DNA of 56,490 nucleotides, from positions 1 to 56,490 of the IMG/VR virus record IMGVR_UViG_3300038441_001278. The stretch is one strand, 5' to 3'. Positions 1 through 56,490 of this stretch are shown here, one piece after another. The DNA is from a virus. Numbering within the stretch: position 1 is the first letter of the stretch; every line of letters starts with the position of its first letter. The notes beneath the pieces were generated by a model. It did not search any database, was not told the DNA's origin, and saw nothing but the letters and a program-made list of their open reading frames with translations. A program made the translations under genes and the position numbers.

Positions 1-1070
1 ATCAAAAGGCTGAGAAGAAGAAAAAGAACGGCACCATGATCATTCTGTTCCAGATGCTCGAAGCATTGGGTATCCGGGATCCGAACCTGAACACGTTCTT
101 TGAGAACGCTGATCAGATCATGGAATACATTCTGGTGGGACCGGGTAAGCGTTACAGCAAACACCCGCAGGAAGGTCACAAGTTCCTGGCGTTCTACCAC
201 AAGTACAAGCACCTCGCATTCTGTCAGTACATCAAGGTTCCCAAGCGCTACTCCACAGTGTTTGAGCGAACCGGCAAGGATGTGTACAGCTACTCTCACC
301 ATCCTGAAACCGCGCAGCTGTATAACGCGATTGCTGACACCCTGAAGTCCAACACCTGTTATCAGTTGGATAGCAAGGACCATCGCCGGAACGTCGACAT
401 TGTCGGCAAGAACTTGGTGTTGCTGGCAGACCAGTACCGTCAGGTGAACAACCCGAAAGCGTTGTTTAACAAACCAGCGATTTCCCGGAAGCATGTGTGT
501 GCGGGTTCCATTCCGTTCACGGGTCGTTCTGTGATCACCTCGCAGACCGGCATCATTGATACCGATGTGTTGATTGTACCGTGGAAGATGTGTATTGCCA
601 TTTTGGAATATCACATCACCAGCTATCTATACCGGCTGGGCATGACTCCTTGGAAATCGCAGGCGCTCATTAACAAAGCGGCGTTTGAGATTGTTCCGGA
701 GATCGATGACTTCTTCACGGACATGGAAGTTAATCGCAAGTGCTTGATTGAGACCGGTCGAAATCCTTCGATCGAATTCCTCAGTCTGCGTTCGTTCTTC
801 CTCAAGGCCAACCGTGATCTGTCAGACGAAAGCATCAAACTCCCAATCCTGGGGGTCAAAACTTTCAACGCTGACTTCGACGGCGACCAGATGTATATCG
901 TCGCTATTTTCGATAACGAGTCCAAGGCCAAAGCGTACGGCGGTTTCGGTCACCACCAAGTACTCGACAAGAACATTCCGTTCCGGGTGGGTGGCTACGC
1001 TGGTCAAGCTGCAACAAACTTGATGAACCTCAACACGCTCATGGCACAGACTGATCTTATCCAGGAGTGA
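1..1070 (+). CDS. Multisubunit RNA polymerase beta' N-terminal subunit (partial, phiKZ gp55-like)
   Basis: The frame is open through the left window edge (first full codon at base 3), so the ATG at 36 is probably internal and the 5' end is missing. Counting from that ATG, residues 278-284 are NADFDGD, the invariant magnesium-binding loop of the polymerase active site, followed by QM as in bacteria. Residues 162-168 (TGRSVIT) match the conserved 'SGRSVIT' segment of beta', and the spacing between the two blocks is similar to bacterial beta'. The protein stops soon after the catalytic loop, as expected where beta' is split over two genes, the phiKZ arrangement. The beta' C-terminal half is probably the gene at 13348. 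Assignment to the non-virion polymerase (gp55-like) rather than the virion one (gp180-like) is inferred from gene order. Confidence 0.88.
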   Translation, partial: QKAEKKKKNGTMIILFQMLEALGIRDPNLNTFFENADQIMEYILVGPGKRYSKHPQEGHKFLAFYHKYKHLAFCQYIKVPKRYSTVFERTGKDVYSYSHHPETAQLYNAIADTLKSNTCYQLDSKDHRRNVDIVGKNLVLLADQYRQVNNPKALFNKPAISRKHVCAGSIPFTGRSVITSQTGIIDTDVLIVPWKMCIAILEYHITSYLYRLGMTPWKSQALINKAAFEIVPEIDDFFTDMEVNRKCLIETGRNPSIEFLSLRSFFLKANRDLSDESIKLPILGVKTFNADFDGDQMYIVAIFDNESKAKAYGGFGHHQVLDKNIPFRVGGYAGQAATNLMNLNTLMAQTDLIQE

Positions 1071-1071
1071 T

Positions 1072-1710
1072 ATGAACAGCGCAAACGCTTTTAGTTACGC
1101 AATCTCGGGTAGCTTTACCGAGAACCAAATCGCCAAGTACGGCGACTATGTAAACCAGAGCGCTTCACTCTTGCAGGGGGCAGGAGGTTGGCTGGCTCAG
1201 CAAGCGAATAAGACGTTGGAAACATTCGACAAGTTCGTGAACTCGCGTGCTTGGGAAATGGGTAAACGTCTGCTGGGTACGTCGGATGGTGATTACGTAG
1301 GTCGCTATGAGATCGGTTACTTGGGGAGCATCGAAGCGCTCCAAGGCGCTCAAGGCCACATGCGTGACATCATCATGGCTCACCCTGCGATGATGCAAAT
1401 GTACCTCGATGAAGAAATCTCCGGCTACGGTGGTGACTTCAGTAACTGGAACACCGGTGTAGGTGCAGACAACTTGTTCTACCGTCGGGTAATGAACGGC
1501 GTGCTGAATCTGGAAACTGTCGATGACAAAGCCCAGCTTCGCCACACTCATTACTTCGATACCGTTGGCGGACAGTTGTCGTTCCGTGAGCGGGTAGACT
1601 CTCATAAGACGTGGGTGGCTATCGACCATCACAGGGCCAAGAAGATGTTTGACTTGACCAGTGAGGAAGGTGCCAAGCTGAAGTCGTATGTAGAGCCTGA
1701 AGCCGAGTAA
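1072..1710 (+). CDS. Conserved phage protein of unknown function, 212 aa
   Basis: It starts one base after the polymerase stop codon, with AGGAG five bases upstream of the ATG, so it is probably co-transcribed and coupled to the polymerase subunit. I do not recognise the family. There is no signal peptide, clear membrane segment or known catalytic motif. The N-terminal third is Ala/Gln/Ser-rich and probably helical; the C-terminal half has several His and aromatic residues (RHTHYFDT, WVAIDHHRAKK) without a recognisable metal-site pattern. A strong hairpin follows the stop codon and ends the transcription unit. Confidence 0.7.
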   Translation: MNSANAFSYAISGSFTENQIAKYGDYVNQSASLLQGAGGWLAQQANKTLETFDKFVNSRAWEMGKRLLGTSDGDYVGRYEIGYLGSIEALQGAQGHMRDIIMAHPAMMQMYLDEEISGYGGDFSNWNTGVGADNLFYRRVMNGVLNLETVDDKAQLRHTHYFDTVGGQLSFRERVDSHKTWVAIDHHRAKKMFDLTSEEGAKLKSYVEPEAE

Positions 1711-1721
1711 TAGACGATGAG

Positions 1722-1764
1722 CTAAACAGGAGGGTAACCCCTTCCTGTTTAGTTTATTTTTTTG
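1722..1764 (+). terminator. Rho-independent terminator
   Basis: A perfect 10-bp inverted repeat, CTAAACAGGA (1722-1731) and TCCTGTTTAG (1743-1752), with further G/C pairing inside the loop, runs directly into TTTATTTTTTT. It closes the unit containing the beta' fragment. Confidence 0.85.
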
Positions 1765-1767
1765 TTT

Positions 1768-1775
1768 GATATTAC
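1768..1775 (+). promoter_or_regulatory. Candidate phage promoter element GATATTAC
   Basis: It lies just downstream of a terminator and 41 bases before the ATG at 1816. It matches the reported phiKZ early promoter core TATATTAC at 7 of 8 positions. Related elements occur in five other intergenic regions of this window. Confidence 0.4.
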
Positions 1776-1815
1776 GAAGGCAACAGTCTCTATATTTCAA
1801 CGGAAGGCCACATTT

Positions 1816-2220
1816 ATGGGAACATTTTTGGTTGGAACGATGACCACGTCAAACGGATGGGAATTTAACTCCGTTGTTGACGCGTTGTCTAAGCACATTA
1901 CGTACTGGTTCACAAGTCGTCGGAACCAGGGCAAGGTCATGGGCAAAGTCCCAAGCTTTTACTTCCTCATTAAGCAGTACGGGCAGGATCCTGACAAACT
2001 GATAGAACAAGCCCGTGATGAGCTGGAGCGTTACATCAAGGAACTGTTCTCTGATTGCTCGGTGTCGGTCAGCAGGGAAAATCTTACTGGGCAGGTCAAT
2101 CAATACAGACTCATCATCGCCGTTAAGGTCATCAGTGACGGCGTGGCTTACGATCTGGCTAATGCGGTGTTGATCACCGGCGAACAATATAAACTCATTG
2201 ACACATGGAGATTGGGATGA
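1816..2220 (+). CDS. Small unknown protein, possible gp25-like baseplate fold
   Basis: 134 aa. The ATG at 1816 is chosen over a TTG at 1762 because GGAAGG sits 8 bases upstream of it and the extra N-terminal codons look non-coding. The C-terminal part has a long charged helix (DELERYIKELF) followed by two probable beta strands (YRLIIAVKVI, then a turn and YDLANAVLI). This layout recalls T4 gp25-like baseplate wedge proteins, but I see no diagnostic residue, so this is a weak guess. It overlaps the next gene by ATGA and shares its transcript. Confidence 0.65.
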   Translation: MGTFLVGTMTTSNGWEFNSVVDALSKHITYWFTSRRNQGKVMGKVPSFYFLIKQYGQDPDKLIEQARDELERYIKELFSDCSVSVSRENLTGQVNQYRLIIAVKVISDGVAYDLANAVLITGEQYKLIDTWRLG

Positions 2221-2975
2221 ACAAAGAACAACGTCAGGCCATTATCGCGGAAGATTTCGGCTGGCTCAAGGATATTCAGGTTATCAACGTCGACGGCAAA
2301 CTCATGCTGGGCAACGACGACATGCCGTTCAACGTAGCGGCGGTTTTGCGTGAAGCGGACTTCGTAAAAGAATGGCTGATGGGCTTTGCGTTGGGTAACG
2401 ATCTGGGCGTCAACTACTTCAACGCACCGAAGTGGCACACCATGAGCAACCGTGGTACTCAGTCGGTGCTGGTAGTGGACGACAACGACCAACCGGTATT
2501 GCTGGTGAAGCCGCTGATCGCACACAACATGACCCCGCACGACTTCGAGATGATGCGTGCCGTGAGCCGTCACATCCAGCAGGTTCAGGCCGACACCACT
2601 CGCAGCCAGGATCCAAACGCCAGCATGGGCGTGGCCAGCATGGTGAAGAAGCACCTCCAGGCCGAGCGTCTGACCATCACCGACTTGGTGTCGCCTGAGT
2701 TCTACACCAAGTACGGCATCATCCCTGAGGTAGAGCGCAAGGTCTACTACATCAAGGACTTCATCCGTCGTGGCAAAGCGCCGATCGAAGACATCACCAA
2801 GTCGCGTGACATTCTCTACCGCGACCACCGTAAAGAACTGGTGAGTGCTGAAGAGTACAAGTTCCTCGCCGAGCTGAGCCTGAATCAGTTCATCATCGAA
2901 GGCAAGGTTGAAGCTGCACCGACCACCACCGCTGCCGCAGAGCGTGAAGCCCCAGCCAATCCACTGGAATGCTAA
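2217..2975 (+). CDS. Conserved phage protein of unknown function, 252 aa
   Basis: The start at 2217 overlaps the upstream stop as ATGA and has GGAG six bases before it; an in-frame ATG at 2205 is less well placed. The protein looks soluble and mixed alpha/beta, with an N-terminal segment of alternating hydrophobic strands, a charged central helical region, and an Ala/Thr/Pro-rich C-terminal tail that is probably disordered. No catalytic motif is apparent. A 50-aa gene and then the SbcD-like nuclease follow on the same strand. Confidence 0.75.
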   Translation: MNKEQRQAIIAEDFGWLKDIQVINVDGKLMLGNDDMPFNVAAVLREADFVKEWLMGFALGNDLGVNYFNAPKWHTMSNRGTQSVLVVDDNDQPVLLVKPLIAHNMTPHDFEMMRAVSRHIQQVQADTTRSQDPNASMGVASMVKKHLQAERLTITDLVSPEFYTKYGIIPEVERKVYYIKDFIRRGKAPIEDITKSRDILYRDHRKELVSAEEYKFLAELSLNQFIIEGKVEAAPTTTAAAEREAPANPLEC

Positions 2976-2984
2976 GGAAGCAAC

Positions 2985-3137
2985 ATGACAGTTCATCCAT
3001 TAGTCTTGATCGGTACGAATTACTACACTTTCGATAAGCTGGTCCCGGGCAAACAAGCAATCGCCGCATATCGGTTGATGACCCGACTCAGTAAGTCCAA
3101 GACACTGGTAACTGTGGCGGTATCGCGTAAAGTGTAA
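2985..3137 (+). CDS. Small unknown protein, 50 aa
   Basis: A complete short reading frame with an excellent AAGGAAG ribosome binding site five bases before its ATG, filling the gap between two larger genes with only 9 and 14 bases to spare. The product begins MTVHPLVLIGTNYY and ends SRKV; it is basic overall and has no membrane segment. The support is the ribosome binding site, the tight packing and the lack of an alternative gene here. Function unknown. Confidence 0.6.
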   Translation: MTVHPLVLIGTNYYTFDKLVPGKQAIAAYRLMTRLSKSKTLVTVAVSRKV

Positions 3138-3151
3138 AGGGGAAGTTCCAC

Positions 3152-4267
3152 ATGCGGATGCTCTGGAGTTCAGATCACCACACGCTACACAGCAACACAC
3201 CAACGAAACACATCTTGGGTAACTTGTCGACCTTCCTTTATAAGGACCACGACTTGGACAAGGTGGATACGATCTTCTTTGGTGGCGACTTCTTTGAACG
3301 CATGGTGGAACGCCCTAACCCTGACATGTTTCGTGTTGAGGAGTGGGCTAAACAGTTCTTCCTCCGTTGCAAGAAGCACAATGTCAGAGTGATCTTTCTG
3401 GCTGGTACTGAGTCTCACGACATGGGTCAGCCGGCACACTTCCAGTTCATTGCACCGGAAGGTTTAGATTTCCGCTACATTGATACCTTGTGCATTGAGA
3501 CCTACCCGGATCAGGATGGCTTAACCGTCATGTATGTTCCGGACAACATGGGAACCATGACTCCAGACGATATCTGGGAGAAGGCCCTACAGGTCCTCAG
3601 AGCGGCCAACCTTGATAAGGTTGACATGATTGCCTTTCACGGTGCTTTCGAGTTCCAGCTGCATCCCAAGGCCCGTCACAAGGCACACAACTTGGAGCGC
3701 TGGGAAAGTATCGTTAAGTACGCCATCTTCGCAGGTCATATCCACAAACCTGTTCAGATTGGCAAGTTGTATACCTCGGGTTCGTTCGATCGTGATAAAC
3801 ACGGTGAGGAACATCCGAAGGGCGGCTACTGCATTGATTTGAATTTGAAGACGGGAGACTTTAAGCCGGTCTTCTGGGAAAACAAGAATGCGCTGCCTTA
3901 CGTCACGATGAATGTCGAAAAGGATATTACTCCTGAACGACTGGTAGCGGACATTCACACCTTTATACGGGATCGCAATTTCCCTAAGCACAGTAACCTT
4001 CGCATCATGGGTGGCTTGGCTGAGATTGTGAACCCGGTTGTGTCGGTGTTGAGTCGGGAATACCCTGACCTGCGGATCAAAGCTGAAAACGAGATGGCCG
4101 AAGGTGTCTTGTTGGATGAAGAGTTATTTGACAGCACGGTCTACGAGGGTGTGACGATCAACAAAGACAACATTGAATCTGCGTTACTTCCAGAGATCAA
4201 AGCAGATCTGGAAAAGCATGACATATCAGAAGACGAGGCCATGTCGGTGCTCAGGGAGTTCCTATGA
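3152..4267 (+). CDS. SbcD/Mre11-like metallophosphoesterase nuclease
   Basis: 371 aa. The calcineurin-type phosphoesterase motifs appear in order: SDHH (residues 7-10), GGDFFE (44-49), GTESHD (85-90), FHG (162-164) and GHIHKP (195-200). These are the two-metal ligands of SbcD, Mre11 and T4 gp47, which trim double-stranded DNA ends for recombination and replication. The third motif is GTESHD rather than the usual GNHD, so the metal-binding Asn is not where expected. AAGGGGAAG precedes the ATG. The next gene overlaps by ATGA but shows no SbcC/Rad50 ATPase motif, and no SbcC partner is seen in the window. The SSB-like gene two positions downstream fits a recombination and replication module. Confidence 0.88.
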   Translation: MRMLWSSDHHTLHSNTPTKHILGNLSTFLYKDHDLDKVDTIFFGGDFFERMVERPNPDMFRVEEWAKQFFLRCKKHNVRVIFLAGTESHDMGQPAHFQFIAPEGLDFRYIDTLCIETYPDQDGLTVMYVPDNMGTMTPDDIWEKALQVLRAANLDKVDMIAFHGAFEFQLHPKARHKAHNLERWESIVKYAIFAGHIHKPVQIGKLYTSGSFDRDKHGEEHPKGGYCIDLNLKTGDFKPVFWENKNALPYVTMNVEKDITPERLVADIHTFIRDRNFPKHSNLRIMGGLAEIVNPVVSVLSREYPDLRIKAENEMAEGVLLDEELFDSTVYEGVTINKDNIESALLPEIKADLEKHDISEDEAMSVLREFL

Positions 4268-5070
4268 GATCCACCGGTACACTGGGGATGTCCGTCGGGA
4301 CTTCCCTTGCTTTCGAAGGCGAAGGCGCTAATGGTATACGCTCGGCGGACACGGTGATGTTCAACCTGCGTACGCTGATCCGTAATGCCATGCAGTCCTA
4401 CGAGACAGCTGACAAAGAAGCCCACGATGCTGTTCAGTTGGCGGAAGATGTCTCCAGTGACTTGCGTCTTATTGGCGGGTGGTTGGATCAAGCCCGTAAA
4501 CACAAACCTATTCAAATGGTGGTGTACTGCCCTGACTACAGCGGATTGAAAAGCGACTTCCCTAAAGCTGATCTCGTGGACCATTCGAAGAACTCGAAGA
4601 ACGCGACTGAGAAGCAAAAGGTCACTGCTGCATTGGTTAATGTGGTGGTGGAGAAGTTGATCAAGCAGTATGGCAAGATGATTGTTGAAACCAAAGCTAA
4701 GCTACCCCCGTTCAATGGCAAAGGGATTGTATTGACGCACCATGTCGTCGATCTAACCACTGCCGCGGGTATTGCGCGGTTATGGCTACTGGAGTCCCAT
4801 ACCGGGATTCTCAAGCCGTTCACGCTTTGGTACACCAAGCTGACTGGCGGTAAAGAACTGCATTACATCCCGTTCAACCGCCTCACTATTCAGATCTTTG
4901 GCGACAAGTCTACCAACTTCAAGGCTTCCTCTCATGGCATCCGAGAACTGGTCAAGAAGCTCGCCACGGACAATCACTGGACATCCGCTACGACCATTGG
5001 TCGTATAAGGGGCACCATCAACAGCCTGCCTTCAGGTGTGGATAAAGCTGGGTTACTGTTAATGCTTTAA
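4264..5070 (+). CDS. Unknown protein coupled to SbcD-like nuclease, 268 aa
   Basis: It overlaps the nuclease stop codon as ATGA, so the two are translationally coupled and probably act together. The N-terminal 20 residues are Gly/Ser/Thr-rich; residues about 30-80 are helical and acidic; the rest alternates basic helices and strands (for example KLIKQYGKM and IRELVKKLA). No Walker A motif, zinc site or nuclease signature is visible, so it is not an obvious SbcC. A DNA-metabolism role is inferred only from its neighbours. Confidence 0.75.
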   Translation: MRSTGTLGMSVGTSLAFEGEGANGIRSADTVMFNLRTLIRNAMQSYETADKEAHDAVQLAEDVSSDLRLIGGWLDQARKHKPIQMVVYCPDYSGLKSDFPKADLVDHSKNSKNATEKQKVTAALVNVVVEKLIKQYGKMIVETKAKLPPFNGKGIVLTHHVVDLTTAAGIARLWLLESHTGILKPFTLWYTKLTGGKELHYIPFNRLTIQIFGDKSTNFKASSHGIRELVKKLATDNHWTSATTIGRIRGTINSLPSGVDKAGLLLML

Positions 5071-5134
5071 TCTCACCGCAACCCAATGTATATAGACAAA
5101 AACTTCTTCATTTCCTTATCCAAGGTCATCAATC

Positions 5135-5872
5135 ATGAATGGTAACAACAACGGTCAACGCCCTGCCTTCACACCTCGTAAGAAAATCCTGCTGAACGAC
5201 TACCGTCAGCCGCACCCAACTTCCATCGAGCCGGTTGCCGGTGCGAAGTATCCTGCACAGTTGATGTGGGAGCAAGCCAACAACGGCAAGCTGATGCTCA
5301 AGGTCAACGACGGTGTCTATAAAGAAGGCGCTAAGACCAACCACAAAGAAGTGGAAATGGACTACATGCACCGTGGCGTGTTGTTCGATGCACTGATTGA
5401 AGCGACCACTAACCCGGACTTCAAGACCCGCCAGATCGCGGTGCAGTGGAAGCAGTTCGTATTCGCCGGCGGTAGCGGTCGCATGTCCGACCAGCCAGTC
5501 CTGCAAGTGTTCCTGACCATCACCCGCGACAAAGACGGTTGCATCACCTTGGGCTACAGCAAGGGCGACTACAAAGTCCAGTTCAAGTTCAAGGGTCCGA
5601 AAGACACCGTCGTCTACATGAAGAACGATGCTGGCGAGCGTTACATCGACGAAGGCGTGATGTCGCGTTGGGCTGTTCGTGCCTGGGTCAACTTCCACCG
5701 TCCGATCCTCGACAACATGGACACCACCAGCTGGGAACCGGCCAAGCCTAAAGATGGCGCTCCGGCGGCTGGCGGTAACCGTGGTGGCAATGGCGGTGGC
5801 GGCGGTAACTCGGGTGGCGGTAACGACTTCGATAGCGGCGGTAATTCGTTCGACGAAGATGTCGACTTCTAA
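5135..5872 (+). CDS. Probable single-stranded DNA-binding protein
   Basis: 245 aa. The C-terminus has the classic SSB architecture: after the folded part (about residues 1-205) come a Pro/Ala/Gly linker, a Gly/Asn-rich low-complexity stretch, and a short acidic tail ending FDEDVDF, the kind of tip that SSBs and T4 gp32 use to bind partner proteins. The folded part is rich in aromatic and basic residues in beta-strand-like patterns. I could not trace an OB fold directly. Position downstream of the SbcD-like nuclease supports a replication/recombination role. The ATG has AAGG upstream, and a strong terminator follows. Confidence 0.7.
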   Translation: MNGNNNGQRPAFTPRKKILLNDYRQPHPTSIEPVAGAKYPAQLMWEQANNGKLMLKVNDGVYKEGAKTNHKEVEMDYMHRGVLFDALIEATTNPDFKTRQIAVQWKQFVFAGGSGRMSDQPVLQVFLTITRDKDGCITLGYSKGDYKVQFKFKGPKDTVVYMKNDAGERYIDEGVMSRWAVRAWVNFHRPILDNMDTTSWEPAKPKDGAPAAGGNRGGNGGGGGNSGGGNDFDSGGNSFDEDVDF

Positions 5873-5890
5873 GGCATAGCCTTTAATAAC

Positions 5891-5915
5891 GAACGCAGGG
5901 GATTCCCCTGCGTTC
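5891..5915 (+). terminator. Terminator hairpin after SSB-like gene
   Basis: Perfect 11-bp stem GAACGCAGGGG / CCCCTGCGTTC with a 3-base loop. There is no immediate T-run; the first T-rich stretch (ATATTTTT) is about 25 bases downstream. Confidence 0.7.
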
Positions 5916-5939
5916 GATTAACGGACTTATGGCTCGTTG

Positions 5940-5947
5940 GATATTTT
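5940..5947 (+). promoter_or_regulatory. Candidate phage promoter element GATATTTT
   Basis: It lies between the SSB terminator and the ATG at 6007, within a 65-base AT-rich leader, and belongs to the recurrent ATATT family of intergenic motifs in this window. Confidence 0.3.
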
Positions 5948-6006
5948 TGAGCCTACATTATTAGTAGGTAAAGCAATAATAGTAATTTTCCATCTGGAGT
6001 ATTCCC

Positions 6007-7563
6007 ATGTTTAATGTTGAGGTCCGCCGGAGCAGTAAGAAGACGATAGAAGCTATTATCGTGACGCTCAACGATAAGACCCTCCGCTTCAACGGTAAAG
6101 CCACCGTCCGGTTGGAAAAGGTATTGAAGGAAAAAGACGACAAAGAAACCAACCTGTTCGACTGCTTCAATGAATACGTGGAAGCGACATTCTCCACGGA
6201 AAAGAAAATCGAACTGTTCAAGTTGTTCGAGAAGGCACATGCAATCGTTGAGAGTGGTAAATTTCTTGACTACAACATCGAAATCTCTCGAGTGCTGCCA
6301 ATCGTTAACAACCTGTTCGAGTTCATCGATATTCCAAAGTACTGTGCGTTCATTCAGTACTCGCGACATCTGGCCATCCCGCCGGACCTGAGTGTGGCCG
6401 CCAGCAAAGGTGACTACCCAGCAGAAACCACCATCACCGACGTTGACTACGTTGAGATGGTCAAGTTTGCATTTGTGTGCCGTGCAGCGTTCCCGATCAT
6501 CTTCTCCCTGCTCAGTCGCTTTGACATGACCATGGGTACAGGTCACAGTGAACTGGTGTGCGGCGAGTTGATCAAGAACAACCCACGCATCAACCAAATG
6601 CCGGGCTGGCACAAGCTGTACACTTACGTGCAGTTTGCCTTCAACAAACGTGGTATCCCGTCTCAGGTCGACGCGGTTGCCAGTAACGAGTACTTTACCG
6701 AGAAGGTTCTGTACAACACCATCTTCAGCCGCCTGTGCTGCGCGGTCATCCCGGAAACGGAAGACGGCAAGAACCTGGCCACCGCAATCAACGCCTCGGT
6801 TAAGCAACACGAGACCAGCGGCAGCAAGCTGAACAAGAAAGACTTCTCCGAAGGCGACGACGACGATAAGCGCTCGATCTATGAACGCTATCAAGTTGCA
6901 GAGTCTACCAAGACAGCCAACGAAGAAAAGCAAGCCGAGTACTTTACCTTTGGCCTGTTCGATGAGACTGACAAGGAGCGTGTGAAAGATCGCTTCAAGT
7001 TCCAGTGCATGGGCCTAGGCATTAAACAGGTAGAGTTGGTGGAAGCTGTCTATGACCGCCTACCTCCAAACTGGGATTTTGAACTGCACGACCATATTCT
7101 TAAGGTATTGCAGCTCACTTACGCTTTCGAAGTTTCTCCGATGGTGTTCTGGACTTTCAACTACACTCAGCTGATGGCCGCGATTGCACTGGGGCAAGTT
7201 CGGTTGGCTGAGCTCGGCTTTAAGTACCTGCCGTCTGTTCTGGGTGCGATCCATAACCCGGACGGTCTGCGAAGCTTGTCGGAAGGACTGAAACTGAACA
7301 CAGAAGACAAAGAGTTCCTCACGTCGATCTGTGACATTCAGTCCCGCAACAATGAAGGGCGCTCGTTTAACGAAGCCATCGTGTCTGCCACCGATTTCCT
7401 GGAGAAACTGGGGAACGGTATCTGGACCTCCAACCTCGAGTATGGGGTACTGGACGATCCGGACATTTACAACCGCGTCGCAAAAGGAGCTATGTTCCCG
7501 ATGGAGATTGAAGTCGAAATCAAGAACGAGCTCATCGCACTGATCCGCCACAACAACTCTTAA
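6007..7563 (+). CDS. Large unknown protein, candidate fifth subunit of non-virion RNA polymerase (gp68-like)
   Basis: 518 aa, GGAG eight bases before the ATG. I see no recognisable enzyme motif. The protein is mostly helical, with an acidic linker (EGDDDDKR near residue 285). In phiKZ the non-virion polymerase contains gp68, a subunit of about 520 residues without obvious beta/beta' homology, encoded shortly upstream of gp71-73 and gp74. This gene has about the same length and sits two genes upstream of the beta C-terminal and beta' C-terminal subunits, which suggests, but does not prove, that it is the gp68 counterpart. An alignment with phiKZ gp68 would settle it. Confidence 0.72.
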   Translation: MFNVEVRRSSKKTIEAIIVTLNDKTLRFNGKATVRLEKVLKEKDDKETNLFDCFNEYVEATFSTEKKIELFKLFEKAHAIVESGKFLDYNIEISRVLPIVNNLFEFIDIPKYCAFIQYSRHLAIPPDLSVAASKGDYPAETTITDVDYVEMVKFAFVCRAAFPIIFSLLSRFDMTMGTGHSELVCGELIKNNPRINQMPGWHKLYTYVQFAFNKRGIPSQVDAVASNEYFTEKVLYNTIFSRLCCAVIPETEDGKNLATAINASVKQHETSGSKLNKKDFSEGDDDDKRSIYERYQVAESTKTANEEKQAEYFTFGLFDETDKERVKDRFKFQCMGLGIKQVELVEAVYDRLPPNWDFELHDHILKVLQLTYAFEVSPMVFWTFNYTQLMAAIALGQVRLAELGFKYLPSVLGAIHNPDGLRSLSEGLKLNTEDKEFLTSICDIQSRNNEGRSFNEAIVSATDFLEKLGNGIWTSNLEYGVLDDPDIYNRVAKGAMFPMEIEVEIKNELIALIRHNNS

Positions 7564-7587
7564 TAACCTTGTAACCAGAGGCATCCA

Positions 7588-9027
7588 ATGAGCGAACAAA
7601 CGATTACCCTTACCCAAGCAGTCTTCGGCATGGGTAACCAGAACCACGATCACGTACACCGCCACAACACCATGAACATCGACAGCATGGCACTCGACAA
7701 GCTGATGATGGAACAACACCAAGGCGGCATTACCGCAACGACACTGAACAACGTTGCCGCCATGTCCGGTGGTCTGTCGCCTCAGCCTCAGGGCATGGTA
7801 ACAGTAGAAGACGGCTGGAACGTTCGCCGGGGTATCGGTATGCTGCGCTTCATGGTGCAGTCGAATGCTTTGGTGCAACAAGAGCTGTCGGTTGTGGGTT
7901 ACTTGGTGGGCGGTACCGCGTCGGTCGAAGGTATCAGTAATGATGTCACATTCGTTCCAGTCCGTGCGTGGAATACACTGACCCAGAACGTGGCAGACAG
8001 TTCCGGCTTCCCAATGACCAAAACGGTTGTGGAATCCTCCCACCAATTCCTGATGGGTGATCCTAACCAGATCAAGAACCTGCGCTCTCTGCGTCCGATC
8101 GATGTGGGCAACGAAGCACTGGGCTTCCTGGCTTGCGAGAACGAAGGTCGTGCTGATCGTTACGACGGCACTGTGGGTACTGACCTCAAGACGACCATGG
8201 TGGTCTCGAAGACCCAGAACCTGAACCCAACTCACCACACCCGTGAGCTGCTGCGTCTGGCGACTAACGCCGGTACAGAAGCCGAGTTCGGTGGTTTGGA
8301 AATGGGTATCGCTGATAACCTGAGCAGTCAGGGTCTGGGCGAGATCGGTGTAACCGAGAACCCATTCTTCGCCACCATGATGTTCAACACCGGTGGCTAC
8401 AGCATGATGGGGTTCCAGGGTTTCTCGATTGGCGAGATCCACACGGTCTTCAACAACTTCCCTGACGTACTCAACCTGAACATGTTGCAGTCGAGCAACT
8501 TCGCGGCTGACAACACGCTGGCCACCAGCACCGCTTACGGCAGTGCTAACCCGCACGAACTGATGGCGTCCGAGCTGGCGTTCCTGACGGTTCACCTGTT
8601 GCTGCAAAGCGGTCTGGCCAGTTTCCACTTCAGCGCCACCAACAACCCGATGGATTTCAACGGGATGGCCGGTGACGAAGACGGCGTCGTAATCATTCCG
8701 GGTGAGGCCATGTCGGTACTCAACCACGATGACTACGTGATCAACCGCGTGGAGAAATTCAAGGAACTGCTGAAGTCTCACTTCTTCCAGAAGTACACTT
8801 CGGTTTACGCCCACCAGAAAACCATCATGAACGTGGAAGTTGACTCCTACATGTTCGGTGAGACCACGGTGGCAATCGCCTTCAACGGTGAGTTGGCTTT
8901 GACCAAGCAGTTCACCAACGCCACGTACTGCATCAACCGCACCAGCACCAACATTGCTGGTAATGACGTGGGTCTGAGTTCGGCGAAGAACTACCTCACC
9001 AACATCAAAGAACACTTCGGCTACTGA
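7588..9027 (+). CDS. Unknown phage protein, 479 aa
   Basis: AGAGG precedes the ATG, and the gene starts 24 bases after the gp68-like gene, so the two are probably co-transcribed. The N-terminus is His/Asn/Met-rich (NHDHVHRHNTMN, residues about 19-30). The body is rich in Asn, Gly, Thr and Phe, with many predicted beta strands and few charges, like a capsid or shell-type protein rather than an enzyme. No known motif is seen. By order it is the counterpart of phiKZ gp69 or gp70, placed between polymerase subunits. A virion, phage-nucleus or transcription-related role are all open. Confidence 0.75.
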   Translation: MSEQTITLTQAVFGMGNQNHDHVHRHNTMNIDSMALDKLMMEQHQGGITATTLNNVAAMSGGLSPQPQGMVTVEDGWNVRRGIGMLRFMVQSNALVQQELSVVGYLVGGTASVEGISNDVTFVPVRAWNTLTQNVADSSGFPMTKTVVESSHQFLMGDPNQIKNLRSLRPIDVGNEALGFLACENEGRADRYDGTVGTDLKTTMVVSKTQNLNPTHHTRELLRLATNAGTEAEFGGLEMGIADNLSSQGLGEIGVTENPFFATMMFNTGGYSMMGFQGFSIGEIHTVFNNFPDVLNLNMLQSSNFAADNTLATSTAYGSANPHELMASELAFLTVHLLLQSGLASFHFSATNNPMDFNGMAGDEDGVVIIPGEAMSVLNHDDYVINRVEKFKELLKSHFFQKYTSVYAHQKTIMNVEVDSYMFGETTVAIAFNGELALTKQFTNATYCINRTSTNIAGNDVGLSSAKNYLTNIKEHFGY

Positions 9028-9044
9028 TAAGGAGTTAACGACTC

Positions 9045-10496
9045 ATGAACGAATTGAACAAGCTGTACGCTGCAATGTTGAAATCCTGGAACTGCGCTGT
9101 CAAGGACGACGGTCGCATCATGTTCGTGATCAACGGCGAAGAGTTCCCCATCCGTATTGACGAGATGGACATGTACCTGCCACTGAGCAACATCCTCGAC
9201 GGCAACGTGGTCAACAAGGTGTTCTTCCACCCAGCCTGCGAGAACATCACCAGCAAGGAGACTGAGGTCTTCAAGATCATCCGCAAGATGACCTGCATGA
9301 AACTGCTGTCGGTCTTCCGTGCGTACCCGATCGTGCTGTTCAGCATTGCTTCGGCGGCGCGTCCAAAGAAAGCATGGCGTCAGGACATCATCGACATGAT
9401 GGAGCCCCTGAAAGAAGCCAAGCGTTCTGTGCGTGACGAACTGAACCAACTGTTCGCCCGTATGCACATCGAGCTGGAAGAAGACGGCCTCGACAACCGC
9501 TTCATTCACTTCACCGTGACCAAAGGCGGCGGTCGCAGCAAAGCCACTGGCGAACGTGTCTACTACAAGACTCGTCCTTCGTTCCCGTTCTACAACGAGA
9601 TCGTTAAACGCCTGGCTCGCTCGGAAGGCATCAGCGACAACCAAACTGTGGAGCTCAACAACCACAGCGTGTCGATTGCTGCTCTCAAGCTGGCGCGTCA
9701 TCTGTTCCAGTCCATCCTGCCGGCGGTCAACAACCCGGGTGACTACGAGTTCGAGTCGACCACTCCGGTGGCTGCACGTTTGATCTCGTACCTGGGCTGC
9801 TACAGCGAAATCGCGGATCAACTGAACAAGGTACAAAATACCTTCCGCGGCGACTTCGACAAGGCCGGCGTGTACATGATCGACATGAACTGGAATGAGT
9901 ATCTGGAGGAATTGCCAGAAACTTATCGTCAGGTCCCGATCATGGACTACAACAGCCACAACACAATGGAAGAAACCAGCAACCAAGCCATGGGTCGCAA
10001 TGACATGGCTGGCCTGTTGTCTGTCTCCTCGTCCACCAATCAAGGTGGTCAGCAGATGCAACAAACCAATCAACAGCAAAACAACAACCAGGGTAACAAC
10101 AACCAAAGCATGATGGTAGGTGATTACGACCTCACTCCTCCACCAATGCAAGCGGGCGATCGTTATGTTCGTACCGAGATCGACCAGAACCTGGGTCGTG
10201 TGCTGCACCATGCGGTAAACGGCATGACCGGCGGTCCTGTGATGTACCACTGCACCCGTCGTGGTAACTTCCTGCAACGCGTTGAGCTGAACCCAATGCA
10301 AATGCAGAACCAGGCTCTGATGAACAACATGATGGGGGGTCAGAACATGATGAACATGAACCCCATGATGATGATGAATCCGATGATGATGCAGAACCCG
10401 ATGATGGCAATGATGAACCAGCCAATCACCGCCGGCGGCATCGCACCTAGCGTCTACCCGGACAACGGTGGCGGCGCTGGTCCAGCATCCTGGTAA
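9045..10496 (+). CDS. Unknown protein with Gln/Asn/Met-rich C-terminal tail, 483 aa
   Basis: AAGGAG precedes the ATG. Residues 1 to about 325 form an ordinary charged, probably globular domain. After this come a Gln/Asn-rich stretch (about 328-355, with QQMQQTNQQQNNNQ), a short ordered segment, and a Met/Asn/Pro-rich tail (about 415-462) built from repeats of the type N-P-M-M-M. Such tails are typical of proteins that self-associate or form condensates; that is an inference. It is coupled by close spacing to the 479-aa gene and is followed by a terminator. No family recognised. Confidence 0.78.
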   Translation: MNELNKLYAAMLKSWNCAVKDDGRIMFVINGEEFPIRIDEMDMYLPLSNILDGNVVNKVFFHPACENITSKETEVFKIIRKMTCMKLLSVFRAYPIVLFSIASAARPKKAWRQDIIDMMEPLKEAKRSVRDELNQLFARMHIELEEDGLDNRFIHFTVTKGGGRSKATGERVYYKTRPSFPFYNEIVKRLARSEGISDNQTVELNNHSVSIAALKLARHLFQSILPAVNNPGDYEFESTTPVAARLISYLGCYSEIADQLNKVQNTFRGDFDKAGVYMIDMNWNEYLEELPETYRQVPIMDYNSHNTMEETSNQAMGRNDMAGLLSVSSSTNQGGQQMQQTNQQQNNNQGNNNQSMMVGDYDLTPPPMQAGDRYVRTEIDQNLGRVLHHAVNGMTGGPVMYHCTRRGNFLQRVELNPMQMQNQALMNNMMGGQNMMNMNPMMMMNPMMMQNPMMAMMNQPITAGGIAPSVYPDNGGGAGPASW

Positions 10497-10516
10497 GTAA
10501 GCGGCTATAAGTCATA

Positions 10517-10541
10517 GGTAGGGGAGCAGTGCTCCCCTACC
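10517..10541 (+). terminator. Terminator between convergent genes
   Basis: Perfect 11-bp stem GGTAGGGGAGC / GCTCCCCTACC with a 3-base loop, followed about 15 bases later by TTTATTTTTTAT. It lies between a plus-strand gene ending at 10496 and a minus-strand gene ending at 10566, so it may serve both. Confidence 0.75.
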
Positions 10542-10565
10542 CATTTCTTCGCACTCATTTATTTT

Positions 10566-10895
10566 TTATCCCTGAACCGTATTACTGCGGGAGATTGCCG
10601 AAGCAAGAATGCTCTCATCCATCATGAGGATGTATTCCAGATGGGTGATGTCCTGTGTGGGGTTTTCAACACCGTTGATGTAAGCTGTTGCCCACCACAT
10701 ATACGACGGGATCTCGAAATGCCGCAGCAGACGGTAGATGTCGTTACGGTAGGCGTACAACACGTTCTTTTCAATGATGGGCTTCTGGTGAGCTGTGCGT
10801 TTCAACAACTCCTTTTCAGACCGGACAAGGGTCTTAAAGCGTTCAGTAAAGAACACATCCTTGTCGGCATTGATTTCGTTATTGGGAATTGGCAT
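10566..10895 (-). CDS. Small unknown protein, possible gp53-like baseplate wedge
   Basis: 109 aa on the opposite strand to its neighbours; CAGGTAG precedes the ATG. The segment YRLLRHFEIPSYMWWATAYI followed by NGVENPTQDI and then a hydrophobic stretch resembles the gp53-type baseplate wedge/LysM-like pattern, in which an aromatic WW sits in a 'which position, then wait' helix before an N-x-x-x-P turn. The match is by eye and weak. It is convergent with the upstream operon and divergent from the polymerase beta gene. It could also be an early regulatory protein. Confidence 0.6.
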   Translation of the reverse strand: MPIPNNEINADKDVFFTERFKTLVRSEKELLKRTAHQKPIIEKNVLYAYRNDIYRLLRHFEIPSYMWWATAYINGVENPTQDITHLEYILMMDESILASAISRSNTVQG

Positions 10896-10933
10896 AAAGC
10901 TACCTGCAAAGATGGGGTTAACCGATTTTAAAC

Positions 10934-10941
10934 CTATATCA
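10934..10941 (+). promoter_or_regulatory. Candidate promoter element CTATATCA in divergent leader
   Basis: The 107-base space between the divergent genes starting at 10895 (minus) and 11003 (plus) is AT-rich. It contains CTATATCATTAG and GATATGG, related to the recurrent ATATT motif upstream of other operons. A promoter for the polymerase genes is expected here. Confidence 0.3.
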
Positions 10942-11002
10942 TTAGTTTAGATATGGTAACAATTTCTTTTTGTAACAGAGCATTTGTGGGTAGGAGATTG
11001 TA

Positions 11003-13348
11003 ATGAGTGACAACGAGACTCAGCAAGATGTTAAATATAAATACATCTGCGGACCGAACCAAATCCATCCTGCGCTGGTGGGTGTCAGTAACAACCTGAT
11101 TCTGTTCCCGTGGTCGGCTTCTGCTGGTCGTCTGTACATGGCCGGCAACATGATTCCGAAGTCGGTAGTTACCTCGGGTGCCGATGAGCGCATGATGGTG
11201 ACTGGCTTTGAGTGGAAACAAGGTTACGCTCAAACTGCTCGCCAGATTGTAGCGCCAGCCAACATGCAAGTGGAAGAAGTGTTCTTCGTGGGGAGCCAAG
11301 ACCCGCGTGAGATGACTGACGCCTGGAACAAAGTGTACGTCATTTATAAGAATGACGAAAAGAACATGTACGACATTCTTGAACTCCCCCGGTACAACAC
11401 ACAGAACACATATGTGGGGTTCGAGTTTGTCTACGACAAAGACGTGATGCGCAAGCTGATGTCGCCACTGGCCACCTTCCCGAAAGGCACGGTCTTCGCC
11501 AAGTCCCCACGGATCAGCGAAAGCGGCGAATGGTGCTTCGGCATGAACACCCGCGTTGCAGCGATCTCCAGCCACGTTACCGAGGAGGATGCAATTCAGC
11601 TGACTCGATCGTACGCTGAAGAACGTTTGAAGTGCATGTTCAAGCACGAACGTGGTTTCCAGTGGAACGAGGAAGAATTCGTTCCGTTGATGCTTTACAA
11701 AGATGCACAAGGTAATGACTGCCCGTTCCCACAATCGGGTCAGCGCATTCGTGAAGACGGCATCGTCATGGGCTTCCGTCGTCGCATCACCGAGAACTCC
11801 TTGGTGTCGTTGACACGTAAAGCTTTGCGTATCCCGGACCTGACCTACGATCAACTGTTTTACGCTCCGATCAACTCGGAAGTAATGTCGGTCGAAGTGT
11901 TGAGTGACCGCATGAAGAACCGCGCTAACAATCGCGGTACGGATTACATCGAGCAGCCACACAACATTCTTCTCGAGCGTTATGAGAAGAAGCAGAACGA
12001 GATGCACAACAACGTGATTCGTTGGTACGAACGTCGTATCGCGAACAACCGTGGTAATGACATCCCGATCACGCTGGAACTGGATACCTTCATTAACTCG
12101 GCATACGGCAACTACACCCGTAATACCAACACTGGCAAGATCAACCCACTCAGCCGGGGGATCAAGCGGGTCAAGTTGAAGGACTGGAACATTAATATCC
12201 TGCTGCGCGAAATCGTGCCTGGCAAGATCAAGTTCAAGTTCGCAGGGTTGAACGGCGACAAAGGTGTTGCGGTGAGCATCATCGAGGACCACATGGCGCC
12301 GACCTATGCGGACGGTACTCGTGCGGAAGTCATCATCAACAACACGCCAGCGTTCCGTCGTCAGATCTACTCGATGTTGATGGAGCTCAGTATCAACTAC
12401 ATCAACGTTAACATCCAGAAAGAAGCGCGGTTGCTTCGTAACCTGGGTCAGTACGCTGAAGCTTACGCAATGATCCTCGAGTTCTGCGAAACTGGGTTCC
12501 CGGAGTTCGGTGAGATCGTTCGGGCGACCTACACCAATGCGGACGACATTAAGGATTACGTCGACCACTGCTGCGACAAGATGATCTCTATCCATGTTCG
12601 CAGTAACACCCGGTTGTATGGTGTGGCGATCATCAACGCCCTGCGCGCGAAGTATCCCTTCAAACCGCAGAAGGCAACCTTCATGAACTCGCTGGGTGAG
12701 TACGTGGAGACCGTGAACCCAATCCTGATCAGTAACCAGCACTTCATGATGCTGGATAAGTTCGGTACGGATATGTCGGCTCAGGCATTGCCTAAGTCCA
12801 ACCTGTTCGGTATGCCGGCTAAACTGAACGACAGCAGCAAGTACTCCAGCTGGCTGCGAGATCAGGGCAACCGTAACACGGGTGAAACGGAAGGTCGTCT
12901 GCGCACCAGCCAACACGGTGGTCAGGAAACGGCTAAGCAATTGGCCATGGCGTATTCACCGGATCTGCGTAAAGTGATGGTGCGCCGTATTATCCGGGCA
13001 GACGATCCGTTTAACATCGATCAGATTGTGAAGCCAGACGAGTATCAGAACAACCGGGCCGTGAAGATGGCTGCAAGTATGTTGTCTGACTCGGGTTACA
13101 CCATCCGTCATGAACTCCCGACTGACCGAACCATGGAGCCAATCAACAACCTGCTCGATATGAGCCAGTTGAGCGGCGTGGCACTCGAGTTGGCTGAGAG
13201 CGGTCTTAATAAGCCTGAACCGGAACCAGCTCCACCTGCCGAACCACGTTACTCGGGTAAGCGCTTGCCTAATCCGGTAGCATTCGGTGAAGACCTGCAC
13301 ATGACCGGGGTTACCGGCGGTACTGACAATATTTACGGGGGCTTGTAA
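11003..13348 (+). CDS. RNA polymerase beta C-terminal subunit (phiKZ gp71-73-like)
   Basis: 781 aa. Residues 418-422 (GDKGV) followed by EDHMAPTYADGT and AEVIINNT (to about 448) match the bacterial beta block 'GNKGVI..I.P.EDMPY..DGTPVDIVLNP', which lines the active centre. Upstream, residues 33-90 (IPKSVV, QIVAPANMQ) fit phiKZ-type beta. The C-terminus has a Pro/Glu linker (PEPEPAPPAEP). It overlaps the beta' C-terminal gene by one base (TAATG), the same adjacency as phiKZ gp71-73 and gp74, so this is assigned to the non-virion polymerase. In phiKZ the gene is interrupted by an intron; here the reading frame is continuous. Confidence 0.9.
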   Translation: MSDNETQQDVKYKYICGPNQIHPALVGVSNNLILFPWSASAGRLYMAGNMIPKSVVTSGADERMMVTGFEWKQGYAQTARQIVAPANMQVEEVFFVGSQDPREMTDAWNKVYVIYKNDEKNMYDILELPRYNTQNTYVGFEFVYDKDVMRKLMSPLATFPKGTVFAKSPRISESGEWCFGMNTRVAAISSHVTEEDAIQLTRSYAEERLKCMFKHERGFQWNEEEFVPLMLYKDAQGNDCPFPQSGQRIREDGIVMGFRRRITENSLVSLTRKALRIPDLTYDQLFYAPINSEVMSVEVLSDRMKNRANNRGTDYIEQPHNILLERYEKKQNEMHNNVIRWYERRIANNRGNDIPITLELDTFINSAYGNYTRNTNTGKINPLSRGIKRVKLKDWNINILLREIVPGKIKFKFAGLNGDKGVAVSIIEDHMAPTYADGTRAEVIINNTPAFRRQIYSMLMELSINYINVNIQKEARLLRNLGQYAEAYAMILEFCETGFPEFGEIVRATYTNADDIKDYVDHCCDKMISIHVRSNTRLYGVAIINALRAKYPFKPQKATFMNSLGEYVETVNPILISNQHFMMLDKFGTDMSAQALPKSNLFGMPAKLNDSSKYSSWLRDQGNRNTGETEGRLRTSQHGGQETAKQLAMAYSPDLRKVMVRRIIRADDPFNIDQIVKPDEYQNNRAVKMAASMLSDSGYTIRHELPTDRTMEPINNLLDMSQLSGVALELAESGLNKPEPEPAPPAEPRYSGKRLPNPVAFGEDLHMTGVTGGTDNIYGGL

Positions 13349-15363
13349 TGGGCATGATGCAAATTAGCCTGCGTGAATGGGCCAACCTCACTGAAGCGGA
13401 TATCCTTCGTTGTCGTGGTCACCGCCAAGCAGTAGAGGTGGTGGACGACGAAGGTAAGAAGACAATGTCCTGCCTGTTCGCGATGATGCTGACATGGCAA
13501 GGCTTGATCGTTCACCGCAAGTACAACAACGTGGCTTACTCGATTGACGAGCTGGTCCCGTCCAACAAGAATCCAGAACATAAGGAGGTGGTGTACAGCG
13601 ACGATACTCTGGCCATTCCGGTGAACTGGATTCTGGAAAGCGTTATGCCGGAGATCGATGATCCTGTTGAGACTGACAGTATCAAGCGACTGATCCACAT
13701 CTGGCAAACCAAACTCAACAACATGATTGTGGTGATGAGTGAGGCGTCGGTAATTTCGGCGACGGCTGAGTCTGTGGCCGAGCTGATGGAAGACGTCGGC
13801 ATCATGGATATCCGTGACCGTATCTTGGCGCACGAGATCAGCATTGACGATGGCGAGAAAGTGTTCAGTAACTATCTGCGTGAAGCCGAGAGTCTGAATA
13901 CCAACACCATGGCACTGCTGGCGCGGACAGGTGGCGTGAGTATCAACCAAGCATTCCAGACGACGATCATTCGTGGTTCGGTGTTTGACTTGAACAACAC
14001 CATCTTCCCGAACTCGGTTAACGTGCCGTATGCTCACGGCATCACCAACCTGGCTGACTCCTTGGGTGAACGTAACTCATCCGGTAAGTCGCTGATCAAC
14101 AACGGTAAGGGTCTGAAGGACGCTGAGTGGTTCCACCGCAAGATTCACTTGCTGTCGGCGCCGTTACACAGCATCTTGCACATGAACGACTGTGGGACGA
14201 CTGTGGGCGTTCCTATGAAGATCCTCAACATGGAGATGGCTTTGTCCTTGATGGGCAAGTACATCATCCTAGCGGACGGTTCATCGGTTCTGATTGATCA
14301 ACGCAACGTCGACACGATCAAGACCGGTGACGTCGTTACCTTCCGCAGCATGGCGTTCTGTAACTCTCACAACCCTGGCCAGCCGTGCGGTCGCTGCTAC
14401 GGCAAAATGAAGTCGACCATCCCGTTTAACGTCATGATGATGAAAGACGCGAACGTGGGAATGTACTCGGGTACTACCTTATGTAACCCGATGGGGCAGA
14501 AAATGCTCAGTACTAAGCACTACATCCGCAACGCAACCTCGCGGAAGTTTGTGCCTCACGTCCGGGACAAAGATATCATTTATACCAACGGGGATGAAAT
14601 CTTCCTGAAGGCTGAGATCTGCGTACCGGGTTCCGAGCTGATTCTGAAGTCGTCGATTGTTAAGGACCTGTCTGACCTGAAGTCGCTCGATGTATTGGAC
14701 GACGTTGGGCTGGATAAGCTCCCGTACTTCTCTGACGTTACCTTCCGCTACCAAGTGGAAGACATCATGATGGGTGGCAAGACCACGCAGCAGCATTCGG
14801 CTATCACGTCGGTGTCGTCGCGTAATGCTCGTTTCTCCTTGGACTTCCTGCGCTTCGTGCTGGATAAAGGTTGGAACACGGTGGATAAGCGCTTCATCTC
14901 CATCGACCTGTCTGATTGGAACACGCTGGCTCCGATGTTTGCCCTTCCTTATACTCGTGAGGATTTGGACATGCACCGGGCTCGTGTGGAAAACTTCATG
15001 ACCTTCAACAAGCGCAATACCGCATGGCGGAACCAAGTGGTAACGCCGAAGATCTTTGGTGAAGTATTGTCTGAGTTCTGGACACTTATTAACCAGGAGA
15101 TCAAAGGTATTAACGCAGTGCACGTAGAAGCTCTACTGTATTGCTGTCTGGCCAGAGATCCAAACAACCTGTCCTTCGCAATGGCTAACGGTTCTGGGGA
15201 TAAGTACTTCTCCAGTTTCATTAACTGCATCACCAGCCGGGGCGGAGGCGGTTTGTTAATCTTTGAGAAACAACAGAACGTTCTTAACGACCCGCGTACT
15301 TTCATGACCATGGACCGTCAAGGTTCCGTACTTGAGAGCTTCTGGGCGTTAGGTGCGTCTTAA
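13348..15363 (+). CDS. RNA polymerase beta' C-terminal subunit (phiKZ gp74-like)
   Basis: 671 aa. A complete four-cysteine zinc site of the beta' C-terminal type is visible: C282 in NDCGTTVG (bacterial 'DDCGTHEG'), then C338, C347 and C350 in a C-x8-C-x2-C-Y-G cluster. It is followed by the region matching 'GE.IG..A.QSI.EPGTQLTMRTFH' (here GMYSGTTLCNPMGQKMLSTKH, split around residues 371-391). Residues about 245-280 correspond to the segment before the zinc site that leads out of the bridge helix. With the beta' N-terminal fragment at 1-1070 it would make a full beta'. The start overlaps the stop of the beta gene, giving coupled translation. It ends in a UUCG hairpin. Confidence 0.9.
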   Translation: MGMMQISLREWANLTEADILRCRGHRQAVEVVDDEGKKTMSCLFAMMLTWQGLIVHRKYNNVAYSIDELVPSNKNPEHKEVVYSDDTLAIPVNWILESVMPEIDDPVETDSIKRLIHIWQTKLNNMIVVMSEASVISATAESVAELMEDVGIMDIRDRILAHEISIDDGEKVFSNYLREAESLNTNTMALLARTGGVSINQAFQTTIIRGSVFDLNNTIFPNSVNVPYAHGITNLADSLGERNSSGKSLINNGKGLKDAEWFHRKIHLLSAPLHSILHMNDCGTTVGVPMKILNMEMALSLMGKYIILADGSSVLIDQRNVDTIKTGDVVTFRSMAFCNSHNPGQPCGRCYGKMKSTIPFNVMMMKDANVGMYSGTTLCNPMGQKMLSTKHYIRNATSRKFVPHVRDKDIIYTNGDEIFLKAEICVPGSELILKSSIVKDLSDLKSLDVLDDVGLDKLPYFSDVTFRYQVEDIMMGGKTTQQHSAITSVSSRNARFSLDFLRFVLDKGWNTVDKRFISIDLSDWNTLAPMFALPYTREDLDMHRARVENFMTFNKRNTAWRNQVVTPKIFGEVLSEFWTLINQEIKGINAVHVEALLYCCLARDPNNLSFAMANGSGDKYFSSFINCITSRGGGGLLIFEKQQNVLNDPRTFMTMDRQGSVLESFWALGAS

Positions 15364-15375
15364 CACACCCGATAG

Positions 15376-15404
15376 CGGGAACCCTTCGGGGTTCTCGTTT
15401 ATTT
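15376..15404 (+). terminator. UUCG-loop terminator
   Basis: CGGGAACCC and GGGTTCTCG pair around a TTCG tetraloop (15376-15397) and are followed at once by TTTATTTT. It separates the polymerase genes from the helicase, whose ATG is only 26 bases further on. Confidence 0.8.
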
Positions 15405-15422
15405 TGTTAAGAGGCTGCTACA

Positions 15423-17726
15423 ATGCGCCACGTTGCCACTATCTCGCGAGCGCATAACTACCTCCGAATCTTTGGGTTCTACGGTGAGTTCGCCGCACAA
15501 GTAATACTGCCTTTCTGCCGGGCCAACCTTTACAAAATGGGGAAAGTGCCAATTCCTGGTACCGGTAGAACAAAGATGGAAGTGACTCATGTGTTTGCTC
15601 GGTCGAACTTTGACAAGAGTGAATACCGTCTCCCCGCAAGTTTGTTAAAAGAGTTCATCGCGTTCGCTCAGTATAAAGGCTATAACCCGTCTCGGGTTGA
15701 GCTGGTAACTGAACCGGAATTGGTTGGCAAGGACGTTCGATTTAAGTTTCGTCCTGGTTACGAGAACACCCGTCCCGGTCAGGATGAGTGGGTTAACTAC
15801 CAATTGGCTCCGGGTGCTGTGAAGGTTAACAACGCCTCCACAGGTTACGGTAAAGCGCTGGCCAACAGTACTCCGGTCAGAACAGCTAAAGGTTGGAAGC
15901 CCATCGGACAGGTCAAGATGAACGATCTGGTCATGGCACCTGACGGCTCTCACACGTACGTCACAGGGGTTTTCCCTCAAGGCGTGACACCAACGTACAA
16001 GCTGACCTTCGAGGACGGCAGGACGGTTGTGGCGTGTCCTGAGCACCAGTGGGAAGTCAGAGCGGATGGCTGGTCAAAATGGGAGGTTAAGACCACCCAA
16101 GAGTTAGTGGACAGCCCAGAGAAAGTCTGGCGCATTCCTTTAACGGCCAGTGAACGCAATCCTGATCGCGGCGACATTATCGACGCCTACCTGATCGGGC
16201 AAACAGATCGGTTCCTGACCGAGAAGTACCTCGAGGGTTCTCACTCTCAGCGCATGGGGTTGCTTCGTGGGTTGTTGGACGCTACAGGTGAGCCACAGGC
16301 CGATGGGTCAATCATCTATCGCTCCGACTACGGTACTAGCGCCAAGATGGTTCGTGATCTGGTGTGGAGTGTAGGGGGTGTTGCAAAAGCCCATTACTCT
16401 GATGGTGATAATTACGTTGTGATTACCCACCGGACCCCACATGTCTTGTTCACCTTTCAAGAAAAGGTGGAAGCGATGTGGGAACACGACAACCGTGATC
16501 TGGCGTTGCGGATTAATCGGATTGAGATCGATCGACCAGTTGAAACCACCTGCATCTCGGTGGAGCACGAATCAAAGTGCTTTGTGATCAAGGACTACCT
16601 CGTTACGCACAACACCTACATGGGCCTTCGGACAATGTTGTTGATGGGCAAGCGAACCCTGATTACGATTCAACCTCGGTACATCACCACTTGGATTAAA
16701 GCCTTGGGTGACATCATCGACCTGCAACCTGCCGATGTCTTGGTGTGGGAACAGGACCTGTGCTTGTTGCAGGAAGTGATGCTGAGGGGTGAGATCGATC
16801 CGAAGGTCATCATTGTGCCGATGACACGCATTGACGTGCACTTCAGGAACGAGAAGAAGGATCCCAAGACTCCGAGCCTAGACAAGATCTTTGAGAGCCT
16901 CCAGTGCGGTCTCAGGATCATTGACGAAGGTCACGAGGCGATTCACCAGGTCTGCATTTCGTTGATGTATGGTAACTTCCCCAAGCTGGTTGTGTTGTCT
17001 GCAACTCTGTCTGGCGATGATCCGTTCATTAACAAGATCTATCGGATCCTCTTCCCAATTCACATCCGGCTTAAGGAACCGGAGCCTGAGAACTACATCG
17101 ACATTGTCGCTTATCTGTACGACATCAACCCGCGACGTTATAACCTGAAGACCCAGCAGTTCGGTAGTTACAATGACCTAACCTGGGAACAGAGCATTCT
17201 GAACAATCGGACGGTCACCAACTTCTACTTTGAAGTGGCCAAGAAGATGTTCGAGGAGTATTACCTCGAATGCCGAGAGGAGGGCACTAAGTGTCTGTTC
17301 TTCTTCTCCAGGGTCAGCATGTGCGAGGCTATGCTCGAGATGTTCCTTAAGGAATACCCCGGCATGGACATCGTCACCTTCCACGGCGAGGATACCAAAG
17401 GTAAAGACGCCGATAAGTTGAAGTACATGAAACACGAGGTGGTCATTACGACACCTGGTAGTTGCGGAACGGGTAAGGACATTGATGGTTTAGTAACTGT
17501 GCTCTGTATGCATACGGTCGGTTCGACTCAACGCAACAAACAAATGATTGGGCGTTTACGTGACAAGGCGTTGAAGACATTCGACAACCGCATCACCCCA
17601 CGGTTCGTATTCGGGGTGTGTGCTAGCCAGCCTAAGCATAAAGAGTACTTCCGCAAACGTGAAGTCGCCTTTGAGGCGAAGAAGAAAACGTTTAAGGTGA
17701 TTGACTCTAACTGCGCACTCCAGTAG
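15423..17726 (+). CDS. UvsW-like superfamily 2 DNA helicase precursor with intein
   Basis: 767 aa as encoded, about 514 aa after intein removal, close to T4 UvsW in size. The Walker A motif reads S-T-G-Y-G-K (residues 139-144), then a 253-residue intein, then T398, so the P-loop is completed only after splicing. Other SF2 motifs: DEGH (501-504, motif II), SAT (526-528, motif III) and QMIGRLR (707-713, motif VI). UvsW-type enzymes unwind R-loops and branch-migrate recombination and replication forks; in phiKZ a helicase gene also follows gp74. The frame continues intact across both intein borders. Confidence 0.9.
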   Translation: MRHVATISRAHNYLRIFGFYGEFAAQVILPFCRANLYKMGKVPIPGTGRTKMEVTHVFARSNFDKSEYRLPASLLKEFIAFAQYKGYNPSRVELVTEPELVGKDVRFKFRPGYENTRPGQDEWVNYQLAPGAVKVNNASTGYGKALANSTPVRTAKGWKPIGQVKMNDLVMAPDGSHTYVTGVFPQGVTPTYKLTFEDGRTVVACPEHQWEVRADGWSKWEVKTTQELVDSPEKVWRIPLTASERNPDRGDIIDAYLIGQTDRFLTEKYLEGSHSQRMGLLRGLLDATGEPQADGSIIYRSDYGTSAKMVRDLVWSVGGVAKAHYSDGDNYVVITHRTPHVLFTFQEKVEAMWEHDNRDLALRINRIEIDRPVETTCISVEHESKCFVIKDYLVTHNTYMGLRTMLLMGKRTLITIQPRYITTWIKALGDIIDLQPADVLVWEQDLCLLQEVMLRGEIDPKVIIVPMTRIDVHFRNEKKDPKTPSLDKIFESLQCGLRIIDEGHEAIHQVCISLMYGNFPKLVVLSATLSGDDPFINKIYRILFPIHIRLKEPEPENYIDIVAYLYDINPRRYNLKTQQFGSYNDLTWEQSILNNRTVTNFYFEVAKKMFEEYYLECREEGTKCLFFFSRVSMCEAMLEMFLKEYPGMDIVTFHGEDTKGKDADKLKYMKHEVVITTPGSCGTGKDIDGLVTVLCMHTVGSTQRNKQMIGRLRDKALKTFDNRITPRFVFGVCASQPKHKEYFRKREVAFEAKKKTFKVIDSNCALQ
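15855..16613 (+). mobile_element. Class 3 intein (253 aa) in helicase Walker A motif
   Basis: Intein residues 145-397 of the precursor, inserted between K144 and T398 of GYGK/T. The first residue is Ala, not Cys or Ser (ALANSTPVRTAKGWKPIG). The class 3 WCT triad is present: Trp210 two residues after block B His208 (CPEHQW), Cys377 in block F (TTCISVE), and Thr395 in block G (VTHN), with terminal Asn397 and +1 Thr398. The central part keeps one LAGLIDADG-like motif, LLRGLLDATG (280-289), where the usual Asp-Gly is Thr-Gly, so the homing endonuclease is probably dead or a remnant. Splicing is predicted to use the block F Cys as first nucleophile. Confidence 0.88.
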
Positions 17727-17731
17727 TGCGC
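17713..17731 (+). terminator. Weak hairpin over the helicase stop codon
   Basis: A 7-bp stem GCGCACT / AGTGCGC with a 5-base loop spans the TAG stop. No T-run follows, so this may be an attenuator or mRNA end-stabilising structure rather than a true terminator. Confidence 0.3.
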
Positions 17732-17753
17732 GGTACCTTCATGAGTTACCGTT

Positions 17754-18167
17754 ATGAATAAGAAGGATACTTACCGGACGGTGATCCTACGCTGTCCTAA
17801 GGTAGGGTTGCTCAGTCAGGTTGTCGAAGACGCCTTGGAAGACGCGATGTTCTCAGCCCTGTCGTATGGGGATGAGATTCTGGAGGGCACCTACCTAGGT
17901 GTCTACCAGCGTTGCCTCGAAGATCAGTTCTACGAGATCGACGGGGACGTTACGTTCAATGGGAGTGAGGAAGAGCACATTAGTTTCAGGCGTGATCCCT
18001 ACTCCACGTTCCTTGGTTACTGCGATGAACTGACCAAAGCGTTGGAAACATTTGCTTTGGAAAATCGAACTGTGATTGATTTAGTACAGCGCCACCATTC
18101 CAATGGCGACATGCTACTACTCAAGAAACTTCCCAACCACTGGATAATTGCTGTAAAGGGAGGATGA
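17754..18167 (+). CDS. Small unknown acidic protein, 137 aa
   Basis: First of four close-packed small genes after the helicase. The start is the second of two nearby ATGs; the first (17742) opens a five-codon frame that ends within the next ATG region. The ribosome binding site is weak, so reinitiation from upstream is possible. It shares a layout with the next gene: LxCP near residue 14, an acidic helix V-V-E-x-x-L-E, an F-x-x-Y-C segment near the middle, and a C-terminal N-x-W-hydrophobic strand. This suggests an old duplication. Function unknown. Confidence 0.7.
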   Translation: MNKKDTYRTVILRCPKVGLLSQVVEDALEDAMFSALSYGDEILEGTYLGVYQRCLEDQFYEIDGDVTFNGSEEEHISFRRDPYSTFLGYCDELTKALETFALENRTVIDLVQRHHSNGDMLLLKKLPNHWIIAVKGG

Positions 18168-18168
18168 C

Positions 18169-18603
18169 ATGGCGTTGTTTGAAAAAGACGACCGCGTCAA
18201 GTTAATACCACTCCTACTAAAGTGCCCCGGCATTCACAATGCATCGCATGTTGTTACAGCGGTGGTTGAGGAAGGCCTCATCGAAATGATGATGGATAGT
18301 GGGGCTGCTGATGATTGGTTTGACGATGGCTGGTATTATGGTCATCTCAAGGACCGTCTGTGGGATGGTCACGGCAACATCATCTTGGCGGCACATGGTG
18401 AAGAACTCTGGAACTTCATGAGCAATCCTGAAATCGGGTTCATCAACTACTGCAACCAAGTAGACGATTTGATTACGGCTTTTTATACCCATAACGAAGA
18501 CGTGATCAACGCGGCATACAACGGGTACGACATTAAATCCATCAAGGTGGCTCGTGCCTACAAAAACCAATGGCTGCTGTTGGCCGAAGGAGTCAGATTA
18601 TGA
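18169..18603 (+). CDS. Small unknown acidic protein, 144 aa, likely paralogue of previous gene
   Basis: It starts one base after the previous stop codon, with GGAGG upstream. It shares with its neighbour LLKCP near residue 18, a V-V-E-E-hydrophobic helix, FINYCNQ near residue 87 (compare FLGYCDE), and a C-terminal NQWLLLAEG (compare NHWIIAVKG). It is very acidic, with a DDWFDDGWYYG stretch. No enzymatic motif. Co-expression with the helicase and its small neighbours is likely, but no function can be assigned. Confidence 0.72.
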   Translation: MALFEKDDRVKLIPLLLKCPGIHNASHVVTAVVEEGLIEMMMDSGAADDWFDDGWYYGHLKDRLWDGHGNIILAAHGEELWNFMSNPEIGFINYCNQVDDLITAFYTHNEDVINAAYNGYDIKSIKVARAYKNQWLLLAEGVRL

Positions 18604-18974
18604 GCATTCGTTCCCTGTTCGTCCCTACACCCGAAGTAGAGCAATACAGCAACTACTACCTGGTGCAGTTGCTGGCAAAAGAGCGTATTCGCTGCATCAT
18701 GGAAGGCGATCAGTTCAACGACATCAGCGGTGCGTTGGTTGAGCGCTATCTGGAAATCCCTCCGAAGCTGGTTCGCCAGGAAGATATCCAGAAGTACTGC
18801 AAGTCCGAAGGCAAGGTTATCTTGCAGTCGTTCGAGCGTTTCGAGAAAACGCCGCTGTACGCTGAAGCGATCCAGAACCTGAAGCCCTACGCCAACAACA
18901 AGTTCGAAATCACGAACGTTACCGCAGCCGGCATCGTCGTGTTGATCGAGGTTCCTGAACCGGCGGTCGCATGA
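18600..18974 (+). CDS. Small unknown protein, 124 aa
   Basis: The start at 18600 overlaps the previous stop as ATGA and has GAAGGAGT seven bases before it; an in-frame ATG at 18570 is rejected. The protein has a helical N-terminal half (LVQLLAKERIRCIMEGD), a YCKSEG segment near residue 76 and a hydrophobic C-terminal strand (AAGIVVLIEVPEP). The layout weakly echoes the two preceding genes, so it may be a third diverged member. Function unknown. Confidence 0.72.
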   Translation: MSIRSLFVPTPEVEQYSNYYLVQLLAKERIRCIMEGDQFNDISGALVERYLEIPPKLVRQEDIQKYCKSEGKVILQSFERFEKTPLYAEAIQNLKPYANNKFEITNVTAAGIVVLIEVPEPAVA

Positions 18975-19456
18975 AAAGCCTAACCATCAACTTAAACCCT
19001 GCAACACGGGAAGAGCTCTACGCAGACGTCAGTCCTGACTTCCTAGCGTTTATCCTGATGGAAGCGCTATTCAACGTCGTGAAGGATCTGCCCAACGCCA
19101 TGGCGGTGTACATGCCGGTGGTGGATGATCCCGAAGTCTACATGGACGATCCAGAAAGCAACGTCATGGCGTCGCTGGAGTTCCTCATGGAAGTCATGAA
19201 GGAGATGGATGCGAAGACGGGTGTCGATGTGACGAATGAGGTGTACCTCAACGACATCGCCACTGTGCACACCGCCTGGGTTACTACCAAGCTGTGTCTA
19301 GCGATAGAAACCGTCTCGCAGTTCAACGATCTGGCAACGTTAATGGTCCTGGGGGACATGTTACGGTTGCCGGAGTTCATGGCTAAACTGAACTTCTCCA
19401 CCACCCACTTAGGGGACAAAGTCATGTTCCTCCTGAGTGGCGCAATAGATCTGTAA
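18971..19456 (+). CDS. Small unknown acidic protein, 161 aa
   Basis: ATGA overlap with the preceding gene completes a four-gene coupled cassette. The product is acidic and largely helical, with Met-rich helices (LEFLMEVMKEMD, residues about 73-84) and a hydrophobic C-terminal end. No domain recognised. A hairpin just downstream closes the cassette. Confidence 0.72.
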   Translation: MKSLTINLNPATREELYADVSPDFLAFILMEALFNVVKDLPNAMAVYMPVVDDPEVYMDDPESNVMASLEFLMEVMKEMDAKTGVDVTNEVYLNDIATVHTAWVTTKLCLAIETVSQFNDLATLMVLGDMLRLPEFMAKLNFSTTHLGDKVMFLLSGAIDL

Positions 19457-19478
19457 GCAACACGTTCCTGTTAATGTT

Positions 19479-19506
19479 CCTAACGGTCCTTCCGGGATCC
19501 GTTAGG
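19479..19506 (+). terminator. Terminator hairpin before HNH gene
   Basis: CCTAACGG (19479-19486) pairs with CCGTTAGG (19499-19506); an inner TCC/GGA pairing with one bulge extends the stem. No strong T-run follows. Confidence 0.5.
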
Positions 19507-19546
19507 GATATGCTTGCCTGTCCCTACACTTCGAGGTATACGCATT

Positions 19547-20050
19547 ATGGAATTTCTAGAGACGATGCTCAGCACCCCAGAAATGAAACTGTATCGCGAG
19601 TTCGAATACCCGTTCACGCTTGGTATCATTAATGACACGCTGCGCTCTAAGGTTGCTCACGACCCCGACTACGAGGTCTTCATGCCGTTGGTGTACTTCC
19701 GGCACGAAGCAGCGTTAACGGTGCCTGGAGCGAACGTTAGAGTGGCCCCGTACCTGTACTTCATTAGCAACAAAGGTCGCATCGCCAACCTACGAAATTC
19801 CACGGATCCAAAGTTTGTTGATTGGAACCTCGATTCCAGCGGTTACCCGCACATCGTGACGAACATTAAGAAGAAGCCTGAACCCCTGACTATTCACCGG
19901 GCAATAGCGTGTGCCTTCTTACCAGTCCCTGACCATTTGGCAGGGCACCATCCAAAGGACTTGATCGTCAGTCATAAAGACAACGACAAGGCCAACTTCG
20001 ATATGGGCAACCTCCAATGGGTCATCCCACCTGAGAAACTCCACGCATAA
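19547..20050 (+). CDS. Free-standing HNH homing-type endonuclease
   Basis: 167 aa. The ATG at 19547 with GAGG ten bases upstream is preferred over a TTG at 19514. The C-terminal half has the HNH signature of phage homing enzymes: HRAIACAFLP, then VSHKDNDKANFDMGNLQWV (about residues 141-159), i.e. H...N...N-L-x-W. The middle region (GRIANLRN, then SGYPHIV) resembles the NUMOD4 domain that accompanies such HNH domains. It sits alone between two hairpins, not in an intron, beside a polymerase gene. Such genes cut relatives lacking them and spread by repair; they are usually dispensable to the phage. Confidence 0.85.
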   Translation: MEFLETMLSTPEMKLYREFEYPFTLGIINDTLRSKVAHDPDYEVFMPLVYFRHEAALTVPGANVRVAPYLYFISNKGRIANLRNSTDPKFVDWNLDSSGYPHIVTNIKKKPEPLTIHRAIACAFLPVPDHLAGHHPKDLIVSHKDNDKANFDMGNLQWVIPPEKLHA

Positions 20051-20057
20051 GGCATAG

Positions 20058-20101
20058 CCTCTCCTCCCCATTACGGGGAGGAGAGGTATAGCTTGTTTAT
20101 T
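20058..20101 (+). terminator. Strong terminator between convergent genes
   Basis: Perfect 12-bp stem CCTCTCCTCCCC / GGGGAGGAGAGG (20058-20086), then TTTATTTTTTTT on the plus strand. It lies between the HNH gene and the minus-strand polymerase subunit. Confidence 0.85.
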
Positions 20102-20110
20102 TTTTTTGCT

Positions 20111-21409
20111 TCAACCACGAATCGCTGTCTTCAGATCCAGACGCACAACCGTACCACCCGCGGTGTGAGCTGCCTTCATTCGTGTCAACATGGACGTAGT
20201 CGGGATAAGCACTACCTCAGCACTGATACGAGTTGCCAGCATACCCAGACTCTCACCACAGCAAACACGACAGTAGTTGCCGTCAGGCGTGGTGCAATAC
20301 TCGGTTACACGGATGGAGATCTTCTTGCCGATCAGTTTGTTGATGCTTTCTTCAGTAAGCAGTACAGCCTTACCGTCAACAATCTGATAGCCACCGATCC
20401 AACCTTTCTTGTTCTTGTCGTCGATACGGATCAACTCGCCCACCGGGCTACCGCAGTCTTCCATTGCGACAGAGGAACGACCCACCAGACGCAGGGTTTC
20501 TTTTACCTGAGCGCCACCGTCACCTGTTGCCATGGAACGGGAGTACGAACCCGCTACCGAGGTATTGATGTAGTCAACGATGTGCTTAGGGTCAATACCG
20601 GTGTTCAGCGACTGAGGCAAAGCCACCCAACCATCACCCGTGGCATTCGGTTCAATACCAAACGCCAAGAACATCCGCTTACGAGCCGTGTGAATAAACT
20701 TCTTGTTAATGAAGAAGTTCTTACTCGGACCCTTACGCTGGATCTCTTCGTCCATCTTTACCGCTTTGTCAACGATCTCGGTAAAGACAACCGGGTTGTT
20801 CAGCTCGTGCTTGTGCAGTTCGAACTGTTCATTGAGGAACTTAGTGATCGACGGATCAACCACCAGAATGTCCACGCCACCCGGTTTAATGAAGTGACTC
20901 CCCAACCCTTCGAGGAAGTTGCAGTTCTCGCTGAACTTCAGGCAGTCATCAACACTGGCCTTGCCTTCAGGAACTTCTTCACCCGGCTTAGGGTTGTCCA
21001 CCATCAAGCGGCTCAGCAGGCCTTCAATCAGGCCCTTGGTGAATTCCTTGTTGACGTAGTCCACCTTACCTTGGAAGGGTTCCCAGAAGAGGATCACGTT
21101 GAATAGGAACAACCCGAAGGTGGTCTTGACCGCAGTGTTCTTCAGGCAGGGGTGGAAGTCAGCAGGGAGATCCATCAGGAAGTCCATGTGGAAGAGAGGT
21201 ACCTTGGCATCCCCTTCAACCACTACGACTTCATCACCTACGAGGGTGTGGTACTTACCCCCTTCCACGAAGACCGCAAACGGGATCTTCTTGAAAGCCC
21301 CCGACGAGTCTTCGTCTTCAAACTGAATGGTGATCATGGACTGAAGTGCTGCTTTCAGCCCGTAACCCTTGTTATCAAAGCAGTGCTTGAGAAACTCGAG
21401 TTTAGTCAT
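20111..21409 (-). CDS. Second RNA polymerase beta' C-terminal-like subunit (virion polymerase, phiKZ gp80-like)
   Basis: 432 aa from the ATG at 21409, which overlaps the upstream gene by 8 bases; a TTG 33 bases earlier is less likely. The beta' zinc site is complete: C319 in MEDCGSPVG, then C372, C380 and C383 in C-x7-C-x2-C. It is preceded by LRLVGRSSVAMEDCG, very like bacterial 'QRLVDVAQDLVVTEDDCG'. The C-terminus (VVLIPTTSMLTRMKAAHTAGG, split at residues 399-419) matches 'SI.EPGTQLTMRTFHIGG'. The gene stops there, without the rest of beta'. Since a different beta' C-terminal gene accompanies the beta gene at 11003, this one is probably the virion polymerase subunit, as phiKZ gp80. Confidence 0.85.
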   Translation of the reverse strand: MTKLEFLKHCFDNKGYGLKAALQSMITIQFEDEDSSGAFKKIPFAVFVEGGKYHTLVGDEVVVVEGDAKVPLFHMDFLMDLPADFHPCLKNTAVKTTFGLFLFNVILFWEPFQGKVDYVNKEFTKGLIEGLLSRLMVDNPKPGEEVPEGKASVDDCLKFSENCNFLEGLGSHFIKPGGVDILVVDPSITKFLNEQFELHKHELNNPVVFTEIVDKAVKMDEEIQRKGPSKNFFINKKFIHTARKRMFLAFGIEPNATGDGWVALPQSLNTGIDPKHIVDYINTSVAGSYSRSMATGDGGAQVKETLRLVGRSSVAMEDCGSPVGELIRIDDKNKKGWIGGYQIVDGKAVLLTEESINKLIGKKISIRVTEYCTTPDGNYCRVCCGESLGMLATRISAEVVLIPTTSMLTRMKAAHTAGGTVVRLDLKTAIRG

Positions 21410-22367
21410 CGGTGAGTACCAACCGGTTAATGAGTGATTCAACCTGCATCATCGCTTGGTAGTCAGTGACGATGTCGGCGAGATAACGGATCAGCTTGTC
21501 TTTCAATACCGGTGTGTTCAGCTCACTGGCCAGGAAGATCGCCATGACTTCTTTACCGTACTGGATCATGTTGTCCGAAGTAGGTTCGTCAGTGAGGCGT
21601 TCCAGCTCACGGCGGTAGAAGTTCAGGAAGCTTTGAACAGACCCACCCACAGAACCGTTGTTACGGATGTGTTTGTAAGCCAGCGTTCCGTCCAGCAGCT
21701 CTTTGTTCTGGATGACCCGCTTTACGATCATCTGTGGGGGCATCTCAGTGATGTCCTCTTGCAACAGAGCGTCACGGATGGCTTTGAGCGTAACCTCGCT
21801 CACATCGTCTACCATGAGCTCGTAGACATCAATGTCGAAGTTCATACCCAGGTATTTCTGCATTACCATCAGGTAACGTTCTTTCGGTGGGATGTCCGCC
21901 GAGTCCAGAACGTCAGCCAGACCAATGAGGTCTTGGTAGTTGTGCAGGTCGTAGAACAGGGAGACCAATTGACACAGTTCGGTCAGACGCTCTTGACTGA
22001 CTTCGTCTTCGTTGAGCGTGAAGCCCATCTTCACCAGCGTTTCGATTATATTGCCGGTTATGAGCTGAAACAGGTTATTTTTCTTTTCAGCGGTATGGAC
22101 AGTGTCATCGACCAACATACCCAAAACCACGTTCGGCAGCAGGGAGTCAACGCGATCACCGTCGTAGCTCTCGTCGTCTTCGAGGTCACCGACAGATGAT
22201 TCACCTGCTGGCATTCCGAGGAGAATTAAATTGAACCCCTCGGTTAATATTCTAGCTTGGGGCTCGGGAATAGAAGCCTTAAAGTCAGTCCAGATCCCGC
22301 CGATGAGGGTGGCGGCAAGATCTTCATCCTCATGCATCACTACCGCATCTTGGCTCTCAATAATCAT
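21402..22367 (-). CDS. Unknown protein upstream of virion polymerase subunit, 321 aa
   Basis: Its last 8 bases overlap the start of the beta'-like gene, so the two are coupled. The product is acidic and helical throughout, with a DLEDDESYDGD patch near residue 65, and has no zinc site, Walker motif or membrane segment. It may be an accessory or assembly partner of the polymerase fragment; that rests only on the coupling. It diverges from the 317-aa gene with 42 bases between starts, so promoters must extend into the coding regions. Confidence 0.75.
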   Translation of the reverse strand: MIIESQDAVVMHEDEDLAATLIGGIWTDFKASIPEPQARILTEGFNLILLGMPAGESSVGDLEDDESYDGDRVDSLLPNVVLGMLVDDTVHTAEKKNNLFQLITGNIIETLVKMGFTLNEDEVSQERLTELCQLVSLFYDLHNYQDLIGLADVLDSADIPPKERYLMVMQKYLGMNFDIDVYELMVDDVSEVTLKAIRDALLQEDITEMPPQMIVKRVIQNKELLDGTLAYKHIRNNGSVGGSVQSFLNFYRRELERLTDEPTSDNMIQYGKEVMAIFLASELNTPVLKDKLIRYLADIVTDYQAMMQVESLINRLVLTDD

Positions 22368-22409
22368 TGGGGCTTTACCATTGGCTGTTAATTAAAAGGA
22401 ACATAGCAT

Positions 22410-23363
22410 ATGGCTACCAAACAAACTTCGCTGCGCGCAAACAAACAAGCCAAACGTCAGAAGCGCGCTAAGCAAAAGCAAGTACACGCCCGTAAAGAAG
22501 AGGCGTTCAGCAAGAAGATCATTGGTCGCCGTGAAATGGCCAAGCTGTACTCCGAACAGGCCACCGACGAAAGCATTGCCGATCAGGCCAATCGTCGTCT
22601 GAAGCAGCTGAAGAAGAAGGTTCGTCAGGGCAAGATGACCAAGGCTCAGTTCGACGAAGCCACCAGTATGGAAGACAAGCTGACCAACGTCATCGTCATG
22701 CAGAACATCAACGACGTGATCCCTGCGATCATCCGTGTGCACTCCGGCGTTGAAGTGTTCTGCCGTCTGGCTGACGAGAAGCGCTTCGAGATCACTCCTG
22801 AAGAACAAGCGCTGATCAACCGTTGCGATGAACAGATCACCAAGGTGACTGAAGACATCAACGCAATCGTGGCATTCGTCGATGGCAAGAAAGAGCCTGA
22901 AGATTACATGGACATCTTCATGCACTACACCGAGATGCTGGCGCGTCTGTTTGACGGTACCATCCCGGACATCATGTTGATGCTCACCCCACGTAAGCCG
23001 GAAATCGACGGTTACGCTGACGAGCACCACAACAAGGAAACCACCCCGATCTTCGAATACATGCGCACCCTGCACTGCGAGCGTATGGAAAAGGTTTTCC
23101 CCCTGTACCACACCCAGGTTTCCGCTGAAGGCGACGCGGCTGACGTGCTGCACAGCTACACCCCGGAAAACCCAATGCCTTCCGACCCTGTGATCGACGC
23201 TGATGTCGCTGACGCGGTTCTGCTCGAAGCTCCTGATGTCGAGAAAGATGTCGTGGGCGATGACACTGAACATCTTCTGTCCACCGATGCGAATGCCGAA
23301 CGCCTGCGCGAATCCATCGCCCAGCTCCAGGCCGGCGACGTTATCGAACAACCTGTTGCTTAA
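22410..23363 (+). CDS. Unknown protein with basic N-terminus, 317 aa
   Basis: First gene of the long plus-strand virion block; AAAAGGAA precedes the ATG. Residues 1-40 are very basic (Lys/Arg/Gln-rich, such as QAKRQKRAKQKQ), followed by a helical coiled-coil-like region (RRLKQLKKKVRQGKM, about 62-76) and an acidic C-terminal 75 residues (DADVADAVLLEAPDVEKD). Such charge polarity fits an assembly chaperone or scaffold-type protein, but no family is recognised. It is 27 bases upstream of the 574-aa gene. Confidence 0.75.
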   Translation: MATKQTSLRANKQAKRQKRAKQKQVHARKEEAFSKKIIGRREMAKLYSEQATDESIADQANRRLKQLKKKVRQGKMTKAQFDEATSMEDKLTNVIVMQNINDVIPAIIRVHSGVEVFCRLADEKRFEITPEEQALINRCDEQITKVTEDINAIVAFVDGKKEPEDYMDIFMHYTEMLARLFDGTIPDIMLMLTPRKPEIDGYADEHHNKETTPIFEYMRTLHCERMEKVFPLYHTQVSAEGDAADVLHSYTPENPMPSDPVIDADVADAVLLEAPDVEKDVVGDDTEHLLSTDANAERLRESIAQLQAGDVIEQPVA

Positions 23364-23390
23364 CTTCCACGCTTCAAGGAAACGTTGAAC

Positions 23391-25115
23391 ATGAGTGAAT
23401 CTGAAACTGGCCCAGTTGGTGAAGTCAACAATGTGGGCGGTGCGGTCAATAACGTAGGTGGTGCTGTTGCATCTCCTCCGGTAGCCGAAGCTGCGTATGC
23501 CGATGTGCATACCGCTGAAAACACCCCGATGAAGAAAGTCCTGCCTTCGGTGTCTGAAGTTACCCGTAGCGGTACTGAAGAAGATCGTGAACTCGGTTAC
23601 CTGCCGATCTTCCTGGGCAACTCCCGCGCCAACAACGAAAAGGCTAACACCCTGCTTTCGAAGTGGCTGTCTGTGACGGCGATGCAGTCGTTGCACGAAC
23701 GCGGTGAAGCAACTGAGGGCATGGTTGCTTCTACTAATGCTGACTGGGCTCAGTACATCGAAGCCAACTTCCCGAGCAAAACTCGTGAAGAAATGAACAG
23801 ACTGTGCGCCGACCTCTACCGTTTCATGGAAGAGCATGTCGACAGCATCAAGATCCGTTCCAAGGTCATGAACGAAGACGGCATCTCCAACGTCAGCGAT
23901 CGTGGCAGCGACATCGTCACCGGTGACATCCTGGGCAAGAAGCCGGGTCGTGCCACTAAGGGCTTCAGCGTATCGGAAGTAATGCGTCGCTCGGCGATGC
24001 GTGCGGAAGACGGTGAGTTCCAGTTCGACGTGCTGTTGCGTGATTCGTTCTGCTCGCTGACTTTCACCCGTCCAAGCAAGCTGGAATTGGCTGGTCTGGT
24101 CAACGACATCAACCGCACTGTTAAAGGCTACGTTCGCACCGTAGGCGGTAACACTGTGAGTCTGTCGGTGATCGCTGGCATGCGTGTGGTCTGGGACTTC
24201 TTGGCGGCTCGTATCGTCAACAGTTCGGTGACTGGCATTGTCGACTTCAAGGACCTGGTACGGGTTATCCGTTTCAGTGACTTCGGTACGATCTGCATGG
24301 CACTGCTGCGCTCCACCCACAGCAATGGTGTGAACCTCCAGCTGCGTTGTCTGAACGAGATGTGCGACTGGTCGGCGTTCGAAGTGGCAGACCCGGACAA
24401 GTTGGTTCGTGTTCGTCACTCCATCGAAACCGATGAAGAAGCGGCTATCTACGCCAACATCTTCAACTCCAAGATCAAGTACAGCATCGAAGAGACGCTG
24501 GCCATGATCGAAAAGACCACTTACGGTCTGGACAGCAACCGCGTCTACAACGCCGACAAGTCGATCTACTTCACCGTGGGTCCTGCGTCGCTGGCCGAAG
24601 CTTTCGAAACCTTCGACTACTACGCCGGTCGTATCAATCCACAGCTCCAGGAAATCCGTGGGCAGGTGGTTAACGAAGCCGAGTTCCAAACTCAAGTGGG
24701 TCTGTTGCTGACCACTCTGGGCTCGACCGAGTTCCTGCACTGGATCCAATCCTTCGTGTCCGTGGCCGCTCCTGGTAGCGATGACGAAGACGTGGTGTTG
24801 AAGCGTTCGGAATGTGATGCGTCCGAGTTCAACAAGGGTTGCATGGAAGTTATCCTGGACAGCAAAGAGCTGAACAAGAAACTCTCTGCCTTCATCCTGA
24901 ACAAATCGCCTATGATGGCTCGCACCTTCGTCGCTGTGGCTAACTACCACTGCCCGGCGTGCAAGCGTCGTACCGAAGAGTTCCAGGATCCTGAACGTCG
25001 TTATGGTTACACCCCTATCGACCCATTCATGGCTTTTTTTACCCTCACCCAGTTGAAGCTGATGACTCAAGCGGCAGAAGCGGCAGCCGCCACCAAAGAA
25101 GCCATCTCCGAATAG
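23391..25115 (+). CDS. 574-aa CxxC protein, candidate tail/baseplate assembly factor
   Basis: The ATG at 23391 follows AAGGAAA by 8 bases; a TTG at 23385 is rejected. The first 60 residues are a Gly/Val/Ala-rich repeat (NNVGGAVNNVGGAV). Two cysteine pairs could bind zinc: C320-x4-C325 (CLNEMC) and C521-x2-C524 (HCPACKR). A C-terminal C-P-x-C near an FF motif (MAFFTL) recalls T4 gp26-like baseplate or tail-assembly proteins, but the match is loose. The MAFF codons contain a seven-T run from which the -1 frame stays open into the next gene. Virion-assembly role inferred from position. Confidence 0.75.
   Translation: MSESETGPVGEVNNVGGAVNNVGGAVASPPVAEAAYADVHTAENTPMKKVLPSVSEVTRSGTEEDRELGYLPIFLGNSRANNEKANTLLSKWLSVTAMQSLHERGEATEGMVASTNADWAQYIEANFPSKTREEMNRLCADLYRFMEEHVDSIKIRSKVMNEDGISNVSDRGSDIVTGDILGKKPGRATKGFSVSEVMRRSAMRAEDGEFQFDVLLRDSFCSLTFTRPSKLELAGLVNDINRTVKGYVRTVGGNTVSLSVIAGMRVVWDFLAARIVNSSVTGIVDFKDLVRVIRFSDFGTICMALLRSTHSNGVNLQLRCLNEMCDWSAFEVADPDKLVRVRHSIETDEEAAIYANIFNSKIKYSIEETLAMIEKTTYGLDSNRVYNADKSIYFTVGPASLAEAFETFDYYAGRINPQLQEIRGQVVNEAEFQTQVGLLLTTLGSTEFLHWIQSFVSVAAPGSDDEDVVLKRSECDASEFNKGCMEVILDSKELNKKLSAFILNKSPMMARTFVAVANYHCPACKRRTEEFQDPERRYGYTPIDPFMAFFTLTQLKLMTQAAEAAAATKEAISE
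25034..25040 (+). other. Possible -1 ribosomal frameshift site (T-TTT-TTT)
   Basis: Codons GCT-TTT-TTT-ACC form the canonical X-XXY-YYZ heptamer with seven T's. A -1 slip here reads on without a stop through 25558, joining the 574-aa protein to the following frame. Whether slippage occurs is unknown, and the -1 frame between the site and about 25110 does not look protein-like. Confidence 0.35.
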
Positions 25116-25558
25116 AGTTCGAGAGAGAGTTCAGCGATGAGTATCGTGCAGTAGTAGCTAACCTGTTTGGACTGAATCTCAAAGACACCAGTCGAGAGAA
25201 GCTGGACTTTCAGGAAGGCATACTGCACGACTTCAACATGGGGTATTACGACCGTTCTACCCTGAAGCCTCATTCCTCTGTTGCATTCATTGAAAAGGAG
25301 AATGAGTACTACCACCCGTGGTCGATTGACGCTATTGGTCATCAATACGGTTGGGGTAAATTGAAAGACATCATCCCACTCAATGATTACCTTAACCTGC
25401 CAGCTTTCTTAGTGGAGAGTTTAGTTAAGGGGATTACCAAAGGGGATGAGCAGCGGGCTAAGGCTGATGCCGCTGCGGCACCACCAACGGACGGGCTTTC
25501 TAAAGAAGACCGAGAACTGTTGGCGTTGGCTAAAAAGCTTAATATCAGCAAACCGTAA
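25112..25558 (+). CDS. Unknown protein lacking an obvious start codon
   Basis: Protein-like sequence begins right at the upstream stop codon (EFEREFSDEYRAVV, then NLFGLNLKDTSREK), well before the first in-frame ATG at 25238, which has no well-spaced ribosome binding site. The frame contains no ATG, GTG or TTG upstream of that. The codon overlapping the upstream TAG is ATA (ATAG at 25112), so the options are non-AUG initiation by termination-reinitiation, -1 frameshifting from the preceding gene, or a lost base. From ATA the product is 148 aa, with an HPWSIDAIGHQYGWGKL segment, an Ala/Pro linker and a charged C-terminal helix. Function unknown; probably paired with the preceding protein. Confidence 0.65.
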   Translation: MEFEREFSDEYRAVVANLFGLNLKDTSREKLDFQEGILHDFNMGYYDRSTLKPHSSVAFIEKENEYYHPWSIDAIGHQYGWGKLKDIIPLNDYLNLPAFLVESLVKGITKGDEQRAKADAAAAPPTDGLSKEDRELLALAKKLNISKP

Positions 25559-25566
25559 ACCATCTA

Positions 25567-25604
25567 AGAATATCTCTAAGGGGGCGACTCCTTAGGGATA
25601 TTCT
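25567..25604 (+). terminator. Terminator hairpin
   Basis: A 15-bp stem, AGAATATCTCTAAGG pairing with CCTTAGGGATATTCT (one G-T wobble), with an 8-base loop. CTATTTTTG follows 14 bases later. Confidence 0.7.
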
Positions 25605-25657
25605 ATGACATCACGTCTCTATTTTTGCCTTATTACTCAGACGAAAGGGCCCTTTCA

Positions 25658-26311
25658 ATGAGCACCAACGATTCCAAAGAGTACACCCCTCCGGCTGTTG
25701 ACGAGGTGGGTAGTGTCGCTGATAAATCCCCGGTTGTTTCTACTGCCGTGGTTACCAAGCAAGCTCCAGCAGCGCCTGTTAACAAACCTGCTGAAGCACC
25801 AAAAGCCGCCGAGCCTACCCTGGCTCCGATCCCTGATGTCATCGGTGTGGGCAAAATGCTCAACGCCAAAGGCACCCTGGTCACTGCCGACATGATCGCT
25901 CGTATCGATCGGCACATGAAGTTCCTGCGTGGCGATGAAGGTTTCGCCAGCACCAAGGAACGTGACGACGAGATGGTTAGCTTCATCGAAACCATCGGCA
26001 ACACCCTGAAGCAGGACTTCGAAGCGTATGTGGTTGTGACCGACCACCTGCTGCAACAAATCCGCGACAACCAGAAAGTCTTCACCGGTGGCACTGCTTT
26101 CCGTTTCCTCCAGGGCATCAGCAAAGGCGCCTACCGTGACAACGTTGCGGCCTACCAGTCTTACGTTGAACTGCTGACCAAGTTTGCGGTGAACTGGAAC
26201 GTTCGCTACAAGCTGAAGAAGCTGGTCGACATCACCTATGCTGTACGGACGTTGCCGCGTCAGGGGCAAGTGAACCTGACCCAGTACTTCAACAAACTCG
26301 CCAGCGTTTAA
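25658..26311 (+). CDS. Unknown virion-block protein with disordered N-terminus, 217 aa
   Basis: The ATG at 25658 follows AAGGG; a TTG at 25625 is rejected. Residues 1-70 are Ala/Pro/Lys-rich (QAPAAPVNKPAEAPKAAEP) and look disordered; the remainder is a helical domain rich in aromatic and basic residues (FLRGDEGF, YKLKKLVDITYAVR). It opens the inner-body gene cluster and ends 39 bases before the first paralogue. It carries no G-x-E/F-rich processing module like its neighbours, so it is probably a different structural or assembly protein. Confidence 0.72.
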   Translation: MSTNDSKEYTPPAVDEVGSVADKSPVVSTAVVTKQAPAAPVNKPAEAPKAAEPTLAPIPDVIGVGKMLNAKGTLVTADMIARIDRHMKFLRGDEGFASTKERDDEMVSFIETIGNTLKQDFEAYVVVTDHLLQQIRDNQKVFTGGTAFRFLQGISKGAYRDNVAAYQSYVELLTKFAVNWNVRYKLKKLVDITYAVRTLPRQGQVNLTQYFNKLASV

Positions 26312-26350
26312 TCGCCCTCCTCCAACTCTTAAGAATCAAGGAAGCTGCAT

Positions 26351-27424
26351 ATGGATCCTCTTGCTCTTGTACCCGGTGAAGAAAACGAAGTTTCGTCGAT
26401 CCCGGATATCCCTCATGTCGAAATCATGTTCGACGCCATGGACGACACTATCGGCGGCGTGACCGGCGCTGAAGGTTTCGGTCTGACTGAAGCCCAGCGT
26501 TATGCTGAAGGCGTTCTGATGGCCAGCGGTACTCTGCGCGCCAGCTCCATCGACGGCAACGAAAGCTTCTTCAGCGCTGTTGGCGGCGGCTTGAAGGCTA
26601 CCTACGACTACATCGTCAAGATGTTCAAGTCGGTCTGGGAGTTCTTCTTCAAGCGCGACGTGGGCAAAGAAGTTGACGCGGCTGTTGCCGAAGTCAAGGA
26701 ACTGGCTGCTGAAGTAGCGGCGGTTGGCACCGGTAACGACAAGCAGATCGAAGACCAGTTCGACAAGATGCGCAAAGCATCGATCGCGGCTGCTGCCGAA
26801 TCCGACAAGAACGCTTTCATCGGTCGATTGAAAGAAGCCGGCCTGGATCTCACCGAGAAGAAAGCACTCGTGAAAGAGATGGCGAATGAGTTGCCGAAAG
26901 TCAACAAAGACGCCCAGAACCGCTTCAAGCTGGCGGCCATGGCCGTGATCGACGCCAAAGGCAAGTACATCGGCGTAGTCGAGAAAGCTGAAGGCGACGA
27001 AGGCGGCAAGTTCGAACTCACCGAAGACCTGGCCAAGGACATCGTTGGCGAAGCCAAGTCCATCGTGCCGAAAGAACAGGCCGTCATCACCGCGCTGAAA
27101 AACCGCGAAGAAGTCAAGTCCCAGTCTGACGCCGCTGTACTGGCCAAGCTGATCATCGACAACCTGAACGGCGTTAAAACCCTGGCCGCCAGCTTCTCCA
27201 AACACGCTCCTCAGGTCAGCACGAAGATCAAGGAATGCCAAGCGTTCCTGGCCAAGACCGACAAGGACGACAAGGGCGACTGGGTTGCCAAGCACAAGAA
27301 CACCGAGCTGGGCATGCTGCGCGGCATTCTCTCCTTCACCACCGCCATTGCGCAGTCGATGAAGAAGACGATCTCCGTCCAGGTTGATCTGCAACACCGC
27401 ACCAATAAGGTCTTCGGCCTGTAA
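26351..27424 (+). CDS. Head inner-body-type protein, processed (paralogue 1)
   Basis: 357 aa; AAGGAAG precedes the ATG. It shares with the next gene an N-terminal propeptide (AMDDTIGGVTGAEGFGLTEAQ region), then D-G-N-E71/S72-F-F and an aromatic amphipathic helix (ATYDYIVKMFKSVWEFFFK), then a long Ala/Lys/Glu helical body. Two candidate processing sites, G-A-E41/G and G-N-E71/S, fit the (A/G/S)-x-E motif known for the phiKZ/201phi2-1 prohead protease. In phiKZ such proteins form the inner body around which DNA is spooled and are largely ejected into the host. Function by family context only. Confidence 0.78.
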   Translation: MDPLALVPGEENEVSSIPDIPHVEIMFDAMDDTIGGVTGAEGFGLTEAQRYAEGVLMASGTLRASSIDGNESFFSAVGGGLKATYDYIVKMFKSVWEFFFKRDVGKEVDAAVAEVKELAAEVAAVGTGNDKQIEDQFDKMRKASIAAAAESDKNAFIGRLKEAGLDLTEKKALVKEMANELPKVNKDAQNRFKLAAMAVIDAKGKYIGVVEKAEGDEGGKFELTEDLAKDIVGEAKSIVPKEQAVITALKNREEVKSQSDAAVLAKLIIDNLNGVKTLAASFSKHAPQVSTKIKECQAFLAKTDKDDKGDWVAKHKNTELGMLRGILSFTTAIAQSMKKTISVQVDLQHRTNKVFGL

Positions 27425-27440
27425 GGCGTCGGCAAACTGA

Positions 27441-27470
27441 GCCAGAGCAACTTTAATCGGTTGCTCTGGC
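27441..27470 (+). terminator. Terminator hairpin between inner-body paralogues
   Basis: Perfect 11-bp stem GCCAGAGCAAC / GTTGCTCTGGC with an 8-base loop, followed by CCCTTTAACC and a T-rich stretch. Confidence 0.75.
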
Positions 27471-27478
27471 CCTTTAAC

Positions 27479-27486
27479 CTATATTT
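27479..27486 (+). promoter_or_regulatory. Candidate promoter element CTATATTT
   Basis: It lies immediately after a terminator and 20 bases before the ATG at 27507, and belongs to the recurrent ATATT intergenic motif set. Confidence 0.3.
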
Positions 27487-27506
27487 GCTTATTTGGGGAA
27501 TACGAC

Positions 27507-28574
27507 ATGGAAGCTAGCGAAGATTACGGTCAGATTGATAACGACCACCTGGAAACCATCTTTGTTGCAATGGACGACACCATGGGTGGCGTTACTGGTA
27601 GCGAAGGCTTTGGCTTGACCCGTGCTCAGGAATACACCTACGCGGTGTTGGGTGCAAACGACAGCCTGACCCGTCAGCAGAAGGTTGATGGTAACGAAAG
27701 CTTCTTCGGTTCTATCGGCGATGGCCTTAAAGCTGTCTGGGAATACGTCCAGAAGTTGTTCAAGTCTATCTGGGGTTTCTTCTTCGGTAAGAAGGAAGGT
27801 GGTGCTCAGGCTGAGATCGATAACACCAAAGAAGCGCTGACTGTGGCGAAGGTTGCGCTCGAAAAGCCATCGGGGGACACGAAAGCCGTTCAACACAAGC
27901 TGGTGGAAAGCATGCAGAAGGTTGTTGCTGATCCAGTGACCACCCCTGCCGAAGTTAAGGAAGTCCAGGAACTCATCCAGGTCATCCAAGCCACCCCGGC
28001 TCCTTCTCCTGCTGAAACCAAGAAGGTCGCCGAGAAGTTCGCCAAGCTTAACCACAAGCAGCAAAAGAAGTTGCAAACTGGCCTTAAGCTCGTGAAAGAG
28101 AAAGGTGCCGGCTTGGTTGCTCACATTACCAAGCTCCACACTGATGTGGAAATCCATGTGGGTGCGAATGAAAGCTACAACTTCTACAAGCACCTGATCA
28201 CCGAGATCTACAACAATGATATCTCGGCCATCCGTTCCGCCATCAACCACATCGACGGCGCAATGATCGTGAGCGATATGGGTCAGGGTGCTCGTGTGCT
28301 CGAAGTGCTTCAGCATCAGATGAAAACCATCGACAGCATTAACGGTTTCATCAAAGCCAACAAGCACAACCTGGAGCATCGTATCACCGAGTGCGAAAAG
28401 GCTTTGAGCTGGTCGGATAAGCATGCTGAACGTAAAGCCGGCGCCCGTGCCGAGCTGGCTGTGGCGAAGGACATGATGATTGCGATCAACAGCACCGTCA
28501 GCTACGTCCACACCACTTGCCTGACCATCCAAAGCCTGTGCGACACCGTGCGTCGTATCTTCGGCCTTAAGTAA
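27507..28574 (+). CDS. Head inner-body-type protein, processed (paralogue 2)
   Basis: 355 aa, the closest relative of the preceding gene: both have AMDDT-x-G-G-V-T-G-x-E-G-F-G-L-T near residue 22 and G-N-E-S-F-F near 62. Candidate processing sites are G-S-E33/G and G-N-E64/S. After the second site comes the aromatic helix (AVWEYVQKLFKSIWGFFFG), then Lys/Glu/Ala-rich helices. The shared N-termini imply a recent tandem duplication with separate terminators and promoters. Expected in the head interior; identity as an inner-body protein is inferred from motif and cluster. Confidence 0.78.
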   Translation: MEASEDYGQIDNDHLETIFVAMDDTMGGVTGSEGFGLTRAQEYTYAVLGANDSLTRQQKVDGNESFFGSIGDGLKAVWEYVQKLFKSIWGFFFGKKEGGAQAEIDNTKEALTVAKVALEKPSGDTKAVQHKLVESMQKVVADPVTTPAEVKEVQELIQVIQATPAPSPAETKKVAEKFAKLNHKQQKKLQTGLKLVKEKGAGLVAHITKLHTDVEIHVGANESYNFYKHLITEIYNNDISAIRSAINHIDGAMIVSDMGQGARVLEVLQHQMKTIDSINGFIKANKHNLEHRITECEKALSWSDKHAERKAGARAELAVAKDMMIAINSTVSYVHTTCLTIQSLCDTVRRIFGLK

Positions 28575-28578
28575 CACC

Positions 28579-28594
28579 CAAGCGTGAATAACCC
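28579..28594 (+). repeat. 16-bp repeat CAAGCGTGAATAACCC, copy 1
   Basis: An exact copy occurs at 34616-34631. Both copies sit just after a plus-strand stop codon and lead into the left arm of a terminator shared with a minus-strand gene. Confidence 0.8.
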
Positions 28595-28626
28595 TACCCA
28601 TTCCCTTTGTCGGGGAATGGGTAGGG
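28592..28626 (+). terminator. Terminator between convergent genes
   Basis: Perfect 14-bp stem CCCTACCCATTCCC / GGGAATGGGTAGGG with a 7-base loop. It separates inner-body paralogue 2 (plus) from the DNA polymerase fragment (minus) and probably stops both. Confidence 0.8.
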
Positions 28627-28634
28627 TATGGTTG

Positions 28635-30416
28635 CTAGGCGGCTCTTTTCATTGCTTCATTTTCTTGCAGTTTCTTCAGTTCAGCTTCTTTACCTTGTGC
28701 GATCAACGCTTCTTCGAAGATCTTCTTCAGATCACGAGGAGCAGGGAAACGGAACAGGTCATGACACAACCCGAATGCGTTAGCCTGTGTACTGCTGGCG
28801 TAGTTAACCGCGATCTCTCGGAACTTCATAGGGTCAGCCCCTTGAATACCGTAGACCTCCGCCATGGTCGTTTTACCACCGGCATTGAGCGCAAGGGTTG
28901 CTGTTGGGTAAGCACCTTCCACGTCGATGTCAGAAGTATCCGTACGACCGTTACTGTAGACGTCCTCCAGCCCGGCAAAGAGTAACTTACCGAAGGAAGC
29001 GTTCTTCTCAGTATCGAGCAACGCAATCCAATCACCCAGAGTCGGCAACTTCTCAGAGAACTGTTTATCCCGGTTGCTTGGAGTTGAACCCCATACGTAA
29101 CCACGCTCACGCGCCATGAAGGACAGGGTGTCCGAGATCATGCTTGGCTGAGACACGTAGTTGAAGTATTCCGAGTATTTCAACAACATCGGCAACGAGA
29201 GACTGAAGTCACTGGTCTTCTCGTTAATCTCTTCAATAACGAAGTTGTCGCAGATGTTGTACATGGAGTACAGGTACGGGTGATACTGCTGCATGTAACG
29301 ATGCCACTGAGGAGAGCCTACGCCGTGCTCTGCGCCCTCTACGGTGTACAACTTACCCGGTACTTCCTCTTTGGTCGCAATGCCTTGCAGAGAGGTGTCC
29401 TGGAGCTTACCTTCAACTGGTTGGCGCTTGATCGCGTAGAACGAACCCGCATCCGCAAACTGAAAGGTGGCCATGGTGCGAATGGTTGGGAAACGCTCTT
29501 GCCATTCCAACGGCATCTTCGTGCCATCTTCTTTATGCTTGTGCGTACGACCCGGGTGATACTTGTAGGACTTGTACTCACGAGGAATGCGAGGATCAGA
29601 ATACACCTGAGCCAAGTCATAGCCGTCGGCCAACAAAGCTTTCTCGTTAGCCTCCATGTCGTAAGCCGCGTTCCAAGCAGCTACCCAGTCCGGTTCCCAT
29701 TCGTGCATCTTCTGAATACACGCATTAACCACCTGCCCCGGAGTATCGAACAACTCATACTCGATCGTGCAGTTACGACGCTTGACGTGGTCACTGAGGT
29801 ACTTGTACTCAGCTTCCTTCAAGTTCTTGATGATCTCGTGGTCTTCGAGATGTTTGCCGGCCTTCTCGGAATACCAGCCACGACATGCCGCGAAGTACGC
29901 TTTGGTCTTGAAGGTCACCGAGGCCATCATGATCGGCACGCCCTTCTTGAACATGTCGCCCTCAACGTCATAAGCCGCTAAGGTGTAAGACTCGGTTTCT
30001 TGATAGTCGCCGTACTTCTCGAAGAAGCGTCGCTTGAAGTGAACTGGAGGGGTTTGATCCAATCCGAATACGTGAGGGTTGTTCTTTGCCTGACGAAGGT
30101 CATACGAGCTGTCAGAGCGCCCGTAGTAATACTTGTTGACCGCAGCTGCCAACGAACACCGAGGTACCTTGTACTCTTTGCACATGGACTCTTCGATGTA
30201 ATCTTTGTGCTGCTTGAACTTGCGTTTGTCTTCTTTAACGATCCAGATCGGCTGCTTGTAGTTCTCCAGCGAGATCAGGGAATTCGAACGTGAACCATCT
30301 TCATGAATATTGGTGATCTTGGCGCACAGCAAATCTTTGTTCTTGTCAAAACGATTAATCGACTGAGCGGCATGTTTGCACACTTTGGCAATTATGGGGG
30401 AGCTATTTGGTTCCAT
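28635..30416 (-). CDS. Family B DNA polymerase, exonuclease and palm motif A part (split polymerase)
   Basis: 593 aa. The 3'-5' exonuclease motifs are in order: Exo I D150-V-E152 (AAYDVEGD), Exo II N249 to D253 (WNAAYDME) and Exo III Y386-x3-D390 (MYNICDN). Polymerase motif A follows at 496-505 (DIDVEGAYPT, the counterpart of 'DFxSLYPS'). Only about 90 residues remain, with no motif B (K-x3-N-x2-Y-G) or motif C (D-T-D), so the rest of the palm must be a separate gene, not found in this window. phiKZ relatives are reported to divide their B-family polymerase over two genes. AGGG lies upstream of the ATG. It is opposite in strand to its late-gene neighbours. Confidence 0.85.
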   Translation of the reverse strand: MEPNSSPIIAKVCKHAAQSINRFDKNKDLLCAKITNIHEDGSRSNSLISLENYKQPIWIVKEDKRKFKQHKDYIEESMCKEYKVPRCSLAAAVNKYYYGRSDSSYDLRQAKNNPHVFGLDQTPPVHFKRRFFEKYGDYQETESYTLAAYDVEGDMFKKGVPIMMASVTFKTKAYFAACRGWYSEKAGKHLEDHEIIKNLKEAEYKYLSDHVKRRNCTIEYELFDTPGQVVNACIQKMHEWEPDWVAAWNAAYDMEANEKALLADGYDLAQVYSDPRIPREYKSYKYHPGRTHKHKEDGTKMPLEWQERFPTIRTMATFQFADAGSFYAIKRQPVEGKLQDTSLQGIATKEEVPGKLYTVEGAEHGVGSPQWHRYMQQYHPYLYSMYNICDNFVIEEINEKTSDFSLSLPMLLKYSEYFNYVSQPSMISDTLSFMARERGYVWGSTPSNRDKQFSEKLPTLGDWIALLDTEKNASFGKLLFAGLEDVYSNGRTDTSDIDVEGAYPTATLALNAGGKTTMAEVYGIQGADPMKFREIAVNYASSTQANAFGLCHDLFRFPAPRDLKKIFEEALIAQGKEAELKKLQENEAMKRAA

Positions 30417-30449
30417 GGAGTACCCTGCATTTTATGCCTGCTTTTGACA

Positions 30450-30457
30450 CTATATTA
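30450..30457 (+). promoter_or_regulatory. Candidate promoter element CTATATTA
   Basis: In the divergent space between the DNA polymerase fragment and the metalloprotease gene, TTTTGACACTATATTAATAG includes a match to the phiKZ early promoter core (TATATTA) 36 bases before the ATG at 30494. Confidence 0.4.
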
Positions 30458-30493
30458 ATAGGGTCTGTGTATAACTTAAAGGAGCGTCCGCGC

Positions 30494-31924
30494 ATGATCT
30501 CTATTGATTTTCTTAAATCCGACCGTGCTGGTAATGAATTCATTGACTTCCAATCCACCCGGTTCTACGACGTCCTGAGTGCTGCCTTCGAGAGAAATAT
30601 CTCGACGGAGTCCGGTAAGGCTGTCCTGAGCGAAAACATCGGTGACGAGATCCTCCCGATCATCGAAGAGTTCACTGGCTTCAACAACATCAACATCAAC
30701 TACGAAAAGAAAGGCAACCTCGCGGTTGACACCGGTTACTTTTCGCCGCATCACGTTCTCAACAACGACGGTGTAGACCAGTTGATGGGTATCACCAAGA
30801 CCACCCTGTACCGTTGGTTTGCCGAGAACAAGGTCAAGATGTTCAAGGGGACTATTGACTACAAGACTGGTAAGGTCGGCGGTAGCTTCAAATCGGTTCC
30901 AGTTAACTTGTACATCAACGTCAACCTGAACGATACGTTTGAACCAGCCAAGATCGCCAAGTACGGCGTTCCTATCCACGGCATCATGGCGGGTGCTGTT
31001 GCTCACGAACTCGGACATGTGTTCGGTGGTTGCATGATGATCTACACCGCTGCTTCGGACAACCTGGTTGCCAAGGCCGCACTGATGCACTACCGCAAGG
31101 CTGAGCGTGAAGAAGACCGTGTGGTGGTTCTCAAGGATGCTGCGTCGATCCTCGAACTCGATCCAGCCAAGATCGCTGAACTGCAAGCCATTGCACAGAA
31201 CCCTACCGATGAGGCGTTCGTCCTCTACTGGAACAAGTTGACCGTACAGCGTAACAGCCGTCGTAGTTTGTCCGTGGGTGTTGAACAGATGTCGTCAGAA
31301 GTAATTGCTGACATGTACGCCCTTCGTATGGGTTGTGATAAAGGCATCATCGCTGCTATCTCCGCCTTTGCTGATGTCGGTGCTATCACCATCGTGATCA
31401 ACAGTCTGATCACCGCAGCCCTGACCACGATCATCCTCGAGCTGATCTTGCTGACACCAATCACGCTGTTCGTTGCGGCGAGCACCACCTTGGTGCCGTT
31501 CATCGTTTTCAGCGGCGCAGTGTTCACTGTGTCGTTTGTTTGTGCTTACTTCGGTCGTGGTTACTCGGGTGTGTACAACGCCGACCACCGTCGTTTCGAA
31601 GATGCATTGCGTCAGATGATCGCCAAGATCCGTGAAGACAAGAACGTTAGCCCGACTGATAAAGCCGAACTGGTTAAGTCTGTCGACAAAATGCTCGAGC
31701 TGAGTAAGAAATTCAAACCGTGGTACGAAGATACTGTTATCAAGCGTGCCATGGGTTGGGTCTTCAATGGCGGTGATTTCAAGCTGCAAGAGATCGAGCA
31801 CTACACCCAAGTTCTTGCCAACCACGAGATTAACAACTTCTCTCACAAGTTGGCTGCGTTGAAAGCCCGCCGTGATCCAGACAACATCCAGGAACGAGAA
31901 GAAAACAAAACCTTCGAGTTCTAA
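30494..31924 (+). CDS. Membrane HExxH metalloprotease (gluzincin-like)
   Basis: 476 aa; AAAGGAGCG precedes the ATG. Residues 168-178 are AVAHELGHVFG, a zinc-protease HExxH helix with the typical small residue before it and Gly after. About 95 residues later, SSEVIADMYA (E269, D273) fits the E-x3-D third-ligand helix of M48-like gluzincins. Two long hydrophobic segments follow (about 295-325 and 326-352), predicting a membrane protein with the catalytic domain before them. It is transcribed divergently from the DNA polymerase fragment and leads into inner-body genes. It may be a virion or host-membrane protease; it is not of the type used as phage prohead protease. Confidence 0.8.
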   Translation: MISIDFLKSDRAGNEFIDFQSTRFYDVLSAAFERNISTESGKAVLSENIGDEILPIIEEFTGFNNININYEKKGNLAVDTGYFSPHHVLNNDGVDQLMGITKTTLYRWFAENKVKMFKGTIDYKTGKVGGSFKSVPVNLYINVNLNDTFEPAKIAKYGVPIHGIMAGAVAHELGHVFGGCMMIYTAASDNLVAKAALMHYRKAEREEDRVVVLKDAASILELDPAKIAELQAIAQNPTDEAFVLYWNKLTVQRNSRRSLSVGVEQMSSEVIADMYALRMGCDKGIIAAISAFADVGAITIVINSLITAALTTIILELILLTPITLFVAASTTLVPFIVFSGAVFTVSFVCAYFGRGYSGVYNADHRRFEDALRQMIAKIREDKNVSPTDKAELVKSVDKMLELSKKFKPWYEDTVIKRAMGWVFNGGDFKLQEIEHYTQVLANHEINNFSHKLAALKARRDPDNIQEREENKTFEF

Positions 31925-31963
31925 TCCACCAGTTTGCCACCCTTAATGAACAGGAGCATTACC

Positions 31964-32377
31964 ATGTCCCATTTGCCTCACGTACTCGACTACAAAGCCA
32001 AACTGGTAGAGCTGGGTATCACTTGCCCTGAGCAGTGCGCCAAGTTCGCGCTGGAAGCCTACGCCACTGCGATCATCCGCAGCCACTTCAAATCCTCGTG
32101 CAGCATCGGTCTGAGCGAAAACGAAGAAGAGCGCGTCTGGGCTCAACTGGATCGCTGGAACAAGATCTCCCCAATCAACGGTTCGTTTGTCCACGCCACC
32201 GTTAAAGACCGCATGAACCGCCTGCGCGCTTCCCTGATCCTGCAAGGTAAGCTGCCTGAGCCTTTCACCGTGGTTGTGGTGGTTGAAGGCACCGAAGGCG
32301 TTGACATCACTCAGTGCGAGCAGTTCCGCGTGCTGGTGGACTACCTGATGTCCGAGCTGGATAACGGCCATGAATGA
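31964..32377 (+). CDS. Unknown protein, 137 aa
   Basis: The ATG at 31964 follows CAGGAGC. The product is a compact mixed alpha/beta protein with several Cys and His residues (CPEQC, SSCSIG), an ENEEERVW acidic helix and a hydrophobic strand (FTVVVVVEG). No family recognised. It overlaps the next, inner-body-type gene by 8 bases, so the two are coupled and it may be a small head or chaperone protein. Confidence 0.72.
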   Translation: MSHLPHVLDYKAKLVELGITCPEQCAKFALEAYATAIIRSHFKSSCSIGLSENEEERVWAQLDRWNKISPINGSFVHATVKDRMNRLRASLILQGKLPEPFTVVVVVEGTEGVDITQCEQFRVLVDYLMSELDNGHE

Positions 32378-33899
32378 ATTCCTGGACGCGTACAAACAAG
32401 TCGCCAGCGGTCACCCGGACGATTCGTACGAGCCTGGAACCGAGAAACAACGTGTTGATCTGACCGAGATGTGGAAGGAAACCCAGCAAGACGAAGCCAC
32501 CATGATGGTTACTGGTGCCGAGTCGTTGCAACTGGGTAAGTTCTCCAAGCGCGTCGCCGCCCACTTCAAACTGGTGGGTCACGAGCATTACGACCCGTTC
32601 CCGTCTGAGCGCAATGCCCGGGTTGGTGCTGAGGGTTTCTTCGGCGCCATCGTGGAAGGTTTCAAGAAGTTCATCGAGAACATCATCAAGTATATCCGCA
32701 TGGCGGTGAACTGGGTGGTGGATACGGTTAAGGGTATCTTCGGTTTCCGTAAGAGCGCACGCATCAACAAGGAAATCAACGACAACCTGGGCAAGATGAA
32801 ACAGGAATTCGTTACGACGCTGAGCGGTCTGGGTTTCCCGGCAGCCGACTACAACGTCGAGAACTTCCTGATGAACCTGCCGCCTAACCAGGATCGGGTT
32901 GCTCAACTGACTCTGATGAAGAGCAAGTTCGAAACCGATCAGGGTACGATCGACTCGTTGGTTGAAGCCATGCCGTTGCTGCAACAAGCCATGGTTAAGC
33001 TGAACCAGTCCGCTGACAAGATTACCCGTGCTAACCAAGCGCTGCGGACTAGCATCGGTAAGGAGTACACCAAGACTCGTGTTCGGGCAAGCACCCCTTC
33101 GCTGGGACGGACGGCAGAAACTTCACCTGAAATCAACCGCCTGCTCAAAGAGATCTTGGAAGTATCCACCGCCCTCAACGTCGATGCGATCTCGGACCAG
33201 GTCTCCAAGCTGTACGAAGTTCTGTACAGCCTGAAGTTCAGCAACGAAGAGCTTCAGAACGGTTTCAGCGAATGCCGCAAGAAGATCCAGGAAACTCTGG
33301 TGACTGAAAGCGTCAAGATCCAGAAGCAGGACGTTCCGCTGTTGCTCAATCAGATCCAGTTCCTCAATGCGCGTTACATTGAGATCACCGAGAACACCGT
33401 TGACATCCAGAAGACCGACTTCCGGAAACTGGGTGATATCGTCGAACGCGGTGAAGCGGACAAGATCGAGCAGATCGCTGGGTACTACAATCAACCACAC
33501 CTGCTGGCGGCTTATCAGCAACTGTGTGTCAACGTGCGGAGCTACACCCAGTTCTGCTTCAGCGTGTCGAACTCGTTGATGCTGGTAGAACGTCAGGCGT
33601 CGAACTTGGTTGACTGGTACAACCGTGCGCACGCCTACTACTACCACGCCTTGCTTGACGATATGGACACCATCGCCAAGATCAACCAAGACGCGCGCAG
33701 CAAAGGCCATAGTCCGTCGGCCGATGTGGAAGGTTACCCTTATGAGGCCGATTTGGTCGTTATTAAGGACGCAGACGCGAAGACCTTCTACGAACGCAAC
33801 AGCAAGGTCGTGAACGAGATCATCGTCCAAGACTTGGCCGGCGTGAAAACCTCGTTCAACAACTTCGCCAAACAAACTGGCTGGGGGAAATTGGTATGA
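32370..33899 (+). CDS. Head inner-body-type protein, processed (paralogue 3)
   Basis: 509 aa. Two G-x-E sites mark a removable N-terminal region: G-A-E51/S and G-A-E88/G-F-F. After the second comes the family's amphipathic helix region (AIVEGFKKFIENIIKYIRMAVNWV, around 93-116), then a long helical body with coiled-coil character. The two-site pattern matches paralogues 1 and 2, although the rest of the sequence has diverged strongly. It is coupled to its neighbours on both sides by 8-nt and ATGA overlaps. Confidence 0.76.
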   Translation: MNEFLDAYKQVASGHPDDSYEPGTEKQRVDLTEMWKETQQDEATMMVTGAESLQLGKFSKRVAAHFKLVGHEHYDPFPSERNARVGAEGFFGAIVEGFKKFIENIIKYIRMAVNWVVDTVKGIFGFRKSARINKEINDNLGKMKQEFVTTLSGLGFPAADYNVENFLMNLPPNQDRVAQLTLMKSKFETDQGTIDSLVEAMPLLQQAMVKLNQSADKITRANQALRTSIGKEYTKTRVRASTPSLGRTAETSPEINRLLKEILEVSTALNVDAISDQVSKLYEVLYSLKFSNEELQNGFSECRKKIQETLVTESVKIQKQDVPLLLNQIQFLNARYIEITENTVDIQKTDFRKLGDIVERGEADKIEQIAGYYNQPHLLAAYQQLCVNVRSYTQFCFSVSNSLMLVERQASNLVDWYNRAHAYYYHALLDDMDTIAKINQDARSKGHSPSADVEGYPYEADLVVIKDADAKTFYERNSKVVNEIIVQDLAGVKTSFNNFAKQTGWGKLV

Positions 33900-34612
33900 C
33901 CGACGTTACCTACGATCGTCTTGTCGAGTTCCGTAATGCGGCACGCGAAGAGATGGTTGCGCATACTGATGCGTTGAAGACCTTGGCGGAACAACTTCGT
34001 GAGGGTGTCAGCCTGAAGGAAGCCAACGAGATCATCAACCGCTTCTGGCCAACCCGTGAAGCGAACGACCTGAAGGTTCGCATGTACAGCACGTTCCCTA
34101 AGGAGAATGGTCAGATCATCCTCAACATGGGGCTGGACAAGCGCATCAGCGATTCCATCAGCACGGACAAGACTCGTCAGTACTTCAACGGGATGGGTGT
34201 TTACATCCAAAGCGAAGTGCAGGTGATCCTGGACAACATCAACGCACGCCCTCTGGACTGTCCTGACACGGCCCGGATGCTCAACGTTGTTAAGGCTCAG
34301 GTGTCTCGTTACATCAACTTCGTTAACTGGGGTGTGTACGAGATCAAAGCTCAGCTGTTGGCTTCGGGTCCAAAGAAGTGGGTCGACTTGACCACTACCG
34401 TGGAATCCGTTGAAAACGGTGACTACCTGTTCCTGGAAAACATCCCCGACCTGATCGGCAAAGCTCACGACAAGTTCATCGAGGAAAACTTCCCGACGTC
34501 CTACAGCGTGAGCCTGTCTGATGTGGACTGGCGGTTTGGTTCGCTGGATGCAGTCATGGAACTCTCGCTGTTGTTTGCGGGCTACCTGCACTCCTTCACT
34601 GATCCGGACTGA
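33896..34612 (+). CDS. Unknown virion-block protein, 238 aa
   Basis: ATGA overlap with inner-body paralogue 3. It is mainly helical and rich in charged residues, with a coiled-coil-like start (AAREEMVAHTDALKTLAEQL) and no G-x-E/F processing module. No family recognised. The coupled arrangement of an inner-body protein followed by an unprocessed partner recurs in this cluster. It is the last gene before a convergent terminator. Confidence 0.74.
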   Translation: MTDVTYDRLVEFRNAAREEMVAHTDALKTLAEQLREGVSLKEANEIINRFWPTREANDLKVRMYSTFPKENGQIILNMGLDKRISDSISTDKTRQYFNGMGVYIQSEVQVILDNINARPLDCPDTARMLNVVKAQVSRYINFVNWGVYEIKAQLLASGPKKWVDLTTTVESVENGDYLFLENIPDLIGKAHDKFIEENFPTSYSVSLSDVDWRFGSLDAVMELSLLFAGYLHSFTDPD

Positions 34613-34615
34613 GCG

Positions 34616-34631
34616 CAAGCGTGAATAACCC
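34616..34631 (+). repeat. 16-bp repeat CAAGCGTGAATAACCC, copy 2
   Basis: Identical to 28579-28594, again between a plus-strand stop codon and a convergent terminator. Confidence 0.8.
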
Positions 34632-34665
34632 CTACCCCGCCGTTGCTGGCTGGGGTAGGGGTTAT
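34625..34665 (+). terminator. Terminator between convergent genes
   Basis: Perfect 14-bp stem ATAACCCCTACCCC / GGGGTAGGGGTTAT with further GCC/GGC pairing inside. It lies between the 238-aa gene (plus) and the 975-aa gene (minus). Confidence 0.8.
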
Positions 34666-34673
34666 GTTTGCCT

Positions 34674-37601
34674 TTAGATATTTGCGGTACTGGCATCGTG
34701 CGGCAAGAAGATGACGTCAATCGCCTCCTTAACACCCACACCACCATCACCCGACAACTTCAGCATCTTGCGAACGCAGAAGCCAGTGAGTGTGTCGGCG
34801 TTACTGATAACGTCAACAGTGGTGTCACCCGACAAGGCACTCAGCTTCACGCTCACCACTTGGTCGCCAGCATCCTGCATCAGACTGGTAACGAAACTGG
34901 TGATAGCGATTGTGGTAGCCCCGTACAGCGCCATGTTGATAACCCGTGGCGTGCTGTCGGTCAACGCATCCTTCAGGTTCTGGTTGCGATAACCAGCGGC
35001 CGTCAGGTAATACGTAATGGTGAATTCCAGGTCCTGCTTGAGGAACGACTCGTAGTTGCTGTTGACCACAACCTTTTGGTACCCCAGCTTACTGCGCGGC
35101 TGGTAGAACAAGTCAGTACGGTCCAGCGCTTCCGAGGTAAAGGCTTCCATGTCTTTGGTGATGACGTTAACGAAGTAGTTCTTCGTATCCAGAGCAAACT
35201 GGATGTCATACGGGTCGTCAGAGAAGAAGTAGTTACCGTCGAAAGCAATGAAGTCCCAATGGTACTTCAAGTCACGAGGCGCTACCTCAACCGGCTTGCC
35301 TTGTGCATCCACCACCACGTCCACGCCAGCGCGGTACAATAGACGAGGGGTGCCATTGTCGTTGTACACCACATCCCCGATCTTGTGCTCCAGGATAGGC
35401 AGTCCAGTTTCAGGATCGAACACCAACTCACCGTTCTCACGCTTCAGCTTGTTGTCCTGATAAGTCTCAGGAACGTCAGCCGCGTAACGCAGGTACTGCG
35501 CCTCACCCACCAACGGACGAATCCGGCTGTACAGGTTACCCATCAGTTTCCCGAAGGTAATACCGTAGCTGGTTTCGATGATCGCCACCATGTCTTCAGG
35601 GAAGATGGTTTGATCGATCTTCGCATCAGAGTCCGACTTACTGAACTCCATGTCCCCTACGAAGCAGAAGATGAAGGTCATGTCGATGGCCAGTGTCGAG
35701 CCAGTGCTTGGCTGAACCGTACCGAACTGATGCAGGTTGGTGAAGTAGATGATATCGTTGACGTCCACATCGAACTTGGTCTCCATACGGAATTCCCAAA
35801 TACGTTCGTTGTCTTCAGTCACGCCCACCAACACACCCGCAATACTGGCCAGGCTACTGGAGTCTTGTGGGTTGATCGACAGTTGCAGACCCAGCTGGTT
35901 GTTGTCCAGCTGTTTATACGCATCGTTAGACTTGGTCACGACTGTGATCAGGTAACCCGTGTCGATGTGGTCAATCGCAATCGAACCCACACCCAGTTCA
36001 AAGCCCAGGGTAGAGTTCTCCGCCACGAAGGTCTGGTTACGAACCACCGGTGCATCAAGGTGATAAGTGCGCAGCACAGCTTGGTTGTTGGTCATGTCCA
36101 GCACGTAGTAGAACGGCGTGTAGACCAGAGTGCTATCAGCGGTCAAGTCAACCAGCTGTTCACTCGACATCCCCAAGTAGCGATCTTTGTTGATTTGGTT
36201 AACCAACTTAGACGTAGGCGAGGTGATATCGAACAAGACGTTGTGCGGGATGGTAATGCGCTTACCGTTGTCCAGCACCACACCTGCGCCCACCAGATCG
36301 TTCGCCGAAGCCAAGTGACTGCCCACGTAGCAAGACATCGGAGCGTAGAAGCCCTTGTTGTCCTGAATAGGGAGTTCCTTGCTCAGGGAGTATGCGCGAC
36401 CGGTCAGGTAGTCGATGGTCTTCACAGAACCGTAACCGTAGTTCTCAACCTTGCCTTTCAGGTTGCTCTGAGTAATCGGGGTGTTACGTTGACGACGATC
36501 ATCGATGAGGGCTTGCTTCATCTGGTTGAACGGGATCGGGTTGCTACCACCAGTGGTAACCGTGGTCATGGCCCACGCAGCACCCTTGGCGTTACGCAGC
36601 ATGGCCGAGGTATCACCCAGCTTACCTGCACCGTAACGGAAGTCCTGGTAGTTCGGGATGATCACCTGCGAAGGGGTCAGGGTGAGGTTCTTGGTCAGTT
36701 CCCCTTTGGTGGTGTAAGCGTAAATGCGAATGGAGCCCGTACCCAGCTTGTTGGTGATGTAGACGTCCGGGATCTCGTAGTTGAACAGGTTGTTCACTGT
36801 GTCGATGTCCAGCGCCAGCGTCACCGTCAGTGGATCGAATACATCCTGATCGTAACTGACCGCAATCTCCTTCAGGACGTTGTCCTTGACCAAGAACGCA
36901 CGCACACCGAACAGGTAGTCCGGATACTCAACAGTGCCGCGGCAACCCGAGCCTTCGTTGGACGTGATGTTCTCGACCGACTTAATAGCCAGCTGAGTCA
37001 CCGGAATGTTGAACAGTCGGTAAACCGTACCGTTAACAATCTTCTTGTCCTTGTCGATCAGGTTAGTGCCGATCGGTTGGAACGGGTTATTGGTCTGCTC
37101 GTCGTACACAGCCTGCCAACCAGCCTTCTCACTCCAGCGGATTTCAACACCGTTGTTAACAGCAAAGGAATAACCGTTAACGTCGAAGGTCGAGTCCTTA
37201 GGAATCAGGATCGCTTGGTAGGTAAAGGTGGTCTTACCCTGAACGACCGTGACTTCTTTCGAGATCTCTTTGAAAGCATCTTCGGAGATCGCCCACTGCA
37301 TGGTGGATTCCGACGGCATGGCGAACAGACCAAAGCGTTCGTCGTCACCCATGTTGCGGCTGAGGTCGCTGACGTTACGAGCGTGCTTCAAGGCCACCTT
37401 ACTGGTGGCATCACTCAAACGGTTCAGGAAGCCATGCGAGGTACCCAGGATCAGGTCCATGCAGAGTACAGCGGGGTGAGCTTTGCTGTTCAGCTTGACG
37501 GTGCCGTTAAACCAGTTGCGTTCGACTTCGTCAATGATCAGGTTGATCCCACGCTGTGGGTTATTCGCCAACCGTTCCAGGTCATCTTGGGACATAGCCA
37601 T
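34674..37601 (-). CDS. Large probable virion structural protein, 975 aa
   Basis: It shares its first base with the last base of the upstream 357-aa gene (TAATG), so the two are coupled. The protein is rich in beta strands, Asn, Thr, Tyr and Val, with few Cys and no enzymatic motif; it reads like a large tail or baseplate wedge component. Segments such as LGFELGVGSIAID and the many 'strand-turn-strand' stretches support this, but I cannot name the family. The minus-strand island of this gene and its partner interrupts the plus-strand head cluster. Confidence 0.75.
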   Translation of the reverse strand: MAMSQDDLERLANNPQRGINLIIDEVERNWFNGTVKLNSKAHPAVLCMDLILGTSHGFLNRLSDATSKVALKHARNVSDLSRNMGDDERFGLFAMPSESTMQWAISEDAFKEISKEVTVVQGKTTFTYQAILIPKDSTFDVNGYSFAVNNGVEIRWSEKAGWQAVYDEQTNNPFQPIGTNLIDKDKKIVNGTVYRLFNIPVTQLAIKSVENITSNEGSGCRGTVEYPDYLFGVRAFLVKDNVLKEIAVSYDQDVFDPLTVTLALDIDTVNNLFNYEIPDVYITNKLGTGSIRIYAYTTKGELTKNLTLTPSQVIIPNYQDFRYGAGKLGDTSAMLRNAKGAAWAMTTVTTGGSNPIPFNQMKQALIDDRRQRNTPITQSNLKGKVENYGYGSVKTIDYLTGRAYSLSKELPIQDNKGFYAPMSCYVGSHLASANDLVGAGVVLDNGKRITIPHNVLFDITSPTSKLVNQINKDRYLGMSSEQLVDLTADSTLVYTPFYYVLDMTNNQAVLRTYHLDAPVVRNQTFVAENSTLGFELGVGSIAIDHIDTGYLITVVTKSNDAYKQLDNNQLGLQLSINPQDSSSLASIAGVLVGVTEDNERIWEFRMETKFDVDVNDIIYFTNLHQFGTVQPSTGSTLAIDMTFIFCFVGDMEFSKSDSDAKIDQTIFPEDMVAIIETSYGITFGKLMGNLYSRIRPLVGEAQYLRYAADVPETYQDNKLKRENGELVFDPETGLPILEHKIGDVVYNDNGTPRLLYRAGVDVVVDAQGKPVEVAPRDLKYHWDFIAFDGNYFFSDDPYDIQFALDTKNYFVNVITKDMEAFTSEALDRTDLFYQPRSKLGYQKVVVNSNYESFLKQDLEFTITYYLTAAGYRNQNLKDALTDSTPRVINMALYGATTIAITSFVTSLMQDAGDQVVSVKLSALSGDTTVDVISNADTLTGFCVRKMLKLSGDGGVGVKEAIDVIFLPHDASTANI

Positions 37602-38674
37602 TAGAGCCGACTCCAGTATTCTAACTTCATGGTGTCAATGTTGATCCACGGGTACACTTCATACCCACCAGAGAAATACTCGGACATGGACAACAGACGG
37701 TAATTTTGCTCACGCACCGCAGGCAACATACCTGGGTTGAACTTGACGGTGGTGCGGTTGAACATGTCGGCAATTTGAATGTTACCGAAACGGAATCCCA
37801 CGGAGGAGAAGTTAATCTCCAGCTCATCCTGCCCTTGACCACGCAACGTATTCTGTGTCCGGTCGATGGTACTGAAGGCACCCGATGGGAACGTCGTAGG
37901 CACGGAACTACCGCTACAGAACAACCACTCGATACTCCGCATGTCCTTGTTCAAGATCATGTGGTAGATGCGGCAGTCGTAATCGACGTAGTTCTCGATC
38001 AATGCCTCGGGATAAGGCTCCATCCCTTCATCGCCCAACTTCACCGCTTCGATGTAGTGGACCCAAGCTTCAAACATATAAGGAAGCACGCTAGGCTTGG
38101 ACGTGTGGTAGGACTGACGCATGTCGTAATCGTAGTTCACTTTAAGCACGCTGTTCACGTACTGGTAAACTTCTTTACGGAAACCAGGAGTCGACTTACC
38201 CATGGTCAATTGCAGGTCAGGAAAGCCCGAGCTAACCTTGAGGAAGTTGGAGCACGGTGGGATCCAGGGATACAACGGATCAAGGATGTCGGTGAGCCCA
38301 CTGTTACCACGTCCCCACGTCGGATCCAGCAAACCTTTAATGTAAGCCATCAGCGTGTTTTTCTGAGGCTTGTACAAAGGAGCCAACTGCGGGTGTTTAA
38401 TGACGTTTTCGTCAGACAGGTTCAACATCGGACGGCTAACAAACGCTAATCCTATGGTGTCGTCGGGGATGGGCGCTAGCTGGTTCCCTGGACCGAGAAT
38501 TCTGATGCCTCGGAGCATGTTAACCAACGCACTCTGGTAACCAGGTCCACCATTTTCTCTGAACGCATAATCTAGGTATTCGGGGACGCTATGTGAATCA
38601 AGCGCGACAGTAGGTTTCTCGTTTCCTGGTGTCCCGTCAAACCATCCCTCATTAGAACTTGGGCTATCAGCCAT
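37601..38674 (-). CDS. Probable virion structural protein, 357 aa
   Basis: AAGAAGGA precedes the ATG. The N-terminus is Ser/Asn/Gly-rich and probably disordered; the rest has many Pro, Tyr and Trp residues (DPLYPWIPPC, about 138-147), typical of baseplate or neck proteins rather than soluble enzymes. No family recognised. It diverges from the 370-aa gene with only 27 bases between starts, so no separate promoter fits in the intergenic space. Confidence 0.75.
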   Translation of the reverse strand: MADSPSSNEGWFDGTPGNEKPTVALDSHSVPEYLDYAFRENGGPGYQSALVNMLRGIRILGPGNQLAPIPDDTIGLAFVSRPMLNLSDENVIKHPQLAPLYKPQKNTLMAYIKGLLDPTWGRGNSGLTDILDPLYPWIPPCSNFLKVSSGFPDLQLTMGKSTPGFRKEVYQYVNSVLKVNYDYDMRQSYHTSKPSVLPYMFEAWVHYIEAVKLGDEGMEPYPEALIENYVDYDCRIYHMILNKDMRSIEWLFCSGSSVPTTFPSGAFSTIDRTQNTLRGQGQDELEINFSSVGFRFGNIQIADMFNRTTVKFNPGMLPAVREQNYRLLSMSEYFSGGYEVYPWINIDTMKLEYWSRL

Positions 38675-38701
38675 AAATTATTCCTTCTTGGAGAGGTTAA
38701 C

Positions 38702-39814
38702 ATGATCGGAAGTGTACTTAATCTGGGGTCGTTCTTTCTCGACTTCGCGTCTAAGATCTACCCAGACAGCAAAGATATCGGGTCGGCTGCTCAGGTAGCC
38801 GAGCGGGCAAAACATTCATACAATGTGGTTTCCACCACGTCGGTGACACAGTCCGCGAACCAAGCAATCATTGCCCCAATGTGCGTGATTGAAGGCTCGC
38901 TGCTGCACCAAGAATTCATGTCCGACTTGATCCAAATCATCATGTTGCGTGACGTCGTGGCCACCCTGACTCACCTGGCTTTGCAGAACTCTGCTGGCAT
39001 GGGTGTCAAGGTCCGTGACATCGTCGGCACCATCAACCCAAATCGCGGCGGCATGCTGTCGATCCTGGGTGCTGAGGCGTTGAACGACAACATCGTCGGC
39101 AATGAAGACGACAAGAAGGACGACGACGAAGGCAAGACCAACTATGTACAGGTTGGCGGCAAGACCTTCCCGGACATCCACGAGTTCGCTCCGCTGGCCA
39201 TCGGCAAGGTAGTCAACGCGACTATCTACGGTGACAACGGTGCCAAGATCGAATTCCCGCTGACCTTCCGTCAGATCCCAGTTCCGACTCAACCGAAAGA
39301 CTTGGCTCGTGTCTTCTCGGCTGCCAAAGGCGACGACGGTTTCTGGGCTCGCATGCTGATGGTCAAGACTGGTGAGATCACCTCCCCGGAATTCGTCAGC
39401 GGTCTGGACATCGTGAAAGAGCGCTTCCGCCTCAAGAACGAAGACATGTCCGGCTACTACAAAGAAGCCCTGAACCGCGAAACCGGCAACCGCATGGCGG
39501 CGATCCGTACCGGTCTGGTCAGTTTCAACAACCTGGCCAACACCTTCGTCTTCACCAAGGACACTGCTAACCAGCTCGAGCTGGATATCGGTAAGCGCTT
39601 TGACGATGCGAAGTCCCGTGAGTCGATCTTCTCGGCGGTCAAGGCCAACACCATCGTCGTGTGCAACGAAGACCGTGGTATCTACACGTTCTACACGCAC
39701 GGCGCGAACATGGCGGAGACTTACACCCGTAAGGATCTGTCGTCCAAATCCAAGAAAGACACCGGCAGCAACACGCTGGCTGATCTGGTCAAACTGTTGA
39801 ACGGGGGTGCGTAA
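38702..39814 (+). CDS. Probable virion structural protein, 370 aa
   Basis: GGAGAGG precedes the ATG. A hydrophobic N-terminal stretch (VLNLGSFFLDFASKIY) is followed by an ordered region and a Lys/Asp-rich linker (DDKKDDDEGK, near 138-147) that contains two possible G-x-E sites (GAE, GNE). The C-terminal half is alpha/beta with a hydrophobic core. It is coupled to the next gene (TAA directly followed by ATG). No family recognised; structural assignment from cluster position. Confidence 0.73.
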   Translation: MIGSVLNLGSFFLDFASKIYPDSKDIGSAAQVAERAKHSYNVVSTTSVTQSANQAIIAPMCVIEGSLLHQEFMSDLIQIIMLRDVVATLTHLALQNSAGMGVKVRDIVGTINPNRGGMLSILGAEALNDNIVGNEDDKKDDDEGKTNYVQVGGKTFPDIHEFAPLAIGKVVNATIYGDNGAKIEFPLTFRQIPVPTQPKDLARVFSAAKGDDGFWARMLMVKTGEITSPEFVSGLDIVKERFRLKNEDMSGYYKEALNRETGNRMAAIRTGLVSFNNLANTFVFTKDTANQLELDIGKRFDDAKSRESIFSAVKANTIVVCNEDRGIYTFYTHGANMAETYTRKDLSSKSKKDTGSNTLADLVKLLNGGA

Positions 39815-40696
39815 ATGAACGCAGTTGAATATAGTGCTGGCGTACAGACGTTCAAGCAAGAAGACATCATCTCCTCCTTGCTGAACATCACTGTTGCCGC
39901 CACTGATCTCGAATCCAACATTGCTCGTATCAAGAACAGCAATGTGGACCTGAGCGCCGTGGCCGGCCACTGGATCATCACCAAGGGTCTGGAAAAAGCT
40001 CTGCGTGCCAATGGTGTGCACATGGGTGAGCTGCCGGAAACCATTTCCGCTGGTCTTGCCTGCATCCAGGCGTTGGTACCTGAAACGATCAAGTTGATCA
40101 AGGGCTACAACGAAAAGATCTGGGACGGTAAGTTGATCACCCTTAAACAGGTGAACATCCTCAACCTGATCGAGCACCTGACCTTCTGGATCAAGTACGT
40201 GCGTATGGTCTTCGATGTATTGCTGACCATGAACAACAAGGACATCCAGCCTGACCAGTACCTGTCGAAGTATGACACGCGCTGGATCAATGGTACCGAG
40301 TTGTTCTTCCGTACCCTGACCGTCGAGCTGCTCAAGGGCTCCCGTGGCATCCTCCTGCGCCTCAACAGCGTGCCGGATGTGGAAGTCAGCCAGAACTCCC
40401 TGGACGTGCTGGAAAGCATGGAGGGCGATGCCAAGGTCGACCTGCTCAAGCAAGGCTTCGGCGTGCACATGGTCAACCCAGTGTTCTGGTTCCACCTGGC
40501 CTGGGCCAAGATCAACATCATGCGCATCGAAAACATGCGTCGTGATAACGAACTGTTCGCGATGAAGATCTCGCAAGCCATCAACAAGAAAGGTGGCGGT
40601 GAAGATCCACAGCTCGAACGTCAGATCGAAATCTACCAAGACGAGATCATCAAGAACACTGTTGCCATCGAACAGATCGAGAAGAAATATGCCTGA
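39815..40696 (+). CDS. Unknown virion-block protein, 293 aa
   Basis: It starts immediately after the preceding stop. The product is predominantly helical, with Leu/Ile-rich amphipathic helices (QALVPETIKLIKGYNEKIW) and a charged C-terminal helix that may be coiled coil (RQIEIYQDEIIKN). No motif recognised. It overlaps the next gene by 8 bases, within a run of four coupled genes that ends in inner-body paralogue 4. Confidence 0.74.
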   Translation: MNAVEYSAGVQTFKQEDIISSLLNITVAATDLESNIARIKNSNVDLSAVAGHWIITKGLEKALRANGVHMGELPETISAGLACIQALVPETIKLIKGYNEKIWDGKLITLKQVNILNLIEHLTFWIKYVRMVFDVLLTMNNKDIQPDQYLSKYDTRWINGTELFFRTLTVELLKGSRGILLRLNSVPDVEVSQNSLDVLESMEGDAKVDLLKQGFGVHMVNPVFWFHLAWAKINIMRIENMRRDNELFAMKISQAINKKGGGEDPQLERQIEIYQDEIIKNTVAIEQIEKKYA

Positions 40697-41201
40697 TTAC
40701 AGACTGATCAAAAACGGCTACGTGGAAGCGTCGTTGTCCGATCAGGATCTGAGTGGCTCGTTCAGGAACCTGCGCCTTCTGCGGCAGGATTCCTACAACG
40801 ACTTCGAGTTGGTTATCAAAGGCTACGTTGCCGTGGAAACACTGCGGGAAGCAAAGCGCCTGACCGGTAACAACTTCGCTCAGTTCCTCGAGATCAACTT
40901 CGATGGCGGCCGTGGGCCTCTGGCGAACCTGATTCGCGATATCGTGCATTACCTCAACGGCAAGCAAGGTCACCAAACGATCTTGACTTCGCTGCGCATG
41001 GAAGAACACGCTCTTGAAGCCTCTGCCCGCGCCCGATCTGCTACGTACCAGACCCGTCACCGGCCTGGCACCACAGAACCGTTTCTGAAGGACGGCTACC
41101 GTCTGGAAGACTACGACCTTTATCGTCTTGCCGCGGGCGTCGGTCCAGCCGCTGTAGGACGTATCCTTCTACTCCTGGGCGGGGAAAATTACTATGGCTA
41201 G
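40689..41201 (+). CDS. Unknown protein, 170 aa
   Basis: The ATG at 40689 lies inside the last codons of the preceding gene and follows GAGAAG; longer frames back to 40593 lie within that gene and are rejected. The product is basic, with Arg-rich segments (RMEEHALEASARARSATYQTR split near 107-127) and a Gly/Leu-rich C-terminus (GRILLLLGGENYYG). It overlaps inner-body paralogue 4 by 8 bases. Function unknown; a small virion or assembly protein is likely. Confidence 0.73.
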   Translation: MPDYRLIKNGYVEASLSDQDLSGSFRNLRLLRQDSYNDFELVIKGYVAVETLREAKRLTGNNFAQFLEINFDGGRGPLANLIRDIVHYLNGKQGHQTILTSLRMEEHALEASARARSATYQTRHRPGTTEPFLKDGYRLEDYDLYRLAAGVGPAAVGRILLLLGGENYYG

Positions 41202-42513
41202 TCCTGAGGTACTTGCAAACGAAAAGCTGGCGGCTGAGATGGCCGCCATTAACGTGGTGACGTCTGCGGAACTCGTAGCCAGCGCCACGGAAACGGGTGA
41301 CCTCAGCCGTTACCAGAACGAACTGGACAACTCGCGTGATCGTGTTCAGTCCGTGAAAGATACCCTGCAAGCCCTCAAGGCCCACGAAGTGTCTCCCACC
41401 CTGGCACAAGTCATGGATGCCCAGCTGGCGCGTTCCGAAGTGGACATCCCTCCAGCAGACGGTATGAGCGCCGTAGAAGGCTCTGAAGCACTGGGGTTTA
41501 CCCTGATGCCCAAAGATTACCTTTTCACGCGCCTGGTAGGCTGTGAGAGCTTCATGGAGGATTTCTTCAAGAAGTCCCGTTCGATCGTTTCGCAGATGGG
41601 GATTAGCTTTAAAGAGGCTTACATCCTGTTCACCCAAAGTCAGGACTCTCTGGCTGGTTCGGTGGACTTGCTGGAAAACTCGATCAACTCTTCCCCACCG
41701 TTCGAAAAGGACCGTGAAAAGATTCTCCTGGGCAACCGTCTGTTCAACCTGTTCAAGGTGAATGGCAAGGTCAGCGAGAACTGGTCTGAAGATCTGACCA
41801 AGCTGAGCCGCTCCCTGTCCGGCTTGAGCCAGAACTACTACCTCAACAACCGCAACAGCCTCAACTCGACGCTGGCCTTCTTCGGCGGTTTCTCTGGTCT
41901 GAGCCAAGCCCAAGCTGAAGAGCGTTTTGCGCTGTTGCCGATCTCCATTCCTTCGGAACGCTTCAAGGAATGCACCTACCCGTGCCCTCAGCATTCGACC
42001 GGTGGCATCACTGCCAAGCAATCCGTTGAACTGATGGGTGGTGCCTACTTCGTAGACGTTCGCCAGAACGACAACGGCCGGAACAACAAGTCCCTGGGTG
42101 CGGCTGAAGACTTCGTTCAGCGTTATATCGACATCGACACAACCTTCTTCGACAACACGGCCCCGCTGATGTACTCGAAGTTGGATCTGGAGATCATGTC
42201 CCTGTCTTCGCAACAGATCAAAGCAGTCGTCAAAAACCTGCGCGATGTGTTGAAGGAATGGAACAAGGTTTTCGAGGGCGGCGAGAAATTCAAGCTGTCC
42301 GGTGCCGATTGCGACGACATCACCAAAGGCTTCTTCGAGTCGGACATCAGCGAAGAACTGAAACACAAACTCCTGGTTACTTTCTCTGCCATCGTGCGGA
42401 AGAACCAAATGGAGCTGCTGGACATCCGCGTTGCGGTGAACAGCTATCTGGTTCTGATCATCGCTGGCCTGATCGAACTCTGCCATACTTCCATCAAGGT
42501 TAACACGCCTTAA
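41194..42513 (+). CDS. Head inner-body-type protein, processed (paralogue 4)
   Basis: 439 aa. Two candidate prohead-protease sites, G-S-E98/A and G-C-E118/S-F, the second followed by the family-type amphipathic segment MEDFFKKSRSIVSQMG. The propeptide is helical and acidic. The mature body is helical with a Ser/Asn-rich middle. The core motif G-x-E-[S/G]-F is shared with the other paralogues despite little overall identity visible by eye. It is coupled upstream by overlap. Confidence 0.73.
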   Translation: MASPEVLANEKLAAEMAAINVVTSAELVASATETGDLSRYQNELDNSRDRVQSVKDTLQALKAHEVSPTLAQVMDAQLARSEVDIPPADGMSAVEGSEALGFTLMPKDYLFTRLVGCESFMEDFFKKSRSIVSQMGISFKEAYILFTQSQDSLAGSVDLLENSINSSPPFEKDREKILLGNRLFNLFKVNGKVSENWSEDLTKLSRSLSGLSQNYYLNNRNSLNSTLAFFGGFSGLSQAQAEERFALLPISIPSERFKECTYPCPQHSTGGITAKQSVELMGGAYFVDVRQNDNGRNNKSLGAAEDFVQRYIDIDTTFFDNTAPLMYSKLDLEIMSLSSQQIKAVVKNLRDVLKEWNKVFEGGEKFKLSGADCDDITKGFFESDISEELKHKLLVTFSAIVRKNQMELLDIRVAVNSYLVLIIAGLIELCHTSIKVNTP

Positions 42514-42531
42514 ACCAAGGACGAGGTGGAT

Positions 42532-43509
42532 ATGTCACAGCTTCAACAGGACCTCACATCGGGTCTGGAACAGCACATCAAGCTGATGCAAGCGAACCAC
42601 GATCTGAACCTGCTGGGTCAGCTGATGGCAACCGATCCCTATTCTGTAGCGGGGAACGAAGCCTTCGGTGACAGCATGCAGCAACTCGGAACAGGGTTGT
42701 TGAGCGTCACGATGTGGGTCGGTGGTAAAGCACTGAGTGCCTTTACTGCTGGCATTAGCGCTGCGGGTAACCAGCTGTCTAAAGCTTTCGACGACAACAA
42801 GTCTTACATCAAGCGCTTGCTGGCGGCGACGGCGAAAGAAGACGAGCACAACCTGAAGCTCACAGCGACTCAGGTAGCGATGATCACCTCCAAGGGCGAC
42901 CCGAGTACCATCTCTCACGACATGGACACTCTCATCGCTCACCTAGAGCTTCTGGACAAACACAGCAAGGCCGTCCTGGATCACCTCGACGCCCAGCTGA
43001 TTGCCGTGCGGAAACTGAAAGACGCCAAACACACGGATGACGTCTTTAAGGTTATCGATGCGTGCGAGAAGTTGAAGTACCCTGCGTTCGAAGCATCGGG
43101 TGTTCTCCCAGGCGGTAAGGAATGGGAGTTCAACAATGCAGACGGAAATGCTCCGAAATATTCTATGTCGGGGGATACTCCTGCTGGCGAAGGTGGAAAT
43201 GTTTCATTCTCCAAATCCAACGTCAGCGAACTGCTGAACAAGTTGGACAAGGTGAACAACCTGCACCAGCGCGTCAAGGCGGCCTACGATGGCTACCTCG
43301 CATTCATCAAGTCTTGGTCCGAAATGGTCAAGGGTGTTGACGAGAACTTGACCAAGCTGGAATACCGAGTCAGCAAGTCTGCGTTGAAAGAAGCTGAGAA
43401 GCTTCTGGAAGGGAACAGTGGAGCGCTTGCATTTTATAGTGGATTCACTCCGCGTGTGGTCGGATACACCGACCGGTACATTCATGGTGTACTGGGTGTT
43501 TTCGCTTAA
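42532..43509 (+). CDS. Head inner-body-type protein, processed (paralogue 5)
   Basis: 325 aa from the ATG at 42532, which follows AGGACGAGG; a GTG at 42526 is rejected. A short 43-residue propeptide ends in V-A-G-N-E43/A-F-G, the cleavage context of the family. The next segment is less aromatic than in other members (SMQQLGTGLLSVTMWVGGKAL) but still amphipathic. The rest is helical with several Lys-rich helices. Its family membership rests on the motif and on its position between paralogues 4 and 6. Confidence 0.7.
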   Translation: MSQLQQDLTSGLEQHIKLMQANHDLNLLGQLMATDPYSVAGNEAFGDSMQQLGTGLLSVTMWVGGKALSAFTAGISAAGNQLSKAFDDNKSYIKRLLAATAKEDEHNLKLTATQVAMITSKGDPSTISHDMDTLIAHLELLDKHSKAVLDHLDAQLIAVRKLKDAKHTDDVFKVIDACEKLKYPAFEASGVLPGGKEWEFNNADGNAPKYSMSGDTPAGEGGNVSFSKSNVSELLNKLDKVNNLHQRVKAAYDGYLAFIKSWSEMVKGVDENLTKLEYRVSKSALKEAEKLLEGNSGALAFYSGFTPRVVGYTDRYIHGVLGVFA

Positions 43510-43556
43510 CTGTTTATAAACAACCAAACTCAATTCGTTAACGAAGGATATACCGC

Positions 43557-44804
43557 ATGAACATTCTTGATCGCTACAAGGGTTTCGAAGAACTGGAAAT
43601 GGGCGGCGCTGCCGACAACGTAGTTATCGAAGCCGGTGCTGAAGATTCGGTTCGCGCTGAAGTCGCCGAAGTTCAGGTAGTCCTGGAGCAACAAGGCCAG
43701 GAAATCGAAGAGCTGCGTGAAGAAGTCAAGCAGCAGGACGAAGCCGTCGAAGAAATCCAGGAAGTGGTTGAAGGCCTCGAATGCCTGATCAGCTCCGGCC
43801 AGTTCAACTCCACCGCTTTCGCCAGCATGTACAACCGTGCGGCCAAGCTGAACACCAAGCTGGGCGGCGCTTCCATCGAGCGTTGCGGCGTTGAATCCAT
43901 GTCCGATGCGGCCACCGCTCAGATCATGGCTCGCAGCGGCATGGAAGGCTTCATGGAAACCGTGAAAGGTTACGCCAAGAAAGCCATCGAAGTCATCAAG
44001 CACATCTTCAACACCGTGATCAACTTCTTCGTCGGCCTGTTCAACGCCGCTGAAAAGCTGAGCCGTCGCCATGACCAACTGGTCACTCGCGTCACCGCGG
44101 CCGAGAAGGTCAAGGAAAAGATCAAGCTGGGCGGCTGGAACGTCCTGTTCGACTACGAGAAAGGCGGTCTGAACAAAGACCCTGAAGGCTGGACTGCCAC
44201 CAAAGGCGCCCTGGCTACTTTCGCTGGTATCGCCAAGTCGGCTGCCAAGGTCGATCTGTCGTCCTTCAACAGCGCTTACGCTTCCCTGCTGGCCGCACTC
44301 AAGAAGGACGCCAAGTCCGACGTGAACGCCGGCGAGAAGAGCGAAGGCGACAAGAAGACCCTGATCGGCATGTCGGCTGGCGTTCGCGTTCACGCCGAGA
44401 TGAAAGACGGCCTGGCGAAAGATCTGAAAGAAGCAGCTGAAATGGCTCGCTCGATCAAGATCTTCTTCGGCACCGGCGACACCTCCAAGCTGACCAGCGG
44501 CGAAGTTGCTGCCAAGGCTGACAAAGGCGCTCTGACTGCTGCCCTGGGCAAAGTCAAAGCAACCGTTACCGCCATCCGCAACGACAAAGTCGCAGCTGCC
44601 TTCTCGAAGTCGCAGCGTGACCAGGTCATCGGCTCCCTGAACGTCCTGAAAGCGGACGACAAGGAAAAGGCTGAAGAAGTCAACGCTCAGATCCAGGTTG
44701 TACGTTCCGTGTTCGCGACTTCGTCGTCGATCGCTCAGGCCGTCAACAAGCAAGTGATCCGTAGCGCCGGCTGGACCCTGGACGCCGTTGCAGCTCACGT
44801 CTAA
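43557..44804 (+). CDS. Head inner-body-type protein, processed (paralogue 6)
   Basis: 415 aa; AAGGA precedes the ATG. The propeptide is highly acidic with a Glu/Gln coiled coil (about residues 35-75). Candidate sites are G-V-E113/S and G-M-E130/G-F-M, the latter followed by the aromatic helix region (KHIFNTVINFFVGLFN, 147-162). The mature body is rich in Ala, Lys and Asp and is probably abundant: its codons are the most strongly C/G-ending in the cluster, which suggests high expression. A strong terminator follows. Confidence 0.78.
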   Translation: MNILDRYKGFEELEMGGAADNVVIEAGAEDSVRAEVAEVQVVLEQQGQEIEELREEVKQQDEAVEEIQEVVEGLECLISSGQFNSTAFASMYNRAAKLNTKLGGASIERCGVESMSDAATAQIMARSGMEGFMETVKGYAKKAIEVIKHIFNTVINFFVGLFNAAEKLSRRHDQLVTRVTAAEKVKEKIKLGGWNVLFDYEKGGLNKDPEGWTATKGALATFAGIAKSAAKVDLSSFNSAYASLLAALKKDAKSDVNAGEKSEGDKKTLIGMSAGVRVHAEMKDGLAKDLKEAAEMARSIKIFFGTGDTSKLTSGEVAAKADKGALTAALGKVKATVTAIRNDKVAAAFSKSQRDQVIGSLNVLKADDKEKAEEVNAQIQVVRSVFATSSSIAQAVNKQVIRSAGWTLDAVAAHV

Positions 44805-44835
44805 CCCTCGCGGTTAGCGCACGACGTAAATGAGT

Positions 44836-44866
44836 GCTATCGCCCGGGGCAATCCCGGGCGATAGC
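44836..44866 (+). terminator. Strong terminator hairpin
   Basis: Perfect 13-bp stem GCTATCGCCCGGG / CCCGGGCGATAGC with a 5-base loop. A T-rich stretch (GCATTTTGATATTT) follows about 10 bases later. Confidence 0.8.
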
Positions 44867-44882
44867 CTTATGTCTGCATTTT

Positions 44883-44890
44883 GATATTTA
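44883..44890 (+). promoter_or_regulatory. Candidate promoter element GATATTTA
   Basis: It lies after a terminator and 48 bases before the ATG at 44939, part of the recurrent ATATT intergenic motif set. Confidence 0.3.
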
Positions 44891-44938
44891 GGGGATGCTA
44901 TAGGCACGTTCTATTAACCACTGACAAGGGGCTTCCTT

Positions 44939-45997
44939 ATGTCCATTACTGATAGTCCACGTTTTATCAACACCCCGACGTTGTTGGAAGAATACAACGC
45001 GGACCAAAAAGGTTACAGCGATGTGATCGACGAAGACACCAAGTTTGAACTCTCCAAAGAGTACGACCGCGTAAGTGGTAACGAAGAGTTCTATCAAGCG
45101 ATCTTCTCTCACGTCTCCCTGCCAGAAGTTTCTGTTGTATCGGGCAACGAGGGTTTCCTCGACAAAGTTAAGAAGGGCGTTGAGGTTGTTATCCAGGCCG
45201 TCAAAGATTTCTTCAAGTGGCTGTTCTCTTTCTTTACCGGTAAGAAAGAAGCGGTCAGCCGCAAGACCAAGTCCCTGGAACTCGACATCGAGAAGAACGG
45301 CATCAACACCGGGGAGATCCATTATCCCCTCGACTACATGGACATCTACGATAAGCTGACCAAACCGGAAGCTAGTCTGTCTTGGATGTCCTCGGCGTTC
45401 CACGATTGCGGTGAAGCCATGAAGCGCGTGGCTCTGTACGTCGGTATCCTTCAGGGTGCGTGTAAGTCTCTGACCGACATGACCGCCCCTACCAACAACG
45501 GTCCTGCACAACTCAAAGAAACGATCAACAAGATTGTCTCTTTGGGGATGGGGACTCTGAGCATTAAAGGGTTCAACGTCTCCACTCCGTTCTTTGCTTC
45601 CCACGACTTCAAGATGGATCAGAACGGTAAGTTGCACGAAGTACCGTCCCCACCTAACCAGTCTAAAAACCCAACCTTCCGTACCAACCAAACGGAAGTC
45701 TTGCGGTTGTTCAAGGAACACAAGGCGTTGATGAACAACGCTGATGACCTGATGGAGTTCACCGTCAAGCTGGAAAAGGATTTCATTAAGGCTCTGAACA
45801 AAGAGCTGGAGAAGACCAAGAAGGCTGACTCCGACAAGAACTCTCACTACGTTAGCACGATCAGTGACCTTCAAACCATCATGCGTAACGGCATGGCCAA
45901 CATTAAGTTGCTGGAGCTGACCATCTTCAAAGGTCTTTTCGCTTCGTTGTCCATCCTGAACGCCACTGTCAACAAGGGTAAGTCTCATGCGGCTTAA
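44939..45997 (+). CDS. Head inner-body-type protein, processed (paralogue 7)
   Basis: 352 aa; AAGGGGC precedes the ATG. Two identical S-G-N-E contexts, G-N-E49/E-F and G-N-E71/G-F-L, bracket a 22-residue spacer. The second is followed by the clearest aromatic amphipathic helix of the family (VVIQAVKDFFKWLFSFFTGKK, split at 83-103), nearly the same pattern as paralogues 1 and 2. The mature part has Met/Lys/Asn-rich helices. Its stop codon is overlapped by the next gene. Confidence 0.78.
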   Translation: MSITDSPRFINTPTLLEEYNADQKGYSDVIDEDTKFELSKEYDRVSGNEEFYQAIFSHVSLPEVSVVSGNEGFLDKVKKGVEVVIQAVKDFFKWLFSFFTGKKEAVSRKTKSLELDIEKNGINTGEIHYPLDYMDIYDKLTKPEASLSWMSSAFHDCGEAMKRVALYVGILQGACKSLTDMTAPTNNGPAQLKETINKIVSLGMGTLSIKGFNVSTPFFASHDFKMDQNGKLHEVPSPPNQSKNPTFRTNQTEVLRLFKEHKALMNNADDLMEFTVKLEKDFIKALNKELEKTKKADSDKNSHYVSTISDLQTIMRNGMANIKLLELTIFKGLFASLSILNATVNKGKSHAA

Positions 45998-46475
45998 TCT
46001 GTTTAACCAAACGGTCATTGTTTCGTCGGCCGTTCATCAGGCTGGCTTGACTAACCTGAACCCTCGCTTCGGCACGGTTCACCCGATCAACGATAAGTCG
46101 TTCAAGTACGCTGTGAGCGGCGATGCTCTGAACGCTGTGTTGGTTGAGCGTGTGGACTTGGGCGAGTTGTTCGCAACCATCCCTCAGGACATTACCGGCT
46201 TTGAGTTCAAGGACTCACTCACCACTCCTGACGCTTTGAATGAAAAACTGAGCATCGACCTGCTGACCCAAGAGTATCCGGTTATCGCTCAGGAGGCCGA
46301 CCAGCTGAGCCCTGGGGACTCGCTGGGGCTGTTGTTCTCGCAGTGGAAGCGCGTGGTAGGTCTGAACGGCCTGTCGCTCAGCGAAGTGGATCTCAGCTCG
46401 TTTGAGGACTACATGACCATCGACGCTCGCAACGCTGTGCTCTTTAAAGGCACAGTTCAAGTCAAAATCAAATAG
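45987..46475 (+). CDS. Unknown protein, 162 aa
   Basis: It overlaps paralogue 7 by 11 bases and is probably coupled to it. The product is mostly beta with Leu/Val/Asp-rich strands (NAVLVERVDLGELF), has no Cys, and ends in a strand-rich VQVKIK. No processing motif or known domain. It may be a minor head protein or partner of the flanking inner-body proteins. Confidence 0.72.
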   Translation: MRLNLFNQTVIVSSAVHQAGLTNLNPRFGTVHPINDKSFKYAVSGDALNAVLVERVDLGELFATIPQDITGFEFKDSLTTPDALNEKLSIDLLTQEYPVIAQEADQLSPGDSLGLLFSQWKRVVGLNGLSLSEVDLSSFEDYMTIDARNAVLFKGTVQVKIK

Positions 46476-46486
46476 GGAGCCTCGGC

Positions 46487-47896
46487 ATGAGTCTTTACCT
46501 CCAGTTGTCTCTCTTGGGGATGATGTTGATCACCAAGATGTTCGAGTTCTCCAAGGACGATCACCCGATCCTGAAACGGATCATCGAGTCTCTGGGTAGT
46601 TACAGTGGTGACGAGCCTATGGATGAGAAGAAGGTTCGCTCGCTTCTCAACAATGTTCTGGCTTGTATCGAGAAGAACTTCTCGTATTACGATGCGGCGG
46701 AGATGAAGGTTAACAGTGCGCTGAACCTTTACCTCTTAGATGTCTTTAATGACATGCATAACGCTTACTACGAACGCCCAACGACATTGGCGATGACCAT
46801 CAGTGGAATGGGGAACAAAGGCGGTCCCATGGACCAGACCAGTTCGCTCGCACTCTTCATGGATGACGTGCGTTTCAATCTGGGTAAACTGGCACAGCTT
46901 AATGCCGGGGAGGAAGAGTTCCCGGTTGCCATCCTGCGTGGTTATGTCCGCCAACTCGAGTACATTCAAAAGGTCTTTGAATTGACGGATTGCTTCGTGG
47001 CCTGCCGGATCGGCGCCGAGGCTGGGTTGCCAGAGTACCCAGAGGTTGACCCCGATGATCTGGAAGAGATCCCTGATCCTGACTTCGATGTGGACGGGTT
47101 GGAATGTCGTAAAGACACCGACTGTCTGTGCGGCTGCGCGCTGGAACACCCCCTCATGATTATCGAGGGGATGGAGCACTTCCTGAACGGGACCGAGAGT
47201 CCTGCTAAGGAATACTTCATTGGCGTGGCGAATGCTAACAACATTCGTCTGGAAGGTTATGCCGGTCAGGAAGGTCCTATCTTTGACGCGATCAAAGACA
47301 TGGGCGAGAAAGCTTGGAGCGCACTGACAGCATCCTTGGGTGCTATCAAAGACCTCTTCACCACCAGCAAGCCTGAAGAAAAGGTTAAGTCGGCTGAGTT
47401 GATGGCTGATAACAACAAGAAGGCCTTGCAGTCGATGAAGGACACGGCCGCGGTGATCAACGACAAAGCCCGGGAAGGTATTACCAACCTGATGGCTGAA
47501 GTTGATCCTTCGGGTAAGCTGAAAGGGTTGGTCAGTCAGCTGCGTACCCCAAGCGACGCCCCTAAGGTCATCGACGCCCTGATGGGGTTCATGTCCAAAG
47601 AGGCTACGTCTGGCGGTAAACTGAACGCTGAGATCACCGACGCTCAAAAGGCTGTGGCTGAGATCAAGACCGCGTCCAGCGATACCACCGGTGACGAAAG
47701 CAACAAGGACGTGGCGAAGGCTAAAAAGGCCAAAGTCCAAGACAAGGTCAAAACCGGTAAAGAGAAGCTGAAGGACGTTAAGTTCGAACTGGCTGCTCAC
47801 ACCAAACTGATGGCCGGTATCCAAAAGGCTATCTCCGGTATCAGTCCAAAGATCTTCATCGCTGATACCGATAAGAAGGGGAAGAAGGATGAGTAA
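46487..47896 (+). CDS. Head inner-body-type protein with long Cys-containing propeptide (paralogue 8)
   Basis: 469 aa; GGGAG precedes the ATG. The best family-type site is unusually far in: A-G-Q-E262/G-P-I-F followed by AIKDMGEKAWSALTASLGAI, then a Lys/Ala/Asp-rich helical body like the other members. The 262-residue N-terminal region has its own features: a hydrophobic start (LYLQLSLLGMMLI), a helical domain, and a compact cysteine cluster C207-x5-C213-x-C215-x-C217. If cleaved as predicted, over half of the product would be removed. It overlaps the next gene by 8 bases. Confidence 0.72.
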   Translation: MSLYLQLSLLGMMLITKMFEFSKDDHPILKRIIESLGSYSGDEPMDEKKVRSLLNNVLACIEKNFSYYDAAEMKVNSALNLYLLDVFNDMHNAYYERPTTLAMTISGMGNKGGPMDQTSSLALFMDDVRFNLGKLAQLNAGEEEFPVAILRGYVRQLEYIQKVFELTDCFVACRIGAEAGLPEYPEVDPDDLEEIPDPDFDVDGLECRKDTDCLCGCALEHPLMIIEGMEHFLNGTESPAKEYFIGVANANNIRLEGYAGQEGPIFDAIKDMGEKAWSALTASLGAIKDLFTTSKPEEKVKSAELMADNNKKALQSMKDTAAVINDKAREGITNLMAEVDPSGKLKGLVSQLRTPSDAPKVIDALMGFMSKEATSGGKLNAEITDAQKAVAEIKTASSDTTGDESNKDVAKAKKAKVQDKVKTGKEKLKDVKFELAAHTKLMAGIQKAISGISPKIFIADTDKKGKKDE

Positions 47897-48617
47897 CGTT
47901 AATCCTCGCGTGCTGGAACTTGTGCTTGCAAGTTTGCCGGTTGGCGCGGTCATTCAGTCCGGCGCTGCTGAGTCTCCAGAGAAGGCAGTCTTCGTTGTCC
48001 AGATCGGTGAGGAAACCAAACGGGTTACCATGCCAAAGGTTGACGTCACTCGTTACCTGTCTGGTCAGCGTGCTGAAGTCATGGCAAGCGAAGGCGACAG
48101 CTGGGAAGACGTGATGGCGGCTGTTTCCGCTAAGTACCGTTTGTATCTGACCCCTGGCGTTGATTACGAGGCCGATGAGGGTACTGTGCGGTTCGGTGTT
48201 GAGGGGACACTCTCTTCCGGGGTTTACATCCTCGAGACGTCCATCCACGTTAAAGGCTCTCTCGCCATCACCGTGAAGGACAAGGCCAAGTTCGATCGTC
48301 CGAAGATCGCCGTGTGCTGCTCGTTGGGTGAACAGAAGGCTCAACTGGCTTTGGTCAGCAAGGTCTTCCCGGCTTACGACGTGATCGTGGTTGGCGGTGG
48401 TGGTCTGGGAAAGGGCTTCGTTCAATCTTTGGCCGCTGAGCTGATTCACCACACGATCGAGTGCGCTCCTTCGGTGGCGGACATGCTGGAAGCCGAAGTG
48501 GTTGACCTGATGAACGACGGGGTTTCCGATCTCGCTGTCTTCAGGACTCCCGATGATCGTCTGTGGTTCGTACGCTATCGCCTTCTCGATGCCAGTGATA
48601 AAGACAAAGCCGGTTAA
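47889..48617 (+). CDS. Unknown virion-block protein, 242 aa
   Basis: It overlaps paralogue 8 by 8 bases. The sequence is rich in beta strands with a central Gly-rich loop (VIVVGGGGLGKGF, about residues 162-174) that is not a Walker A motif (GK is followed by G). No signal peptide or membrane segment. It ends the coupled inner-body series and is followed by a terminator. Function unknown. Confidence 0.74.
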   Translation: MSNVNPRVLELVLASLPVGAVIQSGAAESPEKAVFVVQIGEETKRVTMPKVDVTRYLSGQRAEVMASEGDSWEDVMAAVSAKYRLYLTPGVDYEADEGTVRFGVEGTLSSGVYILETSIHVKGSLAITVKDKAKFDRPKIAVCCSLGEQKAQLALVSKVFPAYDVIVVGGGGLGKGFVQSLAAELIHHTIECAPSVADMLEAEVVDLMNDGVSDLAVFRTPDDRLWFVRYRLLDASDKDKAG

Positions 48618-48629
48618 GCAGGCATAATG

Positions 48630-48660
48630 CCGGTATGGAGGGTGGCCCCTTCCATACCGG
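48630..48660 (+). terminator. Terminator hairpin
   Basis: 10-bp stem CCGGTATGGA / TCCATACCGG with additional GG/CC pairing inside, followed by ATTTGTTC. Confidence 0.65.
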
Positions 48661-48690
48661 ATTTGTTCATTCGTACAACGAGTATTCGAC

Positions 48691-50214
48691 ATGTTCAACA
48701 CCTTTATTGAGTCGGAGGAAGACTACAATGCTTTCTTCAGACCAGCTATTATGGATTCCATCCGTCAAGTACTCAAGTTCTACGGACTGGACAGTGGTAA
48801 CCAGATTTACTTCAACGGTGAGAACGAGATCGCTAAGTTAGTTGGCAACAACGCCACTGACGACGACCGCTCTGTCCGTTATACCGACGGTGTATTCCGT
48901 AACAAGATTTTCATCGCTACCGAAGTTGAACAGCATGAGTTCAACTCTGGTTTCAGCAACTCCCGCCGCATGGAGACTGAACTACCGGTTTGGTCCGACG
49001 GGGGTGCGTTGCCGCTGATTCTTACGCCTAGCTTTGAAGGGCGTCGCATCAAGGTAGCGGTCACGGCTTACTTTAATAGCCGGACTTCTGCCAAGACCTT
49101 TGTTAACCGCATCAACCGTTTGCAAGCCAACCAGATCGCCGCCTTTAACTTCAGTGCCAACATTCACTTGGTGATCAACCCACAGATTATCGAGTTCATG
49201 AAAGCGATCCACGGTTTGCTAGTGGCGAACGAACCTACGACTCCTGAGCTGCCGGATTGGTTCGATGCTGGCTGCAAGTCCCCGGTCACCACGATCAGTA
49301 ACGTGGCGGGCAACCTCAAGCGCATGGTAGCCCCACTGAAGCTGGACAACATCGGCATCTACTTCGACGAACCGCAAACCGCTCTGGCTCGTAAAGCAGA
49401 AACCTTTGGTAAGTACGAAGTCACGATGAACTACAACTTCTTCTTCCAAGAGTTCATTGGTTGGGAGTTGCAGTACCCGCTGATGGTTTACCAAAGCCAA
49501 ATCCCTGAAGCCTTTATTCCGGCTCCTCAGGAAAAACACGTAGAACAGTTCAACAAGCGTGTGGCTCCTGAAGTGGCGTTTGCTCGTGACCTAGGTTTCC
49601 CTGACCGTCACATTCAAGCACCGTACTACCTCCGCCTACCGTTGCACGATCCATGGCGTTGGAAGTTCCGTGCGTGGATGCAACCGGTTATCCAGGTTCG
49701 CTGTTCTGTTCAGAATGTCGAGAACCAAGCGCTGGGTAACATCTTCGAGATCCCGGGCTACGAATGGAACGAACGGGTTAAGAACTACATCCTGCGTCGT
49801 CGTGAGTTTGCTTTCCGTGATAACGAGAGCTGTTTCACCATTCAAGTGTTCAGTAATGACCAGCGCGTACACATTCCTCGGATGTCGTTGGACGAGACGG
49901 GTACTATCTGGCTCTCTGGGCTGCCTGAGATGCGTAACACATATCGGGTCGTCATTTGCATCGATTGGGCCATACGCGACTACACAGACGCCTTCTGGGA
50001 TGATATGCGCAATCATCCTGATGATCGTTTGATCATTGAGTCGTTCTGGAACGAATACGACTGGAACCAGTTTGACAGTCACTGGATCAACCACCTGTTC
50101 GAAGTCCGTCAAGACATCGCTAAAGGCTGGGGTAAGTTCCCGACGCGTCCAATTAACACCTACACCTCGAATGCCGGGCTGATTGCCTGGAACATCATCC
50201 AGGAGAGAAGATAA
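48691..50214 (+). CDS. Probable tail or baseplate structural protein, 507 aa
   Basis: First of four coupled genes at the end of the virion block. The product has many Asn, Phe, Trp, Tyr and Pro residues and alternating strands, with no catalytic motif and no G-x-E/F module. The C-terminal 150 residues are Trp/Asp-rich (FWNEYDWNQFDSHW). Length and composition are typical of neck, tail or baseplate proteins; I cannot name the family. Its stop overlaps the next start (TAATG). Confidence 0.75.
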   Translation: MFNTFIESEEDYNAFFRPAIMDSIRQVLKFYGLDSGNQIYFNGENEIAKLVGNNATDDDRSVRYTDGVFRNKIFIATEVEQHEFNSGFSNSRRMETELPVWSDGGALPLILTPSFEGRRIKVAVTAYFNSRTSAKTFVNRINRLQANQIAAFNFSANIHLVINPQIIEFMKAIHGLLVANEPTTPELPDWFDAGCKSPVTTISNVAGNLKRMVAPLKLDNIGIYFDEPQTALARKAETFGKYEVTMNYNFFFQEFIGWELQYPLMVYQSQIPEAFIPAPQEKHVEQFNKRVAPEVAFARDLGFPDRHIQAPYYLRLPLHDPWRWKFRAWMQPVIQVRCSVQNVENQALGNIFEIPGYEWNERVKNYILRRREFAFRDNESCFTIQVFSNDQRVHIPRMSLDETGTIWLSGLPEMRNTYRVVICIDWAIRDYTDAFWDDMRNHPDDRLIIESFWNEYDWNQFDSHWINHLFEVRQDIAKGWGKFPTRPINTYTSNAGLIAWNIIQERR

Positions 50215-51503
50215 TGTCCTTTGCGATTACTCCGCTGGGGAAAGAGACTCCGCCTACGCCGGATGTCCCCAAGATTTACAGTGACAGTTTCAAACACTCC
50301 ATCGTGGACTCTTCTTATCAGCCTGAAACCAGTCTGCTGAGTATGGTGGATGGCGCTCCGCGTCTGTGCGAGTACTACCGTTGCTTCTTGGGTGCTGATG
50401 AAGAACCCACCCCGTTTTCTCCAGGGAACACCGGGACGTATCAAAGCTACACCCGAATCAAGCGAACCATCATCAAGCAGGAAGGTGACGGGGCGTTTAA
50501 CTTCAACCCGGAGAACGGCGAAAGCACCGAAACGTTCAATGGTTGGTCGATCAGCAAGCTGGCACCTGTGCGCTATGACGTGATGATCATGGACATCGGC
50601 GATGGCAACGCGGGCCTGTTCACGGTAACCGAACAGCCTGAGCCTCGTAACGTCACCGCAAACAAGATGTTTTACCTGACCTTTCAGTTCCTCGGGATTC
50701 TGACCAAGGAATGGTACGACATCCTGAACGGCCGTGTGGTGGATGAACAGGTTTACGACCGTGACGCAGCACTGCACAGTGGTGCTGACGTTATCAGTCC
50801 AGAAGCCTACGACATCGGTCAAAAGCTGTCACACTGGAAAGCCACCATCGCTAACTACGTGATGCGTGAGTTCTACTGGAACCCCGAGAAGACCATTGCT
50901 TACGATGCGTCCAACGGGGAGAAGGTGTACGACCAGTACCTGGTTAGCTTTATCCGGTCGGTGTTGCCTCCTGAGCTGCAAACCACGTACCCGTTCATCA
51001 ACGAGTTCTCCGTACAGTACGGCGGCTTGGACAAGGGTTATCACGGCACCATCAACATCTGGGAAGTCTTGCTGCGGGGTGATTTCAACCTGCTGCGGAT
51101 CTGTTCCGATAAGGCTGCCATGATCCAGACCACGCGTCTGGCGAATACCCGGCTCTACGGTAACCTGCGTTCCAGCAAGTTCATGTGGTTCATCTGCACC
51201 AACCCAGAGGACTACAAGGAGTACAAAGCCTACTTCAACATGGACGGGTTCCCTATCCTGTTGCCGTCGACTGAAAAGAACTTCTCGAATTACGTGTTCT
51301 CCGAACTGTTCTTTGAGGGCACTCCGGAAGATACGTTTGAACAACTGGTACTCACCATCCTTCGGGATAAAGTCGTGGACAAGAAGAAGCTGCTTGCTTA
51401 TTGCGAGGGTTACTTCGACCTCGACAAGAACAAACAACTTTACCACGGTGCGATCCTGATGCTCTTGTTGGAGGTCAGCCGCAAATTAGGTGATCCTCTA
51501 TGA
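50214..51503 (+). CDS. Probable structural protein, 429 aa
   Basis: Shares one base with the previous gene's stop. The sequence is mixed alpha/beta with many Tyr and Asp and a Pro-rich start (LGKETPPTPDVPK). No enzymatic signature. It overlaps the next gene (ATGATG over TGA). The coupled series of four genes of similar composition suggests that they build one substructure, such as part of the tail or baseplate. Confidence 0.74.
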   Translation: MSFAITPLGKETPPTPDVPKIYSDSFKHSIVDSSYQPETSLLSMVDGAPRLCEYYRCFLGADEEPTPFSPGNTGTYQSYTRIKRTIIKQEGDGAFNFNPENGESTETFNGWSISKLAPVRYDVMIMDIGDGNAGLFTVTEQPEPRNVTANKMFYLTFQFLGILTKEWYDILNGRVVDEQVYDRDAALHSGADVISPEAYDIGQKLSHWKATIANYVMREFYWNPEKTIAYDASNGEKVYDQYLVSFIRSVLPPELQTTYPFINEFSVQYGGLDKGYHGTINIWEVLLRGDFNLLRICSDKAAMIQTTRLANTRLYGNLRSSKFMWFICTNPEDYKEYKAYFNMDGFPILLPSTEKNFSNYVFSELFFEGTPEDTFEQLVLTILRDKVVDKKKLLAYCEGYFDLDKNKQLYHGAILMLLLEVSRKLGDPL

Positions 51504-52216
51504 TGTCTCATTCGCGGTACAACCAGATCCGAGATCGGGTCTTCTTTCTGTTCAACATTCTGAACAACCGTGCCTACCCGGTGTGGATTGCTCCGAAGAC
51601 CTTGATGGACATCGACCAGCTGCGTACGCGTTACGAATCCAAGCAGGAAGGGTACGCCAACGACGCGGGTTACTTCGATAACCACCAAGTCAGGAAGATG
51701 AACTGCTGTCAGATGATCGACATCCTGCCGAACTTGACAGGGCATGAAGATCTGGGGTTCAACAACGCTAACCATGTCGTACCTGAGATCTATGAATCGA
51801 TCCAGGAATACATCATGCTCTGGTGTGAGATCAAGAACAACGCTCCTGAGTTCAGCACACCGCCGATTCAGGAGCTGCGTTGGTTGGAATCCCTGGCTTG
51901 GTATCTGTTCCCCATCTACAAGCGTCTCAAGCCGTTTGTGATCGATAACGATATCGAGAAGCAGATGATTACCGACAAGGCATTGAACAGGGTCGGTCTG
52001 ATGGGCCTGTCGATGTTGTTCAGCCACAACAAGGAGAAAGGCGAGATCAGTTTCGTCAGTCACCTTGATGCATTGCAAGAACAGGACTTCGTGACCTCAG
52101 ACAGCATGCTGGCAACCGCTGATCGCCCCGTGCAGCCTTCTACGGCCGTAATGGACAGTCTGGTGAATCTGGAGTCGAACGCGACTGAGACGTCCGAATG
52201 GCTCTTTAGAGGATAA
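51500..52216 (+). CDS. Probable structural protein, 238 aa
   Basis: Two adjacent ATGs (51500 and 51503) overlap the preceding TGA; either may be used. The product is helical with aromatic-rich segments (LESLAWYLFPIYKRL, about 133-147) and a Ser/Thr/Asn-rich C-terminus. No motif recognised. Its coupling to both neighbours supports a role in the same virion substructure. Confidence 0.73.
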   Translation: MMSHSRYNQIRDRVFFLFNILNNRAYPVWIAPKTLMDIDQLRTRYESKQEGYANDAGYFDNHQVRKMNCCQMIDILPNLTGHEDLGFNNANHVVPEIYESIQEYIMLWCEIKNNAPEFSTPPIQELRWLESLAWYLFPIYKRLKPFVIDNDIEKQMITDKALNRVGLMGLSMLFSHNKEKGEISFVSHLDALQEQDFVTSDSMLATADRPVQPSTAVMDSLVNLESNATETSEWLFRG

Positions 52217-52219
52217 GTC

Positions 52220-53560
52220 ATGGATGTACCAAAGCCGTTAGCCAACCTGGTCGCGTATGCCAACACGATCGACCAGGGTGGTGGCGAACGAATCTTTACC
52301 ATGTCCGCGATGGTCATTACCCCCACTGAGCAGATTCCGTTGATTGTTCCGACTGGGTTTGCTCGTTTGGCGTTGTTTGGGGTGAACCACTCTGATGACT
52401 GCCGGATCAAAGCTCAGCTGCAACCGGGTGTATACCAGAACAACGTACTGCCGGTGAAGGATAACCTCTACATCGAGGTCACAGAGCGTCAGGGCTACAC
52501 TCAGACCATGTATCGGTTCAGGGCTATCCCACTCCATGACTCCAGCGCGCCTATGGCGGCGAACAACACCGCTCTGGCGGATTTGTCGACCAAGGACTCA
52601 CTGAACATGGTGTCCGTGGAATTCCAGTTGCTGGACATCGGTTACGCTCTGTTGAAGAACGAGACCGTGGCTGACCACATGCTGATGGCCACCTTGGATA
52701 ACGTCCTGCATTATCAGCTGACCAAGTTCGGTGAACAACTGACTTTGACAGGGGGTGATAAGTGGCGGGGTGTTGACATCGAGTACCCGTACGACAACAC
52801 ACGGGTATTCCGACAAGTCATCATTCCACCTATGCCGTTGCCTAAGCTGGCGGAGTTCCTCCAGCAAGACGATCAGTTCGGCTTCTACAGTCGAGGGATG
52901 GCGTCCTACTACCGTAAAGGGATGTGGTACATCTTTCCTCCTCTGAAGTTGGGTCGTTACGACAATGCTCGGAAAGTGCTCAACATCTACGCATTGCCGT
53001 CTGACGTGTTCCCCACTCTGAAGAACAGTTGGTTCCTTGATGATAAGGTCCTCACGGTGCTCTCTACGGGTGAAGGTCACAGTACGGACGGCAGCGACAT
53101 CCACAAGCAGAACCACGGCTCTGGTAAGCGTGTGGTGAGCTCTGATGCGATCATGGGCGAAACGGGTAAGTACTACGCCAGAGGTCAAGCACTCACGACA
53201 CGGGAAGACTCCATGTCCGAGTACAAGACGTCTCAACGTGGTAGTGAAGAGGAGAACATTCCTTTCCACTCTACCCCGACCAACAACCTGTGTAAGCTGT
53301 TGTCACAGAACGCGTACACGGATGGCTCTATCGTGTCACGTACTTGGCACAACTCTCGGGCGACTGAGATTGTTCCGGGCATGCCATGTCGTTTCTACTT
53401 CATGAGCGGTAGTCAGGCGTTGATGTATCGTGAAGGAACGGTGGTGTCAGTTCGTTCGGAATACCAACAGGATACCAAGAACCCGGGTCAGCCTATCTTC
53501 CGGGAACACAGTAACCTGGAATTGTTCCTAGCGAACAACGTAGTCCCTGCGGATCAATGA
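52220..53560 (+). CDS. Probable structural protein, 446 aa
   Basis: Three bases separate it from the preceding stop. The product is strand-rich with many Tyr, Asn, Leu and Pro residues; a Ser/Gly/His-rich flexible region (GEGHSTDGSDIHKQNHGSG, about 288-306) lies before the C-terminal domain. No recognisable enzyme motif; a tail or baseplate component is likely. It is the last plus-strand gene of the block, with its transcript running about 100 bases to a shared terminator. Confidence 0.74.
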   Translation: MDVPKPLANLVAYANTIDQGGGERIFTMSAMVITPTEQIPLIVPTGFARLALFGVNHSDDCRIKAQLQPGVYQNNVLPVKDNLYIEVTERQGYTQTMYRFRAIPLHDSSAPMAANNTALADLSTKDSLNMVSVEFQLLDIGYALLKNETVADHMLMATLDNVLHYQLTKFGEQLTLTGGDKWRGVDIEYPYDNTRVFRQVIIPPMPLPKLAEFLQQDDQFGFYSRGMASYYRKGMWYIFPPLKLGRYDNARKVLNIYALPSDVFPTLKNSWFLDDKVLTVLSTGEGHSTDGSDIHKQNHGSGKRVVSSDAIMGETGKYYARGQALTTREDSMSEYKTSQRGSEEENIPFHSTPTNNLCKLLSQNAYTDGSIVSRTWHNSRATEIVPGMPCRFYFMSGSQALMYREGTVVSVRSEYQQDTKNPGQPIFREHSNLELFLANNVVPADQ

Positions 53561-53666
53561 ATATATTTTCCTGTCTAGGAGGCTATGTTTATACAACCGT
53601 GAAGGAAGGGCTCTTGCGAAAGCAGGGGAGGCAGTGACACCTCTATTTAAGCTTTTCTTAACAAGT

Positions 53667-53697
53667 ACTCTCCTACTCCTTAGCGGAGTAGGAGAGT
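53667..53697 (+). terminator. Terminator between convergent genes
   Basis: Perfect 13-bp stem ACTCTCCTACTCC / GGAGTAGGAGAGT with a 5-base loop, between the 446-aa gene (plus) and the Kelch gene (minus). On the minus strand an A/T-rich stretch follows the hairpin. Confidence 0.78.
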
Positions 53698-53755
53698 ATG
53701 CCTTATTCGTTGTGTTGCCTGGGCAACCGGTTACCAAGAAAAGTAAAAGAGTGGA

Positions 53756-54640
53756 TCAAGGCGTATATTGCCAGCAGTCCAGCACACCGTTACCCATGCC
53801 GGTGATCATCTTCCCAGCACCAACACCAGCATAATGATCAGCCCGTCCAGAGGTTGGGATTGTCCTCATTAATGTCCAGCTGTCATCAGTCGGATCATAA
53901 CACCACAGCTCGTTGCTGTTAACTCCGACAGGTTTACCAGAAAAGACGTAAATTTTATCGTCAATGGTGACCGCTGTGTGTCTGAAACGAGCAGGTGGTC
54001 CATCAGCCAGTTGGGTCCAAGTATCCGTCAAGGTGTCGTAACACCAATGGTCGCTTAACTGTCCGCCGGCGTTACCACCGCCGTACAAGTAAAGCTTGGT
54101 CCCCACCGAAGCCATCGTGTGGTCACTGCGTGCAGCACCTGGTAGAGGCGAGAGCGTTTGCCAAGTGTTGGCGTCGGCGTCGTAGACTTTCAGATCAGCT
54201 AAGTAATTGCTTAACCACCCAGCACAAACATACATCTTGTTCCCGACCGCGGCTGCCGCTGCCGTGTGTCTGATGGTACCCGCCAGTTTCTGAGTCCAAG
54301 TGGCTAGATCTGGATCGTACATCCAAACATCATTAAGACCGCCAGTGCTGTTATTCCCACCGTGTACGTAGAGCTTACCTCCCATGGCAACCATAACGGC
54401 GTTATGTCGAACAACCATGGTTCCGTTACCAAGTGTCGTCCATGTCCCATTCGTAACGTCGAAATAACGAAGATCACGATAATAGGTCCCGCCAACCTGC
54501 CCGCCAAACGTATAGACCTTATCGCCTATCCCGGCTGCAGATATTGCTGTTTTTAATACTGGTCCACCGGTGGTCGCCATTTGTTGCCAGCTACCGCTAT
54601 AGTCAGGCGCCCCGCCGATGCCTATTAATGCCTCCATCAT
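53756..54640 (-). CDS. Kelch-repeat beta-propeller protein
   Basis: 294 aa from the ATG at 54640, which follows AGAGGG by 8 bases; a longer TTG start at 54814 is less likely. About six Kelch blades are visible, each with a 'G-x-K-hydrophobic-Y-hydrophobic-x-G-G' strand followed by 'hydrophobic-x-x-Y-D-x-x-T-x-x-W' (for example DKVYTFGG, GKLYVHGG, NKMYVCAG, TKLYLYGG, DKIYVFSG; and YDPDLATW, YDADANTW, YDTLTDTW, YDPTDDSW). A short GSW strand near residue 20 and a final partial blade (VLDCWQYTP) probably close the propeller. Kelch propellers bind proteins or sugars. There is no signal peptide. It may be a host-interaction or receptor-binding accessory protein. Confidence 0.85.
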   Translation of the reverse strand: MMEALIGIGGAPDYSGSWQQMATTGGPVLKTAISAAGIGDKVYTFGGQVGGTYYRDLRYFDVTNGTWTTLGNGTMVVRHNAVMVAMGGKLYVHGGNNSTGGLNDVWMYDPDLATWTQKLAGTIRHTAAAAAVGNKMYVCAGWLSNYLADLKVYDADANTWQTLSPLPGAARSDHTMASVGTKLYLYGGGNAGGQLSDHWCYDTLTDTWTQLADGPPARFRHTAVTIDDKIYVFSGKPVGVNSNELWCYDPTDDSWTLMRTIPTSGRADHYAGVGAGKMITGMGNGVLDCWQYTP

Positions 54641-54828
54641 GTCAATACCCTCTTTAAAGCCTTCCCGAATAAAAGCACGCCTATAGGATCCTTCACTCCA
54701 AAACCTCGTTAAAGCATTTAAATGAAGTAATCCAGACAAGGAGAGGAGAGTATTCTCAAAACGTCTGTAATCGCATTGTAGAGCGTCGCAGCCCTGTAAA
54801 TAGCTGACAGGCAAACATAAACCTTTTA

Positions 54829-54859
54829 CCCTCTCCCAGGAATGAACCTGGAGAGAGGG
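54829..54859 (-). terminator. Terminator downstream of replicative helicase
   Basis: CCCTCTCCCAGG pairs with CCTGGAGAGAGGG (one bulged base, 6-base loop), 55 bases after the helicase stop on the minus strand. The T-run is weak. Confidence 0.6.
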
Positions 54860-54913
54860 AATTTAGGTGGTCAGTTTAATACCAATAGTTACTGTATTAA
54901 AAGTTTACTGTTT

Positions 54914-56446
54914 TTACAACATGTCGAAGTCAGAAACAAGTTCACCGTTGTCAGTGATCTTCTGTTGCAGGCTACGACGGAAGGCAGGTCGACCATTGAT
55001 GTCGTGCTTCAAGCCATGGATTGGATCGAGGTCGTAGATAGCAAAGCGTTTGCTCGGCTCACAACCTTCACCACGCGATTTCCCCACGCACGCTGTAAAG
55101 TAGTTCTTGTTTGGGGTTTTCGCTACATGGATGGTCAGCTCAACATCAACTTCGTTCGTGATCTTGGTGGAGGTCTCAGTCATGGACTTACCAGCTACTT
55201 CACGAGCAAAATAGACTTCAGACTCATCGTCTGTTTCCTTCAACATCTTCTTGGCTTCTGGGCTAAGTTGATGCGGTGTTACAAAGCAGATACCACGAGC
55301 AATCATGAAAGAACGAACACGACGGAACAGAATCTGAAGTTTGTCAGACTTGCTTTCACCAGGGATCTTGTCGATAGGAACCAGACCCAAGTAGTCGTAA
55401 CCGTAGAAGATGATCTCGTGGCCTTTCATTTCCAGATTACGAACCCGGTCAAACATGCCTTGCATGCTGTCTTTGTTCGCTTCGATCTGGTTAATGATCA
55501 GGAACCAACCGTTCTCTTTGAAGCACTTAACGATGGTGGTAACAATGTCTTCCGCAGCATCGACTTGGAAGTCACCGTCTAACTGACCTTGAACGCTCAA
55601 TGCGAGTTTGTACATCCGCATGATGATCAGGTCCATGGTGTCTTCTGAGGACTCCATGAGCAGCGTAGGGATCTTGGCGTTGTTACGCAGCATCGGAATG
55701 TTGTACAAACCGACCGAGGCCAAGATGTGCGCCATGGTCAACGACTTACCGCGGTTAGTCAGTGCGTTGATCAGGTAGAACTTACTACGACGCAAACCAC
55801 CGTCAGGTTCAAGCATTTGGTTCAGTGCATGCAGACCAAGCTTGAGAATACCTTGCTTACTGTTTTCCTTCTTCGCCATCTCAATGATTTGGAAGAAAGA
55901 CTCAGGAGTACCAGAGGTAACCGTATAAACGATTTCCGATGTACGTTCGTCGTAGGTATTGTTGACCCGCTCCTGAATCATGTCGATCAGGTTACCCCAG
56001 TCTTCCTTCTTCATCTCGGAGATGTCTTTGAAGTAGAAAGGGGAGAGTGCTTGCTTGAACTTCTTCTGGAAGGCTTCAGTCTCGCCGTTCAGTCGAACTT
56101 CGGTAACATGTTTATAGACCAACTTGCGAGTGAGTTCTTCATCTTCGCAATCTTCAAGGCCGGCGGCGATGGTCTTCTTCAACGACTCGTCATTCTTGCA
56201 GAACAGCTCTACACGCTGCATTAGCAATGATTTTATAACAGGCTCGTCGTTGGGTTGTTTCAGCAACCACTGAATTGTCGCCTTAATGCTCTCACGAGTT
56301 TCCTTATCGTGACTGAAAACGTCAGCATTAGGTTTCGGGAGCTCTTCCAAGGTTTCCACAAGTTCGTTGATTAAGTTAGTGTCTTTCAGCTTCTTTGCTT
56401 GATAAAGCGCCGAGAGGATCTTAACCAACACCAGTAAATCGTTCAT
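54914..56446 (-). CDS. DnaB/gp41-like replicative DNA helicase
   Basis: 510 aa; GGGGAG precedes the ATG. The N-terminal 180 residues are helical (an acidic N-domain unlike typical DnaB). The RecA-like core has a P-loop ALTNRGKSLT (228-237), a conserved acidic segment after the next strand (LLMESSED, 262-269), a Walker B-type strand FYGYDYLGL (347-355), and a sensor strand ending TPHQLSPEAKK (Q393). The layout fits ring helicases that load at the fork and unwind DNA ahead of the polymerase. The GKS loop preceded by Thr-Asn-Arg resembles T4 gp41-type proteins. The neighbouring replication genes are far away in the window. Confidence 0.87.
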   Translation of the reverse strand: MNDLLVLVKILSALYQAKKLKDTNLINELVETLEELPKPNADVFSHDKETRESIKATIQWLLKQPNDEPVIKSLLMQRVELFCKNDESLKKTIAAGLEDCEDEELTRKLVYKHVTEVRLNGETEAFQKKFKQALSPFYFKDISEMKKEDWGNLIDMIQERVNNTYDERTSEIVYTVTSGTPESFFQIIEMAKKENSKQGILKLGLHALNQMLEPDGGLRRSKFYLINALTNRGKSLTMAHILASVGLYNIPMLRNNAKIPTLLMESSEDTMDLIIMRMYKLALSVQGQLDGDFQVDAAEDIVTTIVKCFKENGWFLIINQIEANKDSMQGMFDRVRNLEMKGHEIIFYGYDYLGLVPIDKIPGESKSDKLQILFRRVRSFMIARGICFVTPHQLSPEAKKMLKETDDESEVYFAREVAGKSMTETSTKITNEVDVELTIHVAKTPNKNYFTACVGKSRGEGCEPSKRFAIYDLDPIHGLKHDINGRPAFRRSLQQKITDNGELVSDFDML

Positions 56447-56490
56447 TCAAAACTCCCCGGGAGCTAAAGATGATTTTGAATTATCCTAAC

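Follow-up and report, generated by a model that had tools for sequence, protein, structure and literature searches.

The window, a 56,490-nucleotide stretch of viral DNA (IMG/VR record IMGVR_UViG_3300038441_001278, positions 1 to 56,490), is predicted to carry a cis-splicing class 3 intein in the P-loop of a jumbo-phage SF2 helicase, with a dead homing endonuclease of which half may be kept as a support; on the basis of sequence comparison and a structural model, this reading is given a probability of about 0.86. The helicase precursor gene (15423..17726, plus strand) encodes 767 aa, of which an insert of 253 aa (15855..16613, plus strand; residues 145-397), beginning with Ala and ending with Thr-His-Asn, splits the Walker A motif between Lys144 and Thr398, so that the junctions read ...NNASTGYGK / ALANSTPV...FVIKDYLVTHN / TYMGL. 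The N-extein (15423..15854, plus strand) ends with the Walker A Lys144 (A138-STGY-GK), at which intein-free relatives continue directly from GK to T or S, and the C-extein (16614..17726, plus strand, stop codon included) begins with Thr398, which completes Walker A and is the predicted +1 nucleophile; the exteins sum to 514 aa. The first-pass annotation, which had placed an insert from Ala to VTHN between the Lys and Thr of the P-loop and had put the spliced helicase at 514 aa, was correct to the residue.

By sequence homology, the host protein is a phage SF2 helicase, the Walker A motif of which would be whole once spliced. PHROG 16 ('DNA helicase') covers residues 9-744 of the precursor as a profile match (E 3.5e-43), Pfam Helicase_C matches the C-terminal part (E 8.1e-06), and a profile of the C-extein matches FANCM (E 2.4e-06) and XPB chains. 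Helicase motifs were read by eye as DEGH (a DEAH-type box), SATL, CGTGKDI and QMIGRLR. The label 'UvsW-like' was taken from the deposited annotation of a relative in Klebsiella phage Miami. A phage search with the helicase matched 532 records, 164 of them from Mycobacterium, and the best 60 listed are large-genome phages of other hosts; many of these 60 are deposited as 'terminase large subunit', a naming that is probably annotation carry-over. The deposited record of GXNNE2 classifies this phage as Chimalliviridae, Elvirus, and we take the helicase's relatives among large-genome phages to be phiKZ-like, nucleus-forming phages. Genes around the helicase include pieces of a multisubunit RNA polymerase, a DNA polymerase and virion proteins. 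A virus record of 231,788 bases contains the helicase locus and its 2500-base flanks without a single base of difference.

Class 3 inteins are defined by a WCT signature at positions B:12, F:4 and G:5 of the conserved blocks (PMC5050341, available in part). The insert has Ala145, which is no nucleophile, at intein position 1, and carries W210, C377 and T395 together with the block-B H208, H396, N397 and the +1 residue Thr398. The N-terminal splicing half (15855..16145, intein residues 1-97; boundary set by eye, HINT fold matched) comprises blocks A and B, with Cys205 (intein Cys61; 16035..16037) at the block-B TxxH position, here CPEH, and with the catalytic base His208, Gln209 and Trp210, the W of WCT (16044..16052). 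The C-terminal splicing half (16500..16613, intein residues 216-253; boundary set by eye, the half itself recognised by alignment) comprises blocks F and G, with Cys377 (intein Cys233; 16551..16553), the block F branch-point nucleophile and C of WCT, and with Thr395 (the T of WCT), the penultimate His396 and the cyclising Asn397 (16605..16613). Between the halves lies half of a homing endonuclease (16146..16499, intein residues 98-215), a single LAGLIDADG subdomain that is predicted to be catalytically dead; all of these features are on the plus strand. His208, the block-F Cys and the G-block Thr correspond to the His-Cys-Thr catalytic triad reported for MchDnaB1 (PMC7664689, available in part).

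The His, Trp, Cys, Thr, His and Asn of splicing are invariant in 54 of 54 compared inteins from four host genes, a comparison that comprises 20 regions and Pseudomonas phage EL; the two inteins of GXNNE2, those of G012, and L318, the flanks of which do not read as the host gene and which ends in VTR, not VTHN, lie outside the set. In the separate 78-row set A5, the invariance of residues is partly built in, because the rows were hand-picked mostly from block F/G pattern scans (two intein scans with patterns that included block F and G residues, the best 80 rows being kept from each). Inteins at the helicase site begin with Ala, Met, Leu, Glu, Ser or Cys and are 143 to 364 aa long; this varied first residue fits a class in which residue 1 is unused as a nucleophile. 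Class 1 was ruled out by Ala at position 1 and Cys in block F, and class 2 by the complete WCT.

Searched alone against the PDB, the window intein matched 6riz (E 5.3e-09), 6bs8_A (E 6.9e-08) and 6rix_A (E 8.4e-07) over its N-terminal half only, and the top two rows were designed repeat proteins reached through many weak repeated matches. A 17-row intein profile matched 6riz, 6qaz, 6rix, 6bs8 and 6riy at E 5e-14 to 7e-19, with the N-terminal splicing half as the best stretch; 6rix, 6riy and 6bs8 (the M. smegmatis DnaB intein) are class 3 structures and 6riz is a WCT-grafted gp41-1. Two family models matched the intein below their own cut-offs: the NCBIfam DnaB model PRK07773 (E 1.3e-04, far under) and, weakly, Pfam Hom_end_hint (E 0.046). 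An AlphaFold2 model built with 78 aligned relatives had a mean pLDDT of 96.1 and a pTM of 0.92, and fold comparison aligned it with 6bs8_C at Z 21.0 (1.6 A, 123 of 125 residues) and, as the top match, with PI-SceI at Z 21.8 (251 residues). By alignment, profile and predicted fold, the insert is a complete class 3 intein at the classic P-loop K/T site, in agreement with the class and the WCT residues (W210, C377, T395) named in the first-pass annotation.

If the mechanism of the class applies, Cys377, activated by His208 and Thr395, would attack the bond between Lys144 and Ala145; the N-extein would move from Cys377 to Thr398; cyclisation of Asn397 would free the intein; and an acyl shift would link K144 to T398, yielding the helicase of 514 aa with Walker A intact. 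It follows from the position of the insert that the ATPase activity of the helicase would depend wholly on splicing; a P-loop intein is reported to disrupt the ATPase function of P. horikoshii RadA (PMC6195587, available in part). An imprecise loss would destroy the helicase, and the intein would persist for that reason, whereas precise loss or recombinational replacement does, on this reading, occur.

The same site was compared in related jumbo phages. THN directly precedes the C-extein in 26 of 77 helicase loci located through the C-extein (drawn from the best 80 of 109 places), and others run through GK[TS]; the arrangement in the window is therefore no accident of sequence. The full comparison covered 81 helicases (the window, 16 named loci and 75 loci from contigs, less 11 duplicates; near-copies remain), L001 and L012 having been set aside for broken reading frames and L075 and L113 as fragments. 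An intein occupies 32 of these helicases, always as GK/intein/T, and 49 are empty; the 32 inteins were collected by searching with the extein and from named phage records, and occupancy in viral contigs was recognised by the THN junction. The residue that follows GK is Thr in all 32 occupied helicases, and Thr (35), Ser (9) or Gly (5) in the 49 empty ones. A quick tree of the host gene requires at least 16 changes of occupancy state across the 81 helicases, versus 25 in shuffles. Precise presence and absence were found between close genes, with extein identities of 97.7% (EL/GXNNE2), 92.8% (VP4B/pTD1) and 98.3% (Rebecca/L088); thus, the intein-free alleles for which a comparison of homologous helicases had been proposed do exist, some of them in near-identical genes. 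Together, the inteins form a natural series at one site, from full-length inteins whose endonuclease looks intact (9 of 32), through dead ones down to 143 aa, to empty alleles (49 of 81), and both the homing cycle and the reason for a conserved dead endonuclease half could be tested directly in cultured phages such as EL. In the literature searched, outside Tori and Perler 2011 and InBase and with sources available in part, no paper was found on this helicase intein in related jumbo phages; the available part of a paper on Erwinia jumbo phages (PMC6690015) names inteins in its reference list only.

The endonuclease of the window intein has lost both of its LAGLIDADG motifs as catalytic elements. 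Alignment to full-length inteins indicates that the first motif (block C) was deleted to a stub, DAYLIG (16182..16199, plus strand), along with the core that follows it, and that the second (block E), LLRGLLDATG (16260..16289, plus strand), has Thr in place of the catalytic Asp at intein residue 144. The degradation of LAGLIDADG (ATG for ADG) noted at first is therefore real, with the refinement that the degraded motif is the second of two. Among helicase-site inteins, the catalytic Asp of the second motif is present in 9 of 9 that are longer than 340 aa and in none of 23 shorter ones. Pfam LAGLIDADG_3 (PF14528) matches all five full-length relatives that were tested and does not match the window intein; at E 0.01, neither the window nor the 231,788-base record that contains the helicase locus gave a PF14528 match, and PF01844 (HNH) has none in the 11 records searched. 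An active DOD (LAGLIDADG) homing endonuclease has two acid-bearing motifs, or one in a homodimer, and the window intein has neither arrangement. With motif 1 deleted and the Asp of motif 2 replaced by Thr, the homing endonuclease of the window intein is, judging from these residues, dead.

What remains is nonetheless predicted, with high confidence, to fold: in the model, intein residues 98-215 contain the series helix-strand-strand-helix-strand-strand-helix, the pattern of one LAGLIDADG subdomain. In the 78-row profile, the half-endonuclease stretch matches the endonuclease region of PI-SceI (E 3e-10). By simple NG86 counts (synonymous differences of 0.34-0.74 per site, with many of 55 pairs saturated), omega between the window and L038 is 0.119 for the half-endonuclease, 0.082 for the N-splicing half, 0.099 for the C-splicing half and 0.098 for the C-extein, and in the ten pairs among L043, L044, L045, L047 and L083 it is 0.004-0.097 for the half-endonuclease and 0.044-0.106 for the C-extein; the half-endonuclease is looser in other pairs (window/L056, omega 0.186 versus 0.040 for the C-extein; at most 0.49 with L059). 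In the closest comparable pairs the remaining half-endonuclease is, on these counts, under purifying selection. Such constraint on a nuclease that is dead points to some part in folding or splicing, and the retained half may help the HINT domain to fold or splice. With its predicted ordered half-endonuclease, this 253-aa class 3 intein may also prove useful as a splicing scaffold. HINT and endonuclease are reported to be mutually dependent in other inteins (PMC8966425, available in part). At the same helicase site, inteins of 198 aa and 143 aa have lost most or all of the endonuclease half, so this half is dispensable in some lineages.

Retention of the intein could alternatively reflect a regulatory switch, as the first-pass annotation had suggested, in which conditional splicing (redox, metal or DNA) holds the helicase inactive until some point of infection, for example through a putative disulfide between Cys61 and Cys233. 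The analogy is with M. smegmatis DnaBi1, a class 3 P-loop intein described as being under redox control by way of a disulfide that its catalytic Cys forms within the molecule (PMC6195587, available in part), and Cys61 is conserved in 13 of 13 inteins of the window's clade; however, it is found in 18 of 32 helicase-site inteins and replaced in the other 14, its position is held by Gly in 12 of 12 terminase inteins and by His in 9 of 9 second-helicase inteins, and the other Cys of interest in DnaBi1, according to the same source, is Cys48, which is not at the position of Cys61. The existence of near-identical helicase genes without the intein makes a required switch unlikely; an opportunistic one is conceivable, and we consider a switch improbable overall.

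In the 231,788-base record, the terminase large subunit (PRQQGK/T) and a second SF2 helicase (GSGK/T), host genes named through their EL homologues, each carry a class 3 intein as well, and the placement of all three inteins at the Walker A K/T of an ATPase is in keeping with a switch. The 12 terminase and 9 second-helicase inteins compared all lack the catalytic Asp, and each gene's set falls on one side of a branch in a quick tree. Pseudomonas phage EL has four class 3 inteins; the one in RNA polymerase beta' is full-length and sits at AAGK/S, a site that is empty in the window (13348-15363). It is conceivable, at long odds, that the three dead-endonuclease inteins act jointly as a splicing-timed checkpoint that holds replication and packaging motors off; if so, a shared condition, such as redox state, would release Cys-initiated splicing in two SF2 helicases and the terminase.

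Continued mobility, by a single LAGLIDADG subdomain that cuts as a homodimer or by a related endonuclease acting in trans, is less probable than the switch. In its favour, the trees of intein and extein are at odds: the intein grouping is rejected by the exteins (p 8.5e-38), as is window+L038 (p 0.008); on the intein side, rejection of the extein grouping is marginal (p 0.037) and window+L056 stands as an intein clade (p about 0.186). The groups in these tests were named after the trees were seen. Excess divergence close to the site (up to 60 bases away) marks two of six occupied/empty pairs (VP4B/pTD1, p 5.4e-06; Raoultella/Miami, p 8.8e-20), a third lies at p 0.048 (Rebecca/L088), and the others are at p 0.15 (EL/GXNNE2), p 1 (L091/L092) and p 0.74 (L091/L096); purifying selection on the subdomain in close pairs also fits mobility. 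Against this, absence of the motif 2 acid from all 23 short helicase-site inteins makes a homodimer unlikely, the PF14528 and PF01844 searches offer no partner in the records that they covered, and the intein-side test is marginal, with its groups post hoc, with window+L056 unrejected and with the helicase intein of L059 on a long branch.

The conflict of L059 with the L039 group is stronger than that of the window with L056. In a quick tree, the terminase and second-helicase inteins group the phages of L059 and of the window together (support 98 and 93), the same placement that the exteins give, and the helicase intein of L059 is therefore the odd one. Between the window and L056, identity is 92% in the C-extein and 69% in the intein; an interpretation of this pair as an intein replacement was weakened by synonymous differences of similar size in intein and extein. 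Given this discord between the host-gene and intein trees, recombination may still be exchanging the intein, and we read the conflict as occasional recombinational exchange, not active homing. Of the proposal that the intein is past its mobile phase, the dead endonuclease is upheld, but exchange without homing may have outlasted it.

A dead insertion that has lost splicing and left the helicase non-functional, to which the deletion of part of the endonuclease might point, is the least credible alternative, given that all splicing residues are intact, that both splicing halves and the exteins are under purifying selection in close pairs, and that the HINT fold is predicted with high confidence.

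Among the closest known counterparts of the proposed cis-splicing helicase intein is that of EL helicase ORF040 (AJ697969), a mini-intein of 248 aa with a dead endonuclease at the same GK/T site of the same gene, which differs in starting with Met and is 36% identical to the window intein. The other class 3 inteins of EL are in ORF011, ORF039 and ORF166, and InBase presumably lists the EL inteins. PI-SceI (the VMA1 intein) shares the arrangement of HINT and LAGLIDADG domains, although it belongs to class 1, its endonuclease is active and has two subdomains, and its host is a yeast ATPase. The mycobacterial inteins DnaBi1 and MchDnaB1 (6bs8, 6rix, 6riy) resemble the window intein in WCT, the block-B His and the lack of an N-terminal nucleophile, and DnaBi1 also in its HINT fold and its P-loop insertion in a helicase (PMC6195587, in the part available); they differ in their host, DnaB rather than an SF2 helicase, and in a +1 Ser where the window has Thr. 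The window intein retains about 118 aa of endonuclease, half of the enzyme, at a place taken in DnaBi1 by an unresolved linker, and the block-B TxxH position is Cys in the window intein versus Asp62 in DnaBi1 (same source). Mycobacteriophage TerL1-a inteins likewise split a phage P-loop ATPase between the invariant Lys and Thr (PMC5050341, in the part available), in a different host protein and a different phage group; the longer record of the window's phage has an intein at a terminase K/T site too. Finally, the available part of PMC8966425 describes PhoVMA, which like the window intein has lost the active-site acids of its endonuclease and retained the architecture, but which is an archaeal VMA intein that keeps the whole endonuclease domain and splices without it, whereas TliVMA largely loses splicing once the endonuclease is removed.

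The 231,788-base virus record that is base-identical to the window at the helicase locus carries two further class 3 inteins (L304 and L305), one of 271 aa at the GSGK/T site (slash marking the insertion point) of a second SF2 helicase, and the other of 314 aa at the PRQQGK/T site of the terminase large subunit. Elsewhere in the window, the adjacent ORFs at 26351-27424 and 27507-28574, both of which match PHROG families 21850, 33197, 33940 and 35992, are probably a tandem duplication; an internal head protein (43557-44804) also has a weak match to PHROG 33940.

Among the helicase-site inteins found in related phages and viral contigs, the shortest are L099 and L100 (143 aa), inserted at the same site. 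The L112 intein begins with Cys despite a complete WCT signature, and those of L095 and L051 likewise have complete WCT, yet Ser at position 1; these three may be intermediates between class 1 and class 3. Related helicases carry GK[TS] in Walker A, but those of six loci (L058, L061, L062, L063, L066 and L079) lack the Thr or Ser of the intein site and have GGGKG or GVGKG instead, which could represent an intein-resistant allele or, alternatively, a remodelled Walker A.

The helicase reading frame is disrupted in L001 (vB_PQ1) and L012 (Salmonella phage SA002), and portions of the C-terminal half are duplicated in L001, a repetition that looks like an assembly problem. The second-helicase intein of the L318 record ends in VTR, as opposed to VTHN elsewhere, and lies in an ORF of 314 aa with flanks unlike the helicase, oddities attributable either to decay or to assembly error. 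In the deposited annotation, the intein-bearing helicases of L004 and L009 are labelled "terminase large subunit" and "DOD-type homing endonuclease", respectively, and those of L006 and L016, which lack specifically the helicase-site intein, are deposited as "terminase large subunit" with "intein-containing"; all four labels were probably transferred via shared inteins.

The window homologue (13348-15363) of the RNA polymerase beta' of phage EL is intein-free, with the sequence NSSGKS at the corresponding site. The EL protein itself (ORF039, L003) contains a full-length class 3 intein, in which the LAGLIDADG motifs are apparently intact, inserted at AAGK/S, a site that is not a P-loop.
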